From NCBI RefSeq assembly GCF_003206065.1, contig NZ_PZJQ01000002.1, positions 513,392 to 577,391 on the forward strand: DNA of 64,000 bases. Reading direction: 5' to 3'. Both the position numbers and the translations under genes were made by a program. This stretch comes from Salinicola halimionae. Lineage in GTDB: Bacteria; Pseudomonadota; Gammaproteobacteria; Pseudomonadales; Halomonadaceae. Position 1 is the first letter of the stretch. The number at the start of each line of letters is the position of its first letter. The notes under the pieces are model-generated. The model made no database searches. It saw only the letters and a program-made list of their open reading frames with translations, and was not told where the DNA came from. Positions 1 to 64,000 of the stretch are shown here, in pieces.

Positions 1-160
1 AGGCGGTTTTTTTCGGGCTGATTTCGAGCGTAAGTTTGAGTTTGAAAAGTCGGCGAGCGATGGTCAGGCAAGGCAAAAAATCAGCGCAAAAGCGGAGTTT
101 ACGAGATGTAAATGAGCATTTTAAGCTGATTTTTTAACGCCGTATGACCGAGCGCAGCCA
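1..160. repeat. Intergenic stretch with long A/T-tipped inverted repeat
   Basis: The window opens in GGCGG followed by seven T (7-13), which looks like the tail of a terminator whose 5' arm lies outside the window. Further in, AAAAAATCAGC (75-85) is the exact reverse complement of GCTGATTTTTT (125-135), with a 39-base spacer. The arms lie just past the stop of the PII gene at 165, so on the minus strand the pair could form a distal terminator-like hairpin. From memory, similar blocks recur between genes in related genomes, but that cannot be shown from one copy here. Confidence 0.4.
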
Positions 161-164
161 GTTT

Positions 165-542
<378 letters not shown>

Positions 543-615
543 TCAAGTCCTTGAGTCGCCGTCATGAATGACCGACGACTGTTAGTTTAAGCATACACCG
601 CCGATCGCGGGAATT

Positions 616-639
616 AAAAAAGGCCCCCCGAAGGGGGCC
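616..639 (-). terminator. Intrinsic terminator of glnK-amtB
   Basis: GGCCCCC (622-628) pairs with GGGGGCC (633-639) around a CGAA loop. Read on the minus strand the stem is followed by six T (616-621). It lies 34 bases past the amtB stop. Confidence 0.85.
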
Positions 640-672
640 AGGGGAGCACGCCAGCTCACTCGGTGTGTCGGC

Positions 673-1923
673 TCACTTCTTGCCGACGTTGAATTCAGGA
701 TAGGCTTCCATACCGCATTCCGCGATATCGACGCCTTCATATTCTTCTTCTTCGGAGACTCGGATACCCATCACTGCCTTGATGATGCCCCACACGATCA
801 GGCTGGCAATGAAGGTCCAGGCGAAGATGGTCACGATTCCCAGCAGCTGCGCCCCGAACGTTGCATCACCGTTGGAGAAGGGCACCGCGATAAGGCCCCA
901 GATACCGACCACGCCGTGAACCGAGATCGCGCCGACCGGATCGTCGACTTTGACCTTGTCCAGCGTCACGATGGCGATGACCACCAGCAGGCCGCCGACC
1001 GCACCGATCAGTGTCGCGCCCAGGGCGGTAGGGGCCAGCGGCTCAGCGGTGATCGCAACGAGGCCTGCCAGCGCGCCGTTCAACGCCATGGTCAGGTCGG
1101 CCTTGCGGAACCACAGTTTGGCCAGAATGATTGCCGCAATGACGCCACCGGCAGCGGCCGCATTGGTGTTGACGAAGACCTGGGCAACGGCGTTGGCTTC
1201 ATCGACGTTGGACACCATCAGTTCGGAGCCACCGTTGAAACCGAACCAGCCCAACCACAGGATGAACGTGCCTAGTGTTGCCAGCGGCAGATTGGAGCCC
1301 GGAATCGCGTAGATGGCACCGTTCTTGCCATATTTGCCCTTGCGCGCGCCCAGCAGCAGGACACCGGCGAAGGCGGCTGTCGCGCCACACAGATGGACGA
1401 CGCCGGAACCGGCGAAATCCTGGAAGCCGGCCGCGTCGAGAAAACCACCACCCCATTTCCAGTAGCCCTGGACCGGATAGATGAAACCGGTCATGACGAC
1501 GGCAAAGAGCATGAAGGCCCACAGTTTCATTCGCTCGGCGACGGCGCCGGAGACGATCGACATTGCCGTGGCGACGAATACGACCTGGAAGAAGAAGTCG
1601 GAGCGTGCCGAGTAATAGACGTCGCCGCCGCTGGACATCACGTCATCGACACTATTTTCCGCACCGATCAGGAAGCCGAGGTTGGGGAAGAAACCGCCGC
1701 TCTCGCTGGAGTACATGATGTGATAGCCGACCAGCAGATACATGGTGCAGGCAATGGCGTAGAGAACCACGTTCTTGGTCAGAATTTCGGTGGTGTTCTT
1801 GGCGCGCACCAGACCCGCCTCGAGCATGGCGAAACCGGCCGCCATCCACATTACCAGGGCGCCCGTCACCAGAAAGTAAAAGGTGTCGAGTGCGTAGGAA
1901 AGTTGAACTACTTGATCATTCAT
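673..1923 (-). CDS. amtB: Ammonium transporter
   Basis: A 416-residue Amt/MEP/Rh channel conducting ammonium across the inner membrane. About eleven hydrophobic segments are visible. The twin pore histidines are His177 (in SGVVHLCG) and His336 (in SVHGVVGIWG), and the family stretch GTFILWLGWFGFNGGS is present. There is no obvious cleavable signal peptide before the first helix, unlike E. coli AmtB. It starts 25 bases after the PII gene at 1949-2287 and ends in a strong terminator, the classic glnK-amtB operon, in which GlnK plugs the pore when nitrogen is sufficient. Confidence 0.96.
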   Translation of the reverse strand: MNDQVVQLSYALDTFYFLVTGALVMWMAAGFAMLEAGLVRAKNTTEILTKNVVLYAIACTMYLLVGYHIMYSSESGGFFPNLGFLIGAENSVDDVMSSGGDVYYSARSDFFFQVVFVATAMSIVSGAVAERMKLWAFMLFAVVMTGFIYPVQGYWKWGGGFLDAAGFQDFAGSGVVHLCGATAAFAGVLLLGARKGKYGKNGAIYAIPGSNLPLATLGTFILWLGWFGFNGGSELMVSNVDEANAVAQVFVNTNAAAAGGVIAAIILAKLWFRKADLTMALNGALAGLVAITAEPLAPTALGATLIGAVGGLLVVIAIVTLDKVKVDDPVGAISVHGVVGIWGLIAVPFSNGDATFGAQLLGIVTIFAWTFIASLIVWGIIKAVMGIRVSEEEEYEGVDIAECGMEAYPEFNVGKK

Positions 1924-1948
1924 TCTTTTGTCTCCTCGTTCCGCGCCG

Positions 1949-2329
<381 letters not shown>

Positions 2330-2582
2330 TTACACGCAGGACACATGCCATTCGTCACCGAATTCATAAAAATCAATCGATTAGAAATACTATTTACCGT
2401 TCTTGCAAAAACGCTGGCGGTTAAGTCGCCCGTGAATGCACCAAGACAACGCATCCTGCTTTTGAAGCTGCACCTTTCGGGAGCGAACGGGTCCGGGCCG
2501 TCGGGCGCAGGCGTAATGGCAAGACTTTGCGTATGCTGAATGGCAAGTCATCAATGCATCAGGCCACCAAGGAGATAACGTC

Positions 2583-2909
2583 ATGTCGGCACAGGATCGA
2601 TTCGAGCGTCTGACCAAGCAACTGGGAGACAAACTCCATGGCGCTTCCCAGGCCCCGGGGGATATCCAGCGCAATGTTCAGGGCGTTCTGCGTGGGGCGA
2701 TCGAGCGCATGGAGATCGTTTCACGCGAAGACTTCGATATCATGATGGAGGTGCTTCAGCGCACGCGTGAGCGTGTCGAAGCGTTGGAGGAGCAGGTCGC
2801 GGCACTGGAAAATACCCTGCAGAGTGAGCAGGCGGCTCAGCCCAAGGTGGAACCGGCAACGCCGCCCGCAGACGATGTGGATGCCAGTGCCCATGGCGCG
2901 AAGCCCTGA
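2583..2909 (+). CDS. ubiK: Ubiquinone biosynthesis accessory factor (BMFP/YqiC family)
   Basis: A 108-residue protein. Family members (YqiC/UbiK) assist the UbiJ-containing ubiquinone assembly complex under oxygen and can associate with membranes. Residues 1-45 are the amphipathic N-terminal region, followed by REDFDIMMEVLQRTRERVEALEEQVAALE, summarised as the conserved FD-x-V/M-L-x-R-T/A-R motif entering a C-terminal coiled coil (about 45-80); the tail is A/P/D-rich. Start supported by AAGGAG 9 bases upstream. It stands alone between glnK and the ComM-type ATPase gene. Confidence 0.85.
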   Translation: MSAQDRFERLTKQLGDKLHGASQAPGDIQRNVQGVLRGAIERMEIVSREDFDIMMEVLQRTRERVEALEEQVAALENTLQSEQAAQPKVEPATPPADDVDASAHGAKP

Positions 2910-3102
2910 TTTGACGACAGAGCCGACAGGCGGCATCAATTTACGGGGAGTCCTGAGCAGCGGTAGCTTTCCCAGCGGTGTGGGCGGTTACCAAGGGTTG
3001 CGAAATTGCGTAACAATATGTAGTTGTGTGTGCTGGAGGAGATGGCGTTTAGCCTCCCTTCCGGCCTGAGGCGACCGCCCAGGTGCCGACCTGGGAGACG
3101 AC

Positions 3103-4623
3103 ATGACCCTTGCCATCGTACGCGCTCGTGCCAGCCTCGGACTCGAGGCACCGGAAGTTCTGATCGAAGTGCACCTCAGCAACGGCCTGCCGGGACTGAC
3201 GCTGGTCGGACTTCCGGATGCTGCGGTCAAGGAGAGCCGTGAGCGGGTGCGCAGCGCGCTCATTAACGCGGGTTTCGAATTTCCCTCGCGTCGAATTACG
3301 CTCAACCTGGCGCCCGCCGATCTTCCCAAGGATGGCGGGCGTTTCGATTTACCGATCGCGCTGGGCATTCTGATGGCGTCCGGTCAGGTGCCGGTGGAGG
3401 CCGCCGAGAAGCTCGAAATCGTCGGTGAACTGGCGCTGGATGGTTCGCTACGGCCGGTGACGGGTGTATTGCCCACGGCATTGGCGGCGCGCCGGGCCGG
3501 GCGGGGGCTGATCGTTCCCCTCGCCAATGCCGACGAGGCGGCGCTGGCCGACGGCGTGGAGGTGTTCGCGGCGGGGCATATCCTGCAAGTCGTAGGGCAT
3601 CTGCTGGGTCGCGAGAAACTCCCCGCGCACCAATTTGGCGCGCCAGTTCAGGCGCGCGTGGCGCCACCCGACATGGCAGATGTCAAAGGTCAGCATCAAG
3701 CGCGCCGAGCGCTGGAAGTCGCTGCGGCGGGTGGACACAACCTGCTGCTGGCGGGACCACCCGGTACCGGCAAGACCATGTTGGCGAGCCGTCTGGCCGG
3801 TATCCTGCCGCCATTGACCCAGGACGAGTCGCTCGAAGTCGCGGCCGTGCGCTCGGTATGCGGATTGCCGATCCTGGAGCGCTGGGGGCAGCGACCTTTT
3901 CGCAATCCGCATCATACGTCGAGCAGTGTGGCGCTGGTGGGTGGGGGTTCGCGTCCGCGTCCTGGCGAGATATCGCTGGCGCACCAGGGAGTTCTGTTTC
4001 TGGACGAGTTGCCGGAGTTCGATCGTCACGTGCTGGAGGTGCTGAGGGAGCCGATGGAGTCGGCGCAGATTCTGATCTCCCGGGCCAATCATCAACGCCG
4101 CTTTCCGGCCCGCTTCCAGCTCGTCGCCGCCATGAACCCCTGCCCCTGCGGCCATCTCGGCGACCCGCGCAAGCGTTGTCACTGCAGCGCCGCACAGATC
4201 CAGCGCTACCAGTCACGGCTTTCCGGGCCGCTACTGGATCGTATCGATCTGCAGGTCGAGGTGCCGGCGCTACCCGCCACGCAACTGACCGATCAGACGC
4301 CGGGAGAGTCCTCCGCCAGCGTGCTGGAACGGGTGCTGGTCGCCCGCCAGCGACAACAGGCGAGAGGCTGGCTCAACGCTCGTCTGCCGGGGCCCGAGCT
4401 GGAGGCCGCGTGTGCGTTGTCGACAGACGAACGCCAGTGGTTCGCGAGCGTCCTGGATCGGCTCAATCTTTCGGCTCGCGCCTATCATCGCGTACTGCGA
4501 GTGGCGTTGACGCTGGCCGATCTTGGCGGCGAAACGCGGGTCGGCAAGGCGCAGCTGATGGAGGCGATCGGTTATCGTCAGCTGGACCGAATGCTGAACG
4601 CCAACGACCCCATGCGTGCATGA
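3103..4623 (+). CDS. comM: YifB/ComM family Mg-chelatase-like AAA+ ATPase
   Basis: 506 residues, normal family length. N-terminal Lon-protease-like S5 fold (about 20-170), Walker A GPPGTGKT at 218-225, the Mg-chelatase sensor region with FRNPHHTSS, FLDELPEF Walker B, and a cysteine cluster PCPCGHLGDPRKRCHC that may bind metal. ComM of Vibrio and Haemophilus is a hexameric helicase that promotes branch migration during natural transformation. GGGAG precedes the start. No other competence gene is in the window, so whether this organism is transformable cannot be judged. Confidence 0.92.
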   Translation: MTLAIVRARASLGLEAPEVLIEVHLSNGLPGLTLVGLPDAAVKESRERVRSALINAGFEFPSRRITLNLAPADLPKDGGRFDLPIALGILMASGQVPVEAAEKLEIVGELALDGSLRPVTGVLPTALAARRAGRGLIVPLANADEAALADGVEVFAAGHILQVVGHLLGREKLPAHQFGAPVQARVAPPDMADVKGQHQARRALEVAAAGGHNLLLAGPPGTGKTMLASRLAGILPPLTQDESLEVAAVRSVCGLPILERWGQRPFRNPHHTSSSVALVGGGSRPRPGEISLAHQGVLFLDELPEFDRHVLEVLREPMESAQILISRANHQRRFPARFQLVAAMNPCPCGHLGDPRKRCHCSAAQIQRYQSRLSGPLLDRIDLQVEVPALPATQLTDQTPGESSASVLERVLVARQRQQARGWLNARLPGPELEAACALSTDERQWFASVLDRLNLSARAYHRVLRVALTLADLGGETRVGKAQLMEAIGYRQLDRMLNANDPMRA

Positions 4624-4645
4624 CGCCTGACGCCAAAAAAGCCGA

Positions 4646-5773
4646 TCAGCTTTCGATTTGCAGCGCCGCGGCCAGCGTGTCGAGACGCCCTGGCACCAGC
4701 GCGTCTTCGAGCGCGCTGATCCGCAGCACATGGCCTAGTGCCGGGTGCGCCGGGCGGTGAATGAGCGTGCCTTCCGCTAGCAGGTTTCGATGAATGGCGG
4801 CGGCCCGCTCGGCGTCATTCAGCCTCAGAGTGACGAAATTGGTGGCGCTGGGCAGCACATCGGCCCCGTGGTCTCGTAACCACTGACTCAACGCCTCGCG
4901 TCGACCGACCACTGCCGCCACGTGTTCGCGGGTTTCGTCGGGATGGGCGAGCACGGTTTCCGCGGCCGCCAAGGCCAATGACGATACGGCGTAGTGAATT
5001 CTCACCTTCGACAGCATGGCATGCGTTTCCGGCGTGGCGATGGCGTAACCCACACGCAGACCGGCGAGCCCGTGCGCCTTGGAGAAAGTGCGCAGTCGAA
5101 TCACCCCGGGCCAGACGGCGTTGGCGGCCGGCGACCACGCATCGCCACGAAAATCGTGATAGGCCTCGTCGAGCACCAGCGTGCAGTCATCGGGCAGGTT
5201 TTCGTGCAGCGCCAGGACATCGGAATCGGTATGGAAATGGCCGCTGGGATTATCCGGATTGGCCAGGTAGACGACTCGGGCTCGCTCGCGGGTCGCCGCG
5301 GCCGCCAGCGCCTCGAGATCTGGCGCCAGATGATTTAGGCCGCTGGCGTACTCGACTTCGACCTGGCGACAGCCATGGCCGCGCACGAAATAACTCCAGG
5401 TCGGATAGGTGCCGGCGCTGGTGACGACCGTGTCGCCTGCCTCGCACAAGGCCCGCAGCGTCAGCGCCATCAGGCTGTCTGCGCCCGCGTCCACCAGCAG
5501 CGCTTCCATTGGCAGCCCTAGGCTCGCGGCCAGCCGTTGGCGGACTTGCCATGCTTCGGCATCGCCATAGGTGCGGGCGAATTCGGCGACCTCATTGCCG
5601 AATCGCGCTGTCAGCGCCTGGTGGGGCATATCCAGCCCCTCATTGGAGCCGATACGGTGGGGCAATGGATGTCCCAGGCGACGTTCCAGCGCCTGCAGAC
5701 CGGGAAACGGGTTGTGGGAGCCGTCCTGATTGTGAAGGTGGCGAGCAAAGCGTGACATGGGCATCTCGGTCAT
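4646..5773 (-). CDS. PLP-dependent aminotransferase, histidinol-phosphate-aminotransferase-like
   Basis: 375 residues, fold type I class I/II aminotransferase. Visible: NPDNPSG (172-178), DEAYHDF with Asp202 and Tyr205 contacting PLP, and the Schiff-base lysine Lys232 in TFSKAHGLAGLRVGY. The overall pattern resembles HisC, but there are no his genes nearby, so the real substrate is uncertain. It ends convergently with the ComM gene 22 bases away. Confidence 0.85.
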   Translation of the reverse strand: MTEMPMSRFARHLHNQDGSHNPFPGLQALERRLGHPLPHRIGSNEGLDMPHQALTARFGNEVAEFARTYGDAEAWQVRQRLAASLGLPMEALLVDAGADSLMALTLRALCEAGDTVVTSAGTYPTWSYFVRGHGCRQVEVEYASGLNHLAPDLEALAAAATRERARVVYLANPDNPSGHFHTDSDVLALHENLPDDCTLVLDEAYHDFRGDAWSPAANAVWPGVIRLRTFSKAHGLAGLRVGYAIATPETHAMLSKVRIHYAVSSLALAAAETVLAHPDETREHVAAVVGRREALSQWLRDHGADVLPSATNFVTLRLNDAERAAAIHRNLLAEGTLIHRPAHPALGHVLRISALEDALVPGRLDTLAAALQIES

Positions 5774-5862
5774 GACGATTGGCGATAGCGGTTGCGTTTG
5801 AAGATAGCGATTGAGAAGGGCCTAGGGTAGCGTTCGAGGCCAGTGACCGATCGTTGGCGTCT

Positions 5863-6384
5863 TTACGGAGCCGATTCAGAATCGGTTGGCAGGGCGTCGA
5901 GATCCAGCGCGCCGCTGGCCTGCCACTGCCAGTGGGACTGTTCGTCTCCCGGCTGCGACAGATCGAACTGCAGGTGATAAGGCTGCAGGATACGATCGCT
6001 CAAGCGCAGCGGTGGAGCTTCGGCGCTGAGTCGAGCCTGGAGCAGCCACTGCTCGCTGGTGCTCCGCGGCGTCGACGCGGGGGCCCAATCGAGTACGTAA
6101 GGGGCATTTTCTTGACTCAGCAAGCCTCGCGCCAACGCTTCGTTGAGCGAATCGGGGGTAATCGGCAGCGTGGCGTCCACTTCCGCCGGACGTAACAGAA
6201 TCGTCGCGGCCGACGCATTCTCGGCGCGCCAGGGTGACGCCTCGAGCAACCCGCGGGCCGCGCTGTCAGCCAACCCTCTCAGCGCTTCCCGGGCATCCGG
6301 TGCAGACTGGCCTAGACCGGCGCAGCCGCTCAACGCGGTGAGCAGCGAACCAACGAGTAGCACACGGGTGAGCCATGGTTTCAT
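5863..6384 (-). CDS. Predicted outer-membrane lipoprotein, unknown function
   Basis: 173 residues beginning MKPWLTRVLLVGSLLTALSGC: a basic n-region, hydrophobic stretch and lipobox LSGC with Cys at about 21. The remainder is soluble with segments such as ILLRPAEVDATLPITPDSLNEALARGL. I do not recognise a named family. The ATG overlaps the stop of the hydrolase gene by the ATGA arrangement, so the two are translationally coupled. The reading frame stays open upstream inside the hydrolase gene, but the lipoprotein signal fixes this start. Confidence 0.75.
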   Translation of the reverse strand: MKPWLTRVLLVGSLLTALSGCAGLGQSAPDAREALRGLADSAARGLLEASPWRAENASAATILLRPAEVDATLPITPDSLNEALARGLLSQENAPYVLDWAPASTPRSTSEQWLLQARLSAEAPPLRLSDRILQPYHLQFDLSQPGDEQSHWQWQASGALDLDALPTDSESAP

Positions 6385-7376
6385 GGCTCTGGCACGGGGG
6401 CGGGAGGATGCGTCGCGGCGAAGCGCGTCAGAAAGTCGTCGAGCGCCTCGAACAGAACACGGCGGATCGGCTCCGCCTCGTTGACCAGATGATGACGGGC
6501 TTCCGGATGACGTACCACCTGAGCCCGAGGGAACTTGCGTCGCAGCGCCTTGAGATTCCAGCTCCAGTCCACGGTCAGATCCTGCTCCCCCTGCAGAATC
6601 AGCACGGGCAGCTCGCTGGGTGGTCGCTTCAGCAGTGTCGGCATCCAGCGGCGCATCGCGGTGACCCAAGTCAACGCCAGGTGATCGTCCTGCAGAGGGT
6701 CGTGAAGGCGCAGAAAATCGGCAAAATCGAGATTGGTGGTATTGGCGCGATACTTTCGGGGAATGGTATCCACGAACGGGCTGGCGATACGGTGTAGCCA
6801 GCGCGACTGGTTCCAGCCCCAGGGCCTGACCAGCGGCGCCAGCAGTACCAACCCCTGCCACGGCGCCTGCTCGCCGCGCGCCAGAGCATCGGTTGCGACG
6901 ATCGAGGCGCCCGTGCTCTGGCCGATCGCCAGCCACGGCCCAGGGGCAAGATGTCGCTCGGCGATCTGCCGTTCGACGCTGTTGAAGCATCTCACGTAGT
7001 CGGTAAAGTCATCGATGGTCGCGCGGGCGCCGCTGGAAAGCCCATGGCCGGGCAGGTCCCACATCACTACCTGCCAGCCAAGCGCCAGCAGACGCTCCAG
7101 CAGGTGTCCGTAGAGACCCAGGTGATCGAAATAGCCATGCACCACGAATATCGTTCCCCGCGGCGTGGCTGGCGCCCACACCTGGGTCCACAGTTCGAAG
7201 GTTCTACCTTGCTCTCCCTCCGCTTGCAGAAAGCCGGCATGGAGTTGCAGATTGTCGTTGGCATCCAGCAGTGACGTCAGCCGGTAATGGTCGAGATAGC
7301 CAGCGAGTGGTGAATCGGTGGGGGTATCGATGTGCCGGACGGGGCCAATGGCTTTCAGTTGCGAAAAGTCGAGCAT
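6381..7376 (-). CDS. Alpha/beta hydrolase (lysophospholipase/serine aminopeptidase S33-like)
   Basis: 331 residues. Oxyanion motif VVHGYFDH (78-85), nucleophile elbow GQSTG with Ser154, acid Asp in ILQGEQDLTVDW and catalytic His in EARHHL. The family is close to PldB-type lysophospholipases and monoacylglycerol-lipase-like hydrolases; the substrate is not predictable. The start at 7376 is chosen because AGGAG lies 8 bases upstream; the frame is open 25 codons further but that extension looks non-coding. It forms a two-gene operon with the lipoprotein. Confidence 0.87.
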   Translation of the reverse strand: MLDFSQLKAIGPVRHIDTPTDSPLAGYLDHYRLTSLLDANDNLQLHAGFLQAEGEQGRTFELWTQVWAPATPRGTIFVVHGYFDHLGLYGHLLERLLALGWQVVMWDLPGHGLSSGARATIDDFTDYVRCFNSVERQIAERHLAPGPWLAIGQSTGASIVATDALARGEQAPWQGLVLLAPLVRPWGWNQSRWLHRIASPFVDTIPRKYRANTTNLDFADFLRLHDPLQDDHLALTWVTAMRRWMPTLLKRPPSELPVLILQGEQDLTVDWSWNLKALRRKFPRAQVVRHPEARHHLVNEAEPIRRVLFEALDDFLTRFAATHPPAPVPEP

Positions 7377-7537
7377 GCATGTGTCTCCTGATACGTCCAT
7401 GCTACTCGTCGAGCGCGATCGAGACCATGACATGAAGCAGATGATGCCCATGGGTCGAGACGGGAGAACCGGCGAGGGTGACGAAGGTCGAAGAAGACAG
7501 CGCGCGTCTGGCTGACTATTATCTGGAAACGGCTATG

Positions 7538-7552
7538 TGGAAATATTTTCCA
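7538..7552. promoter_or_regulatory. 15-bp palindrome upstream of malate synthase
   Basis: TGGAAA-TAT-TTTCCA is a perfect palindrome, with another TGGAAA half-site at 7524-7529. It lies in the 318-base divergent gap between the hydrolase and glcB, 142 bases before the glcB start. It has the form of a dimeric regulator site; which regulator binds is unknown. Confidence 0.45.
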
Positions 7553-7694
7553 TAAATGAATTTCGGCCACGGCGGCATTGCCATAAAGCACGTCGAAATG
7601 GCGGCGCGTAGCAATGAAGGCACTTGGAAATGATGGCCGGGAACGCGCCGGTGCCACTGCCGTGGCCTGATCGCTCATCGATCTGGAGACTGAC

Positions 7695-9887
7695 ATGACA
7701 TCCGATAAGACAAAACGTAGCACGCATCATCGTCTGCAGGTAGCCACCGTGCTCGAGCGCTTCATCGTCGACGAAGCTTTACCGGGAACCGGTATCGAGG
7801 CCGAGGCGTTCTGGACCGGCCTCGATGCGTTGATTCATGACCTCGCGCCCCGCAATCGGGAACTGCTGGCCGAGCGCGATGAGCTTCAGCTCAAGCTCGA
7901 TGAGTGGCATCAGGCCAACCCAGGCAAGATCGAGGATATGGCAGCCTATCGCGCCTTCCTCAAGAAGATCGGATATCTGGTCAATGCACCGACGACCGTG
8001 CAGGCCACCACGACCAATGTGGATGCCGAGATCGCCCGCCAAGCCGGGCCTCAGCTGGTCGTGCCGGTCAACAACGCCCGCTACGCGCTGAATGCTGCCA
8101 ACGCCCGCTGGGGCAGTCTTTACGACGCCCTCTACGGCACCGACGTGATCAAGGAAGAAGACGGCGCCGAAAAGGGCAGCGGCTACAATCCCGAGCGCGG
8201 GGCCAAGGTGATCGCCTACGCTCGCAACGTGCTCGACATGGCTGCGCCGCTGGCTACCGGAACGCATCGGGATGCGATCGGCTACGCGATTCGCGATGGC
8301 CATCTGACGGTGAAGCTGGAAGGTGGGCGCGATACAGGGCTGAAGAATCCTGGCCAGTTCGTCGGCTTCCAGGGCGACGTCGCCTCGCCGGACGCCATTC
8401 TGCTCTCCAATCACGGTCTGCATCTGGAAATCCAGATCGATGCCGAGCATCCCATCGGCAAGACTGATCCGGCCCACGTCAAGGATCTGCTGGTCGAAGC
8501 GGCGATCACCACGATCATGGACTGCGAGGACTCGATCGCTGCCGTCGATGCCGAGGATAAGACGCTGGTCTATCGCAATTGGCTAGGCCTGATGAAGGGG
8601 GATCTCGAGGAGCATTTCGACAAGGGTGGCAAGACCGTGACCCGGCGCCTCAACCCGGATCGTGAATATACCCTGCCGGATGGCGCTGCGCTGACGCTGC
8701 CGGGGCGCTCGCTGATGTTTGTGCGTAACGTCGGTCACCTGATGACCACGCCGGCCATTCTCGACGGCGACGGCAATGAAATCCCCGAGGGTGTGCTGGA
8801 TGCGGTGCTGACCTCGCTGATCGGCATCCACGACTTGAAGCGGGAGGCGGAAACCTCGCTGGGCAATTCGCGCGCCGGGTCGCTCTACATCGTCAAACCC
8901 AAGATGCATGGCCCGCAGGAAGTGGCGTTCGCCGACGAGCTGTTCGGGCGCGTCGAACAGCTGCTGGGGTTGCCGGCGGATACCCTCAAGATGGGGATCA
9001 TGGACGAGGAGCGCCGAACCTCCGTCAACCTCAAGGCCTGCATCGAAGCGGCGTCCTCGCGCGTCGCCTTCATCAATACCGGCTTTCTCGACCGCACCGG
9101 CGACGAGATGCACACCGCCATGAACGCGGGGCCGATGTTGCGCAAGGGCGACATGAAGGGCAGCCAGTGGATTGCCGCCTACGAGCGCAGCAACGTGCAG
9201 ATCGGGCTGGCCTGCGGGCTGCGCGGCCGCGCCCAGATCGGCAAGGGCATGTGGGCGATGCCGGACCTGATGGCCGCGATGCTCGATCAGAAAGTGGGCC
9301 ATCCCAAGGCCGGGGCCAATACGGCCTGGGTGCCGTCACCGACCGCGGCGGTATTGCACGCGCTGCACTATCACCAGATCGATGTGGCCGCGATCCAGCG
9401 CGACCTAGAAGATCAGGGCGAAAGCGATCTGCTCGACGATCTGCTGACCGTGCCGGTCGATCCCAAGGCCGCGTGGGGCGCCGACGAGATTCAGCAGGAA
9501 CTCGACAACAACTGCCAGGGCATCCTCGGTTACGTGGTGCGCTGGGTCGAGCACGGGGTCGGTTGCTCCAAGGTGCCGGATATCCACAATGTCGGGCTGA
9601 TGGAAGACCGCGCCACGCTGCGAATCTCCAGCCAGCACATCGCCAACTGGCTGCATCACGGTATCGTCGATGAAGCCCAGGTACGCGAAACGCTGACGCG
9701 CATGGCCAAGGTGGTCGACGAGCAGAACGCCGGCGATTCCGGCTATACGCCGATGACCTCGCACCTGGAAGACTCCACCGCGTTTCAGGCCGCCTCGGAT
9801 CTGATCTTCAAGGGCCGCGAGCAACCCTCCGGTTACACCGAACCGTTGCTGCACCACTGGCGCGCCGTGGACAAGGCGAAGCACTGA
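7695..9887 (+). CDS. glcB: Malate synthase G
   Basis: 730 residues, typical of isoform G (about 720-730; isoform A is about 530). It condenses glyoxylate with acetyl-CoA to malate, the second step of the glyoxylate cycle and of glycolate use. Visible: [11 protein letters not shown] region, [12 protein letters not shown], and [10 protein letters not shown] near residue 435, which carries Mg and glyoxylate ligands, and the CoA-side loop [19 protein letters not shown] precedes the ATG. Isocitrate lyase and glc genes are not adjacent. Confidence 0.97.
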
Positions 9888-10104
9888 AAGCGATAACGGC
9901 AAGCAGCAGTAAGCAACAACCGTAAGCAATGGAAAACAGGAGCGCCGCTTTGTCCCCTCGACAGGCGGTGCTCAATCGCCTCTCTCTTCCTTCGCTCCTT
10001 CTCTTCTCTCTGTGACTCGGTGACCGCTTGCGCTATCTTGTCGGCGACGCTGTTTTTCCCGTCGATCATGCCCGCTCGCCGAACAGCCGCCCAGGGAGAG
10101 TCCA

Positions 10105-10521
10105 ATGACCGTGATGACCGCCGCCGAAATCGAGGATTTCCTCGACGATGTCTTCCCCCAGCGCCAAGGCACCATTGAGGCCGTCGATCACATGCGGGCG
10201 ACCATGAGTCTGGCGATCGAGGACGAACACCTGCGCCCCGGCGCCTGTGTCTCTGGCCCTTCGATGGTGAATCTTGCCGACGTCTGTCTCTTCGTCGCGG
10301 TGCTGGCCCAGATCGGGCCGGAAGCGATGGCGGTGACCAGCAGTTTCAACTGTCACTTTCTGCGTCGGGCCCGCGGCGACCGGGACCTGATCGCCAACGC
10401 CCGGATTCTCAAGCTCGGCCAGCGCCTCGCCGTCGGTGAAGTCCAGCTGTTTTCCACCGGCGACGATGAGCCCGTTGCCCTGGTGACGGCGACCTACGTG
10501 CTGCCGGATCGGGACGATTGA
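10105..10521 (+). CDS. PaaI-family hotdog-fold thioesterase
   Basis: 138 residues. The hotdog helix segment SGPSMVNLADVCLFVAV and following strand FNCHFLRRARGDRDLIANARILKLGQRLAVGEVQL match the PaaI-type acyl-CoA thioesterase pattern, where an Asp/Glu in the central helix activates water. GGGAGAG lies 5 bases before the start. The substrate is unknown. It is 217 bases after glcB and converges with the DUF423 gene. Confidence 0.8.
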   Translation: MTVMTAAEIEDFLDDVFPQRQGTIEAVDHMRATMSLAIEDEHLRPGACVSGPSMVNLADVCLFVAVLAQIGPEAMAVTSSFNCHFLRRARGDRDLIANARILKLGQRLAVGEVQLFSTGDDEPVALVTATYVLPDRDD

Positions 10522-10577
10522 AGCCGCCACGCCGTTGGCTTTCGCCAGCGAGGCCGTGATCCAAGCGAGCTTCTGAT

Positions 10578-10964
10578 CTACGCCGCGCCCGGGCGCTGAC
10601 GCCAGGCACTCCATGCCAGTACCAGCCAGCCCGCCATCAGCAGCATGCCGCCAAAGGGCGTCACGATCCCCAGCACTCGCATTCCGCCGAGCACCAGCAG
10701 GTAGAGCGATCCGCTGAACAGGGCCATGCCCGCCAACCAGAGTCCGATGGCGAGTGTCTGCCCGCGCAGCGCGCACTGGCCTTGCCATGCGAGAACCGCC
10801 ATCACCGCCAGCGTATGCCAGGCCTGATAGCGTACGGCGGTATGGAATACCTCGAGATCGCGCGGCGATAGCGTATCGGCGAGTGCGTGCGCGCCGAAAG
10901 CGCCCGCGGCCACGATAATGAATCCGCTCAGGGCGGCAGCGACCCAGGCCCACTTTTGGTGCAT
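10578..10964 (-). CDS. DUF423 family inner-membrane protein (YgdD-like)
   Basis: 128 residues with four predicted transmembrane helices. The N-terminal segment with AAGAFGAHAL, followed by FHTAVRYQAWHTLAVM and a C-terminal GIVTPFGGMLLMAGW, is characteristic of DUF423/YgdD. The function is unknown. It is transcribed toward the thioesterase gene with 56 bases between the stops. Confidence 0.88.
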   Translation of the reverse strand: MHQKWAWVAAALSGFIIVAAGAFGAHALADTLSPRDLEVFHTAVRYQAWHTLAVMAVLAWQGQCALRGQTLAIGLWLAGMALFSGSLYLLVLGGMRVLGIVTPFGGMLLMAGWLVLAWSAWRQRPGAA

Positions 10965-11105
10965 GTTGCGACTCCTAGATGGCGACTATGCTGTATGAAG
11001 CGTCAGCCGCAGAATTGACGCCCGCTAGTCTAGCGCGTAAAAAACCGCCTCGGCAGCCGCCTGCCAGCGTTTGCGACGTCATCGTTATCCATAAGGACCT
11101 CCGAA

Positions 11106-12584
11106 ATGGAATTCATCAACACGCTTCACGACGCGATCTACGCGGTCATGACTCCGGTCAGTGATTTCGTCTGGACCTATATTCTGCTGTATCTGCTGCT
11201 GGGCGCCGGCGTTCTGTTTACCGTGCTCACGCGCTTCATGCAGTTCCGGCTGTTCGGGCATATGGCCCGCGTCACCTTCAACAGTCGGGGATCCGGCGAG
11301 GGTGTCAGCGGCTTCCAGGCCTTCGCGACGTCGCTGGCCGCAAGGGTCGGCACTGGTAACCTGGCAGGCGTGGCGATCGCGCTGTGGGTCGGTGGCCCCG
11401 GGGCGATCTTCTGGATGTGGATGACGGCGCTGGTCGGCTTCGCCACTTCGTTCATCGAATCGACCCTGGCCCAGACCTACAAGAAGCGCAACGAGGATGG
11501 CGTCTTCCGCGGCGGCCCGGCGTACTACATCGAGCGAGCGCTGGGACAGCGCTGGATGAGCGTGCTGTTTGCGATCTTTCTGCTGATCGCCTACGGCCTG
11601 GCCTTCAACGGTGCGCAGTCCAATACCATCGCTCAGGGCCTGTCCCAGGCGTTCTCGATTCCCAACTGGATGACCGGCGTCGCGTTGGTAATCATCACCG
11701 CGCTGGTGATCTACGGTGGGCTCAAGTCCGTTGCGCGCACCGCTGAAAAGATCGTGCCGATCATGGCCATCGGCTACTTCCTGGTGGCGCTGTATGTGCT
11801 GATCGTGAACATCAGTGAAGTGCCCGCGATGCTGGAGCTGATCATCAAGAGCGCCTTCGGCTACGGCCCGGCCGTCGGCGGTGCGGTGGGCTACACCATC
11901 AAGATCGCGATGGAGAATGGCATCAAGCGTGGCCTGTTCTCCAACGAGGCCGGCATGGGCTCGGCGCCCAATGCCGCCGCCCAGGCCAACGTCAAGCATC
12001 CGGCGGCACAGGGGCTGGTTCAGTCTTTCGGCGTGTTCATCGATACCCTAGTGATCTGTAGCTGCACCGCTGTCGTGATTTTGCTCTCCGGCGTCTACGA
12101 GCGTCTGATGAGCACCTCGCCGGGCCAGGATATCGTCGGCATTCAGCTGACACAGGACGCGATGGTCGATCACTTGGGCAGCTTCGGCGAAATCTTCATC
12201 GCGATCGCCATCTTCCTGTTTGCTTTCACGTCGATCATCGCCAATTTCTCCTACTCGCAGATCAATATCGAGTATCTGTTCAAGGGCCACAGTAAAACCG
12301 CCGTATCGGTACTGCGGGTCGCGGTGCTGGCGATGGTGATGATCGGTTCCGTGGCGCAACTGCAGTTCGTTTGGGACTTCGCCGATCTCGCCATGGGGCT
12401 GATGGCGACGACCAACCTCATCGCGATTCTGCTGCTGTGCCCGATTGCGCTGCGAGTGCTCAAGGATTACGAGCGCCAACGCAAGGATGGTATTCGTGAG
12501 CCGACATTCGACCCCAAGAAGGTGCTCAAGCGGCCCGAACAGACCGATTCGGACGTGTGGCCCGCGAAAGAGAGCGTTGACTGA
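11106..12584 (+). CDS. Sodium:alanine symporter, AGCS family
   Basis: 492 residues, about eleven transmembrane helices. AGCS signatures: ARVGTGNLAGVAIALWVGGP (N-terminal half) with the G-T/A-GN substrate loop, FWMWMTALVGFATSFIEST, FSNEAGMGSAPNAAA and the C-terminal helices with PIALRVLKDYERQ. It imports alanine, or possibly glycine or serine, driven by Na+ (some members use H+). A sodium-coupled carrier fits a halophile. It is monocistronic, with a hairpin just after the stop. Confidence 0.92.
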   Translation: MEFINTLHDAIYAVMTPVSDFVWTYILLYLLLGAGVLFTVLTRFMQFRLFGHMARVTFNSRGSGEGVSGFQAFATSLAARVGTGNLAGVAIALWVGGPGAIFWMWMTALVGFATSFIESTLAQTYKKRNEDGVFRGGPAYYIERALGQRWMSVLFAIFLLIAYGLAFNGAQSNTIAQGLSQAFSIPNWMTGVALVIITALVIYGGLKSVARTAEKIVPIMAIGYFLVALYVLIVNISEVPAMLELIIKSAFGYGPAVGGAVGYTIKIAMENGIKRGLFSNEAGMGSAPNAAAQANVKHPAAQGLVQSFGVFIDTLVICSCTAVVILLSGVYERLMSTSPGQDIVGIQLTQDAMVDHLGSFGEIFIAIAIFLFAFTSIIANFSYSQINIEYLFKGHSKTAVSVLRVAVLAMVMIGSVAQLQFVWDFADLAMGLMATTNLIAILLLCPIALRVLKDYERQRKDGIREPTFDPKKVLKRPEQTDSDVWPAKESVD

Positions 12585-12601
12585 GCGGGTGATGGACGCG
12601 T

Positions 12602-12634
12602 GCCGGAGTGTGAGGTCTCGATTCACACCCCGGC
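12602..12634 (+). terminator. Terminator-like hairpin after the AGCS symporter gene
   Basis: GCCGG-A-GTGTGA pairs with TCACAC-C-CCGGC (one mismatch) around a 9-base loop, 17 bases after the symporter stop. There is no following T tract, so it may be a stabilising hairpin rather than a true intrinsic terminator. Confidence 0.4.
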
Positions 12635-12803
12635 TCGCGATGCGTAAGTCAGATGCCCGATCTCGCCTTAAGCGCTACAATGCCGCGGTCTTTTTTCTAC
12701 CGCGCCCGAACCCGCGCGAAAAGCACGCGTTTGCAAGCGCCACTTAGTGTTTACGCGCCCGCGCCGGTGCGAAAGGCGCTCGACTCGCCCCCGGGAGGCC
12801 GCG

Positions 12804-13004
12804 ATGCTGATCCAACTCAACGGTGAACCCCGTCCTCTAGAGGGCGATTCCACGCTGACCAACCTGGTCGAATCGCTCGGCCTGACGGGGCGGCGTATTG
12901 CCATCGAAGTCAATGAAGAGATCGTGCCACGCAGCCAGCATGGGCAGATGCGCCTGAACGACGGCGACCGCGTGGAGATCGTTCACGCCATCGGCGGCGG
13001 TTGA
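12804..13004 (+). CDS. thiS: Sulfur carrier protein ThiS
   Basis: 66 residues, beta-grasp ubiquitin-like fold, ending in the required diglycine (AIGGG). Its C-terminal thiocarboxylate supplies sulfur for thiazole formation by ThiG. It starts at 12804, where GGGAGG sits 5 bases upstream; the frame is open 19 codons earlier without family support. It lies 31 bases before thiG. TACAAT at 12676-12681 is a possible -10 box. No TPP riboswitch pattern was recognised upstream. Confidence 0.93.
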
Positions 13005-13035
13005 TCGCCGCCAGGTTCATGATCAGGAGTCATCC

Positions 13036-13833
13036 ATGTCGCAGTTGATTCAGGACACCCCGTTGATCGTGGCCGGACGCCCTTTCGCGTCTCGGCTGCT
13101 GGTCGGTACCGGTAAGTATCGCGACTTCGACGAGACCGTGGCAGCCATCGAGGCGAGCGGCGCCGATGTTGTGACGTTCGCGGTGCGGCGGACCAACTTG
13201 GGCCAGAATCCGGACGAGCCCAATCTGCTCGATGCCATCCCTCCATCGCGCTATACGCTGTTGCCCAACACCGCCGGCTGCTATACCGCCAAGGACGCCG
13301 TGCGCACCTGCAAGCTCGCGCGCGAACTGCTCGACGGCCACAACCTGGTCAAGCTGGAGGTGCTGGGCGACGAGAAGACGCTCTATCCCAATGTCGTGGA
13401 AACCCTGGCGGCCGCGGAAACATTGGTCAACGACGGCTTCGACGTCATGGTCTATACCAGCGACGATCCCATCGTGGCCAAGGAGCTGGAAAAGCGGGGC
13501 TGCTGCGCGGTGATGCCGCTGGGCTCGCTGATCGGCTCCGGCAATGGCCTGCTCAACCCGGCTACGCTTGCGCTCATTCTCGAGCACGCCGAAGTGCCGG
13601 TGCTGGTCGACGCAGGTATCGGCACGGCCTCCGACGCGGCGCTGGCGATGGAGATGGGTTGTGATGGCGTGTTGATGAACTCTGCCATCGCGCACGCTCG
13701 GCATCCGGTGATGATGGCCAACGCCATGCGCAAGGCGATCGAAGCCGGTCGAGAAGCGTTTCTCGCCGAACGCATGCCGCGTCGCCAGAGTGCCAGCCCT
13801 TCTTCACCGTTTGCCGGGCGGATCAACGCCTGA
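13036..13833 (+). CDS. thiG: Thiazole synthase ThiG
   Basis: 265 residues, TIM-barrel enzyme that builds the thiazole phosphate of thiamine from deoxyxylulose phosphate, ThiS-thiocarboxylate and dehydroglycine. Visible: [11 protein letters not shown] at the start, [15 protein letters not shown] with the Schiff-base lysine, and the phosphate site [14 protein letters not shown] followed by GVLMNSAIA. It is in an operon with thiS. thiD is at 28.6 kb, unlinked. Confidence 0.97.
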
Positions 13834-13871
13834 GCCTCTCGATCGATGCCCCCTTTGGTCGACTTTAATAG

Positions 13872-13892
13872 GGCCGCCGACGATCGGCGGCC
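13872..13892. terminator. Hairpin between thiG and trmB
   Basis: GGCCGCCGA (13872-13880) pairs perfectly with TCGGCGGCC (13884-13892) over a 3-base loop. It is followed on the plus strand only by a mixed C/T run (ACTCCCATTTCC), so termination of thiSG is likely but may be partial. Confidence 0.5.
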
Positions 13893-13925
13893 ACTCCCAT
13901 TTCCTTTGCCTGTTGACGCCTCCGC

Positions 13926-14651
13926 ATGACTGACAAGACGACCCTCGATACCGAATCCGTCACTGATGCGCCCGTGCGCCGTGGCATCAAGAGTTACGTG
14001 CTACGTGCGGGACGCATGACGGCGGCGCAGGAGCGCGGCCTGAGGGATGTATGGCCAAAGTGGGGGCTGACGCTGGCCGATGGCCGTCAGGACCTCGAGC
14101 AACTGTTCGGTCGAAAGGCGCCCTGCGTGGTGGAAATCGGCTTCGGCATGGGCAAGTCGCTGGTCGAACAGGCGGAAAGCCATCCCGAGACCGACTTCAT
14201 CGGGATCGAGGTTCACGCGCCCGGCGTGGGCAAGTTGCTGGACGAGGCGGACAAGCGCGGACTGACCAACCTGCGCGTCTACCGTGAAGACGCGCTGGCC
14301 GTGTTGGCGGACTGCCTGCCGGAAGCCGGCATCGACACGCTGCAGCTATTCTTTCCCGATCCCTGGCCCAAGAAGAAGCACCACAAGCGACGTATCGTGC
14401 AGTTGCCGTTCGTCGAACTGGTGCGTTCCCGCCTTGAGCCGGGCGGCAAGCTGCACATGGCGACCGACTGGCAGGCCTACGCCGAATTCATGGCGGAGGT
14501 GATGGCCAAGGCGCCGGGTTTCATCAACACCGCGCCGGCCGAAACCGCGCCCTTCGTCGAGCGCCCCCGCTTCCGCCCGCTGACCAAGTTCGAGCAGCGC
14601 GGCGAGCGCCTGGGTCATGGCGTCTGGGATCTCATCTACCGGCGCGATTGA
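13926..14651 (+). CDS. trmB: tRNA (guanine-N7-)-methyltransferase
   Basis: 241 residues. It uses S-adenosylmethionine to form m7G46 in tRNA. Motif I VEIGFGMGKSLVEQA binds the cofactor, followed by FIGIEVHAPGVG, and the family-specific LFFPDPWPKKKHHKRR holds the catalytic and tRNA-contact residues. FRPLTKFEQRGERLGH is the conserved C-terminal stretch. It sits 92 bases after thiG and converges with the EamA gene. Confidence 0.96.
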   Translation: MTDKTTLDTESVTDAPVRRGIKSYVLRAGRMTAAQERGLRDVWPKWGLTLADGRQDLEQLFGRKAPCVVEIGFGMGKSLVEQAESHPETDFIGIEVHAPGVGKLLDEADKRGLTNLRVYREDALAVLADCLPEAGIDTLQLFFPDPWPKKKHHKRRIVQLPFVELVRSRLEPGGKLHMATDWQAYAEFMAEVMAKAPGFINTAPAETAPFVERPRFRPLTKFEQRGERLGHGVWDLIYRRD

Positions 14652-14670
14652 GCCGGCTGGCCGAACGGGG

Positions 14671-15582
14671 TCAGTGCTGCGCCCAGCCAACGAGATGCCG
14701 GAAATGATGCTGGGCGATCAGCGTGATCGCGACACCCGATAGCGCCAGCCCCATGCCCCCCAGCTGCAGCGTTTCGATATTCTCGCCGAACATCCAGGCA
14801 CTCCACAGCAAGGTGACTGGCGGCGTGAGGTAGATGGCGCTAGAGACAGCGCTGACGCCCACGCGACGCAGACAAACGGTGAAAAATCCGTAGCCGCCGA
14901 AGCTCGATAACGCGATTAACCAGGCCAGCGTCTGCCGGGTGATCAATTCGCTGCCCGGCCGCTCCAGTTGTCCGTCGCCGAAGGCCGCGACCAGAAAGAC
15001 CAGGCTCGCCGCGCTGAGCTGTGCCGTCAGCGTGGCCGGCATGCCGAGCCCTGAGGGGCGTCGGGTGGCGAGCACACTGCCCAGGGTCACGCTGATCACC
15101 GACAGCAGCGGCAGCGCATAGGCCCAGCCGCTGGCGCTGCCGGTCCCTTGCCAATCTCCCGCCAAGCACAACGCCACGCCGCTCGCCGCAATTCCCAGGC
15201 CGAGCCAGGCAGCCATGGGTAGCTGCTCGCGGAGCCACAGCGTCGCGATCACTGCTGCCAGCACCGGCTGCTGCGCGGTGATCAGTGCCGTGGAGCCCGC
15301 GCTGACTCCCTGGCCGACGGCCAGCATCACGAACAGCAGATAGCCACCCATGGTGAGCGCGCCGACGCTCATTTCGCGCAGCCAGCCGCTCAGCGTCACC
15401 GCGCGATGACGGCTCAGCGACCACCATAGCGCGGCGATCAGCGTGGCGATGACAAAGCGCCAGGCAAACAGGTCCATCGCCGGCAGGGTGGCCTGGCTCG
15501 CCAGTCGGCTGCCGATGAATCCGGAGCTCCAGCAGATGATGAATCCTGTCATCAGCGCCATGTTCAGCGATAGATTTCGCAT
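14671..15582 (-). CDS. EamA/DMT family transporter
   Basis: 303 residues with ten predicted helices in two EamA repeats. The start MRNLSLNMALMTGFIICWSS lies 8 bases after GGGAGG; an upstream extension in frame runs through the regulatory gap and is rejected. It begins FIICWSSGFIGSRLA, a DMT-type first helix. These carriers usually export metabolites or amino acids; the substrate is unknown. It is transcribed divergently from the LysR gene, which probably controls it. Confidence 0.85.
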   Translation of the reverse strand: MRNLSLNMALMTGFIICWSSGFIGSRLASQATLPAMDLFAWRFVIATLIAALWWSLSRHRAVTLSGWLREMSVGALTMGGYLLFVMLAVGQGVSAGSTALITAQQPVLAAVIATLWLREQLPMAAWLGLGIAASGVALCLAGDWQGTGSASGWAYALPLLSVISVTLGSVLATRRPSGLGMPATLTAQLSAASLVFLVAAFGDGQLERPGSELITRQTLAWLIALSSFGGYGFFTVCLRRVGVSAVSSAIYLTPPVTLLWSAWMFGENIETLQLGGMGLALSGVAITLIAQHHFRHLVGWAQH

Positions 15583-15601
15583 GCCAAGCCCTCCCGTCCG
15601 G

Positions 15602-15679
15602 TCAATGTGGCTTGAGTCTGCGCGCCACGGAGAGTTCAATGAATCGAATAAAAATCCATCAGGGTTCAATATGATTGAA
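15602..15679. promoter_or_regulatory. Divergent control region with repeated TTCAA/TTGAA sites
   Basis: Three dyads lie between the EamA and LysR starts: TCAA-N6-TTGA (15602-15615), TTC-N8-GAA (15635-15648) and the perfect TTCAAT-ATG-ATTGAA (15665-15679), whose centre is the LysR start codon. The TTCAAT arms at 15635 and 15665 are exactly 30 bases apart. The last contains a T-N11-A core, the usual LysR footprint. Confidence 0.55.
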
Positions 15680-16606
15680 GTCAGCCACACGCTGGACCTG
15701 GAGCTCCTGCGCACGTTTCAGGTCGTGGCGCAGACGGGGTCGCTGGCGGCGACGGCAGAGGTTCGACACCGCACGCTGAGCGCGATCAGCATGCAGATGA
15801 AGCGGCTGGAAACGGAGTTGGACGTGCGCCTGCTCGACCGGGGGCCTCGCGGGGTGTCGTTGACGTCGAGCGGAGACGTGCTGCTACGCGAAGCGCGGGA
15901 ACTGTTGCGGGTTCACGACACCCTGGTCAGTCGTTTCAGCGGCGAACGGTTGAGCGGGCGCGTACGCCTGGGGATTCCCGAAGACTATGCCCGCGAGCTG
16001 CTCGATGACACGCTGCCGCAGTTCATGGCGCGCTATCCGGGCATTCTGCTGGATGTCACCACCGATACCAGCGGCCGTCTCGCCAGGGCGCTGCGCAAGC
16101 GTCAGTTGGACCTGGCGATCGTGCTCGATCATGCAACGGGGCTCGAGGGCGGGGAAACGCTGTGGCATCCCATGCCGGTATGGGCGGGGCCGGTTCAGGG
16201 TGCCATCCATCGGGAGGCGATCGTGCCGCTGGCGGTACATCCCGAGGAGTGCCCCTATCGGCAGCTGGCGACCGATGCCCTCGATCTGGCGCAACGTCCG
16301 TGGCGGGCGATTTTTACCAGCACCAGCATTCATGCCGTGGAGAAGGCGATCGAAACCGGCATGGCGATCGGCGTGCTCGACCGCGAACGAGTGACCACGG
16401 CGATGCGCTCGCTCGATGAAAGCGACGGCATGCCACTGATACGCCGCTGCATCGCCAGATTGCACTTCGCGCAGACGATCGATACCGCCTCGCAGCCGGC
16501 AGTCGAAGCATTGGCACAACTGCTGCGCGAGCGATTGCAGGGTCGCGGGCCCTGGCAGCGTGACGCGCTGAGCGGGCGCGATCCCGGACAGAAAACGCGG
16601 GCCTGA
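15671..16606 (+). CDS. LysR family transcriptional regulator
   Basis: 311 residues. The N-terminal winged helix-turn-helix (about 8-67) includes LRTFQVVAQTGSLAATAEV and RRTLSAISMQMKRLE-type recognition helix (here HRTLSAISMQMKRLE), then DVRLLDRGPRGVSLTSSGD. The remainder is the periplasmic-binding-like effector domain with GRVRLGIPEDYARELL. The start at 15671 places the HTH at the usual distance. It diverges from the EamA transporter; LysR regulators commonly autorepress and activate the divergent gene. Confidence 0.9.
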   Translation: MIEVSHTLDLELLRTFQVVAQTGSLAATAEVRHRTLSAISMQMKRLETELDVRLLDRGPRGVSLTSSGDVLLREARELLRVHDTLVSRFSGERLSGRVRLGIPEDYARELLDDTLPQFMARYPGILLDVTTDTSGRLARALRKRQLDLAIVLDHATGLEGGETLWHPMPVWAGPVQGAIHREAIVPLAVHPEECPYRQLATDALDLAQRPWRAIFTSTSIHAVEKAIETGMAIGVLDRERVTTAMRSLDESDGMPLIRRCIARLHFAQTIDTASQPAVEALAQLLRERLQGRGPWQRDALSGRDPGQKTRA

Positions 16607-16630
16607 AACACGAGCCTGAAATACGAACAT

Positions 16631-16656
16631 AAAAAAGCCGCCCTGGGCAGGGCGGC
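16631..16656 (-). terminator. Intrinsic terminator of the small RNA candidate
   Basis: The 8-bp stem 16637-16644 / 16649-16656 with a 4-base loop is followed on the minus strand by six T (16631-16636). There is no T tract in the plus direction, so it does not serve the LysR gene that ends at 16606. Confidence 0.85.
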
Positions 16657-16750
16657 ACTAAGGACCGTGACTAGCTTGATGAGGAGATAACCATGGCAGG
16701 AACCTGACATTCGCTGCTGTGGTCGGTGGCGTTTGGCGACGCCACGAGGT
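16631..16750 (-). ncRNA. Candidate Fur-regulated small RNA (PrrF-like)
   Basis: Read on the minus strand, a transcript of roughly 120 nt would begin just past a Fur-type box, form a 5' hairpin (GTGGCGT/ACGCCAC, 16726-16745), then an unpaired core (16665-16692, containing TCTCCTCATCA and GTCACGG), and end in GCCGCCCT-GCCC-AGGGCGGC plus six T. This is the layout of PrrF/ArrF/RyhB-type iron-sparing RNAs. The core resembles, from memory, the conserved PrrF core of Pseudomonas. The transcription start is estimated, not seen. A 34-codon ORF overlaps but would begin inside the Fur box. Confidence 0.65.
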
Positions 16751-16753
16751 AAA

Positions 16754-16792
16754 GGTAATCATTCTCATTTGTGATTGCAAGCGTAACGAGAA
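16754..16792 (-). promoter_or_regulatory. Fur-type box and promoter of the small RNA candidate
   Basis: GGTAATCATTCTCATTTGT (16754-16772) matches 12 of 19 positions of the classical Fur consensus. ATTCTCATT (16761-16769) recurs inverted as AACGAGAAT (16784-16792), suggesting two operator halves. On the minus strand TTGCAA (16775-16780) could serve as -35. The box covers where -10 should be, the usual arrangement for iron-dependent repression. Confidence 0.6.
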
Positions 16793-16835
16793 TCTTTTTT
16801 ATTTGGGCTGGATGCCATGCCGAAATCGCCATTTA

Positions 16836-17756
16836 TCAACTCACCCCGAAGCCGTGTAACAGTAGCGGTAGCGTCGCCATCGCCAGCAGCGTCTGCCCGG
16901 TAATCACGGCGGCCATCAGTTCCGCGTCGCCGCCCAGCTGGCGGGCCAGGATATACGCCGACGTGGCGGTAGGCAGCGCCGCGAACAGCAGGGCGATATC
17001 TCGATCGACACCGTGAAGGCCAACGATCCAGGCCAACGCCACTACGATCAATGGTGTGACGATCAACTTGAGTGCACTCGATAGCCAGAACGCCTTGCCG
17101 CTATGCCATAGCGCCTGGGGCCGCAACGCTACGCCCACGGCAACCAGCCCCAACGGTAGCGCCGCATTGCCAAGCAGCCCGACGGCTTCGAAGCTCCAGC
17201 CGGGTAGCCCGATGCCGCCCAAATTCAAGGCGATGCCCAGCAGGCAGGCGAGAATCAGCGGGTTTCTCAGTAGCGCCGTGGCACTCTGACGCAGACTGGC
17301 GCTACCCAGCGTGCCGGAGGCGATGAAGGCCAGCACGCAGAGAATGTTGGCGGTAGGCACCATCAGTGCGACGGCGACGGCAGCCACCGTGGTACCGTCA
17401 GCGCCGTGCAGAGCGGTGGCGCCGGCGACGCCGACATAGGTGTTGAAGCGCACCACGCCCTGAAAGGCGGAGGTGAAGACGGGAGGCGACAATCGTAGCC
17501 GATCCCTTGCCAGCCAGAGCCCCAGGCCCAGCAGCGTCATCGTGCCGAGTAGCGTCACCCCGAGGCGAACGACCGGCACCTGGCTGACGTCTGCGGTGGC
17601 GAGCGTGGCCACCAGCATCGCCGGGAATAGCAGGTAATAGATGAAACGCTCGAGTCGCGGCCAGAAATCCCCACCGGGAAAACGCGCCCAACCCAGCGCC
17701 GCGCCGAGTAGAATCAATAGAAATAGCGGGCCCAGGGCGTTCGCGATGTCGCTCAT
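16836..17756 (-). CDS. AEC family transporter
   Basis: 306 residues, about ten transmembrane helices in the auxin-efflux-carrier fold. Visible: FIYYLLFPAMLVATLA in the first half, the N-terminal-half helix VVRFNTYVGVAGA, and ALPTATSAYILARQLGGD near the C-terminus, a characteristic AEC pattern. Bacterial relatives move malonate, malate or other carboxylates; the substrate here is unknown. It ends 84 bases short of the small RNA promoter region, with no terminator of its own before it. Confidence 0.87.
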   Translation of the reverse strand: MSDIANALGPLFLLILLGAALGWARFPGGDFWPRLERFIYYLLFPAMLVATLATADVSQVPVVRLGVTLLGTMTLLGLGLWLARDRLRLSPPVFTSAFQGVVRFNTYVGVAGATALHGADGTTVAAVAVALMVPTANILCVLAFIASGTLGSASLRQSATALLRNPLILACLLGIALNLGGIGLPGWSFEAVGLLGNAALPLGLVAVGVALRPQALWHSGKAFWLSSALKLIVTPLIVVALAWIVGLHGVDRDIALLFAALPTATSAYILARQLGGDAELMAAVITGQTLLAMATLPLLLHGFGVS

Positions 17757-17848
17757 ATGTCATCCTTGTCGAGCGCCTCGATGATGTGTAGCGCCGGTGC
17801 CGGCTAGTCTATCGACTAATGCTCAACGCTTGGAGTCTCTAAAAGTCC

Positions 17849-18385
17849 ATGGCTGCCTATGAAGAGGAAACCGCCAGACCGCGGATGCTCAATCTGCTGA
17901 TCGGGGTCACGTTGATGACGATCGTGATCGCGCTGTGGTATCTGCTCGACTATTACTACTTGCGGGAGTCGACCCGCGACGTGACCTGGTACCCGCCGGC
18001 GCAGGGCTGCGTGCTGCTGGAAGGCGGTTGCCATGCCAATCTGGGGATCGACTCGTCACTCGCGTTCGCACTCCAGCAGGCCCACGATGACGCGGGCTCG
18101 TTGACGTTCGAGGTTCGCGTTCATGGGCGCGAGCCGCAAGCGGTGACGGTTCAGTTCATCGGGCGCGACATGGCGGTGGAATCGCGGCGTCTCTGGCTTC
18201 AGGCCAAGGGCGATGGGTTGTTCATCGGCCGGGGTAATCTAGGGCTCTGCAGTGCTCACGTCGATGCCTGGCGAGCGCAGGTGGTGGTACTCAGCGATCA
18301 CGGTCTGAGAGGGAGCTGGTTCGATTTCGATAGTCACGATCTGGGCTCGGCCCTGGCGGGGCGGGGCGACAAACGCTGCCTGTGA
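17849..18385 (+). CDS. Hypothetical single-pass membrane protein
   Basis: 178 residues, no recognised family. A cytoplasmic N-terminus of about 13 residues precedes one transmembrane helix (LNLLIGVTLMTIVIALWYLL, about 14-33); the rest should be periplasmic. Three cysteines (CVLLEGGC and GLCSAH) might form disulfides. The C-terminal half looks like a beta-rich domain. No strong Shine-Dalgarno is seen. It is divergent from the AEC gene and convergent with the FKBP gene. Confidence 0.7.
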   Translation: MAAYEEETARPRMLNLLIGVTLMTIVIALWYLLDYYYLRESTRDVTWYPPAQGCVLLEGGCHANLGIDSSLAFALQQAHDDAGSLTFEVRVHGREPQAVTVQFIGRDMAVESRRLWLQAKGDGLFIGRGNLGLCSAHVDAWRAQVVVLSDHGLRGSWFDFDSHDLGSALAGRGDKRCL

Positions 18386-18389
18386 ACGC

Positions 18390-18417
18390 CGACGCCGACC
18401 TCGATGGGTCGGCGTCG
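18390..18417. terminator. Shared hairpin between convergent genes
   Basis: CGACGCCGACC (18390-18400) pairs perfectly with GGTCGGCGTCG (18407-18417) across a 6-base loop. It lies between the stops of the hypothetical protein gene (18385) and the FKBP gene (18447), so it may end both transcripts; T tracts are weak on both sides. Confidence 0.55.
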
Positions 18418-18446
18418 AATGTTGCGGTTTTAGACGGTAGCAGCGT

Positions 18447-19196
18447 TTAGCTGTCGTCGTTGTCGGTGTCGTCGTTGCCGCTGTCCTTGTCGGCATCATC
18501 GGGATTGATGGCCAGAAGCTCGACCTTGAACTGCAGCGCCTGGTTGGGACCGATCGGGCCGCCGGTGCCGGCCGGGCCGTAGGCCAGGTCGGAGGGCACG
18601 GTGATCATCCAGGTATCGCCGACGTGCATCATCTTCAGCGCTTCCTGCCAGCCGGGAATGACCTGATCGACCTTGAACGAAATCGGTTCGCCGCGCTTGT
18701 AGGAGCTGTCGAAGACGGTGCCATCCGGCAGGGTGCCTTCGTAGTTGACGCGAACGGTGTCGTCGCCTGAAGGCGACTCGCCGTCACCGGATTCGAGCGA
18801 CTTGTACTGCAGGCCGGAATCGGTGGTCTTCACGCCGTCCTTCTTGGCGTTCTCGTTCAGGAAGGCTTCGCTCTTTTTACGATTTTCATCAGCGACTTTC
18901 TTCTGCTCGGCCTTCTGCTCGGCGACCTTCTGCTGCTGGTACTGGGTCAGCGTACTGCTGATGTCGTCCTGGCTCATCTGCAGGTCGTCATCGCCGTAGA
19001 CGTCCTTGATCGCCGCGGCGAAGGCGTCGACATCGAGATCCTTGATGTCCTTGGACAGACCCTGACCGAGCGTGGCACCGATGCTGTAGCTGAGCTTCGC
19101 CTGGTCGCTGCCGAGGTCGACCTTATCCTGTGCGAAGGCCGTCAGTGGCAGGGTCATGATGCTGCCGAGGGCGACGGCGGTTACCAAACGTTTCAT
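18447..19196 (-). CDS. FKBP-type peptidyl-prolyl cis-trans isomerase, periplasmic
   Basis: 249 residues. Signal peptide MKRLVTAVALGSIMTLPLTAFA with AFA cleavage, an N-terminal helical dimerisation domain with a long charged helix (QQQKVAEQKAEQKK), then the FKBP domain with VNYEGTLPDGTVFDSSY, VIPGWQEALKMMHVG and LAYGP. The C-terminus is very acidic (about 15 residues rich in D/N/S). It resembles FkpA/Mip chaperone-isomerases. The start at 19196 is supported by AAGGAG 6 bases upstream. The strong acidity fits a halophile periplasm. Confidence 0.92.
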   Translation of the reverse strand: MKRLVTAVALGSIMTLPLTAFAQDKVDLGSDQAKLSYSIGATLGQGLSKDIKDLDVDAFAAAIKDVYGDDDLQMSQDDISSTLTQYQQQKVAEQKAEQKKVADENRKKSEAFLNENAKKDGVKTTDSGLQYKSLESGDGESPSGDDTVRVNYEGTLPDGTVFDSSYKRGEPISFKVDQVIPGWQEALKMMHVGDTWMITVPSDLAYGPAGTGGPIGPNQALQFKVELLAINPDDADKDSGNDDTDNDDS

Positions 19197-19282
19197 GCAA
19201 ACTCCTTGGGTCACGAATGAAACCGATGCTGGCCAGATTGCAAAGAAGCCTCAAACATCGGGTGGATGGTCGTGATGTGACT

Positions 19283-19795
19283 CTAACAGGTGGGTTTTGG
19301 TTCCGCATCCGACGTATCGAGCATCCAGCGCATCAGTAACTCGCGTAACACGGGGTGAGCGCCAGCGGTCGCTTCTCGCAGTGTCTGACAGGTAGCCAGC
19401 GCCTGCTCGAGAGGGGAAACCGTCTCGACATCGATCGTGGGTAACGCCTCCAGACGCGCCAACATTTCACGCTCGGCTTGGAGCTCGGCCTGCTTGAGTG
19501 TTTGTCTTAGCGGCGCCAGTCGCGGCTGCAGCCGCACTTCGGCTTTCAGTCTGCGCCGACGCTCGCGCAGTGGCACGGTCATCTCTTGCTGCCAGGCTCT
19601 CGCGGTGGCCAGGGCGTCGTCTGCGCCAGGGGCAGGGCGACGGCGTTGCTCGCTCAGCCAGGCGATCCACAGAAGCTCGCAGATATCCCAGTCATGCTCG
19701 TCCTGCAAAATCAGACACAGCCTTTCGACCCCTTGGCGGGCGTAGCGGTCCAGTGCGTAGGACCACAGCGAGGGGAATGCAGCAAGAGTGGACAT
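19283..19795 (-). CDS. TIGR02444 family protein
   Basis: 170 residues, all-helical. The opening FPSLWSYALDRYARQGVERLCL, then LQDEHDWDICELLWIAWL, matches the small TIGR02444/DUF2390 family of gammaproteobacteria, of unknown function. Its frame stays open upstream into the divergent ABC-F gene, but the family start is at 19795. It diverges from the ABC-F gene, a neighbourhood often seen for this family as far as I recall. Confidence 0.82.
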   Translation of the reverse strand: MSTLAAFPSLWSYALDRYARQGVERLCLILQDEHDWDICELLWIAWLSEQRRRPAPGADDALATARAWQQEMTVPLRERRRRLKAEVRLQPRLAPLRQTLKQAELQAEREMLARLEALPTIDVETVSPLEQALATCQTLREATAGAHPVLRELLMRWMLDTSDAEPKPTC

Positions 19796-19862
19796 GGCAT
19801 TCCATACCGGTGGCGGATGGCTGGTAGAATGAGCGCCCATTCGACGCGCCCTGGAGCCCGGC

Positions 19863-21791
19863 ATGATCGCATTCCGCCAACTCGCCCTGCAACGCGGTAC
19901 CCGCCAACTGTTCGCGGGTGCCGATCTGGTGCTGCACGAGGGCCAGAAGGTCGGCATCGTCGGCGCCAACGGCGCTGGCAAGTCGAGCCTGTTCGCCCTG
20001 ATCCGGGGCGAGCTCGGTGCCGATGCGGGTAGCGTGGAGATTGCCGGAGGCAAGCGCATCGCCCACATGGCGCAGGAAGTGTCGGCCATCGACCGTCCGC
20101 TGGTGGAGTATGTGCTCGACGGTGATGTCAGCTTGCGCGAAACACAGACGGCGCTTGCCGAAGCCCAGACCAACGGCGAGATGCAGCGCGAGGCCGTTCT
20201 GCACGGTGAGATCGAGGCGCTCGATGGTTATAGCGCGCGTTCCCGCGCCGAGCAGCTGTTGGCAGGGTTGGGTTTCGGGCAGGATGACCTCTACCGTCCG
20301 CTGGCGGATTTCTCGGGCGGTTGGCGCATGCGTGTCGGTCTGGCGCGGACACTCTTCACGCCGTCAGAGATCATGCTGCTCGATGAGCCGACCAACCACC
20401 TGGATCTGGATGCCCTGCTGTGGCTCGAGCAGTGGCTGACGCGCTACCCCGGTACGCTGATGTTGATCTCACACGACCGTGATTTCCTCGATGCAGTCTG
20501 CGATCACATCCTGCACATCGATCAAGCCCAGTTGATGCTCTATCGTGGCCATTACAGCGCCTTCGAGCGCGCGCGCGCCGAGCGTCAGACCCAGCAGCAG
20601 GCGGCGTTCGAAAAGCAGCAGGCTCGACGCGCCGAGATCGAGGGCTTCGTCGCGCGCTTCCGCGCCCAGGCGACCAAGGCGCGCCAGGCCCAGAGCCGGC
20701 TGAAGATGCTCGAGCGTATGGAGAATATCGCCGCGGCCCGCGTCGATTCGCCGTTTCGCTTTCAACTGCCGTGTGCCGACAAGACTTCCACGCCGTTGCT
20801 GTCGCTGGACCAGGCCGCGCTGGGATACCCCGATCGCATGATCCTCGAAGGGGTGAAAGTGTCGATCGTGCCGGGCGAGCGCATCGGCCTGCTGGGCCCC
20901 AACGGGGCGGGTAAATCGACGTTGATCAAGACCCTGATCGGCGATCTGTCGCCACTCGCCGGTACGCGCGTGCCCGGCGACAACCTGGTGGTCGGCTACT
21001 ACGCCCAGCATCAGTTGGAGCACCTGGATATCGGCGCCACGCCGTTCATGCATGTTCAGCGACTCTCGCCCACAGCCAGCGATCTGTCGATTCGCAATTT
21101 CCTCGGCGGGTTCGGTTTCCGTGGCGATGATGTGTTCGGCGATGTGTCGCGCTTCTCCGGTGGCGAAAAGGCGCGCCTGGCGCTGTCGCTGGTCGCGTGG
21201 GAAAAGCCCAATCTGCTGCTGCTGGATGAACCGACCAACCACCTCGATCTGGACATGCGCGAGGCACTGGCCGAAGCGCTGGCGGAGTACGAAGGGGCGG
21301 TGATCATCGTCTCTCACGACCGCCACCTGTTGCGGGCCAGTGTGGATACGTTCTGGCGTGTCGCCGAAGGCCGGGTCGAGCCCTTCGATGGCGATCTCGA
21401 TGACTACCATCAATGGCTCAAGTCCCGTGAGCTGGAGCTGAGGCGAGACCTGAAGCAAGAGATGGCCCAGGAGAAACGACCGTCGGATGGCGGCGACCGC
21501 AAGGCGGCACGACGTGCGGCGGCGGAGCGACGCGAGCAGATGAAGCCGCTGCGCAAACAGCGCGATACGGCGGAAAAAAAGCTCGATAAGGCCCAGAGCG
21601 CGCTTTCCGAGCTCGAAACCCAGCTGGCGGATCCGGACATCTACGACGCCGGACGCAAGGACGAACTTGCCCGGCTGGTACGCGAACAGGGCGAGCGTCA
21701 GGCCGAAGTGGAACGACTCGAGCACGAGTGGATGGCGGCGGAGGAGGCCCTGGAAACGCTGGAGGCGGAGCTGCTGCAGGCCGAATCCTGA
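19863..21791 (+). CDS. ABC-F family ATPase (YheS-like)
   Basis: 642 residues with two ABC domains and no membrane segment. Walker A GANGAGKSS and GPNGAGKST, signatures FSGGWRMRVGLARTL and FSGGEKARLALSLV, and two LLDEPTNHLD Walker B motifs. A linker rich in R/Q/K lies between them, and a C-terminal coiled coil (about 525-640) follows. ABC-F proteins bind the ribosomal E site and ease stalled translation. Length and C-terminal extension fit YheS better than EttA. GGAG precedes the start. Confidence 0.9.
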   Translation: MIAFRQLALQRGTRQLFAGADLVLHEGQKVGIVGANGAGKSSLFALIRGELGADAGSVEIAGGKRIAHMAQEVSAIDRPLVEYVLDGDVSLRETQTALAEAQTNGEMQREAVLHGEIEALDGYSARSRAEQLLAGLGFGQDDLYRPLADFSGGWRMRVGLARTLFTPSEIMLLDEPTNHLDLDALLWLEQWLTRYPGTLMLISHDRDFLDAVCDHILHIDQAQLMLYRGHYSAFERARAERQTQQQAAFEKQQARRAEIEGFVARFRAQATKARQAQSRLKMLERMENIAAARVDSPFRFQLPCADKTSTPLLSLDQAALGYPDRMILEGVKVSIVPGERIGLLGPNGAGKSTLIKTLIGDLSPLAGTRVPGDNLVVGYYAQHQLEHLDIGATPFMHVQRLSPTASDLSIRNFLGGFGFRGDDVFGDVSRFSGGEKARLALSLVAWEKPNLLLLDEPTNHLDLDMREALAEALAEYEGAVIIVSHDRHLLRASVDTFWRVAEGRVEPFDGDLDDYHQWLKSRELELRRDLKQEMAQEKRPSDGGDRKAARRAAAERREQMKPLRKQRDTAEKKLDKAQSALSELETQLADPDIYDAGRKDELARLVREQGERQAEVERLEHEWMAAEEALETLEAELLQAES

Positions 21792-21856
21792 GTTGTCTTC
21801 AGCGTCGCGTCGAGCGTCTACACTGATGACGAAATTCCGACTCGAGGATAGGCCTC

Positions 21857-22087
21857 ATGCCTTACGATTCCCGTGACGACATTCCCGATAGCGCGCGCAA
21901 GGTTTTGCCGCCCCACGCACGTACGATCTATAAAGAAGCCTTCAACAGCGCCTGGGACGAGTACGACAAGCCCGGTGATCGACGTGGTGACAGCTCACGC
22001 GAAGAGACCGCTCACGCCGTGGCCTGGAAGGCGGTCGAGGCGAAGTACACGAAAGGCGACGACGGCAACTGGCATCCCAAGTCTTGA
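21857..22087 (+). CDS. ChaB family protein
   Basis: 76 residues. The ChaB domain pattern is clear: MPYDSRDDIPDSARKVLPPHA, then IYKEAFNSAWDEY, and EETAHAVAWKAVEAKY. E. coli ChaB was first linked to the ChaA cation antiporter, but its molecular role is not settled. GAGGAT lies upstream. It stands alone after the ABC-F gene. Confidence 0.9.
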   Translation: MPYDSRDDIPDSARKVLPPHARTIYKEAFNSAWDEYDKPGDRRGDSSREETAHAVAWKAVEAKYTKGDDGNWHPKS

Positions 22088-22209
22088 GCTACGCGCTATG
22101 AAGGGAAGTGCTTTTCTTGATGAGTTTTTTCATGCAGTGAGTGGCTCGACAAGCGTAATGAGCGAATTTCCAACGCCGCCTGGATGAGCGCAATAGCTTG
22201 TAGTCCAAC

Positions 22210-22506
22210 TCACTCGGCGTAGATCATTTTCCTGGTCATCCCTCCGTCGACGCTGATGTGCTGGCCGGTAATGAAACCCGCCTTGTCGCTGGCCAGGAAT
22301 GCCACCGTGGCGGCGACGTCGGCCGGTTCGCCGACCCGCCCGCCCGGATGCTGGTCGCGGTCGATATCGCGATGTACCGGATCGCGACGTTGGCCGGCCT
22401 TTTGCCAGGGGCCGGTTTCGATCCAACCGGGGCAGATCGCATTGACGCGGATGTCCGGTCCCAGGCTGATGGCCAGGGCCTGGCTCACTGCCACGCCCTG
22501 AGTTAA
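22210..22506 (-). pseudogene. Short-chain dehydrogenase remnant, C-terminal part only
   Basis: The frame encodes QALAISLGPDIRVNAICPGW, followed by the segment GRVGEPADVAATVAFLASD and ITGQHISVDGGMTRKM, an unmistakable SDR C-terminal third. The NAD-binding GxxxGxG half and catalytic YxxxK are missing; homology stops near 22506, upstream of which the frame is unrelated. It is therefore a truncated, inactive remnant. Confidence 0.85.
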
Positions 22507-22587
22507 TCTGATGCCAACGCAGGAGCGCGTTAACGGTCGGCCTCGATTCGGGTTCGGCCGCATTCATAACGAAGCAAGGGGTAAGAT

Positions 22588-22662
22588 ATGCGCAATATCA
22601 TTTATCTCATCGGTCTGGTGGTCGTGGTGCTTGTAATTCTGTCCTTCCTGGGACTGCGTTAA
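22588..22662 (+). CDS. 24-residue single-helix membrane peptide
   Basis: ATG at 22588 encodes a 24-residue peptide: MRNIIYLIG, then a V/L-rich hydrophobic run, ending SFLGLR. It has AAGGGG 8 bases upstream and a very strong terminator 42 bases downstream, so it is an expression unit. It would span the inner membrane once. I believe very similar tiny proteins are widespread in proteobacteria, but no function is known to me. Confidence 0.7.
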   Translation: MRNIIYLIGLVVVVLVILSFLGLR

Positions 22663-22704
22663 ACATCGATTGACGACACCCTGCAGACCACAGTGGTGCA
22701 ACCA

Positions 22705-22740
22705 ATGCCCCGGGGAGTCATCGCTCCCCGGGGCATTTGT
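22705..22740 (+). terminator. Strong intrinsic terminator after the small peptide gene
   Basis: A 13-bp perfect stem (ATGCCCCGGGGAG 22705-22717 with CTCCCCGGGGCAT 22724-22736) carries a 6-base loop and is followed by TTTGTTGTTG. Confidence 0.8.
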
Positions 22741-22810
22741 TGTTGCCATATCGCTCACGGGCCATTCGGCCTTTTACTGCAAGTGATGGTGTGTCGCCTG
22801 GGTCACAGAC

Positions 22811-22990
22811 TTATTGCTGCCCGATCATTAGCGACTTGATGTTGACGAATTCGAGCATGCCATAGCCGCCGTTTTCACGACCGTAGCCGCTTTCCTTCGC
22901 GCCACCAAAGGGCAGATTGGGCTGGGCAATGTAATAGCCGTTAACGCAGACCATGCCGGTATCGAAATGATAGCGAGCCTGACGGACAGC
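22811..22990 (-). pseudogene. Aldehyde dehydrogenase remnant, C-terminal tail only
   Basis: The frame retains FDTGMVCVNGYYI, LPFGGAKESGYGREN and GMLEFVNIKSLMIG, the last ~60 residues of an NAD(P)-dependent aldehyde dehydrogenase. The Rossmann domain, catalytic Cys and Glu are absent. Homology stops near 22990; the open frame to 23041 is unrelated. Together with the SDR stub it marks a decayed region. Confidence 0.85.
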
Positions 22991-23048
22991 GCGCTCTTCT
23001 TGGCAAAAACTGAAACCTGATTTTCGAGGCTCGACCGTCAATCTTCTC

Positions 23049-23486
23049 TCAGGTTTCCAGCAGAAAGGTCACCGGACCGTCGTTGATCAGCGCAACCTGC
23101 ATGTCCGCGCCGAAGCGCCCGGTAGCCGTATTGGGCCATGCTTGGCTCGCCTGCATGACTAGATGATCGAACATGGCGCGTCCGTGCTCGGGTGGCGCGG
23201 CGCTCGAGAAACTCGGCCGCAGACCCTTGTCGGTTGCGGCCACCAACGTGAACTGGGAGACCAGCAGCAGGCCGCCACCGATCTGTTGTAGGTTGCGGTT
23301 CATGCGATCTTCATCGTCGGCAAACACGCGGTAGTTCAGCAGCTTGTGCAGCAGACGATCGGCACGCGTCGAGTCGTCGTCAGCGGTGACGCCGATGAGT
23401 GCCAGCAGGCCCTGGTCGATGTGACCCAGGATCTCGCCGTCGACGCTGACCGATGCCTGACTGACTCGTTGAATCAAGGCTCGCAT
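23049..23486 (-). CDS. dtd: D-aminoacyl-tRNA deacylase
   Basis: 145 residues, standard length. It hydrolyses D-amino acids (and glycine from tRNA-Ala) wrongly attached to tRNA. Visible: start MRALIQRVSQASVSVDG, the family motif LLVSQFTLVAAT with K-G-xRPSFSSAAPPE, and the cross-subunit Gly-cisPro motif in NDGPVTF. The start at 23486 is chosen by homology; the frame is open 33 codons further upstream. Its tail sits against the aldehyde dehydrogenase stub. Confidence 0.96.
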   Translation of the reverse strand: MRALIQRVSQASVSVDGEILGHIDQGLLALIGVTADDDSTRADRLLHKLLNYRVFADDEDRMNRNLQQIGGGLLLVSQFTLVAATDKGLRPSFSSAAPPEHGRAMFDHLVMQASQAWPNTATGRFGADMQVALINDGPVTFLLET

Positions 23487-23942
23487 AACGCTGTCGCCTC
23501 TCTCGAAGCAGGGGGGATCGGTGAGCGGGAGATTAACACGCTGAGTCGAGCACGGAATGATCGAGATCAATAGCGAGCAAAGCATTATTGAAAAGCGTCG
23601 CGTTTAGAACGTATGTTTATGTTACTAACGCCTCCGGTCTCATCGACATGCTCGACTTCCTCTAGCGAAAAAGACGTCGAGTCAGCAGGTTGAGCAGGGA
23701 AGTTAACGGCAATTGTCATGAGTCAATAAAGCCTTTGACGCCCGGCGCTGGGGAGGTGCTACTATCCGAAGAGACCAAGCCACCATGAATTGTCATGCTT
23801 TTGGTCAAGTGAATCATGACAATATCGGCGAGGCCACGCCTAACGGCCGTAACGACAAGAGATCGCACAACGCCACCGACAACTCGATTCAATCGTGACC
23901 TGCCGAAGCGGGTCCGAACCTTGCAGACGGAGATTTTGAACG
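23487..23942. promoter_or_regulatory. Divergent dtd/ehuB gap with operator-like repeats
   Basis: TTGACG (23735-23740) and TACTAT (23760-23765) form a possible plus-strand promoter with a long 19-base spacer. ATTGTCATG occurs at 23712-23720 and 23789-23797, and inverted as CATGACAAT at 23815-23823. The promoter lies between the copies, which would suit looping or overlapping repressor sites. The rest of this 456-base gap holds no gene. Confidence 0.5.
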
Positions 23943-24854
23943 ATGCGACATAACATCAATAAAGACGTCACGACTCAGAGCAAGAGCGTCGCCACGCTCG
24001 GTAAAAGCGTTACCACACTGATCGCCGGTTCTGTACTTTCCTGCCTGGCAGTCGGCGTCGCCCAGGCAGCTTCTCTCCAGGAGATCAAGGATTCAGGCTC
24101 GGTCAAGATCGCCGTCGCCAACGAGATTCCTTACGGCTACATGGACATGAGCGGTGAAGCCAAAGGCGCAGGTCCCGATGTCATTCGTCATATCATGAAT
24201 GAGATGGGTGTCGACGACATCGAATGGGTCACCACCAACTTCAGCTCGCTGATTCCCGGCCTGCAGGCGAACCGTTTCGATATCGCCGCGGCCGAGATGG
24301 CCGTGCTGCCGGATCGCTGCCAGCAAGTGATCTACTCGGAGCCCAACTCTTCCTACGGTGAGGGTCTGCTGGTCAAGGAAAGCAACCCCAAGGATCTGCA
24401 CGCCTTTAGCGACTTCGTCGATGGCGATGGCAAGATTGCGATCATGGCCGGTGCCGACCAGCTCGATATGCTGCAGGCGCTCGGGGTGCCGCAAGAGAAC
24501 ATGGTGACGATCTCCAGCAATGCCGACGCGATTTCCACGGTTGCCACCGGCCGCGCCGATGCCTACGCCGCGACCAGCCTCACGGTCAGCGAACTGGCCG
24601 GGAAGAGCGACGACGTCGAGTCTGCCGGCGAGTTCAAGGATCCGGTCATCGATGGTGAAGAGGTGCGAAGCTGGGGCGCCTTCGCGTTCAACAGCGACAA
24701 CACCGAGCTGCGTGATGCCGTCAACCAGGCATTGGAGAAGTACAAGCAGACCGATGACTGGAGCGAGACGCTGATGGGCTACGGCTTCAGCCAGGCCGAT
24801 GTCGACGGCTCCAGCCACCACACCACCAAGGAACTCTGCACCGCGGACTCCTGA
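23943..24854 (+). CDS. ehuB: Ectoine/hydroxyectoine-type ABC transporter, substrate-binding protein
   Basis: 303 residues. A long basic N-terminus precedes the Sec signal (LIAGSVLSCLAVGVAQA, cleavage near 42). The mature part is a family 3 solute-binding protein: VAVANEIPYGYMD-type opening (here VKIAVANEIPYGYMD), SLIPGLQANRFDIAAAEMAV, and DRCQQVIYSEPNSS. EhuB-like GEGLLVKESNPK follows. The four-gene order B-C-D-A and the EhuA features support ectoine or hydroxyectoine as ligand, though other polar amino acids remain possible. It is followed by a nested hairpin. Confidence 0.75.
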   Translation: MRHNINKDVTTQSKSVATLGKSVTTLIAGSVLSCLAVGVAQAASLQEIKDSGSVKIAVANEIPYGYMDMSGEAKGAGPDVIRHIMNEMGVDDIEWVTTNFSSLIPGLQANRFDIAAAEMAVLPDRCQQVIYSEPNSSYGEGLLVKESNPKDLHAFSDFVDGDGKIAIMAGADQLDMLQALGVPQENMVTISSNADAISTVATGRADAYAATSLTVSELAGKSDDVESAGEFKDPVIDGEEVRSWGAFAFNSDNTELRDAVNQALEKYKQTDDWSETLMGYGFSQADVDGSSHHTTKELCTADS

Positions 24855-24888
24855 GCGTATTCACAGCCAAGTCTGTGAGCTCGACCTG

Positions 24889-24955
24889 ATCGCGGATGCC
24901 CGCACGATGGCCATAGCGGAAGCCCTGGCCATCGCCACGAGCGGCAATCCGCGAT
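24889..24955 (+). other. Nested stem-loop between ehuB and ehuC
   Basis: Outer arms ATCGCGGAT (24889-24897) and ATCCGCGAT (24947-24955) enclose inner arms CGATGGCCA (24905-24913) and TGGCCATCG (24926-24934), all perfect. A further TCACAG/CTGTGA pair lies at 24861-24878. No T tract follows, so it is more likely an mRNA-stabilising or partial attenuating structure that keeps the binding protein in excess, as in other periplasmic-binding-protein operons. Confidence 0.6.
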
Positions 24956-25030
24956 GTCATCGAGCGGTGCCGGCATTGCCGGGACCGTTCGTCAGGTCGT
25001 GTCCGAACCCGTCACTGCGGAGTCTTCCCG

Positions 25031-25702
25031 ATGGAATGGACGAGCTATCTCGCCCCCTTGTCCCAGGGCGCGTGGGTGACCGTGCAGCTCACGGTCTATT
25101 CGACGATTCTGGGCGGCCTTTTTGCCTTTCTATTCGGTCTCGGCAAGCTCTCCCATAACCCTCTCGTCAAGGGTTTCAGCGTTGCCTACATCGAGATCTT
25201 TCGCGGCACGTCGCTGCTGGTTCAGCTGTTCTGGATTTATTTCGCGTTGCCGATCCTGGGTCAGGCGATCGGGCTCGATCTGCGCTTCCCGCCGGTCGCC
25301 GCCGGGGTTGCGGCACTGGCATTGAATATCGGCGCCTACGGGGCCGAGGTCGTGCGTGGCGCGGTGCAGGCGGTGCCCAGGGAGCAGTACGAAGCGGCGA
25401 CTGCGCTCAATTTTACCGGGCGCAAGCGGCTGTGGCGGATCACGCTACCCCAGGCAATTCCCGAAATGATGCCGACCTTCGGCAATCTCGCGGTGCAGAA
25501 TCTCAAGGACACGGCGCTGGTGTCGCTCATTTCGCTGGGCGACATGGCCTTTCGTGCCGAGCAGATTCGCAACTTCACCCAGGATAGCGTGACCGTCTAC
25601 ACCCTGGTGCTGTTCATGTATTTCGGCATGGCGCTGGTAGTCACCGCGTGCATGAAACTGCTGGAACGCTACGTTGGCCGCTGGCGCGCGGCGGGGAGAT
25701 AA
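25031..25702 (+). CDS. ehuC: Ectoine-type ABC transporter, permease
   Basis: 223 residues, about five transmembrane helices of the His/Glu/Gln/Arg/opine permease family. Visible: TVQLTVYSTILGGLFAF, YIEIFRGTSLLVQLFWIYFA and the EAA coupling loop EQYEAATALNFTGRKRLWRI followed by TLPQAIPEM. It pairs with EhuD in the membrane. GGAG precedes the start, which lies 176 bases after ehuB across the nested hairpin. Confidence 0.82.
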   Translation: MEWTSYLAPLSQGAWVTVQLTVYSTILGGLFAFLFGLGKLSHNPLVKGFSVAYIEIFRGTSLLVQLFWIYFALPILGQAIGLDLRFPPVAAGVAALALNIGAYGAEVVRGAVQAVPREQYEAATALNFTGRKRLWRITLPQAIPEMMPTFGNLAVQNLKDTALVSLISLGDMAFRAEQIRNFTQDSVTVYTLVLFMYFGMALVVTACMKLLERYVGRWRAAGR

Positions 25703-25705
25703 CGC

Positions 25706-26398
25706 ATGTTTTTCGGCATCGAATGGGATACCAGCAGCCAGTGGGCTTTCGCGGTTTCGATCTTTCCGATTCTGCTGCATGGCCTGGTGATAACACTGGA
25801 GGCCACTGTCGTCGGCTTCTTCATTGCGCTCGCGTTGGGGTTGGTGCTGGCGGCGCTGAAAAGCGCGCCGACACGCTTCATCCGCTGGCCAGCCAAGCTG
25901 TTGACGGAGTTCATCCGCGACACGCCGCTATTGATCCAGCTGTTCTTCTTGTTCTACGTCCTGCCCGAGTTCGGGCTGACGCTGCCGGCATTTCTGACCG
26001 GCGCGCTGGCATTGGGCGTGCAGTACAGCGCCTACACCTCGGAAGTCTATCGTGGCGGCCTCGAAGCGGTGGCCAGCGGTCAAAGGGAAGCGGCGCGGGC
26101 ACTGAATCTGGCCCCGGCCAGAACCTTCACTCACATCATTTTGCCGCAGGCGATTCCGCGCATCATTCCGGCGCTGGGTAATTACCTGGTGTCGATCATG
26201 AAGGATGTGCCGGTGCTCGGCGTGGTTACCGTGCTGGAAATGCTCGGCGTGGCTCGGATCATCGGCGACCGCACCGGCGGCTATTTGATTCCGCTGACGA
26301 TGGTTGGCGGAATCTATCTGATCCTGACGATCATCGCTTCTCTGGGTGTGCGCTACCTGGATACCCATCTGCCCAAACGAGGCCTGTCTCTCAAATGA
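25706..26398 (+). CDS. ehuD: Ectoine-type ABC transporter, permease
   Basis: 230 residues, second permease subunit. Hallmarks: [35 protein letters not shown] and the EAA loop [20 protein letters not shown] with [15 protein letters not shown]. It starts 4 bases after ehuC with GGGGAG upstream and overlaps the ehuA start by ATGA. Confidence 0.82.
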
Positions 26399-27210
26399 AC
26401 GATGCCACGGAAATTCGCGACGCCGGGGAAATGAGCGACCCTATTATCAAATTCGACAAGGTCGTCAAGCGCTTCGGCGACCACGTGGTACTCGATGAAC
26501 TCGATTTCGAGGTTCAGCGCGGTGAAAAGGTCACCATCATAGGGCCATCCGGTTCTGGCAAATCGACCGTGCTGCGTATCCTTATGACGCTCGAGCCCAT
26601 CAACGATGGCGTCGTCTATGTCGGTGGCCAGCCGCTGTGGCATCAATGGCGCGGCGACGAGTTGATTCCCGCCGGCGAGCCGCATCTGCGCGAGATGCGC
26701 AGCCATATGGGCATGGTCTTTCAGCAGTTCAATCTGTTCCCGCACATGACGGTGCTGCGCAATCTGACCGAAGCGCCCGTACAGGTGCTTGGCATCAACA
26801 AGGCGGAAGCGAAGAAGCGCGGCATGGAACTGCTGGAAATGGTGGGTCTTGCCGATCAAGCCAGCAAATATCCGCACCAGCTGTCCGGCGGGCAGCAGCA
26901 GCGCGTGGGGATTGCCCGCGCGCTGGCGATGCGGCCCAAGGTCATGCTGTTCGACGAACCGACCTCGGCGCTGGATCCGGAACTGGTCGGTGAAGTGCTG
27001 AACGTCATCCGCTCCCTGGCCGACGAGCACGACCTGACCATGCTGCTGGTGACCCACGAAATGCATTTCGCGCGTCAGGTCTCCGACCGTATCTGCTTCT
27101 TCGATCAGGGACGGATCAAGGAGCAGGGCAAGCCGGAAGATATTTTTACCGCGCCGAAAGAGGAGCGCACCAAGGCTTTCCTCAAGGCTGTACTCGATCC
27201 CGACGACTAA
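26395..27210 (+). CDS. ehuA: Ectoine-type ABC transporter, ATP-binding protein
   Basis: 271 residues. Walker [10 protein letters not shown], signature [15 protein letters not shown], Walker [15 protein letters not shown], switch His in [10 protein letters not shown]. An insertion after the Walker A domain ([20 protein letters not shown]) and [10 protein letters not shown]-like [10 protein letters not shown] are, from memory, typical of EhuA and support the ectoine assignment. The listed start gives an ATGA overlap with ehuD; Met at 26431 is an alternative closer to the usual family N-terminus. It stops 7 bases from the convergent antiporter gene. Confidence 0.82.
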
Positions 27211-27216
27211 GGGACT

Positions 27217-28464
27217 TCAGCGTGACGACCGCCGCTTGGCGAGTTCGCGGCGCCGGTCCAGCCAGTCCATCGACAGCCCCGAAGTCATGCCGTGAAAGAG
27301 TATCGACACGAGCACGATGAAACTGACCAGGGTCCAGGCACTGTCGATCTCTCCAAACGTCTGCTGATTGGTGGCATAAGCGAGATAGTAGAAAGACCCC
27401 ACGCCGCGGATGCCGAACAGGCTGACCACCGCTCTCTCGCGCGTGGTCATGTGCGAACCCATGAGGCCGATCATGCCGGCGAGCGGGCGGACGATGAACA
27501 GAATCGCCAGGCCGACGCCGGCCATGGTCCAGCTCAGCCCGTCGAGCACGGGGCCGACGAGCGCGCCGCCGAACATCACCAGCAGCATCATCATCAGCAG
27601 CCGCTCGATCTCCTCGGTGAAGTCGTGCAGACGGATGTGATAGTCGTGAACCTCCTCCTGGGTGCTGCGCAGGGCAAGCGCACCGACAAAAACGGCGATG
27701 AAACCGTAGCCGTGAATTGCCTCGGCACCGGCGTAGGTCACGAAGGTGCCGCCGAGGGCGACGAACCCTTGCCCGGTGCTGGCCAGCGACAAGCGTCCCG
27801 AGTGGAACATGAACATGGCCAGTAGCCAGCCGAGTAGCCAGCCAGCGCCGGCCCCCGCGAGGATGCGCCACAACACGTCGACCGTGAACCAGTGCCAGGT
27901 CCAGTCGCCAAGCGTGAGGCCGTGAGTGGCAATGGCGAGAGCAAGATAGGTGAACGGAAAGGCGAGACCGTCGTTGAGTCCGGCTTCCGAGGTCAGGCTG
28001 CGGCGTACGCCGTCGCTGGTGCCTGAGCGCGGCGGCCCGACCTGAACGTCGGCGGCCAGAACCGGATCCGTCGGGGCGATCACCGCGCCAAGCAGGACCG
28101 CCGTCGCCCAGGGAAACCCTAATGCCATGGCGCAGAGCGTCGCGGTGGCGGCGATGGTCAGCGGCATGGTAATGCTGAGCAGGCGGCTGGTGTCGGCCCA
28201 GAAGCGCCACTTGAGAGGATCGTCGATACGTAGCCCTGCCCCTGCCAATGAAATGATGACAGTGAGCTCGGTGAGGATCTCGGTGGTCTGAGGATAGTTG
28301 CGAGGCTGCAGGCCTTTCTCATTGATCAAGGCAAAAAAGAGCGCACCGATGGCGATGCAGATGATCGGCAGCGACAGAGGCAGTCGCTTGATCAGCACGG
28401 GTACCCATGCCACCAGCAACATCAGGATGCCAAAGCCGCCAAGAAATATGATGTGGGGGTCCAT
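27217..28464 (-). CDS. Cation:proton antiporter, CPA1 family (NhaP-type)
   Basis: 415 residues, about twelve helices. Motifs: VLLGAVIAPTDPVLAADV, SEAGLNDGLAFPFTYL (the paired N-D of the ion site) and FFVGALALRS-type region FVGALALRSTQEEVHDY. It probably exchanges Na+ (or K+) for H+ at the inner membrane, helping salt and pH tolerance. A weak GGGAG lies 12 bases before the start. It converges with ehuA and diverges from no neighbour (thiD is on the same strand upstream). Confidence 0.9.
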   Translation of the reverse strand: MDPHIIFLGGFGILMLLVAWVPVLIKRLPLSLPIICIAIGALFFALINEKGLQPRNYPQTTEILTELTVIISLAGAGLRIDDPLKWRFWADTSRLLSITMPLTIAATATLCAMALGFPWATAVLLGAVIAPTDPVLAADVQVGPPRSGTSDGVRRSLTSEAGLNDGLAFPFTYLALAIATHGLTLGDWTWHWFTVDVLWRILAGAGAGWLLGWLLAMFMFHSGRLSLASTGQGFVALGGTFVTYAGAEAIHGYGFIAVFVGALALRSTQEEVHDYHIRLHDFTEEIERLLMMMLLVMFGGALVGPVLDGLSWTMAGVGLAILFIVRPLAGMIGLMGSHMTTRERAVVSLFGIRGVGSFYYLAYATNQQTFGEIDSAWTLVSFIVLVSILFHGMTSGLSMDWLDRRRELAKRRSSR

Positions 28465-28621
28465 TCAGGCAACGATCTCCCTAAGTGACGGGCTGGGGTT
28501 CCCTCCCCGAAGCCTTTGTCGAACTCGATGACGAGTAGCCGCTATTCGTCCTGGCAGAGATAGCGTAGAGGGTATTCGGCGATCTGCCCGAAGAGTTGGG
28601 CGCGCGTGCCCCTGACGTGCA

Positions 28622-29443
28622 TTACCACCAGGCGTGGAAATGGTGTGGCGGCCCCTTGCCCTGACCGACGTTCAGCCGCTCGCTGGCCTCCAGTGCCTGA
28701 TGTAGCCATCGTTTGGCTGCGCCGATGGCATCCTCGACACCGTCATCACCGGGCGATAGATGGGCAAGCCGAGCGGCAATCGCCGACGAGAGCGCACAGC
28801 CGGCTCCGTGAAGATTGCGGGTCGTCAGGCGCGGCGCGTTCAGCCAGCGTTGACCTCCCGGCATCCACAGCAAGTCGGGGCAATGGCCCAGTGGTAGATG
28901 GCCTCCTTTCAACAGGCCGTAGCGCGAACCCAGTGCGACCAGCCCCGCAGTCATCGTCTCCATCTCCTGCGGCGTCCGCGGGACATCGGCGTCGAGCAGT
29001 GCTGCGGCCTCCGGCAGATTGGGCGTGATGACGTCGGCAAGCGGGACCAATACCTCTCTGACCGCCCGCAGGCCGGCATCGTCCACCAGCCGGTCACCGC
29101 TCTTGGCGACCATCACCGGATCAAGCACGATCCAGCGTGGGCGACGCCTGCCCAGCGCCTCGGCAATCGTCTCCGCCACCTCGCGGCTGCTGACCATGCC
29201 GATTTTGACCGCATCGACGGCGACATCGTCGAGCAGGTTGTCGAGCTGGGCCCGGATCATCCTGGCCGACACCGGCTCCACCGCTCGGACGCCGCAGGTG
29301 TTCTGGGCAATCACGGCGGTAATCACGCTGGTGGCGTAGGTGCCATGGGCGGAGAATGTCTTGATATCGGCCTGCAGGCCCGCGCCGCCGGAAGGATCCG
29401 AGCCGGCGATCGTCAAGACATTGGGAATCGGGTGAGAAAGCAT
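28622..29443 (-). CDS. thiD: Hydroxymethylpyrimidine/phosphomethylpyrimidine kinase
   Basis: 273 residues, ribokinase-like. It phosphorylates HMP and HMP-P for thiamine synthesis. Visible: TIAGSDPSGGAGLQADIKTF, NTCGVRAVEPV, LDPVMVAKSGDRL, the LKGGHL region, and the anion hole/catalytic segment GAGCALSSAIAA. Usual family length. It precedes the antiporter gene by 157 bases and diverges from nuoA. No riboswitch was recognised upstream. Confidence 0.95.
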   Translation of the reverse strand: MLSHPIPNVLTIAGSDPSGGAGLQADIKTFSAHGTYATSVITAVIAQNTCGVRAVEPVSARMIRAQLDNLLDDVAVDAVKIGMVSSREVAETIAEALGRRRPRWIVLDPVMVAKSGDRLVDDAGLRAVREVLVPLADVITPNLPEAAALLDADVPRTPQEMETMTAGLVALGSRYGLLKGGHLPLGHCPDLLWMPGGQRWLNAPRLTTRNLHGAGCALSSAIAARLAHLSPGDDGVEDAIGAAKRWLHQALEASERLNVGQGKGPPHHFHAWW

Positions 29444-29558
29444 GTGCTGAACATTGCAAGGGGTGTCAGAATGGCTAGCCTAGTGTAAAGAGCTACGTTT
29501 GCCTAATGGCGGCGTCGTCCCGCGGCCGATAAATTGACGCCCCGAGAACAATCAGAAG

Positions 29559-29686
29559 TTTACGTAAATGACGAAGCCGGCCGCTGCCGGCGTGAATGGC
29601 GCTCACCAGATTGGTCGCAGGGCCGCCATAGGACGATTAGCAGGCTTGTTACTACGTCGTCGTCGTGTAGAATCGTAAACTTACGA
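29559..29686 (+). promoter_or_regulatory. Probable nuo operon promoter with two palindromes
   Basis: TTGTTA (29646-29651) and TAGAAT (29668-29673) with 16-base spacing form a sigma-70-like promoter 75 bases before nuoA. TCGTAA-AC-TTACGA (29673-29686), a perfect dyad, covers the likely transcription start, and TTTACGTAAA (29559-29568) lies upstream, both sharing GTAAA/TTTAC. The rest of the 305-base thiD-nuoA gap has no gene. Confidence 0.5.
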
Positions 29687-29748
29687 ACCTGTCAGTTTCG
29701 ATCCGCGTCGTCATACGTCGAGGTTCCGTTACTTCCGCGAGGGAACGC

Positions 29749-30222
29749 ATGTCCGATCAGGCCTCTGCATGGATTGCCAGCTACTGGGCTACCGGGTTGT
29801 TCGTGGTGGCTATCGTGGCGCTCTGCGGACTGATGATCGGGGCTGCCAGCCTGCTGGGCGGACGCAGCCACGGACGCAGCAAGTCTCTCCCTTTCGAATC
29901 CGGCATCGTTGGCGCCGGGTCCGCGCGACAACGCTTTTCGGTCAAGTTCTATCTCGTTGCCATGCTTTTCGTGATATTCGATATAGAGGCCGTTTACCTG
30001 TTCGGCTGGGCCGTCTCCGTACGCGAGGTGGGCTGGACGGGATTCGTGGCAGCGGCAGTCTTCATCTTCATTCTGTTGGCCGGCCTGATCTACGACGCTC
30101 GCGTTGGCGCCCTCGACTGGGCGCCGCGCAAGCGCGGGCACGAAAACGCGCCGAGAGCGCGAGAACTGGCCGCCGTGCCTGGCGTTGATCGCCCTGTTCG
30201 CCGAGAAGAGAAAACGCGTTGA
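29749..30222 (+). CDS. nuoA: NADH-quinone oxidoreductase subunit A
   Basis: 157 residues, three transmembrane helices. The conserved loop [22 protein letters not shown] and the second helix [19 protein letters not shown] identify NuoA, part of the quinone-site neck of complex I. The C-terminal 40 residues are a charged hydrophilic tail. GAGGGA precedes the start. First gene of the nuo operon. Confidence 0.96.
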
Positions 30223-30338
30223 GCCGGGCATCAATGATCGCCCCGGCGATCGCGATAAAGATAATGATGGGAGTCTGGCGCCCGTGACTGACCAGTGCTT
30301 CCGCGACCGTTTTCCTATCTGGTTTGTTGAGGCTCACT

Positions 30339-31016
30339 ATGCAGTACACCCTGACCCGTGCGGAGGGAGACGATTCCGCGGCTGATCGCTACCCTCTCGG
30401 CCAACGCGAGCTTGTCGATGACCCGATGAAACAGCAGGTTCATCGCAACGTTTACATGGGCAAGCTCGAGGACGTTCTTCACTCTGCGGTGAACTGGGGG
30501 CGCAAGAACTCCTTATGGCCGTACAACTTTGGCCTTTCCTGCTGCTATGTGGAGATGACCACCGCGTTCACCGCCCCCCACGATGTCGCGCGCTTCGGCG
30601 CGGAGGTCATTCGCGCCTCTCCGCGTCAGGCCGATTTCATGGTCATCGCAGGTACCTGCTTCGTCAAGATGGCGCCCGTCATTCAGCAGCTCTACGACCA
30701 GATGCTCGAGCCCAAGTGGGTGATCTCGATGGGCTCGTGCGCCAACTCCGGCGGCATGTACGATATCTACTCGGTGGTTCAGGGCGTCGACAAGTTCCTG
30801 CCGGTAGACGTTTACGTGCCCGGCTGCCCGCCGCGCCCCGAAGCGTTTCTGCAAGGTCTTCAATTGCTGCAGGAGTCGATTCAGGAAGAGCGGCGCCCGC
30901 TCTCCTGGGTGGTCGGTGACCAGGGCGTCTACCGTGCCGAGATGCCGTCTCAGCGCGAGAAGCACCGCGATCGTCGGATTGCGGTCAAGGAGCTGCGCAC
31001 CCCGGATGGTATCTAG
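30339..31016 (+). CDS. nuoB: NADH-quinone oxidoreductase subunit B
   Basis: 225 residues. It holds the terminal cluster N2: cysteines in [27 protein letters not shown] and [10 protein letters not shown]. The start [10 protein letters not shown] matches E. coli NuoB; another ATG lies five codons upstream. It is 116 bases after nuoA. Confidence 0.97.
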
Positions 31017-31100
31017 TCCGATCGCTCGCCTCGATCGCACTTGCCATTGATTCTTGTGGTCGTTATCGACCATTGATTTTTGCACCGGGGGCCGCCAGCC

Positions 31101-32906
31101 ATGACTGCAGCCGATGATTCTCGAAACGAGAACACCATAACTTCCGGCGGCGCTTCCAGCGCCGCCGGCCATGCCGACGTCGTGGCGGAATTGGCGCGAC
31201 ATTTCGGGGATGCCGCTTTCACCCCGCAGGACACGATGACCGCCATGCCGGTGATCTGGGTTGCCCGCGAGCAGTTGCGCGACATCCTCATTTATCTACG
31301 CAAGCTCTCGGCACCGTTCTCGATGCTCTACGACCTCAGTGCGGTCGACGAGCGTCTGCGCACCCACCGTCGCGGGTTGCCGCCCTCCGACTTCACCGTC
31401 TTCTACCAGTTGCTCTCGGTGGAGCGGAACGCCGATCTGATGATCAAGGTCGCATTGCACGAACGTGACCTTACGCTGCCGTCGATCAGCGATATCTTCG
31501 TCAATGCCAACTGGTACGAGCGTGAAGTGTTCGACCTGTTCGGGATCGACTTTGCCGGTCATCCGCACCTGACCCGGATCATGATGCCGCCGACCTGGAC
31601 CGGCCATCCGTTGCGCAAGGATTACTCCGCCCGCGCCACCGAGTTCGATCCCTACACGCTGACCGTGAAAGGGCAGGAGGTCGAACAGGAAGCGCTGCGT
31701 TTCGATCCCGAGGCGTGGGGCATGAAGCGCGAGGGCGAAGAGACCGAATTCATGTTTCTCAACCTCGGCCCCAACCATCCCTCGGCTCACGGGGCTTTCC
31801 GACTCGTGCTCCAGCTCGACGGTGAAGAGGTGGTCGACTGCGTGCCGGATATCGGCTATCACCATCGCGGCGCCGAGAAGATGGCCGAGCGCCAGTCTTG
31901 GCATAGCTTCATCCCGTACACGGATCGTATCGATTACACCGGCGGGGTGATGAACAATTTGCCCTACGTCCTGGCGGTGGAGAAGCTGGCCGGCATCACC
32001 GTGACCGACCGTGCCAAGACGATTCGGGTGATGATGGCGGAAATGTTCCGCATCAACAGCCACCTACTGTTTCTGGGTACCTATCTGCAGGATCTTGGCG
32101 CGATGACGCCGGTGTTCTTCACCTTCACCGATCGCCAGAAAGCCTACGAGGTGATCGAGGCGATCACCGGTTTCCGCATGCATCCGGCGTGGTATCGCAT
32201 CGGCGGTACCGCTCATGATCTGCCCAACGGCTGGGATAAGCTGGTCCAGGGCTTCGTCAACTGGATGCCCAAGCGCCTCGCCGAGTACGAGAGGGCGATG
32301 ATGGACAACGCCATCGTTCGCGATCGCACCAAGTTCGTCGCGGCCTTCGATACCCAGCAGGCCATCGACTGGGGCGTTACCGGGCCCAACCTGCGTGCCA
32401 CCGGACTCGATTTCGATCTGCGCAAGAAGCGGCCCTATTCCGGCTACGAAAATTTCGATTTCGAAATCCCCACGGCGGTCAATGGCGATGCCTTCGATCG
32501 CGGCATGCTGCGCATCGAAGAGATGCGCCAGAGCGTGCGTATCCTGCAGCAGTGCATCGACCACATGCCGGCTGGCGACTACAAGGCGGATCATCCGCTG
32601 ACCACGCCGCCGCCGCGGGAAAAGATGCTGCAGCACATCGAGACCCTGATCACCCACTTCCTGCAGGTCTCCTGGGGGCCGGTATTGCCGGCCGCCGAGT
32701 CGATGCAGATGATCGAGGCGACCAAGGGCATCAACAGTTACTACCTGACCAGCGACGGCAGCACCATGAGCTACCGCACGCGTATTCGCACGCCCAGCTT
32801 TCCGCACCTGCAGCAGATCCCCGCCGTGATGCGCGGCGGCTTCGTGCCGGATCTGATCGCGCATTTGGGCAGTATCGACTTCGTCATGGCCGATGTGGAC
32901 CGATGA
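31101..32906 (+). CDS. nuoCD: NADH-quinone oxidoreductase fused subunits C and D
   Basis: 601 residues. The N-terminal NuoC part (to about 190) contains [19 protein letters not shown] and [12 protein letters not shown]; the NuoD part follows with [20 protein letters not shown] and [15 protein letters not shown], near the quinone site. The fusion is typical of gammaproteobacteria. The start at 31101 is chosen over an ATG seven codons upstream by spacing only. The first 35 residues are low-complexity. Confidence 0.97.
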
Positions 32907-32931
32907 GGATGGCTGAGATGGGACGACCGAC

Positions 32932-33459
32932 ATGACTAGCACTACGACGGCTGGCACCACCACGATGACTAGCACCATCGCCAGCGACGGCTTCACGCTC
33001 GACCCCGCCGATCGCGAGGCGATCCTCGAGGAGCGTGCGCACTATCCTTATCCGCAGGCGGCGAGCATCGAGGCGCTGAAGATCGTGCAGAAGCGCCACG
33101 GCCACGTGCCGGACGGTGCCATCCCGGCGATTGCCGAGACGCTGGGCATCGGCGTCGCCGACGTCGAAGGCGTGGCAACGTTCTACAGTCTGATCTTCCG
33201 CCAGCCGGTCGGTCGTCACGTCATCCTGATCTGCGACAGCAGTTCGTGTTTCCTGACCGACTACGAGGAGCTGCGCGACGCTTTCATCGCGCACCTGGGT
33301 ATCGGCATGGGCCAGACCACGGCGGACGGGCGTTTCACGCTGCTGCCGGTGTGCTGCCTCGGGGCCTGCGACCGCGGCCCGACGATTCTGATCGGCGAGG
33401 ATCTGCACGGCCCGGTCGTTCCGGACGAGATTCCCCGACTGCTGGAGGGCTATTCATGA
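32932..33459 (+). CDS. nuoE: NADH-quinone oxidoreductase subunit E
   Basis: 175 residues of the peripheral NADH dehydrogenase module, carrying [2Fe-2S] cluster N1a: CDSSSC (C-x4-C) and CCLGAC (C-x3-C). [19 protein letters not shown] is the conserved central motif. The Thr/Ser-rich N-terminus ([15 protein letters not shown]) suggests the true start might be Met12. Its stop overlaps a 13-codon ORF that leads to nuoF. Confidence 0.95.
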
Positions 33460-33497
33460 AGTTCTTGGTCATGAAGTTACTGGAGGGTCATGCATGA
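33456..33497 (+). other. 13-codon bridging ORF between nuoE and nuoF
   Basis: ATG at 33456 overlaps the nuoE stop as ATGA, encodes [13 protein letters not shown] and stops at 33497, again as ATGA over the nuoF start. CTGGAGGG...CATGA occurs at 33442-33459 and 33480-33497, so the ribosome site plus start codon looks duplicated with a 38-base offset. Confidence 0.45.
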
Positions 33498-34834
33498 GCC
33501 GTATCCTGCAACCCGCCAGCGAGCGCCGCGCCGAGACCCATCCGCTGACCTGGCGCCTGCATGATGATCAGTCGCCGGTGCTGCTGGACGAATATCGTCG
33601 CACCCAGGGCTATGAAGCGGTCACCAAGGCGCTCGAGCAGTACACCTACGAGACGCTGACCGAAGAGGTCAAGACCGCCAATTTGCGCGGCCGCGGCGGC
33701 GCCGGTTTCTCTGCCGGCTTCAAATGGAGCCTGACCGTCAAAGGGGAAGACAAGCCCAGGGGCTATATCGTCTGCAATGCCGACGAGATGGAGCCGGGCA
33801 CGTTCAAGGATCGCCTGTTGATGGAGCAGCAGCCGCACCTGCTGATCGAGGGCATGATCCTGGCCGGCTTCGCCAACCGCTCGAAGCAGGGCTATATCTT
33901 CCTGCGCGGTGAATATCATCGTGCCGCCGCCTCGATCCAACGGGCGCTCGCGGACGCTCGTGCCGAGGGCTGGCTGGGTGCCAATGTGCGCGACAGCGGC
34001 TGGGATTTCGATATCGCGCTGCACACCGGCGCGGGGCGCTATATCTGCGGCGAAGAGACCGCGCTGATCAACTCGCTCGAAGGCAAGCGGGCCAATCCGC
34101 GGGCCAAGCCGCCGTTCCCCGGGCAGTCGGGCGCCTGGGGGTTGCCGACGGTGGTCAACAACGTCGAGACGCTATGCAACGTGCCTGGCATCGTCAATAA
34201 CGGTGCCGACTGGTTCCAGGCGCTTTCCGGCGATCTCAGCAGCGATGGCGGCACCAAGCTCTATGGCGTTTCCGGCAAGGTCGAGAACCCGGGGCTGTGG
34301 GAATTGCCGATGGGTACCACCGGCAACCGGATCCTCGAGCTTGCCGGTGGCATGCGTGATGGCCTGACGCTCAAGAGCTGGCTACCCGGCGGCGGCAGCA
34401 CCGGTTTTCTGTTGCCCGAACATCTCGAACTGGCGCTCGATTTCGACACCATCGGCAAGACCGGCAGCCGCATGGGCACCGGGCTCCTGACCGTGGTGGC
34501 CGACAACCAGAGCATGGTCTCGTTGACCCGTAACCTCGAGGAGTTCTTCGCTCGCGAATCCTGTGGCTGGTGTACGCCGTGCCGCGACGGCCTGCCTTGG
34601 AGCGTCAAGCTGTTGCGTGCGCTGGAAGCCGGTGAGGGCGAGCCCGGCGATATCGAACTGCTCGAGCAGATGGCCCGCGACCTTGGCCCGGGCAAGACCT
34701 TCTGCGCGCATGCGCCGGGGGCGGCGATGCCGCTGGCATCCGCAATCCATTATTTCCGTGACGAGTTCGAGCGCGGCGTTACCCGGCCCAAGGGTAAGGC
34801 GCATGCGGACCCGATCCCGGTCGGCAGCGTGTAG
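33494..34834 (+). CDS. nuoF: NADH-quinone oxidoreductase subunit F
   Basis: 446 residues (E. coli 445). NADH and FMN site with [13 protein letters not shown] and GAYICGEET-like region [17 protein letters not shown]; the [4Fe-4S] N3 ligands are [15 protein letters not shown] and the distant Cys in [11 protein letters not shown]. It oxidises NADH and passes electrons to the Fe-S chain. GGAGGG precedes its start. Confidence 0.97.
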
Positions 34835-34849
34835 GAGGAGTTTGACGCC

Positions 34850-37630
34850 ATGGCCACCATTCACGTCGACGGCAACGACTACGAAGTCGAAGACAGCGAC
34901 AATCTGCTCCACGCCTGCCTCTCGCTGGGTCTGGATATTCCCTATTTCTGCTGGCATCCGGCGATGGGCAGCGTCGGCGCGTGCCGCCAGTGTGCGGTAA
35001 AGCAGTACAAGGATGCCGACGACGACCGCGGCATGCTGGTGATGTCGTGTATGGCGCCGGTCAAGGACGACGCCTACATCTCTATCGCCGATGAGGAAGC
35101 CAAGGTCTTCCGCCAGACGGTGATCGAGTTCCTGATGGTCAATCACCCCCACGACTGCCCGGTCTGCGAAGAGGGTGGCCACTGCCATCTGCAGGACATG
35201 ACGGTAATGACCGGCCATGACCGTCGCCGTTATCGCTTCCGCAAACGCACGCATCGCAATCAGGATCTGGGGCCGTTCGTCGCCCACGAGATGAACCGCT
35301 GCATTACCTGCTACCGCTGTACGCGCTTCTATCAGGATTATGCCGGCGGCGAAGATCTCGGCGCCTTCGGTGCCCACGACAACATCTATTTCGGCCGGGT
35401 TACCGACGGTACGTTGGAGAGTGAATTTTCCGGCAATCTGACCGAGGTCTGCCCGACCGGCGTCTTCACCGACCAGACCCACTCCGATCAATACACCCGC
35501 AAATGGGATCTGCAGTTCGCGCCCAGCGTCTGCCACCAGTGCGCGTCGGGCTGCAATATCAGCCCCGGTGAACGCTACGGTGACATTCGCCGGATCGAGA
35601 ACCGCTACAACGGCGACGTCAACGGCTACTTCCTCTGCGACCGCGGCCGTTTCGGCTACGGCTACGTCAACCGCAAGGATCGCCCGACGCGTCCCGAGAG
35701 CCGCAACGTCAGCGACACCACGCCGATGGAAGTCGACGAAGGACTGGATCGTGCCGCCGACGCGTTGCGCGCCGCCAAGCGAATCATCGGGATCGGCTCG
35801 CCCCGGGCCAGCCTCGAGAGCAATCACCGGCTGCGCCAGCTGGTCGGTGCCGCCAACTTCTCCACCGGGATCGAAGCCGGCGAGCTGGCGCGAATCCGAC
35901 GTATGGAAGCACTCAACCGCGACGCCGGCCTGACTACGCCGAGCCTGCGCGAGATCGAGAATTGCGACGCGATTCTGGTGCTGGGTGAAGACCTGCTTCA
36001 GAGCGCGGCGCGGATCGCGCTTTCGGTGCGCCAGGCGGTCCGCAGCAAGGGCGCCGAACTGGGCGAAGCGCGTGGCATCCCCGAATGGAACGCCGAGGCG
36101 GTGAAGACCATCGCCCAGGATGCCGGCCATCCGCTATTTCTGGCGACGCCGGATGTCACCAAGCTCGATGGTATCGCGGCCCATGCCGAGCGTGCTGCGC
36201 CCGACGATATTGCCCGCCTCGGATTTGCCGTGGCACAGGCGCTCGATTCCACCGCGCCGGCCGTCGAAGGTCTCGACGACATTACCGCGCAGCTGGCCGA
36301 GCACATTGCCGATACGCTGATGGCGGCCAAGAAGCCGCTGGTCATCGCCGGTGAGTCGCTGGGTTCGATGGCGATCCTCGAGGCCGCCGGTAACGTCGCC
36401 CGCGCGCTGGCCCGGCGCCAGAAGACGGAGGCCGGTCTGACCCTGGTGCGCCGCGAGGCCAACAGCGTCGGGCTCGGCCTGCTGGGCGGGGAATCTCTCG
36501 ACTGGGCGCTGGAGCAGCTCGAAGGCGACGCCGACGGCGTGGTGATTCTCGAAAACGATCTCTATGCCCGGCTGCCAGCTGCCCGCATCGACGCTGCCCT
36601 GAATCATGGCGCTGCCGTGGTCGTGGTCGACCATCAGCGAACGCCGACCTGGGAGCGCGCCGATGTCGCATTACCGGCAGGGACGTTCGCCGAGAGCGAC
36701 GGCACTCTGGTCAGCCTGGAAGGCCGCGCGCAACGCTTCTATCAGGTGTTCGATCCCAGCTACATGCGCCCCGACACCCGTATCCGCGAAAGCTGGCGCT
36801 GGCTGCACGCGCTCCACGCGACGCTGGAACGCCAGCCGGTGGAAACGATTCTGCTCGACGACCTGACTCAGGCCGTTGCCGAGGACGCCCCTGCATTCGC
36901 ACCGCTGCATCAGACGACGCCGGAAGCGATGTTCCGCGTTCACGGCTTGAAGCTTGCCCGCGAACCGCACCGTTACAGCGGACGCACCGCGATGCGCGCC
37001 AATCTCGACGTCAACGAGCCGCGCGCGCCGGTCGATCTGGACACCCCGTTTGCGTTCTCGATGGAGGGATACGCCGGTTACCAGGAGCCGCGCCGCGATG
37101 TCGCTTTCGCCTGGGCGCCAGGCTGGAACTCGCCGCAGGCGTGGAACAAGTTTCAGGACGAGGTCGGTGGGCATCTGCGTGCCGGCGATCCGGGCAAGCG
37201 GCTGTTCTCCGGCCCGGGCGCCGGTAGCGCGACCGAGGGCGCCGGCTACTGCCGCGAGATCCCCGAGGCCTTCACCGCGCGGGACGGCGAATGGCAGGTG
37301 ATCGATCTGCCGCAACTATTCGGTGGCGACGAGATGTCGCGTCGCGCCGAACCGATTCGCGAACGCATGGCAGCGCCGCAGGTTGCGTTGAGCGAGGCGG
37401 ATGCCACTCGGCTTGGCGTTGCGTCCGGCGAAGCCGTGTCGGTCTCGTTCGATGGGGTCAGCTTCAGTCTTCCGGTGCGCCTTAGCGCTGGCCTGCCGGC
37501 GGGTGTGGTCGGGTTGCCGAGCGGTACGATTCAGGATGTTACCGGCGCATTGACGCCGGGCGTCACGCGATGGGGTCGCATCACGCGAGCCGATGGGAGT
37601 CAGGTGTCAGCCGGGGAGGATCGCACATGA
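34850..37630 (+). CDS. nuoG: NADH-quinone oxidoreductase subunit G
   Basis: 926 residues. [2Fe-2S] N1b region ([18 protein letters not shown]), HxxxC/Cx2C cluster N5 in [18 protein letters not shown]4-type cysteines [10 protein letters not shown], and the extra cluster N7 set CHQCASGCN plus the later Cys in GYFLCDRGR. The rest is a molybdopterin-oxidoreductase-like fold without the cofactor. Retention of N7 cysteines matches enterobacterial NuoG. Start GGAGGAG upstream; ends ATGA with nuoH. Confidence 0.97.
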
Positions 37631-38610
37631 GCTGGTGGACGCCACAGGTCGAGGCAACGCTGATCGCGATGGTCCAGGCGGTGGTCATCCTGCTGGTGGT
37701 GGTCGTTTCCGGGGCGGTGTTGAGCATGGTCGAACGGCGCCTGTTGGCGCTGTGGCAGGATCGCTACGGCCCCAACCGGGTCGGACCGTTCGGACTTTTG
37801 CAGATCGCAGCGGACATGCTCAAGATCTTTTTCAAGGAAGACTGGATCCCGCCGTTCGCCGATCGCACCTTCTTCGTGCTGGCACCGGCGATCGCCATGG
37901 CCTCGCTGCTGCTGTCGTTCATGGTGATTCCGATCACGCCGAGCTGGGGCGTGGCCGATCTCAACATCGGCATTCTGTTCTTCTTCGCCATGGCCGGCAT
38001 CAACGTCTATGCGGTGCTGTTCGCCGGCTGGGCCAGCAGCAATAAGTACGCGCTGCTCGGGGCACTGCGTGCCTCTGCGCAAACGCTTTCCTACGAGGTC
38101 TTCATGGGGCTGGCGGTGATGGGCATCGTCGCCATGACGGGCTCGTTCAACATGCGTGACATCGTCAATGCGCAGGAGAACGTCTGGTTCATCATTCCGC
38201 AGTTCTTCGGCTTCTGCACGTTCATCATCGCCGGCATCGCAGTGACGCACCGACATCCGTTCGACCAGCCCGAAGCCGAGCAGGAGCTGGCCGATGGCTA
38301 CCACATCGAATATTCCGGCATGAAGTGGGGCATGTTCTTCGTCGGTGAGTACATCGGCATCGTGCTGATGTCGGCGCTGTTGGTGACGCTGTTTTTCGGC
38401 GGCTGGCATGGGCCGTTGCTGCCGCCGATCGTCTGGTTCCTGCTCAAGACGGTGTTCTTCGTCGTCCTGTTCGTGCTGTTGCGGGCGGCATTGCCGAGAC
38501 CGCGTTACGACAAGGTGATGAACTTCGGCTGGAAGGTGTGTCTGCCGCTGACACTCGTCAATCTATTGATCACCGGGGCGATGATTCTGATCATCGACCC
38601 GGCGACCTGA
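37627..38610 (+). CDS. nuoH: NADH-quinone oxidoreductase subunit H
   Basis: 327 residues, eight or nine transmembrane helices, forming the quinone chamber. Conserved: [30 protein letters not shown] and the E-rich loop [20 protein letters not shown]. The start overlaps the nuoG stop (ATGA) with GGGGAGG upstream. Confidence 0.97.
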
Positions 38611-38621
38611 GGGGATCATCG

Positions 38622-39170
38622 ATGCTCAATCAGATCCGAAAAATCGTGAGTGGCACCGGTACCCAGCTGCGTACGCTGTGGATGGTGTTCTCGCACGCCT
38701 GGCGCAAGCGCGAGACGTTGCAGTATCCGGAGGAGCAGGTTTATCTGCCGCCGCGCTATCGCGGCCGCATCGTGCTCACCCGCGATCCGGACGGCGAAGA
38801 ACGTTGCGTGGCCTGCAATCTGTGCGCGGTGGCCTGCCCGGTGGCATGCATCTCGCTGCAGAAAGGCGAGAAGGAGGACGGCCGCTGGTATCCGGAGTTC
38901 TTTCGCATCAACTTCTCGCGTTGCATCTTCTGCGGCATGTGCGAAGAGGCGTGTCCGACCTCGGCAATCCAGCTGACGCCTGACTTCGAGATGAGCGAGT
39001 TCCGGCGTCAGGAACTGGTCTACGAGAAGGAGGACCTGCTGATCGATGGTCCGGGCAAGGATCACAGCACCAATTTCTATCGCGTGGCCGGGCTATCGAT
39101 TGCCGGTAAGGACAAGGGCGAGGCGCAGAACGAGGCCGAGCCGATCGACGTCAAGTCGCTGATGCCGTGA
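38622..39170 (+). CDS. nuoI: NADH-quinone oxidoreductase subunit I
   Basis: 182 residues with two ferredoxin-type [4Fe-4S] motifs, [12 protein letters not shown] and [12 protein letters not shown] (clusters N6a and N6b), and the amphipathic N-terminal helix that anchors it. It starts at 38622; the frame is open upstream inside nuoH. Confidence 0.97.
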
Positions 39171-39238
39171 GCTGAAAACGTCAGCCGGTACCGTCGACGT
39201 GGCGGTAGTGGTTCGAAGTCGTTTGCTGGGAGAGAAGC

Positions 39239-39901
39239 ATGCAAATCGCGTTTTACTTGAGCGGCCTGGTCGCGATTCTCGCCACGCTGCGCGTGGTGAC
39301 GGGCACCCATCCGGTGCACGCGCTGCTCTATCTGATCGTCTCGCTGATCGCGGTGGCGATGGTGTTCTTCGCCCTTGGCGCGCCGTTTGCCGGCGCCCTG
39401 GAGATCATCGTCTACGCCGGGGCGATCATGGTGCTGTTCGTGTTCGTGGTGATGATGCTGAATCTCGGCGAGTCGGCGGTAGAGCAGGAGCGAGCCTGGC
39501 TGCAACCCAAAGCATGGGTGGGGCCAGCGGTACTCACGGCGATACTGCTGATCGTGATGGTCGTCACGCTCGCCAGTGGCGATTATACCGGCAGCATCAG
39601 CGGCGAGACCCTGACGGCCAAGATGGTCGGTATTTCGCTGTTCGGACCCTATCTGGTGATCGTCGAGCTGGCAGCCATGTTGCTGCTGGCGGCATTGGTG
39701 GCCGCGTCGCATCTGGGCCGCAGCGAGGCGCACGACGAAGCCGACCTGGCGCGAGAGCGCCAACGTGAACTCAACGGCCAGCGCGAGCTCAACGACCAGC
39801 GCGAATTCAATAAACAGGCCCGAGCGTCGACGTCTTCCCCGCGCGAGACGCCGTTCGACGCCTCCGATGACAAAGCCGGCACGCAGGAGGGCAAGGCATG
39901 A
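39239..39901 (+). CDS. nuoJ: NADH-quinone oxidoreductase subunit J, with extended tail
   Basis: 220 residues against about 184 in E. coli. Five transmembrane helices; the key helix has [20 protein letters not shown] (conserved pi-bulge Tyr region). The additional C-terminal tail (about 170-220) is charged and carries three hexad repeats [18 protein letters not shown]. It overlaps nuoK by ATGA. Confidence 0.96.
39764..39817 (+). repeat. Three 18-bp tandem repeats in the nuoJ tail
   Basis: CG(T/C)GAACTCAAC-type units at 39764-39781, 39782-39799 and 39800-39817 encode [12 protein letters not shown] and REFNKQ. Synonymous differences show the copies are not recent identical slippage. Confidence 0.75.
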
Positions 39902-40206
39902 CGGGCATTCCGGTAGAACATGGCCTGTGGCTGGCAGCGATTCTGTTCGTGCTGGGACTGGCCGGGCTGATGACACGACGCAACATGCTGTTCGTGCTGA
40001 TGAGCCTGGAGATCATGATGAATGCCGCGGGACTCGCATTCATCGTTGGCGGCACGCACTGGCAACAGGCGGACGGGCAGGTAATGTTCCTGATGATCAT
40101 TACTCTGGCAGCGGCGGAGGCCAGCGTGGGGTTGGCGCTGCTGATGCAGCTCTATCGCCGCTTCAAGACGCTCGATATCGATGCGGCCAGCAGGTTGCGC
40201 GGATGA
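39898..40206 (+). CDS. nuoK: NADH-quinone oxidoreductase subunit K
   Basis: 102 residues, three helices, with the conserved membrane glutamates in [15 protein letters not shown] and [14 protein letters not shown] used in proton transfer. It overlaps nuoJ and nuoL by ATGA on both sides. Confidence 0.97.
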
Positions 40207-42068
40207 ATACTTTCCCGGATGTTTTGCTCACGCTTACGTTTGTCTTTCCGCTGCTGGGGTCGCTGATCCTGGCGCTCTCCTTCGGCCGGCTCTCCGAGCG
40301 GGCCAGCGCGACCATCGGGGTCGTCTCGATCGGGCTGGCCGCGCTGTGCGCGCTGTGGGTCGGCATCGACTTCTACGATCACGGCAAGTCGGCCCAGACG
40401 CTGACGCTGTGGCACTGGATCTCGGTGGGCAATTTTCAGCCTACGGTGGGGCTGATGCTGGATGGTCTGTCATTGACGCTACTCGGTGTGATCACCGGCG
40501 TCGGTTTCTTCATCCATCTGTTCGCGGCCTGGTACATGCGGGGCGAAGATGGCATCACGCGCTTCTTCTGCCACATGAACCTGTTCGTGTTCAGCATGAT
40601 TCTGCTGGTGCTGGGCGATAACCTGCTGCTGCTCTACTTCGGCTGGGAGGGCGTAGGTCTCTGCAGCTATCTGCTGATCGGTTATTACTATCGCACACCG
40701 GCCAATGGCTGGGCGGCGTTCAAGGCGTTCATCATCACCCGCACCGGCGACGTGTTCCTCGCCATCGGCATGTTCCTGCTCTACGTCGAACTCGGCTCCC
40801 TCAATCTACAGACGCTATTGTCACGGGCACCGGAAATCTGGAGCGAAGGCAGCCTGATGCCGCAACTGGCCGCGCTGATGCTACTCGGCGGAGCGGTGGG
40901 CAAATCGGCACAGCTGCCGCTGCATACTTGGCTGGCGGACGCCATGGCCGGGCCGACGCCGGTGTCGGCGTTGATTCACGCCGCGACCATGGTTACCGCC
41001 GGTGTCTACCTGATCGCACGCATGAACGGCATCTTCCTGATGGCACCGGACGTGCTGTTGCTGGTCGGGGTGATCGGGGCGCTGACGCTTCTGGTGGCGG
41101 GCTTCGCGGCGCTGGCGCAAACCGACATCAAGCGCGTGTTGGCCTATTCGACGATGAGCCAGATCGGCTACATGTTCCTGGCGTTGGGCGTGGGGGCTTT
41201 CAACGCGGCGATCTTCCACCTGATGATCCATGCCTTCTTCAAGGCGCTACTGTTCCTGTCGGCCGGCTCGGTGATCGTTTGTACCCATCACGAGCAGGAC
41301 ATGCGGCGCCTCGGCGGGCTGTGGCGCAAGCTACCGCTGACCTACGCCGGCTTCATCGTCGGTGGCTCAGCGCTGGCGGCACTGCCGCTGGTCACTGCCG
41401 GGTTCTACAGCAAGGACGCCATTCTGGTGTCGGCGCTCGTTTCCGGCCACGGCATTCTGATGCTTGCCGGCCTGCTTGGGGCATTGTTGACCTCGATCTA
41501 TACCGTGCGCCTGATTCTCGGCACCTTCCATGGCAAACCCAAAAGCGACCACGCTCGCGATGCCCATGCCGGCAAGGGGCTGGTCCACGGCGTGCCGCTG
41601 GTGGTGCTGATCGTGATGTCGACCGCCATCGGTGCGCAGCTGACGCCGCCGCTGGACGAGGTGCTGCCGTCCGGTCCGTCGGGCGAAGGCATGGGCGTTC
41701 ATGTTCTCGAGATCGCGGCGATGATCGTGGCCGTCGGCGGTGTGCTCTTCGCCGGGTGGCTATTCAAACGCCGGCGCGATCTGATTCGCCGCGGCGTAGC
41801 CGATCCCCGCGGCGCGAAGCTTTGGACCTTCTGGCACAACGCCTGGGGGTTCGACGCGCTCTATGACTGGATGTTCGTGCGGCCCTATCAAGGATTGGTG
41901 AAGGTCAATCGGAATGACTGGATCAACTCGCTGTGCAATATCCTGCCGTGGCTGGCTCGGGCTTCCCATCAGGGTTTGCGTATGACCCAGACGGGGGTGA
42001 TGCGTCACTATGCCGTGTCGATGGTACTGGGCGCGACGCTGCTGCTTGCCTTCCTGCTGGTGGGTTGA
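40203..42068 (+). CDS. nuoL: NADH-quinone oxidoreductase subunit L
   Basis: 621 residues, distal antiporter-like proton channel with the long lateral helix at the C-terminus. Conserved: [19 protein letters not shown] (key Glu), [40 protein letters not shown] and [16 protein letters not shown]. The start at 40203 overlaps nuoK; earlier in-frame ATGs lie inside nuoJ/K. Confidence 0.97.
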
Positions 42069-42072
42069 CGCC

Positions 42073-42165
42073 ATGAGTACAACAACGATGCACAGTGCTG
42101 GCCGCTCGGCGACAGCGGATCGGGAACCAACGGAATTCACTCTATCGCGGATGGCTGATTCATGA
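42073..42165 (+). other. 30-codon ORF coupled to nuoM
   Basis: An ORF in the 93-base nuoL-nuoM gap starts at 42073 (MSTTTMHSAGRS...), is hydrophilic and ends with TGA overlapping the nuoM ATG (ATGA at 42162-42165). No good ribosome site is seen and no family is recognised; it may be chance or a translational-coupling leader. Confidence 0.3.
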
Positions 42166-43688
42166 CTCTGGTCTGGCTGATACTGATCCCTTTCATCGGC
42201 GGGCTGCTGTGCTGGCAGGCCGAACGCTTCGGTGACCAAGCGCCGCGCTGGATCGCGCTCGGGACCATGCTGCTCGAGCTTCTGATGGTGCTGGGGCTGT
42301 GGGTCAGCAGCGACTTCAGCCTGCCGGCGGAGGGCGCCGTCGGCGCCTGGACGCTGGAGTGGCAGGCCGACTGGATCCCGCGCTTCGGTATTCAGGTGCA
42401 CCTGGCGATCGATGGTCTGTCGCTGCTGATGATCGCACTGACAGGGCTGCTGGGTGCCATGGCGGTGATCTGTTCGTGGAAAGAGATCGTGCTCCGGGTC
42501 GGGTTCTTTCACCTCAATCTACTCTGGATCCTGGGTGGCGTGGTCGGCGTCTTTCTCGCCATCGACCTGTTCCTGTTCTTCCTGTTCTGGGAAATGATGC
42601 TGGTGCCGATGTACTTCCTGATCGCGCTGTGGGGGCATAGCGGTTCGCAGGGCAGTTCGCGCATCGGTGCGGCGACCAAGTTCTTCATCTATACCCAGGC
42701 CAGTGGCCTGTTGATGCTGATCGCGATTCTCGGGCTAGTGTTCGCGCATCACGCCGCGACCGGCGACTACACGTTCGCCTACGCAGATCTACTGAACACG
42801 CCGATGTCCGAGACGACGGCCTGGTGGCTGATGCTCGGGTTCTTCGTGGCTTTCGCGGTCAAGCTGCCGGTGGTGCCGCTGCACGGGTGGTTGCCGGATG
42901 CCCACGCCCAAGCCCCAACGGCCGGTAGCGTCGATCTCGCTGGCATTCTGCTCAAGACGGCGGCCTACGGCATGCTGCGGTTTGCGTTGCCGCTGTTCCC
43001 CGAGGCGTCCCAGACCTTCGCGCCGGTGGCGATGACGCTCGGTCTGATCGGCATCTTCTATGGCGCGATCCTTGCCTGCGGCCAGCATGACCTGAAACGC
43101 CTGATTGCCTATACCAGCATTTCCCATATGGGTTTCGTGCTGATCGGTATTTATGCCGGTACCGAGCTCGCCCTTCAGGGTGTGGTCGCGCTGATGGTAG
43201 CGCATGCCTTTTCCGCGGCCGGACTGTTCATTCTCTCCGGCCAGCTCTACGAGCGCCTGCACACGCGTGACATGCGCCTGATGGGGGGGCTTTGGGGTCG
43301 CATTCGTGGCCTTCCGGGATTTGCGCTGGTGTTCGTGGCAGCGTCGCTGGGTTTGCCCGGTACCGCCAATTTCGTCGGCGAGTTCATGGTGATGTTCGGC
43401 GCCTTCGGCGTCGCGCCCTGGATCGTGGTCATCGCCAGTGCCGGCCTGATTCTGGCTGCCGTCTATTCACTGTTCATCATGCAGCGGGTCTACTACGGCC
43501 CACCGGCCGACGAGACGCCGTTGGCTGATCTGGATCGACGCGAGACGATACTGCTGTTCGGCATCGTCGCGCTGGTGGTGTTCTTCGGGGTCTATCCGCA
43601 GCCCTTGCTGGATACGTCCGCCGGTGCCATGCAAGTCGTGCAACAGAGCGTTCAGCAGGTCGGGGCAATGACGGGAGGTACCCAATGA
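42162..43688 (+). CDS. nuoM: NADH-quinone oxidoreductase subunit M
   Basis: 508 residues, antiporter-like proton channel with fourteen helices. Conserved: LFLFFLFWEMMLVPMYFLI (key Glu), LPLHGWLPDAHAQAPTAGSV-type loop (VPLHGWLPDAHAQAPTAGSV), and KRLIAYTSISHMGFVLIGIY. It overlaps nuoN by ATGA. Confidence 0.97.
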   Translation: MTLVWLILIPFIGGLLCWQAERFGDQAPRWIALGTMLLELLMVLGLWVSSDFSLPAEGAVGAWTLEWQADWIPRFGIQVHLAIDGLSLLMIALTGLLGAMAVICSWKEIVLRVGFFHLNLLWILGGVVGVFLAIDLFLFFLFWEMMLVPMYFLIALWGHSGSQGSSRIGAATKFFIYTQASGLLMLIAILGLVFAHHAATGDYTFAYADLLNTPMSETTAWWLMLGFFVAFAVKLPVVPLHGWLPDAHAQAPTAGSVDLAGILLKTAAYGMLRFALPLFPEASQTFAPVAMTLGLIGIFYGAILACGQHDLKRLIAYTSISHMGFVLIGIYAGTELALQGVVALMVAHAFSAAGLFILSGQLYERLHTRDMRLMGGLWGRIRGLPGFALVFVAASLGLPGTANFVGEFMVMFGAFGVAPWIVVIASAGLILAAVYSLFIMQRVYYGPPADETPLADLDRRETILLFGIVALVVFFGVYPQPLLDTSAGAMQVVQQSVQQVGAMTGGTQ

Positions 43689-45145
43689 GTCATGACGCCG
43701 TGATGGCGCTCCTCGCCATTTCCCCTTTGATCGTGGTCAGTCTGACCGTGGTCGTGGTGATGCTGTCGATTGCGTGGCGCCGCAACCACACGCTGAGTGC
43801 GGTTCTCACCGCCATCGGGCTCAACGCCGCGCTGCTGGCGCTGCTGTTCGGCTGGACACTGGGAACGGTCGACGTCACCTCGGTGCTGGTGGTCGACGAT
43901 CTATCTCGTTTCGGCGGGGTGCTGGTGCTGATGTCGACGCTGGCCTGTGTCACGCTGGCTCACCACTACCTGGAAGGCTACGAAGGACCGCGGGACGAAT
44001 TCTATCTGCTGTTGTTGAGTGCCGCGGCCGGCGGCCTGGTGCTGGTCTCGGCACGCCACATGACGACACTGTTCTTCGGCATCGAGCTGTTGTCGATGCC
44101 GCTGTTCGGGATGCTCGCCTACACCTTCCGCGATCGTGGTGCGCTGGAAAGCGGCATCAAGTACATGGTGCTGTCGGCGGCGGCCACCGCGTTTCTGCTG
44201 TTCGGCATGGCGCTGCTCTACGCGGTGACGGGGACGCTGGATTTCGCCGAGCTGGGTTCGGCGCTATCTCGTGACACCGGCGGCCCGTGGCTTCTGGCCG
44301 GTGCCGGCCTGTTGCTGGTGGGATTGGCGTTCAAGCTTTCCATCGTGCCGTTCCATCTGTGGACGCCGGATGTCTACCAGGGCGGGCCCGGGCCGGCCAC
44401 GGCATTCCTGGCCACGGCCAGCAAGGTCGCGGTATTCCTGGTGCTGTTACGGCTGTTCCAGTCGACGCTGGCATTCCATCAGGACTGGTGGCACGACCTG
44501 CTCGGCTTCATCGCCGTGATCACCATGCTGGTGGGTAACCTGCTGGCACTGACACAGAACGATCTCAAGCGTCTGCTGGGCTACTCATCGATCGCCCATT
44601 TCGGCTATCTGCTGGTGGCTCTCGTGGTCAACGAAGGTCTGGCGGTGGAGACAGTGGGGGTCTATCTGGTGACCTACGTTCTGACCACACTCGGTGCCTT
44701 CGGCGTGGTCACGCTGGTATCGAGCCCCTACGTCGCGACTGGCGGTACGGCCGATGCGAGCTCGCTGCACCATTATCGCGGCCTGTTCTGGCGCCGGCCC
44801 TTTCTCACGGCGGTGATGACCGTATCAATGTTGTCGCTGGCGGGGATTCCCTTCACGGCCGGCTTCATCGGCAAGTTTTACATCATCGCCGTGGGTGTCG
44901 AAGCGCATCGCTGGTGGCTGGTAGGCAGCGTGGTTCTGGGTAGCGCCATCGGGCTCTATTACTATCTGCGGGTGATGGTCACGCTGTTTCTCCACGAGCC
45001 CGGCATGCAGCGCCGTGATGCGACACACGACTGGGCCGAGCGCGCAGGGGGAATGGTGGTGCTCGGCGTGGCCACGCTGGTGATCGTGCTGGGACTCTAC
45101 CCGACACCGATGATCAACTGGGTCAGCTGGGTGGCGGGTTCCTGA
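43685..45145 (+). CDS. nuoN: NADH-quinone oxidoreductase subunit N
   Basis: 486 residues, the antiporter-like subunit nearest the quinone module. Conserved: FFGIELLSMPLFGMLAY (key Glu), FKLSIVPFHLWTPDVYQGGP and LKRLLGYSSIAHFGYLLVAL. Last gene of the operon, followed by a strong terminator, so all 13 nuo genes are intact here. Confidence 0.97.
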   Translation: MSHDAVMALLAISPLIVVSLTVVVVMLSIAWRRNHTLSAVLTAIGLNAALLALLFGWTLGTVDVTSVLVVDDLSRFGGVLVLMSTLACVTLAHHYLEGYEGPRDEFYLLLLSAAAGGLVLVSARHMTTLFFGIELLSMPLFGMLAYTFRDRGALESGIKYMVLSAAATAFLLFGMALLYAVTGTLDFAELGSALSRDTGGPWLLAGAGLLLVGLAFKLSIVPFHLWTPDVYQGGPGPATAFLATASKVAVFLVLLRLFQSTLAFHQDWWHDLLGFIAVITMLVGNLLALTQNDLKRLLGYSSIAHFGYLLVALVVNEGLAVETVGVYLVTYVLTTLGAFGVVTLVSSPYVATGGTADASSLHHYRGLFWRRPFLTAVMTVSMLSLAGIPFTAGFIGKFYIIAVGVEAHRWWLVGSVVLGSAIGLYYYLRVMVTLFLHEPGMQRRDATHDWAERAGGMVVLGVATLVIVLGLYPTPMINWVSWVAGS

Positions 45146-45177
45146 AGCCGCTTTGCGACAACCGTGTGCGACTCGAC

Positions 45178-45205
45178 AAAAAACGCCTCTTCGGAGGCGT
45201 TTTTT
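45178..45205. terminator. Bidirectional terminator between nuoN and the endonuclease gene
   Basis: AAACGCCTC (45181-45189) pairs with GAGGCGTTT (45194-45202) around a TTCG tetraloop, with T tract on the plus side and A tract on the other, so it can terminate both convergent transcripts. Confidence 0.9.
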
Positions 45206-45250
45206 CATGGGCCGGAATCGTGTCGTCGATCAGGGCAGAGCAACTACGAT

Positions 45251-46072
45251 TCAGGAGTCGGCACGACGGCTGCTGCTCATTCCGATACTGATTCGACAGG
45301 CTGCCGGCAGATGGATGTCCACGGCGACGGGGAGGTGGTCGGAGAACATCGCTTCCAGCACGCGAGGTTTTTCGGCCTTCAACGACGACGACAGCAGGAT
45401 GTGATCGAGAGCCCGGCGTGGCTGCCAGGCGGGATAGCTGAGCTGAGGCTTGAGCGGATTGAGATCCAGCGCCTGGCAGAATCGTGGATGGGTCTTGAGC
45501 TGCTCCGGCGTGCAATTGAGGTCGCCCATGACCACCACGTTATGCAACGGCTGGATGATCTCGCCCAGATAGTCGAGCTGACGCAGTCGTCCTCGCTGGC
45601 TGAGTGCCAGATGAGCGACGAAGACATGCAGAGCATCCGGCCCCTCGCCGTAGCGAGCGTGAATCGCGCCGCGCCCGCGCATACCCGGGAGTCGATGTTC
45701 GTCGATCCGGTTGGGTGTCAGCCGGGAAAGCAGTCCGTTGCTGTGCTGGGCAACGTGACCCAGATTGCGGTTGAGCTGCTGGAAATGGAAGTCGAAGTCC
45801 GAGCGAGTGGCGAGATACTCGACCTGGTTGACATGATTCGAACGAAAGCTGCCGCCATCGGCCTCCTGAAGCCCGACGATATCGTATGCCGACAAGGCGC
45901 TGGCGACGATATCGAGACGCGAGCTGCGTTTGGGGTGAGGCAGCAGGTGTTGCCAGCTACGTGTGAGATAGTGGTGGTATGCCGAGGTGTGAATGCCGAC
46001 CTGCAAATTGCAGGTCAGCAGTTTCAATGTCGGCGAGATCTCGCTGGCAGGTGTCGAGGCAGCTGCGGACAT
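45251..46072 (-). CDS. Endonuclease/exonuclease/phosphatase family protein
   Basis: 273 residues. The DNase-I-like fold is visible: LKLLTCNLQVG opening strand, VGLQEADGG with the metal-binding Glu, VFVAHLALSQRGR, VVVMGDLNCTPEQL (Asp/Asn), and SDHLPVAVDI (Asp-His). Substrate unknown. It starts 4 bases after the dsbA stop on the same strand, so the two are probably cotranscribed. Confidence 0.9.
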   Translation of the reverse strand: MSAAASTPASEISPTLKLLTCNLQVGIHTSAYHHYLTRSWQHLLPHPKRSSRLDIVASALSAYDIVGLQEADGGSFRSNHVNQVEYLATRSDFDFHFQQLNRNLGHVAQHSNGLLSRLTPNRIDEHRLPGMRGRGAIHARYGEGPDALHVFVAHLALSQRGRLRQLDYLGEIIQPLHNVVVMGDLNCTPEQLKTHPRFCQALDLNPLKPQLSYPAWQPRRALDHILLSSSLKAEKPRVLEAMFSDHLPVAVDIHLPAACRISIGMSSSRRADS

Positions 46073-46076
46073 GGTG

Positions 46077-46715
46077 TCACTCGCTCTCGGTGCGTTCCTC
46101 GCGAACTTTCTCGATCAATGCGCTGGCGATCTTCGGCATGTTCTCCAGCGAGCCTGCGGAGTCCGGCGTGACGACATAGCGGCCATCGACGATCAGGTCG
46201 GGCACGCCCATCAGCTGATAGCCGCGCATCTTGGCCGAGGCCTGCTGTATCTCGCTCTTCACACCGAAGGAGTCGAGAGCCTTGAGAGCGTCATCCTTGC
46301 TGACCCCATAGTCGGTAAAGAATTCGGCGATCTCGTCCTTGTCTGTCAGGCGCTTGCCGCCCTTATGGATGGCATCCATGAAGTCCTGACGCATCTCGTG
46401 CTCGATCCCCAGTTGCTTGGCCGCATAGAACGCGATGGCGTGCTGTTCCCAGACCTTGCCCAGCGGCGCCGCCATCCGGTCGAAGGTGACGTCATCCGGC
46501 AGCTGCTCGACCCATTCGTTGAGCGGCTCTTCCAAGGCGTAGCAGTGGGGGCAGCCATACCAGAAAACTTCGGTAACTTCGATCTGGTCTGCGGGGGCTT
46601 CTGTTTTCATCGGCTGGTCGATGACCTGATAGTCCTGACCTTCGACGATGTCCGCCGCCATCACTGCGCTCGAGAACGTCAGCCCGGCTAATAGCGCCAT
46701 AAACGACTTGATCAT
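46077..46715 (-). CDS. dsbA: Periplasmic thiol:disulfide interchange protein DsbA
   Basis: 212 residues. Signal peptide MIKSFMALLAGLTFSSAVMA, then the thioredoxin fold with active site CPHC at 55-58 (FWYGCPHCY) and the cis-Pro loop GVPDLIVDGRYV. It oxidises cysteine pairs in secreted proteins. Diverges from engB and precedes the endonuclease-fold gene. Confidence 0.95.
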   Translation of the reverse strand: MIKSFMALLAGLTFSSAVMAADIVEGQDYQVIDQPMKTEAPADQIEVTEVFWYGCPHCYALEEPLNEWVEQLPDDVTFDRMAAPLGKVWEQHAIAFYAAKQLGIEHEMRQDFMDAIHKGGKRLTDKDEIAEFFTDYGVSKDDALKALDSFGVKSEIQQASAKMRGYQLMGVPDLIVDGRYVVTPDSAGSLENMPKIASALIEKVREERTESE

Positions 46716-47033
46716 GCGTTACTGCTCCTGAATGTCGAGAAAGAAAACCGGTGGTTGAAGCCTTTATTGTCGAAGCGTCGAGACTGGGACGCCGTCCGGA
46801 AAACATCGCTGCACCGCTGGTGAATGCCACGATACCCGTATTGGAGCCTCGAATGCTCGGCAGGTTCCCTTGCTAGCCTGCTACCGACCCGTTTACGTTA
46901 GCCTGACAGAAATGAGCGGAAAAGCGTAGGGTGCCCATCGCTCGTCTTCGGGAGTGAAATGTCAGCACTCATCCGCAGTAGGGCACGCGTGCTACACTGC
47001 GCGGCGTTACCGTCCACGATGATCGAGCTTGCC
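46716..47033. other. dsbA/engB divergent gap
   Basis: About 300 bases without a convincing gene. TACACT at 46993-46998 looks like a -10 box for engB and argues that the open frame beginning at 46959 (preceded by GGGAG) is not its start. Nothing else is recognised. Confidence 0.4.
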
Positions 47034-47654
47034 ATGACTGCCACCCCTGCGCGCCTGAACTACCAGACGGCGACCTTTCAGATCAGCGCGCCGACGCTGG
47101 CCAAATGCCCGTTCGATCGGGGAATCGAGGTCGCTTTCGCCGGGCGTTCCAACGCTGGCAAGTCGAGCGCGATCAATGCGCTGACCCAACAGCGGGCGCT
47201 GGCGAGAACCTCGAAGACGCCAGGCCGCACGCAGTTGATCAACTTCTTCACGCTGCAGAACGACGAGCAGCTCAGACTCGTCGATTTACCGGGTTACGGC
47301 TACGCCAAGGTCCCGGAGGCGATGAAGAAGGAGTGGCAGGCCCATCTCGCCGATTACCTGCATAACCGTCGTTCGCTGGCCGGGCTGATCCTGTTGATGG
47401 ACGTGCGCCATCCGCTCAGCGAGTTCGATATCCAGCTGCTCGAAATGGCGGACGACCGCAAGCTGCCGGTCCATATTCTGCTGACCAAGGCCGACAAGTT
47501 GAAGCAGGGCCCGGCCAAGGCTTCTTTGCAGCAGGTCAAGCAGCGCCTGGCCGAGTGGGAAGACCTGGTCAGTGTGCAGCTCTTCTCGTCGCTGAAGCGC
47601 CAGGGCCTCGATCAGGCATATGGCGTAATGGATCGGTGGATGACGGCCGAGTGA
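47034..47654 (+). CDS. engB: Ribosome biogenesis GTPase EngB (YihA/YsxC)
   Basis: 206 residues, essential GTPase for 50S assembly. G1 GRSNAGKSS, switch [13 protein letters not shown]3 [12 protein letters not shown]4 LLTKADK and G5 SSLKRQG. The start at 47034 matches family length and follows a possible -10 box; ATG at 47019 is also possible, and the frame is open to 46959. Confidence 0.95.
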
Positions 47655-47753
47655 GAGACATCGGGTTCGGTCACTGATTGGAATCCTCTACTGAATCCAC
47701 TTCCCACTAAATGTGCCACCCCGATGACGCCTATTCAGGACGGCGCTGACGAT

Positions 47754-47844
47754 GGGCTCGCTGAGCCGGGGTTTGCGACAGGGATGTCGTAAAAGGCGCG
47801 TTGGACAGGATGTCCTTTCGCGCCGACCCGAGCTCAGCGAGCCC
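47754..47844. repeat. 91-bp nested palindromic element
   Basis: Terminal arms GGGCTCGCTGAGC (47754-47766) and GCTCAGCGAGCCC (47832-47844) are perfect inverted repeats. Inside lie CGACA-GGGA-TGTCG (47776-47789) and GGCGCG..GGACA-GGA-TGTCC..CGCGCC (47795-47824), so it can fold into a branched cruciform. The pattern resembles REP/MITE-like intergenic elements. Confidence 0.65.
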
Positions 47845-47885
47845 AGAGGCAGGATTTCGCCGTTCTGGGCGTCAAAAAGGGGAGT

Positions 47886-47905
47886 GTGAGGGGCTTGCCC
47901 CTCAC
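47886..47905. repeat. 20-bp near-perfect palindrome
   Basis: GTGAGGGGC-TT-GCCCCTCAC lies 41 bases after the nested palindrome, in the same 367-base gap between engB and the HAD gene. There is no T tract, so it is not an obvious terminator. Confidence 0.6.
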
Positions 47906-48021
47906 GATAACGAGCGGAACGGAGGGGAATGCTCGTTCAGTCGTGACCTGCTTGGACTCGGCTCGATCTCCAAGCGATCACGCTCCAAGTCACCGCTCTC
48001 TCCAAGTGACATGTCGTGTCG

Positions 48022-48756
48022 CTACAACGACGCCTGATCCAGTTTCGCCACGATCTCCGGCAACTCCCTCACATGCGTTACGCGATGCACTCGCGGCGGC
48101 AGTTCGCGTTCGCCCTCGTCCTTGGCGTCGATCCACACCGCATGCATGCCGAGTCGTTGCGCGGCGAGAACATCCTCCTCCCAGTTGTCACCCACGTGCA
48201 GGGCACGGTAGGGCTGGGTGCCGAGTTGCGCCACGGCGGACAGAAAGGGGCGAGAGTCCGGCTTCGACGCGTGCATTTCGCCGGCGAGAATGATCACGTC
48301 GAAATGGTGGTCCAGCGCTAATCGACGCACGTCGACGTTACCGTTGGTGATGATGCCAAGCCGATAGCGCCTGGCCCAGGCATCGAACATCGGTACGACT
48401 TCCGGGTAGAGTGAGACGTCGTGTCGCAGCGTCATGAAATGCTCGAAACCCGCCGCTGCCCATCGCTCCGCATCCTGCGCCGACAAGCCATGTTCGACGA
48501 GTAGCTCGCGCATGGCGCGTTCGCGGATCCAGCTGTGATCGCCCCGACTCAATGGGAAGCGCTGCATCAGCGATGCACGGATGGACTGATAAGCCTCCAG
48601 TGGAAAGGCCTTGGCCAGTGGCGGTGCGCCGACGCCTCTGTGTGCGTCGATCTGCTCGGCAAGCCATTGATAATGGGTCGGCTCGGCGTGGGCCATGACC
48701 GGGCCGTTGTGCCAGAGCGTGTCGTCGAGATCGAAGGTGATCGCATCCAACGGCAT
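48022..48756 (-). CDS. HAD-superfamily hydrolase (YigB-like)
   Basis: 244 residues. Motif I FDLDDTLWHNG (nucleophile Asp), motif II LGIITNGNVD, motif III Lys in MHASKPD and motif IV HVGDNWEEDV. YigB dephosphorylates FMN, and the xerC-yigB order supports that subfamily, but specificity is inferred. It follows xerC by 12 bases. Confidence 0.88.
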   Translation of the reverse strand: MPLDAITFDLDDTLWHNGPVMAHAEPTHYQWLAEQIDAHRGVGAPPLAKAFPLEAYQSIRASLMQRFPLSRGDHSWIRERAMRELLVEHGLSAQDAERWAAAGFEHFMTLRHDVSLYPEVVPMFDAWARRYRLGIITNGNVDVRRLALDHHFDVIILAGEMHASKPDSRPFLSAVAQLGTQPYRALHVGDNWEEDVLAAQRLGMHAVWIDAKDEGERELPPRVHRVTHVRELPEIVAKLDQASL

Positions 48757-48768
48757 AGCAGGTGATCC

Positions 48769-49683
48769 CTAGAGGTTGTCTGAACTCTCGTCGGCGGATG
48801 AGGCCGGCTTGCGACGGGCGCGAGGATGGGCCTGATCGTAGACCTCGGCGAGCTGTTGCCAGTCCAGGCGAGTGTAGATCTGCGTCGTCGAGAGGTTGGC
48901 ATGGCCCAACAGTTCCTGCACCGCGCGCAGGTCCTGGCTCGATTCCAGCAGGTGGCTGGCGAAGGAGTGGCGCAGCCGGTGAGGATGAAGATGCTCCGGC
49001 AGTCCCCTTTTGCGGGCCGTGTCGGCCAGCCGGCTCTGGATCGACCGATGCCCCAGGCGCCCGCCATGCTGGGCCACGAACAGGGCCGTTTCGCCTTCTC
49101 TCGCCAGCGCGCTGCGAAACCCGAGCCAGCTCTGGATGGCCTGGCTGGCGCGACTGCCCAGCGGCACCTGGCGGGGCTTGCCGCCCTTGCCCACGACGCG
49201 CACGTGGCGCTCGTCGAGACTGGCAAGATCGAGCGCTGCCAGTTCCGCCAGGCGCAGACCGCAGGAGTAGAAAAGTTCCAGCATGGCCTGATCGCGACAA
49301 TCGAGCGGGTCGTCGTCGTGGGGCGTGTCGAGAAAGTGGCCGAGCAGGTCGACATCGACCGGGCTGGGCAGATGGCGCGGCTGGCGTGGTGCCTGCGTCA
49401 GCTGTACCGGATTGTGATCGAGCTCCCCCCGACTGACCAGTTCATCGGCGAAACGCGATAGCGCGGCGCGGCGTCTAGCCAGCGTTCGCGGCGCCATGCC
49501 GCGGGTCCGCTCATGAGCCAGGTAACGCCGCAGCAGCGCGACATCGAGCTGGCGCCAGCTATGCACATCCTGCGTTTCGAGGTAGCCGATCAGTCCGCTG
49601 ATATCGCGTCGGTAGGCGTCCACCGTCGCCGGGCTGGCGCGCTGCGCCAGCCGTTTCAGAAAAGCATCAAGCGCGGCCTGCAC
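48769..49683 (-). CDS. xerC: Tyrosine recombinase XerC
   Basis: 304 residues. Catalytic residues: Arg in CGLRLAELAAL, Lys in VVGKGGKPR, HPHRLRHSFASH, His in LLGHANLSTTQIYTR and the final Tyr. With XerD it resolves chromosome dimers at dif. The GTG start at 49683 overlaps DUF484 by 17 bases and fits the family N-terminus; an ATG-initiated frame at 49776 lies inside DUF484. Confidence 0.93.
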   Translation of the reverse strand: MQAALDAFLKRLAQRASPATVDAYRRDISGLIGYLETQDVHSWRQLDVALLRRYLAHERTRGMAPRTLARRRAALSRFADELVSRGELDHNPVQLTQAPRQPRHLPSPVDVDLLGHFLDTPHDDDPLDCRDQAMLELFYSCGLRLAELAALDLASLDERHVRVVGKGGKPRQVPLGSRASQAIQSWLGFRSALAREGETALFVAQHGGRLGHRSIQSRLADTARKRGLPEHLHPHRLRHSFASHLLESSQDLRAVQELLGHANLSTTQIYTRLDWQQLAEVYDQAHPRARRKPASSADESSDNL

Positions 49684-50407
49684 CGGCCACCTCGGCACGC
49701 CGCAGGAGGCGGCTGACGACTTCACCCAGATATTCCGTGAACAGGGTATCCAGGGTGGCACGGAAATGCTCGCCATCGTGACTGGCCAGCAACAGGAAAC
49801 CGAGCGATTCTCCCTGGGTCAGCCGCGTGATGGCACAGGAGCCCGACACCTGCGGGGCATTGCAGTGAGGCAGCAGCGCTTGCCAGTCCTCGCGTTCAAG
49901 CGTGGTACAGCAGCTGGTCTGTTCGCTGAGCAGTCGCTCCAGGCGCTGGCGGGCGTCGTCGGTCAGGACGAACCGCGGTGGCTGCCAGGCGTTGGCGTTG
50001 TGCTGCGTCGCGTAGCAGGCCGGCGGTGTCTCCAGCCACAGGCCGATGCCCTGGGTCCGAAAGCGTTCGGCCAGTTGAGTCGACAGAGCCTCTGCCAGGG
50101 CATCGGCGTCTTCCGCCTCGACCAGACCGAGAACCAGCTCACGGGTCCGACGATATTGAGCCTCGTTGTAGCGCGCCGACTCGAGCAGGTTTTCGAGACG
50201 CCATTCCGCGTCCTCGGCCCGGTGGCGAAGATCCACCACCAGCCGTTCGAGCAGCGAGACGGCGCCGGGAATATTGGGGTGAGGCACCTTGAGTTGTTGC
50301 AGAAGCCCCTCTCGGCCAACGAAGAAGTCGGTGTGCTGCGCCAGCCACTCGGCGACCCGATCGGGATCCAGTGTCTGGCGAGGCTCGGGGACCTGGGCGC
50401 GTGACAT
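49667..50407 (-). CDS. DUF484 family protein
   Basis: 246 residues. DPDRVAEWLAQHTDFFVGRE opens the family, followed by IPGAVSLLERLVVDLR, a coiled segment and a GAF-like domain. DUF484 regularly sits between dapF and xerC in gammaproteobacteria; the function is not established. It overlaps xerC by 17 bases and is 93 bases after dapF. Confidence 0.9.
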   Translation of the reverse strand: MSRAQVPEPRQTLDPDRVAEWLAQHTDFFVGREGLLQQLKVPHPNIPGAVSLLERLVVDLRHRAEDAEWRLENLLESARYNEAQYRRTRELVLGLVEAEDADALAEALSTQLAERFRTQGIGLWLETPPACYATQHNANAWQPPRFVLTDDARQRLERLLSEQTSCCTTLEREDWQALLPHCNAPQVSGSCAITRLTQGESLGFLLLASHDGEHFRATLDTLFTEYLGEVVSRLLRRAEVAGAGRA

Positions 50408-50500
50408 GCGTGGGTTCTCCTGTAATCCCTACTGACAGGGCGGTCTTTCCGCCGCATCTTTTTTTAGTTTCAAGGCAGTTTATCAGTTCAAGGTTCTTTA

Positions 50501-51334
50501 TTAAGTCAAGGCGACTCGCCCTTCAAAGACGCGTTCGGCGGGGCCTGTCATGAACATTGGCGTCTCTGCGCCTTCCCAGGCCAGAGTCAGGCGACCGCCA
50601 CGCAGCACCACATCCACCGGGCTCTTCAATATCCCTCGGCGAATACCGCAGGCGACCGCCGCGCAGGCGCCGGTACCGCAGGCCAATGTCTCGCCGACCC
50701 CGCGCTCGAATACGCGTAGACGGATGGCATGCTCGGAGTCGATCTGCATGAAGCCAATGTTGGCCTGACGCGGGAAGCTCGAGTGATGCTGCAGTTTGGG
50801 TCCTAGTACGCTGACCGGGGCGTGATCGACGTCATCGACTTCGAGTACCGCATGGGGGTTGCCCATCGAAGCGACGCTGAAGGCGATGCTCTGGCCATCG
50901 ATCTCGAGGTAATGCATCGGTTCGTCGCTGTCGGCGGTAAACGGAATGTCGGACGGCGCAAAGCGCGGCGCGCCCATGTCGACCCGCACCCGGCCATCAG
51001 CGTCCACCTTGAGCGTCAGCGGGCCGCCCAGGGTTTCAACCTGAAATTCACGCTTGTGGGTCAAGCGCTGGTCGATCACGAAGCGGGCGAAGCAGCGCGC
51101 GCCATTGCCGCAATTTTCCACTTCTCCGCCGTCGGCGTTGAAGATGCGATAGCGGAAATCCATGTCCGGGTTGCGCGGTGGCTCCACCAGCAGCAACTGA
51201 TCGAAACCGACGCCGAAGTGGCGATCGGCCAGTTGGCGGATCTGCTCGTCACGCAGGTAGGCGCGCTGACTGATCAGATCGACCACCATGAAATCGTTGC
51301 CCAGGCCGTGCATCTTGGTGAAGTTCAGCAGCAT
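50501..51334 (-). CDS. dapF: Diaminopimelate epimerase
   Basis: 277 residues. It converts LL- to meso-diaminopimelate for lysine and peptidoglycan. The two catalytic cysteines are in ENCGNGARC (Cys75) and ACGTGACA (near 220). [13 protein letters not shown] is the conserved opening. It overlaps the lysA stop by one base (TGATG). Confidence 0.97.
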
Positions 51335-52638
51335 CAGCTGTTCTCCGGCTGTCGCGATGTCTTTGGCGACGTCTCTGTCGATGTCTCAGGTAAGCGTGAC
51401 TCCAGGGCCCACAGCGATTCGACACTCTCCCGTTGGCGAACCAGATGACTCGTGTTGCCGTCGACGAGGACTTCGGCAGGGCGGCCACGACTGTTGTAGT
51501 TGGATGCCATGGCGAAGCCGTAGGCGCCGGCCGAGCGCACCGCGAGTAGATCCCCTTCGGCGATTGCCAGTTGGCGTTCCTGGCCGAGAAAGTCGCCGCT
51601 TTCGCAGATCGGCCCCACCACGTCGTAGAAGGCGCTGTCGCGACTCGGGCGCGTATCGACCCGCTCGATCCGCTGCCATGCCTGATACAGCGACGGCCGG
51701 ATCAGATCGTTCATCCCGGCGTCGACGATGGCGAAGTTCTTGGTCTCGCCGGGCTTGAGATATTCGACCCGGGTCAACATCAGGCCGGCGTTGGCCGCGA
51801 TGGAACGGCCAGGCTCGAGCAGCAGTGTCAAATCTCGGCCCTGCAGGCGCTCGCGCACCGCAGCGACGAAATCTCCAGCCGCCGGTGGGCGTTCATCCTG
51901 ATAGGTCACGCCGAGGCCGCCGCCAATGTCGAGATGCTCGATGGCAATGCCGTGATCGGCGAGCCGGTCGATCAAGGCGAGCAGGCGGTCCAGCGCATCG
52001 AGATAGGGCGAGAGCTCGGTCAGCTGCGAGCCGATGTGGCAGTCCAGTCCCACGACCTTGAGACACGGCCGTTCGGCGGCCCAGGTGTAGAGATCGAATA
52101 CCTCTTCCGCGGCAACGCCGAACTTGTTGGCCTTGAGCCCGGTAGAGATGTATGGATGGGTTTTGGCATCGACGTCCGGATTGACGCGAATAGAGATGTT
52201 CGCCACCTGGCCGCGCTCGGCGGCAACTCGGTCGAGTCGCTCGAGCTCCGGGCGCGATTCGACGTTGAAGCATTTGATGCCGACTTCCAGCGCGCGGGCC
52301 ATTTCGTCGGCCTGCTTGGCAACGCCGGAGAAGACGACCTTGGACGGATCGCCACCGGCGGCGATCACTCGTTCCAGCTCGCCGACCGAAACGATATCGA
52401 AACCGGCGCCGAGGCGTGCCAGCACGTCGAGCACGGCGAGATTGGAGTTGGCCTTGAGCGCATAACAGACCAGATGCGGCATATCGCCCAGCGCATCACT
52501 GTAAGCTCGAAAATGCCGGGTCAAAGCAGCGCGCGAATAGACGTAGCAGGGGGTGCCGTACTGCTCGGCCAACTGGTTCAGAGCGACGTCTTCGGCGTAA
52601 AGGACGCCGTCGCGGAGGGGAAAGGCATCGAACGTCAC
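51334..52638 (-). CDS. lysA: Diaminopimelate decarboxylase
   Basis: 434 residues, PLP fold type III. PLP lysine Lys62 in [10 protein letters not shown], the phosphate site IGGGLGVTY, and active-site CESGDFLGQ. It makes lysine from meso-diaminopimelate. It overlaps lptM (ATGA) and dapF (TGATG), so it is translationally coupled. Confidence 0.97.
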
Positions 52639-52925
52639 GGTAGTGCCTCTGCGCTCGGTTGGGTGGCTGCCGGGGCTGGACTCGCCTGCGGCGATGTCAG
52701 CTGTCGGCGCTGCGCGTCGGGGCTGCCTTGACCGGGAGCCTGCTTCGATGAGACTGGCTGCGCTTCCTCGTGGCCGCCCTGGGGGTCGTAGGTCTCCGAG
52801 GAGTCGCTGTCACCGGGCATGTAGAGCGGTCCTTTCTGGCCGCAACCGGTCAGCATCAATAGCGATAGAGCCAGCACCAACGACATCGGCATTCGCGCGG
52901 CAAGACCGGAAACCTTACGAGACAT
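52635..52925 (-). CDS. lptM: LPS-assembly lipoprotein LptM (YifL)
   Basis: 96 residues. Signal peptide with lipobox [13 protein letters not shown], the strongly conserved LptM sequence; the tail is Q/P/S/E-rich. LptM stabilises the LptD outer-membrane translocon (family knowledge from E. coli). The start at 52925 overlaps the argH end by 11 bases; a second Met at 52892 could also be used. Confidence 0.88.
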
Positions 52926-54327
52926 GATGGCTCTCCTGCAGCATGGCAAGGGCATCACGTGCCCGCTGAGCAGCGGCACGAACCTGATCGGGCGCGGTAC
53001 CGCCGATATGGTTACGCGCGGCAACCGACCCTTCCAGCGTCAGCACCTCGAAGACATCCTCATTGATCACCTCGGAGAAACGCTGGAGTTCCTCGAGCGA
53101 CATCTCGGAGAGATCCTTGCTCTGCTCGATGCCATAGGCGACTGCCTTGCCGACGATCTCGTGGGCATCGCGGAACGCCACCCCGGCACGTACCAGATAA
53201 TCGGCCAGATCGGTGGCGGTCGAGAAACCGCGGCGCGCGGCCTCGAGCATGCTGTTCGGCTTGGCCACCAGCGCCGGTGCCATGTCGGCGAAGGCGCGCA
53301 GGCAACCCTTGACCGTGTCGAGGGTGTCGAACAGCGGTTCCTTGTCTTCCTGATTATCCTTGTTGTACGCCAACGGCTGAGATTTCATCAGCGTCAACAG
53401 GCTCATCAGATGGCCGTAGACGCGGCCGGTCTTGCCGCGCACCAGCTCGGGCACGTCCGGGTTCTTTTTCTGCGGCATGATCGATGAGCCAGTGCAGAAG
53501 CGATCCGGCAAATCGACGAAGTCGAACTGGGCGCTGGCCCACAGCACCATCTCTTCGCTCATGCGCGAGAGGTGCATCAGCAGAATGCTGGCGAAGGCGG
53601 TGAACTCGATGGCGAAGTCGCGATCACTGACAGCGTCCAGCGAGTTCTCTGCCGGCCGGTCGAAGCCAAGCAGTTCGGCGGTGACATGGCGATCGATGGG
53701 ATAGGTCGTGCCAGCCAGGGCAGCGGCGCCGAGCGGCAGCACGTTGACCCGCTTGCGGCAGTCGAGCAGGCGCTCGTGATCCCGTGTCAGCATCTCCTGC
53801 CATGCCAGCAGATGGTGGCCGAAGGTGACCGGCTGCGCCGTCTGCAGATGAGTGAAGCCAGGCATGATGGTATCCGCTTCACGGTCGGCGAGCTCGATCA
53901 GGCCGCTGCGCAGGCGTGAAAGCTCGGCAGCCACGGTATCGATCTCATCACGTAAATAGAGCCGGATGTCGGTAGCGATCTGGTCATTGCGCGAGCGCCC
54001 GGTATGCAGCTTCTTGCCGGTGATGCCGATCTTGTCGGTCAGCCGCGCTTCGATGTTCATGTGAATGTCTTCGAGCGCAATCGACCACTCGACTTCGCCG
54101 CGTTCGATCTCGCTCTCGATGGCTTTTAGGCCATCGATGATGCGATCACGCTCGTCGTCGGTCAGCACGCCGACTCGAGCCAGCATGGTGGCGTGAGCGA
54201 TCGAGCCGCGAATGTCGTGGTGGTAGAGACGCTTGTCGAACGGGATCGAAGCGGTGAAGGCGGCGACGAATGCATCAGTGGGTTCGCTGAAACGTCCGCC
54301 CCAGGATTGGTTGGTTGCCTGCGTCAT
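52915..54327 (-). CDS. argH: Argininosuccinate lyase
   Basis: 470 residues. It splits argininosuccinate into arginine and fumarate. The fumarase/aspartase signature is [12 protein letters not shown], with [12 protein letters not shown] and [20 protein letters not shown] as further conserved blocks. It leads the lptM-lysA-dapF block and diverges from hemC. Confidence 0.97.
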
Positions 54328-54685
54328 CGAAAATCGAGCTCTGCGTGGTCTGCGAATGGAAAAAGTCTACGAAACGGGTCCATGAAGCGCTAACCCGAGT
54401 GTATCAGAGACGGTGTTGGCATAGGGTGACGTAAAGAAGGTGATGTAGAGAGGGTGACGTAAATAGGGAATGTCGAAGAGGTGGAAGGTAGAAAGAGCGG
54501 TGGAAAACGGTGCCGAGAAGCCCTAAAGGCTGTCGACCCGTCAGTGGCGCGCTCGATTTTTACTCATTCGGCGACTGCTTTATCATGTAAGCCAAGGTTC
54601 GCGGATGCGAACACCCACTTGGCGACGAATCGAAGGCACCCGCTGGCGGTGCTGCCGGTGACGACCATTCGACCCGGAGAACGGC
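54328..54685. other. argH/hemC divergent gap with tandem repeat and promoter
   Basis: A 14-bp unit repeats at 54426-54439, 54440-54453 and 54454-54467 (GGTGACGTAAAGAA and variants), with degenerate copies to about 54495. TTTACT (54559-54564) and TATCAT (54581-54586), spaced 16, could be the hemC promoter. No gene was recognised. Confidence 0.5.
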
Positions 54686-55636
54686 GTGCTCGACGCTAAT
54701 AGATTGAGAATCGCAACCCGCAAGAGCGCGTTGGCGCTGTGGCAGGCCGAACACGTCAAGACGCTGCTGGAACAGTTTCACCCGCACCTGAGCGTCGAAC
54801 TGGTGCCATTATCCACTCGTGGCGACCAGATTCTTGATACGCCGCTGGCGAAGATCGGCGGCAAGGCGCTGTTCGTCAAGGAACTCGAGGAGGCAATGCT
54901 CGATGGGCGGGCAGATCTGGCCGTGCATTCGATGAAAGACGTACCGATGCAGTTCCCCGAGGGGCTGGGTCTATCGGTGATCCTGGAAAGTGGCGCGCCC
55001 ACTGATGCCTTCGTCTCCAACGACTATGCTGGCGTCGATGCGCTGCCCGAAGGAGCGCGGATCGGGACTTCCAGCCTGCGGCGCGGGCTCCAGATCAGCG
55101 CGCGTCGGCCGGATCTCGAAGTGCTGCCGTTACGTGGCAACGTACAGACGCGACTGGGCAAGCTTGATGCGGGTGATTTCGAAGCGATCATCCTGGCCAC
55201 GACAGGCCTGCAACGGCTCCAGCTTGGCGAGAGAATCACCGCCGAGCTGGCGCCGGAAGAGAGCCTGCCGGCCTGCGGTCAAGGTGCGCTGGGTATCGAA
55301 TGTCGTCACGACGACGCGGAACTGATCACCCTGCTGGCGCCGCTGGATCACGCCGCGACAGCGACGCGGGTGCGCGCCGAGCGGGCGCTGAATACGCGTC
55401 TGGACGGCGGCTGCCAAGTGCCCATTGGTGGCTATGCCGTGCTCGAGAATGGTGGCGATACGCTATGGCTGCGTGGACTGGTGGGGCATCCAGATGGCTC
55501 GACGGTGTTGCGTGCCGAAAGCCGAGGGTCAGCCATGGAGCCCGAATCGTTGGGGATTCGCGTGGCGGAAGATCTGCTCGCGCAGGGCGCCGGCGAGATT
55601 CTGTCCGAGGTTTACGGAAACGCTGGCAGCGACTGA
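54686..55636 (+). CDS. hemC: Hydroxymethylbilane synthase
   Basis: 316 residues, starting at GTG with GGAG 6 bases upstream. It polymerises four porphobilinogens into hydroxymethylbilane. The dipyrromethane cofactor attaches to Cys243 in [28 protein letters not shown] and [15 protein letters not shown] are conserved. It overlaps hemD by one base. Confidence 0.96.
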
Positions 55637-56424
55637 TGTCGGACCGCGTGCTGCTGACCCGGCCGGGGCCGCGTGGCGCCGTTCTGGCGCGGGCGCTGAG
55701 AGAGACGGGCTACGCGCCAGTCTCTCTCGACGTGCTGCGCTTCGAGGCTTTGACACTCTCTGCCTCGGCGCGCGCCGCACTGCTCGATCTCGACCAGTTT
55801 CAAAGCGTCATCGTGGTCAGTCCTCAGGCGGCGACGTGTCTTGCTGAAGCCATTGCGTCATACTGGCCGCAGTTGCCACAGGGTCTGCGTTTCTATGCCA
55901 TTGGCGAAGCCACGGCGAAGACGCTCCATGCCGAACTGGGTGTGCCGGCGGTCATTCCGTCACGAGCCGGCGGTGAGGACAGCGAGGCGCTATTGGCAGT
56001 GGCATCGCTCAAAGTCGTGGCCGGCAAGCGGCTTCTACTGGCTCGCGGTGAAGAGGGGCGGGAGTTACTGCGGGAGCGACTGCGGGAACGCGGCGCCGAA
56101 GTCGAAGTTCTGGCTCTTTATCGACGTCGATATCGCCCTCCGTCTTCTCCGGCGGATGCGTGGCTGGCGGAAGGGGATTTCGCCGCCCTGGTGGTGACGA
56201 GCGGGGAAATATTGCAACATTTGGTCACATGGTGTGGCCCAGTAGCGTTGAACCAACCGCTAATCGTCTCGAGTCAACGGTTGGCTACACTGGCGGGGAC
56301 GCTGGGGTTCGACTCGCTGCATGTGGCGTCGGGTGCATCTCCGGCGGCACTGAGCGCCGAGGTTCGCGCGGTGCTCGATTCAAGGGGCGCCACCTTCGAT
56401 CAGGGTGATCACGAAAAAGGCTAG
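55636..56424 (+). CDS. hemD: Uroporphyrinogen-III synthase
   Basis: 262 residues. It closes hydroxymethylbilane to uroporphyrinogen III. The family is poorly conserved; recognisable are VLLTRPGPRG, VIVVSPQAATCLAEAI and AIGEATAKTLHAELGV, LLARGEEGRELLRERL. The start overlaps the hemC stop (TGATG). Confidence 0.93.
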   Translation: MSDRVLLTRPGPRGAVLARALRETGYAPVSLDVLRFEALTLSASARAALLDLDQFQSVIVVSPQAATCLAEAIASYWPQLPQGLRFYAIGEATAKTLHAELGVPAVIPSRAGGEDSEALLAVASLKVVAGKRLLLARGEEGRELLRERLRERGAEVEVLALYRRRYRPPSSPADAWLAEGDFAALVVTSGEILQHLVTWCGPVALNQPLIVSSQRLATLAGTLGFDSLHVASGASPAALSAEVRAVLDSRGATFDQGDHEKG

Positions 56425-56430
56425 CGATAG

Positions 56431-58167
56431 ATGAGCAAGCAAAGTAAAGACCAGCAACCGCCGTCGGCAACATCTTCCGGCGACAAGCAGGCGCCAGACG
56501 ATCAGACCGGGCCTGCCGGACAGAATCCGAAAGCGACCTCATCCGTGACGCCAAGTGCGGGCGACAGCCAGCCGTCGTCGCCAGCCGGGTCGTCCGCGAC
56601 AACCGACCCGACCACGCCAGAACCTGCCAAGACCCAGCCGATCAAACCGGATGTGGTGCAACCGGCCGCTACTGACGCCGCCACCGGCAAGCCGCGTGCC
56701 AGCCGTGATGCGACGAGCACTTCGACAACCCCGACCGAGTCTGGAACGACTGGCAGAACGGGTTCCGTTGGCGAGCCCAAGTCGACCGGCGGCACCAAGG
56801 CGGAGAACATCGAGACAAACAGCAACAAGGCGGGAAGTGGCAAGGCGGAGAGCCCCGGCAAGAATGACAAGCCCCGCACGGCGACGGCGAGTGGCGCCAA
56901 GGCGTCGGCATCTGGCGTTGCTGGCAAGCCCGACGCCGCGAGCGGCAAGAAGAGCGGTGCAAGTGGCAAGTCGAGCGGTTCGACCTCAACGCCGAAGGGC
57001 GGTGCGCAACCTCCCGCTGGCGGTGGCTCGACGTCCGGCAATGGCAAGCGTGACAATGGTGGCAGGTTGGGGTTGCTGGCTTTGATTCTCGTGATCGTGC
57101 TGGCGATTGTCGTTGCTGTCGTCGGCTACCGCGGATGGCAGAAAATCCAGCAGCAGCAGACCCAGTTGAGCCAGATCGGCGCCAACAGCACCACGCTCGA
57201 TCAGCTCGAGTCGAAAGTCGGTGAACTCGACCAGAATCGCCAGCAAAACCTGAAGATGATGCGTGGCGAGTTCGATCAATACCGCCAGAAGCTCGATGAC
57301 ACGCTGGACAAGGTGCTCAAGGAGCTGGCGCAGCAACAGCAGGCCGACCCGCGAGAGTGGCTGCACGCCGAGGCGGAGTATCTGCTGCGTCTGGCCAATC
57401 AGCGATTGCAGCTCGAGCGTGACGTCAAGGGCGCCAAGGCACTGCTGAATGCCGCCGACGAGCGCCTGCGCGAGGCCGATAACCCGGCTCTGGTACCGAT
57501 CCGGCGTGCCATCCAGTCCGAACTCGCCTCGCTCGATTCCGTGCCGGTCATCGATCGAACCGGGCTCTACCTGGCGTTGATGGCACAGCAGGAACAGCTG
57601 GCACGCCTGCCGTTGAAACAGGATATCGAAGAGATCGCCGCCGGCAAGGGCGACGCCAAGCCGACCGGTGGCTGGCGTCAGCAACTGGCTACCCTCGGCA
57701 GCGAGCTCAAGGATCTGGTGACCGTACGACGCCACGACCAGCCGCTGGAGGCATTGATCACGCCCCAGCAGGAATCGTACCTGCGCCAGAACGTGCGGCT
57801 GCTGCTCGAGCAGGCACAATTGGCCCTGTTGAAATCGGAGCCCAAGCTTTATCAGGCCAGTCTCGACAAGGCTCTTGAACTGGTCGAAGGCTACTACGCT
57901 ACCGATAACGATGGCGTGACCCATTCGATCGACAAGCTCAAGAGCCTTCGCGACAACGAGGTTCGCCCGGAGCTGCCGGACATCAGCCAATCCTCACAGC
58001 TGCTCAAGCGCTTCATCGAACAGCGCTTCGGTAACGGTGACGACTCTCGAGCGAGCGGCTCTCAGGCTGGCGGTTCCCAGAATGGTGGTGCAAACGGCGG
58101 CTCGCAGAAGGGCGGCGGGCAAGACGATAGCTCGACCGACGAATCGGCACAGGGAGAGGGCGCATGA
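56431..58167 (+). CDS. hemX: HemX family protein with long low-complexity N-terminus
   Basis: 578 residues (E. coli HemX is about 390). Residues 1-212 are disordered and rich in S, T, G, K, P and A; then one transmembrane helix (about 213-233, LLALILVIVLAIVVAVVGY) and a periplasmic coiled coil and domain (KIQQQQTQLSQ, LYLALMAQQEQLARLPL). HemX was annotated as a uroporphyrinogen methyltransferase, but this is doubtful. It lies 6 bases after hemD and overlaps hemY (ATGA). Confidence 0.9.
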   Translation: MSKQSKDQQPPSATSSGDKQAPDDQTGPAGQNPKATSSVTPSAGDSQPSSPAGSSATTDPTTPEPAKTQPIKPDVVQPAATDAATGKPRASRDATSTSTTPTESGTTGRTGSVGEPKSTGGTKAENIETNSNKAGSGKAESPGKNDKPRTATASGAKASASGVAGKPDAASGKKSGASGKSSGSTSTPKGGAQPPAGGGSTSGNGKRDNGGRLGLLALILVIVLAIVVAVVGYRGWQKIQQQQTQLSQIGANSTTLDQLESKVGELDQNRQQNLKMMRGEFDQYRQKLDDTLDKVLKELAQQQQADPREWLHAEAEYLLRLANQRLQLERDVKGAKALLNAADERLREADNPALVPIRRAIQSELASLDSVPVIDRTGLYLALMAQQEQLARLPLKQDIEEIAAGKGDAKPTGGWRQQLATLGSELKDLVTVRRHDQPLEALITPQQESYLRQNVRLLLEQAQLALLKSEPKLYQASLDKALELVEGYYATDNDGVTHSIDKLKSLRDNEVRPELPDISQSSQLLKRFIEQRFGNGDDSRASGSQAGGSQNGGANGGSQKGGGQDDSSTDESAQGEGA

Positions 58168-59387
58168 GAAAGCTGATCCTGCTGATCGTCTTCGGTCTGG
58201 CGGTCGGCGCGCTGTTCGGACAGCTGATGCAGTCGCTGCCGGGCTACTGGTTCATTCGTGTTGGCGACACCTCCATTCAGACCTCGTTCTGGTTCGGCTG
58301 CGTATTGCTGTTGGCCACCTTCCTGATACTGCATTTCCTGCTGCGTGCGTTGATGCGTCTGCGTCGGCCGGTGAGCCGGCTCAAGGTATGGAATAGCCGC
58401 ACCCGTCATCGCACGGCGATGAAGCGCACCGTTCGCGGATTGGTAGCGCTGGCGGAAGGCCGTTGGAAGCGAGCCGAGAAGTCTCTCACCAAGGCGGCTG
58501 ACGATTCCGGCACGCCGCTGGTCAACTATCTCTCCGCGGCGTTGGCGGCGCATTATCAGGGCCGTTACGAACAGGCCGACGTACTGCTCAAGCGGGCGCA
58601 TCACAGTACCGAGGGTGCCGATACGGCGGTGGGACTGGTGCAAGCTCAACTGATGCTGGATCGTCAGCAGTTCGAGGAAGCCTTGGCAACGTTGACGCGG
58701 CTGGAACAGCAGCTGCCGGAGCATCCGCAGGTGCTCAAGCTGCTCAAGCAGGCCTATCTCAGCGTCAATGACTGGGATGGCATGCGTCGCTTGCTGCCGC
58801 GTCTCGACAAGCATCGTCTGATCACTGAAGACGAGCGGCGCGAGCTCGATCAACGCGTCTATCGTGAGCTGCTGGCCCAGGCCGCGCTGCAGGAAGGCAA
58901 TCTGCAGCGAGTGCGTTCGCTGTGGGCGGATATGCCGGACGATCTACGAGGCGATGTCGAGCTGGTCGTGCTCTACGCCGAAGCGCTGATCCAGGGAGGC
59001 GAAGAAGGTGACGCCGAACGCCTGTTGCGTAACGCGCTCAAGGAGCACTGGGATACGCGACTGGTGCTGCGCTACGGGCTGCTCAACGTCGATGCCGCAC
59101 GCCAGCTGGTCTACGCCGAGAAGTGGCTTCAGGAACGCCCCAACGATCCGGACCTTCTGCTCACATTGGGTCGCCTGTCGCTGCGCAACGCATACTGGGG
59201 CAAGGCGCAGGAGTATTTCGAGGCGAGCCAGCGCCAGCGCCCGAGCGGAGTCGTCTGTGCCGAACTTGCGCGGCTCTACGCCAATCTCGGCGACCACAGC
59301 AAGAGCCAGCTCTACTACCGGCAGAGCGTAACGCTGCTCGACAAGTCGCTGCCGGCGTTGCCGCAACCCAGCGACATGACGCGCTGA
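58164..59387 (+). CDS. hemY: HemY family protein
   Basis: 407 residues. Two N-terminal helices (about 1-60) anchor a cytoplasmic or periplasmic TPR array; NYLSAALAAHYQGRYEQADVLL and AQLMLDRQQFEEAL are TPR helices. HemY is not protoporphyrinogen oxidase of Bacillus despite the name; its role in heme metabolism is unresolved. It ends in a terminator. Confidence 0.92.
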   Translation: MRKLILLIVFGLAVGALFGQLMQSLPGYWFIRVGDTSIQTSFWFGCVLLLATFLILHFLLRALMRLRRPVSRLKVWNSRTRHRTAMKRTVRGLVALAEGRWKRAEKSLTKAADDSGTPLVNYLSAALAAHYQGRYEQADVLLKRAHHSTEGADTAVGLVQAQLMLDRQQFEEALATLTRLEQQLPEHPQVLKLLKQAYLSVNDWDGMRRLLPRLDKHRLITEDERRELDQRVYRELLAQAALQEGNLQRVRSLWADMPDDLRGDVELVVLYAEALIQGGEEGDAERLLRNALKEHWDTRLVLRYGLLNVDAARQLVYAEKWLQERPNDPDLLLTLGRLSLRNAYWGKAQEYFEASQRQRPSGVVCAELARLYANLGDHSKSQLYYRQSVTLLDKSLPALPQPSDMTR

Positions 59388-59413
59388 TCCCGGAGGTCGA
59401 TCGATTGCTCTCC

Positions 59414-59437
59414 TGGGCGCCTGCGGGCGCCCTTTTT
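59414..59437 (+). terminator. Intrinsic terminator of hemCDXY
   Basis: GGGCGCC (59414-59420) pairs with GGCGCCC (59425-59431) around TGCG and is followed by six T. Confidence 0.9.
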
Positions 59438-59480
59438 TGTGTGTAATGGACCGCCGCAGGCCGGCTCGAGGAGGACTTGT

Positions 59481-60404
59481 ATGCATTACGGCATCGATGT
59501 CGGTGGTACCAAGACCGAGATCGCGATCTACGACCGAAATTGGCAGTGTCTGGATCGCTGGCGCCAGCCGACGCCGGCGCAGGATGGCGAAGCCTTCCTG
59601 AGAATGCTGACGGAGATGGTGGAGGAGGCGGATGATCGCTGCGGCAGTCACGGCACGTTGGGTCTGGGCTTTCCGGGTGTCCTCGACGATCAGGGGCATC
59701 TGATTGCCGCGAATCTACCGGCATTGCGACCCTGGGTGCTGGAAGCGACGCTGAAAGCGCATCTTGATCGGCCCTTCGCGATCGAAAACGATAGCCGCTG
59801 TTTCGTGGTGTCGGAAACCGGACCCGGCGGTGCGGCTGAAGGAGAGCAGCATGCCTTCGGTGCCATTCTGGGAACCGGTGCCGGCGGCGGCGCGATCATC
59901 GAGGGCAGGCTTCTCAAGGGTGGCGGAGGTTTCGCCGGCGAGTGGGGGCATTTGCCGCTGCCGGCAGCGGCGGCCAAGCGCTACGATCTTCCATTGCTGC
60001 CCTGTGGCTGTGGTCTGCAGGCCTGCCTGGAAACCTACATCGCCGGACCAGGGCTGGTCAGGCTTCACCGTCATTTCGGTGGCGTATCGGAATCGGCGGA
60101 GCAGTGGCATCAGGCCTGGCTGGGCGGTGAAGACGCGGCGCAGCGTGCCCACCAATGCCATCTGGAATTACTGGGCGGGGCTCTGGCAAACGTGATCAAA
60201 CTGCTGTCGCCGCGGGTCATCATCATCGGTGGCGGTCTATCGGCGATGGATGAACTCGTGGAGGCCCTGCCGGCGGCAATGGGAGCACAGTTGTTTCCCG
60301 ATATAAAGGCCCCGAAGGTGGTGCGCTCTCGCCTGGGCGATGCCAGCGGGGTACGCGGAGCAGCGATGCTGGGCGCGGGATCGTCAACGATCGACCGCCA
60401 CTGA
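59481..60404 (+). CDS. nagK: ROK-family sugar kinase, N-acetylglucosamine-kinase-like
   Basis: 307 residues. ATP motif GIDVGGTKTEIAIYD, GLGFPGVLDDQG, the catalytic Asp in IENDSRCFVVSE and the zinc motif CGCGLQACLETY. It probably phosphorylates N-acetylglucosamine, but ROK kinases vary in substrate. The start has GAGGAGG 8 bases upstream. Convergent with the mechanosensitive channel gene. Confidence 0.85.
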   Translation: MHYGIDVGGTKTEIAIYDRNWQCLDRWRQPTPAQDGEAFLRMLTEMVEEADDRCGSHGTLGLGFPGVLDDQGHLIAANLPALRPWVLEATLKAHLDRPFAIENDSRCFVVSETGPGGAAEGEQHAFGAILGTGAGGGAIIEGRLLKGGGGFAGEWGHLPLPAAAAKRYDLPLLPCGCGLQACLETYIAGPGLVRLHRHFGGVSESAEQWHQAWLGGEDAAQRAHQCHLELLGGALANVIKLLSPRVIIIGGGLSAMDELVEALPAAMGAQLFPDIKAPKVVRSRLGDASGVRGAAMLGAGSSTIDRH

Positions 60405-60414
60405 GACGAGCACG

Positions 60415-60438
60415 AAAAAGGCCGCCCGAAGGCGGCCT
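60415..60438 (-). terminator. Intrinsic terminator of the MscS-type gene
   Basis: AGGCCGCC (60419-60426) pairs with GGCGGCCT (60431-60438) around CGAA; on the minus strand it is followed by T (60415-60419). Confidence 0.85.
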
Positions 60439-60465
60439 GAACAAACACGAGATCTACTTGGAAGG

Positions 60466-62952
60466 CTAGCGCGGAGCGTCCGCCTCGTCGCCATCGACGT
60501 CATCATCGGTGGGTTTACGATGCGTTTCGTCCGAGGCCATCGTATTCGGCGCATTCGATGTGTGTGTCTCGTCGGTGGCTCCTTCGATGACGTCGCGCTT
60601 GTCATCACGCAGCACACGCAGATGAGCCGGTGGCGCCGTTCCGTCGTGATTCTCGCCGAAGTAGAGGGTGGTATGCGGGAACGGGATCTCGATGCCGGCC
60701 TTGTCGAAGTAGAGCTTGACCAGCCGATTGTAGGCGCGGCCAACGCCCCACTGATCGCCCGGCGTGGTCTTGATCACCACACGGATGTTGACCGAACTAT
60801 CGGCCAGTGCGACGACGCCAGCCACTGTCATTGGCGCCAACAGTTTATGGCCGTGTTCCTCGCTCGCCTGAAGATCCGCGTAAGCGGCTTGCAACTGTTC
60901 GATGGCGTAATCGATGTTCTCGCGATAGGCGATACCGTATTCGCCGACATGGTTACCGAATTCGCGCATGTAGTTGGAAACGGTATCCACCGAGGAGAAC
61001 GGCACGATGTGATAGGTGCCCGATAGATCACGGATGGCCACCGAACGGATGCTGACGCGTTCGGCCGTACCGGTGATGCCGCCAGCGGTGACGACGTCGC
61101 CGGTATTCATGGCATTTTCCAGCTGGATGAATACGCCGGTGATCACATCCTGCACCAGCTTCTGCGCACCGAAACCGATAGCCAGGCCCAGTACGCCGGC
61201 CCCCGCGATCAGAGGCCCGATATTGATGCCGATCTGAGACAGGATGATCATCACCGTCATGATGATCAGAGTAATCGCCAGTGCGTTACGGAACAGGCTC
61301 ATCAGCGTCTGTGCACGTGCGGTGGGCGCGCCGCCACCGGTGTCCGGATTGAGGAAATTCTCGATCAGGCTGGCCAGGCCGACCCATACGATGGCGGCCA
61401 CTACCAGAATCAGCAGAACCTGAACGACGGTCGCGATGGTGTGCGAGCCTGCATCGCTGACGTACCAGGCAGCAAGATCGAAAGCGCCCCAGGCATCGAG
61501 GGTGTACATCACCACGGCGATGAGAATGATTGCACGGATGATCTTGAGCAGCGTCGGAATATAGGAGTTGAGTCGCGACTCCAGCATCGGCAGACGTTGA
61601 CGTAGTTCGTCGGAAAGCTCGATGCGGCGGCCGATCAGCTGTGTCAGCAGGCCGGACACGAGCATGCCAATGCCGATATAGATGATGGTCTTGAGCGTTG
61701 CCAGCAGCACGAACGGCAGCGCCGTTTCGGGATGCAGCAGCGTAACGGCGAACACCATGATGGCGTAGAGCAGGGCAATGACGTGCCAGATGCGTGCCAG
61801 CAGACGCAGCGCCACACGAGACGCGGACATCTGGGCCGCTTCGGCCTTGGCCATGATCATGTCACGTACGCCGGTGCGATGCTTCAGGATGACACTCATC
61901 GACCAGATCAGGGCAATGAGCATGATCAGCACCCCGACGGCCTTGCCGAACGCGAGGGAAAGCGTGGCATTGAGGATCGGAACCACGACCAGCATCCCGT
62001 AACCGACGAAGCCAGCCAATGTCGCGAGGAACCGGTTGCAATAACGCGCCTGGGCGGCTTCGATAGACACCAGGCGAAGCCCTTCGTGACGCGAAGAGAA
62101 GAGCACGCGGAGCGCACACTTGAAGAGTTCGATCATCAGGAAGGCGTTGAGGAACAGCGAGAGGCGAGTGTCGAGATTGCCGCTTTCGCCGACCAGGAAT
62201 GTCGCGACCAGATTGCCCGCGACGTAGGCTAGCACGACGACGATGACGTCGACGATGGCCGCTAGCACCACGGACAGGATGACCCGCAGCAGATGGCTGC
62301 GTCCCTCGCCTTGCATCGCCCAGTGACTGAACTTGGAAAATAACGGGCTGGCGATACGGCGTAGAAGCAGGAAGGCCGCGACCGTCGCGATGATCACCAG
62401 CGCAAGATCGATCGCCGCGCTCATGAAGTCGTTCATGCTGAACGAGGGGCCGCTGCTGGCTGCGGCGTCGCTGCTGCCGAAGAAACCACCGATCATGGCG
62501 ACGAGACTGGTGAATTGTCCGCCGATATCACCCGCGATACTACTGGTGACCTGTGCCATTCGACGAGGGAAGGAAGCTGGCGTTTCAGTGCCGCCTTCGC
62601 TATTGCCGGCAGCGGACTGATCCGGGTCACGGGTTCCCTCGGCACTGGCCGAGTCCGACGCCTGAGCGCTGCTGTTCTGATCATCACTGGCCGGGGTATT
62701 GCCACTTTGGGCACTGTCGCTTTGCGCCTCGCCTGCGGACTCCTGCTGTGAGGCCAGCTGTCTCAGCTGGTCAATCAGTGCCTGACGCGATTCGGAGTTT
62801 TCCAGCAAGTCCGCCATGGTGGAATAGGCGGGGCCATCCTCGGCACTCTGCCCTTGGGAGCCACTGTCCTGAGCGAGCACCGGGGCAGCAAATACCAGTA
62901 ATAACAGCAATAGCCAGCGACTGAGCCAGCGATCGGGGCGAAGGACTATCAA
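60466..62952 (-). CDS. Large mechanosensitive channel of the MscS family
   Basis: 828 residues if the TTG at 62952 is used: AAGGAGG lies 7 bases upstream of it, better than the ATG 20 codons earlier. Signal-like helix (RWLLLLLLVFAAPVLA), a Q/S/A/E-rich periplasmic stretch (about 30-160), about ten helices and the MscS core GAGVLGLAIGFGAQKLVQD with the pore helix, then VFIQLENAMNTGDVV. The C-terminus is acidic. It resembles YbiO-type paralogs and would relieve osmotic downshock. Confidence 0.9.
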   Translation of the reverse strand: MIVLRPDRWLSRWLLLLLLVFAAPVLAQDSGSQGQSAEDGPAYSTMADLLENSESRQALIDQLRQLASQQESAGEAQSDSAQSGNTPASDDQNSSAQASDSASAEGTRDPDQSAAGNSEGGTETPASFPRRMAQVTSSIAGDIGGQFTSLVAMIGGFFGSSDAAASSGPSFSMNDFMSAAIDLALVIIATVAAFLLLRRIASPLFSKFSHWAMQGEGRSHLLRVILSVVLAAIVDVIVVVLAYVAGNLVATFLVGESGNLDTRLSLFLNAFLMIELFKCALRVLFSSRHEGLRLVSIEAAQARYCNRFLATLAGFVGYGMLVVVPILNATLSLAFGKAVGVLIMLIALIWSMSVILKHRTGVRDMIMAKAEAAQMSASRVALRLLARIWHVIALLYAIMVFAVTLLHPETALPFVLLATLKTIIYIGIGMLVSGLLTQLIGRRIELSDELRQRLPMLESRLNSYIPTLLKIIRAIILIAVVMYTLDAWGAFDLAAWYVSDAGSHTIATVVQVLLILVVAAIVWVGLASLIENFLNPDTGGGAPTARAQTLMSLFRNALAITLIIMTVMIILSQIGINIGPLIAGAGVLGLAIGFGAQKLVQDVITGVFIQLENAMNTGDVVTAGGITGTAERVSIRSVAIRDLSGTYHIVPFSSVDTVSNYMREFGNHVGEYGIAYRENIDYAIEQLQAAYADLQASEEHGHKLLAPMTVAGVVALADSSVNIRVVIKTTPGDQWGVGRAYNRLVKLYFDKAGIEIPFPHTTLYFGENHDGTAPPAHLRVLRDDKRDVIEGATDETHTSNAPNTMASDETHRKPTDDDVDGDEADAPR

Positions 62953-63012
62953 GCTCCAACCTCCTTGTCTTGTGAGCGGATCGATTTGACGGCATGTTGC
63001 CAGCCTAACCAT

Positions 63013-63460
63013 CGTTAGAGTAACACTTTCTGGCAGGGGGGAAATTCCGATACCGAGACGAATGGTGATCCTGTGAGACTAGCCGGTCTGACGAGGTTTT
63101 CCAGGCGCGAGGCGGCCGCGATGTTCGCCTGGAAGCTCGGCTTTCGGTGAGAAACTCGGGGACCGCGTGACGCGCTCGAGCCCCGGTCGAACAATTTCGA
63201 TCCCGATACCTGTCTGGTGGGAGGTAATGCCGAACCTCCCTTCGGTCCCGCGACGCATGACGTTGCTCGCGCCACGACGTTGATAAAGTTCATGCTCGAC
63301 GGGCGATGTCTAGCCATGTAGCGGCTGGGATATAGTGGCAATGAATCGAAGGTCAGAGTGATGCAAGTCAACGGCATGGCCGCAAGAGCCGAGTCCGTGT
63401 GGGCTACCCTTGAAACCACTCCTGCCCTGTGTCTTTCGTTGCAAACACTATGGGGCCGTT
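63013..63460. other. Gap with no recognised gene
   Basis: No frame shows a family pattern. TATAGT at 63331-63336 may be a -10 box for the next gene but has no clear -35. Nothing else was seen. Confidence 0.35.
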
Positions 63461-64000
63461 ATGAGTTCATCTTCCTCTGCCGAACGCATCGAAGAGGCGT
63501 CCGAGCTGGTCGCCGAGGCGTCCGCCAAATTGGAGCGGCAAGAATTTTCCGCTGTTATCGCCTTGCTGGAACCGGCCTTCCAGGCCGGTATCGATAGCCC
63601 CGATCTCGTGGTGACGCTGATACGAGCTTACGAAGGTGCCGGTGAGACCGCCAAGCGGGAGATGACGATGGCCGCCGCGCTGGAGAGGTCCCCCCAGTCG
63701 TCGCTTAAGCTGCGGATCGCTTATGCCGAAGCGGCGATGACGAGAAAGGACTGGCCGGCGGCCATCGAAAGATGGCAAGCGATCATCGATCATGACGAGG
63801 CATTTCCTCCGCCAATCTACCTGCGCCAGGCACGCGCGCTTCTGGCCGCCGAACAGCTCGATGCGGCGCTCCGCGTGGTGAATCTGGCACTGGAGAAGCA
63901 GCCCGGGAACGCCACACTCGTTGATCTCAAGGATGTCATCGCCAGCCAGAAGGCGAAGAAGTTTCAATTGACGGCGCATAAGCTGGCAGCGCCGTTCGCG
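63461..64000 (+). CDS. Helical-repeat (TPR-like) protein, 3' end beyond the window
   Basis: ATG at 63461 opens 180 codons that run off the edge (MSSSSSAERIEEASELVAEA). The residues form alternating helices with TPR-like pattern (e.g. EFSAVIALLEPAFQAGIDSP, WPAAIERWQAIIDHDEAFPP, LRVVNLALEKQPGNATLVDL). No signal peptide. The function cannot be judged from this part. Confidence 0.7.
   Translation, partial: MSSSSSAERIEEASELVAEASAKLERQEFSAVIALLEPAFQAGIDSPDLVVTLIRAYEGAGETAKREMTMAAALERSPQSSLKLRIAYAEAAMTRKDWPAAIERWQAIIDHDEAFPPPIYLRQARALLAAEQLDAALRVVNLALEKQPGNATLVDLKDVIASQKAKKFQLTAHKLAAPFA

Follow-up and report, generated by a model that had tools for sequence, protein, structure and literature searches.

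The locus described here is, judged by its sequence and predicted structure, a genuine homologue of the Pseudomonas small RNA PrrF that lies beyond the formal limits of the Rfam family RF00444, and the interpretation offered by the original prediction is supported. It was found in a 64,000-nucleotide stretch of the Salinicola halimionae genome (hereafter the window), where a compact small RNA (sRNA) unit on the minus strand fills the gap between genes for a LysR-type regulator and an AEC-type transporter (Table 1). We propose that the product is very probably a Fur-repressed, Hfq-dependent, trans-acting iron-sparing RNA of the PrrF type, with a predicted length of about 116 nt. This RNA probably switches off iron-containing proteins under iron scarcity.

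Table 1. Features of the sRNA unit and its flanking genes (window coordinates)
Feature	Position	Strand	Basis or remark
LysR-type regulator gene	ends 16606	plus	borders the sRNA unit
AEC-type transporter gene	16836-17756	minus	same strand as the sRNA, about 90 bp upstream of it
PrrF-type sRNA, predicted, about 116 nt	16631..16746	minus	RF00444 match 16629-16779 and R1 match 16629-16753
Inverted upstream Fur-type half element GATTCTCGTT	16785..16794	minus	sequence; same form upstream in 66/108 unique copies
Predicted -35, TTGCAA (TTGAC in many relatives)	16775..16780	minus	promoters of relatives; inferred
Putative Fur box, between -35 and -10, overlapping -10	16748..16772	minus	consensus match and relatives
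Predicted -10, TACCTT (relatives often TATCTT), 17 nt from -35	16752..16757	minus	sequence comparison; inferred
Hairpin H1, GUGGCGU/ACGCCAC	16726..16745	minus	fold and covariation
Hairpin H2, conserved loop UGUCAGG at 16709-16703	16696..16717	minus	covariation and single-copy folds
Unpaired seed/core UUAUCUCCUCAUCAAGCUAGUCACGG, anti-Shine-Dalgarno type	16665..16690	minus	conservation and fold
Intrinsic terminator, 8-bp stem, loop 4, U6	16631..16656	minus	terminator prediction and covariation

The elements named in the original prediction all lie on the minus strand, at or near the places assigned to them. These include the 5' hairpin (H1), the unpaired core containing TCTCCTCATCA and GTCACGG, and the intrinsic terminator. 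Hairpin H2 with its UGUCAGG loop and the -35/-10 pair flanking the Fur box had not been described there. The predicted start of the RNA (near 16746) was set by analogy with PrrF1. The sRNA has a fold z-score of -3.3, with 1 of 200 shuffled sequences folding equally well, and the last 22 nt of the core are 77% unpaired in the minimum-energy fold and unpaired in the centroid. Protein coding at the locus was considered and rejected, in agreement with the earlier claim that no convincing protein is present: a possible ATG occurs at 16710, but the 52 copies sharing it do not agree on the reading frame relative to the core (38 vs 14).

A search with the PrrF covariance model, which had been suggested as a check, gave a significant full-length match on the minus strand (47.6 bits, E 3e-7, model positions 1-150 of 150, in a 301-base scan), although this score lies below the 90-bit gathering cut-off of RF00444. 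The next-best Rfam match in that scan had an E-value of 0.27, and neither a RyhB nor an NrrF model was among the six Rfam matches obtained at E up to 10 for 16550-16850. The window locus is also the sole RF00444 match in the whole genome (E 9.6e-7). Since the score falls under the cut-off, a scan of the window at the gathering threshold returns no match, automatic annotation would miss the sRNA, and we class it as a PrrF homologue outside the formal boundaries of the family. RF00444 includes the Fur box, on which the match could lean; we therefore built a covariance model of the transcript part alone (R1) from 36 Halomonadaceae copies, starting near the transcript start and excluding the box. 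R1 matched the window copy with 114.8 bits, this copy being itself among the 36 sequences of the model. Moreover, R1 recovered all 26 PrrF-like loci from other families (L147-L172; best hit per locus E 5e-12 to 7e-7); these loci were taken from searches of the order and class with RF00444, so that the result is a test of the transcript part and not of the search. Only two positions separate the 22-nt core from the most frequent Pseudomonas-type core, and scores in other families of the order are intermediate. Together with the covarying hairpins and the retained core described below, the RF00444 match bears out the PrrF-like reading.

The core CUCCUCAUCAAGCUAGUCACGG barely changes among copies. 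With A or G allowed at two positions, its 22 nt are exact in 108 of 119 unique copies, which derive from 146 loci, 35 of them retrieved through the exact core itself; of the RF00444 hits in the Halomonadaceae, a part was retrieved. In thirteen of the 146 loci the pattern did not find the core, which proved to be shortened or changed there. In two copies (L086 and L107) the core has one or two extra CAT units (CTCATCATCAAGC, CTCATCATCATCAAGC), resembling a lengthening of the seed by slippage. Of the 119 copies, 116 were folded and 55 were left at 90% identity, and 32 of these were picked by hand for alignment A1, with the most divergent copies omitted; alignment A2, from which R1 was built, comprises 28 of the 32 A1 rows (without L031, L036, L047 and L083) and 8 of 14 divergent rows. 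The omission of divergent rows favours the pair counts in both alignments. Thirteen of 17 pairs in A1 (plain MAFFT) change on both sides, and 90.9% of cells are paired, compared with 82.1% in shuffles and 38-51% when the partners are slid. In A2, 16 of 20 pairs change on both sides (88.5%), with 73 cells against 23.9 in shuffles and at most 28 after sliding. The shuffles ignore relatedness, so more weight attaches to the slid controls and to how many pair types occur.

Both hairpins contribute to this signal. Changes on both sides occur in 5 of 7 pairs of H1 and 6 of 7 pairs of H2, with 99.6% and 79.4% of cells paired, respectively; the poorer pairing of H2 is partly due to a one-base bulge misplaced by MAFFT. 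When the 116 copies were folded singly, the TCAGG motif, present in 103 of them, was placed in a hairpin loop in 82. A longer H2 in which the UCAGG loop is replaced was seen at L031, L036, L047 and in the first copies at L002 and L003, the second tandem copies of the latter two retaining UCAGG. The features expected of a PrrF-type transcript, namely a retained unpaired seed core, conserved hairpins and an intrinsic terminator, are thus present at the window locus. The original prediction had named lack of conservation of core and hairpins in relatives as evidence against it; instead, the core is kept in the copies counted above and the transcript-only model finds the RNA almost throughout the family.

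The promoter region is consistent with Fur control. The best match to a 19-bp Fur consensus in either strand of the window is 15/19 at 16748-16766; read on the minus strand, the consensus matches 14/19 at 16748-16766 and 13/19 at 16754-16772. The previously claimed box is thus present and is the best of the window, but the 12/19 match on which the claim was based is unremarkable by itself, as 59 19-mers of the window score at least 12. Similarly, the inverted second half exists as GATTCTCGTT, but its best 19-mer (16782-16800) reaches only 12/19 and would not stand out alone. The corresponding upstream block, ATTNKCRTT, is the form shared by the relatives' half elements listed in Table 1. A combined promoter and Fur pattern occurs in 80 of 107 unique upstream regions of relatives compared with 44 of 20000 control 100-mers; this pattern was defined after viewing the sequences, and an earlier version with other gaps matched 10 of 144. 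Most of the 27 copies without the pattern have other Fur-like palindromes by eye. A promoter scan of 16000-17400 found no sigma-70-like promoter, and the predicted -10 of the sRNA is weak. A predicted Fur site within the promoter, a further feature expected of the group, is present with 15 of 19 consensus positions and is kept in relatives.

PrrF-type RNAs appear to be nearly universal in the Halomonadaceae. RF00444 matched 117 of 151 genomes of the family at E <=0.001 and none of the 151 above the 90-bit cut-off; 16 of the 20 misses listed fall in the genus groups g10 and g20. R1 matched 149 of 151 genomes (all except G018 and G094), about 30 of the 149 having supplied sequences to the model. 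Outside the family, RF00444 matched 47 of 293 genomes in a sample of the order, 3 of 369 in a sample of the class and none of 14 control genomes. Twelve of the 293 exceeded the cut-off, all from family f3, which by its scores and tandem copies we infer to be the Pseudomonadaceae. The exact 26-mer core was present in 35 stretches from Salinicola, Chromohalobacter, Modicisalibacter, Kushneria, Phytohalomonas, Halomonas, one Halomonadaceae bacterium and one gammaproteobacterium. All 18 Salinicola genomes have a single R1 match each. At least two R1 matches were found in 45 of the 151 family genomes, a number of them in tandem, with three in G022 (L107) and four in G139, for example; a tandem array of five is present beyond the family in G763 (L167). 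Read-through RNAs resembling PrrH are conceivable from such tandem copies. No title or abstract among the matches listed by our searches, mostly of open-access literature, describes a native PrrF in Halomonadaceae, and as far as the searches show, the near-universality of the RNA in this family and its invisibility at the Rfam cut-off are new.

The gene order around the sRNA is typically thiG-trmB-(EamA-LysR)-sRNA-AEC. At least one neighbour homologue (thiG, trmB, EamA, LysR, AEC, a hypothetical gene, FKBP or ABCF) was found at 116 of 145 loci, a set that includes some genomes twice and in which some of the 29 loci without a neighbour are those where the script did not locate the core. The EamA-LysR pair is missing from many loci, and in six g6 loci (L083, L123, L126, L127, L128 and L131) the sRNA is inverted with respect to trmB and AEC. 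No homologues of thiG, trmB or AEC were found within about 1.5 kb of the loci L147-L172.

We propose that at sufficient iron, Fe-Fur would occupy the box between -35 and -10 and block transcription. Under iron scarcity, Fur would be released and transcription could proceed to the intrinsic terminator, giving an RNA of about 116 nt. Hfq might then present the unpaired core (UCUCCUCAUCA...GUCACGG) to mRNAs encoding dispensable iron proteins, where pairing at the ribosome-binding site could lower the translation or stability of the targets and thereby spare iron. The core complements GAUGAGGAG-type ribosome-binding sites, and the S. halimionae genome contains one Hfq gene and two FUR-family genes. 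Homology, conserved structure and core, promoter, gene place and the hfq and fur genes are direct observations of this analysis; expression of the sRNA, its iron control, its Hfq dependence and its targets are proposed. The Pseudomonas PrrF RNAs are described as Fur-repressed and as repressing the mRNAs of non-essential iron proteins (PMC13104616).

Candidate targets were sought with the pattern GATGAGGAG-N2-12-ATG in four genomes, which gave 36 matches (8 in the own genome, 12 in G027, 8 in G001 and 8 in G005); four of the 36 were the sRNA gene itself, and the same pattern read backwards gave 8. Only the sRNA gene and one other site in the own genome contain near-full complements of the core (16-mer, <=2 mismatches). 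The screen picked up a paoA-like [2Fe-2S] subunit in both Salinicola genomes. This protein has Fer2 and Fer2_2 domains, and its nearest NCBIfam model is PaoA (200.7 bits; cut-off 322). At the ribosome-binding site of its leader, 16 of 18 Salinicola genomes have a perfect core complement of 9-10 nt and the other 2 have one of 8 nt. Outside Salinicola, a complement was found at L310 (9 nt), L318 (10 nt) and L316 (8 nt) and was absent from the start regions of L314, L315 and L317, with L319 and L320 lying outside the count. Among controls, a complement of at least 8 nt at -35..+3 occurred in 0 of 105 Salinicola leaders, and one of 9 nt was found once among the 133 candidate starts in the window; the paoA-like complement is, however, partly the Shine-Dalgarno sequence itself, and the candidate was chosen after the fact. 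The duplex energy of the leader (-26.8) was beaten by 2 of 49 control leaders. The paoA-like subunit is thus the best candidate target, for which complement length, but not duplex energy, is suggestive. A second paoA-like paralogue has a complement of at most 7 nt in the 11 of 11 Salinicola leaders read, three paralogues of the own genome lying outside this count. Further upstream than the ribosome-binding site, the paoA-like leaders L295-L301 and L304-L309 share a second conserved block whose sequence is CGCAGTGACGCGC or nearly so.

Two further candidates were rejected in Salinicola. Against the sdhC duplex (-24.4 kcal/mol), 4 of 49 control leaders did equally well or better. The Fe-type superoxide dismutase gene sodB is the classical PrrF target. 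Sorted by motifs that we take to distinguish the Mn-type from the Fe-type enzyme, the main superoxide dismutase (SOD) of all 18 Salinicola genomes (L180-L197) has the Mn-type motif, while the further SOD matches fetched from the genus (L201-L204) have neither; no Fe-type SOD was seen among these 18 main SODs and four further matches. Chromohalobacter (L200, G001) also has an Fe-type SOD gene, with the leader GUGAGGAGA before the ATG providing a seed-complementary ribosome-binding site.

The seed itself differs in a Halomonas-type group of copies. Those read from g10 and g20 end, with few exceptions, in CUCAUUGCUAGUCACGG, the g10 copies mostly having CUCCCUCUCAUUGC. A changed core ending in CUCAUUGC was seen at L115, L125, L139, L141, L142, L145 and L348-L367, and these copies mostly have the H1 loop UUGAUGAG or UUAAUGAG, which by eye could pair with the changed core; counting such loop-core complementarity is unreliable, since AATGAG also occurs in the Fur box. 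Homologues of paoA near the sRNA in 5 of 20 g10 stretches have a 9-nt complement to the variant core, at three different places; three of the five have one site in common and are closely related. As a control, the variant core was complementary in 1 of 252 leaders, and the canonical core, which is not theirs, in 3 of 252. We regard this putative pairing between variant seed and paoA as a lead rather than a result. An unlikely extension would be that the iron-sparing RNA PrrF is ancient in the order rather than a Pseudomonas speciality, with seed and targets co-evolving clade by clade. In clades without a remaining Fe-SOD (Salinicola, judging by the SODs seen), the seed might be held by iron-sulfur mRNAs of other kinds, the paoA-like one among them. 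In the Halomonas-type clade, the seed itself might have changed (to CUCCCUCUCAUUGC); the paoA leader would have gained sites complementary to it, and the loop of the 5' hairpin (UUGAUGAG/UUAAUGAG) could pair with the seed and so gate it.

Three other explanations of the locus were weighed. An RNA of the PrrF lineage could have kept its Fur box while its main job moved from iron to another field such as oxidative stress or central metabolism. The lack of any Fe-type SOD among those seen and the scarcity of long complements elsewhere would fit such a shift, as would the peroxide induction of Pseudomonas PrrF itself that is described in PMC13104616. We nevertheless consider it quite improbable, given that the promoter and Fur pattern is retained in 80 of 107 copies and that the best candidate target is an iron-sulfur subunit. 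It is also conceivable that no separate gene exists and that the sequence belongs to the AEC transporter gene as its 3' untranslated region and terminator, next to a Fur box arising by chance. The shared strand and the distance of about 90 bp from that gene are what this explanation would predict; against it, the -35, Fur box and -10 are conserved, and the RNA is retained where neighbours differ or are inverted and in tandem copies, leaving it a probability close to negligible.

Convergence on a RyhB- or NrrF-like role, with Fur control and iron sparing but no common descent with PrrF, was already disfavoured and seems highly improbable. Fur-controlled RNAs of unrelated sequence do exist, PrrF having no sequence homology to E. 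coli RyhB according to PMC4211561, and many of the single elements at the locus are short. Independent origin is nevertheless difficult to reconcile with a full-length RF00444 match at E 3e-7, with a transcript-only model that finds the loci of other families again, with a core two positions away from its commonest Pseudomonas-type counterpart, and with the intermediate scores of other families in the order. Descent from a common PrrF ancestor, with an iron-sparing role, remains our preferred reading.

With a model of the R1 type, an iron regulator would be annotated in almost all Halomonadaceae genomes (149/151), and probably also in relatives of industrial Halomonas, whereas the current Rfam threshold passes only the f3 genomes (12/293) of the order sample and 0/151 Halomonadaceae. 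H. bluephagenesis has been engineered with a P. aeruginosa PrrF1 scaffold as a tool; a native PrrF homologue, if present there, could compete or interfere with this scaffold. In addition, the tandem arrays and seed variants make the evolution of an sRNA seed against its targets testable.

NrrF of Neisseria and RyhB of enterobacteria are likewise iron-repressed RNAs that act on iron-protein mRNAs, and the model of neither was among the matches of the window locus at E up to 10. PrrH arises by read-through of tandem prrF1-prrF2; a number of Halomonadaceae have PrrF-like copies in tandem, and the window has one copy, so that no PrrH-like product is expected there. ArrF of Azotobacter vinelandii is described as an iron-repressed PrrF homologue in PMC2851614, which cites a reference whose title has ArrF regulating sodB and FeSII; we liken it to the window sRNA by description only, as a PrrF homologue. 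The closest comparison is with PrrF1 and PrrF2 of Pseudomonas. The window sRNA differs from these in its hairpin sequences and H2 loop, in its RF00444 score of 47.6 bits against a cut-off of 90, in the lack of an Fe-type SOD among those seen, and in copy number, with one copy here and two in nearly all Pseudomonas as stated in PMC4211561; thiG, trmB and AEC were not found near the loci of other families. The predicted length of about 116 nt compares with 116 nt for PrrF1 and 114 nt for PrrF2 as given in PMC2851614. Shared with both are the Fur box between -35 and -10, the 5' hairpin, the middle hairpin, the terminator with its U run, and the core UUAUCUCCUCAUCA(A/G)GCUA(A/G)UCACGG.
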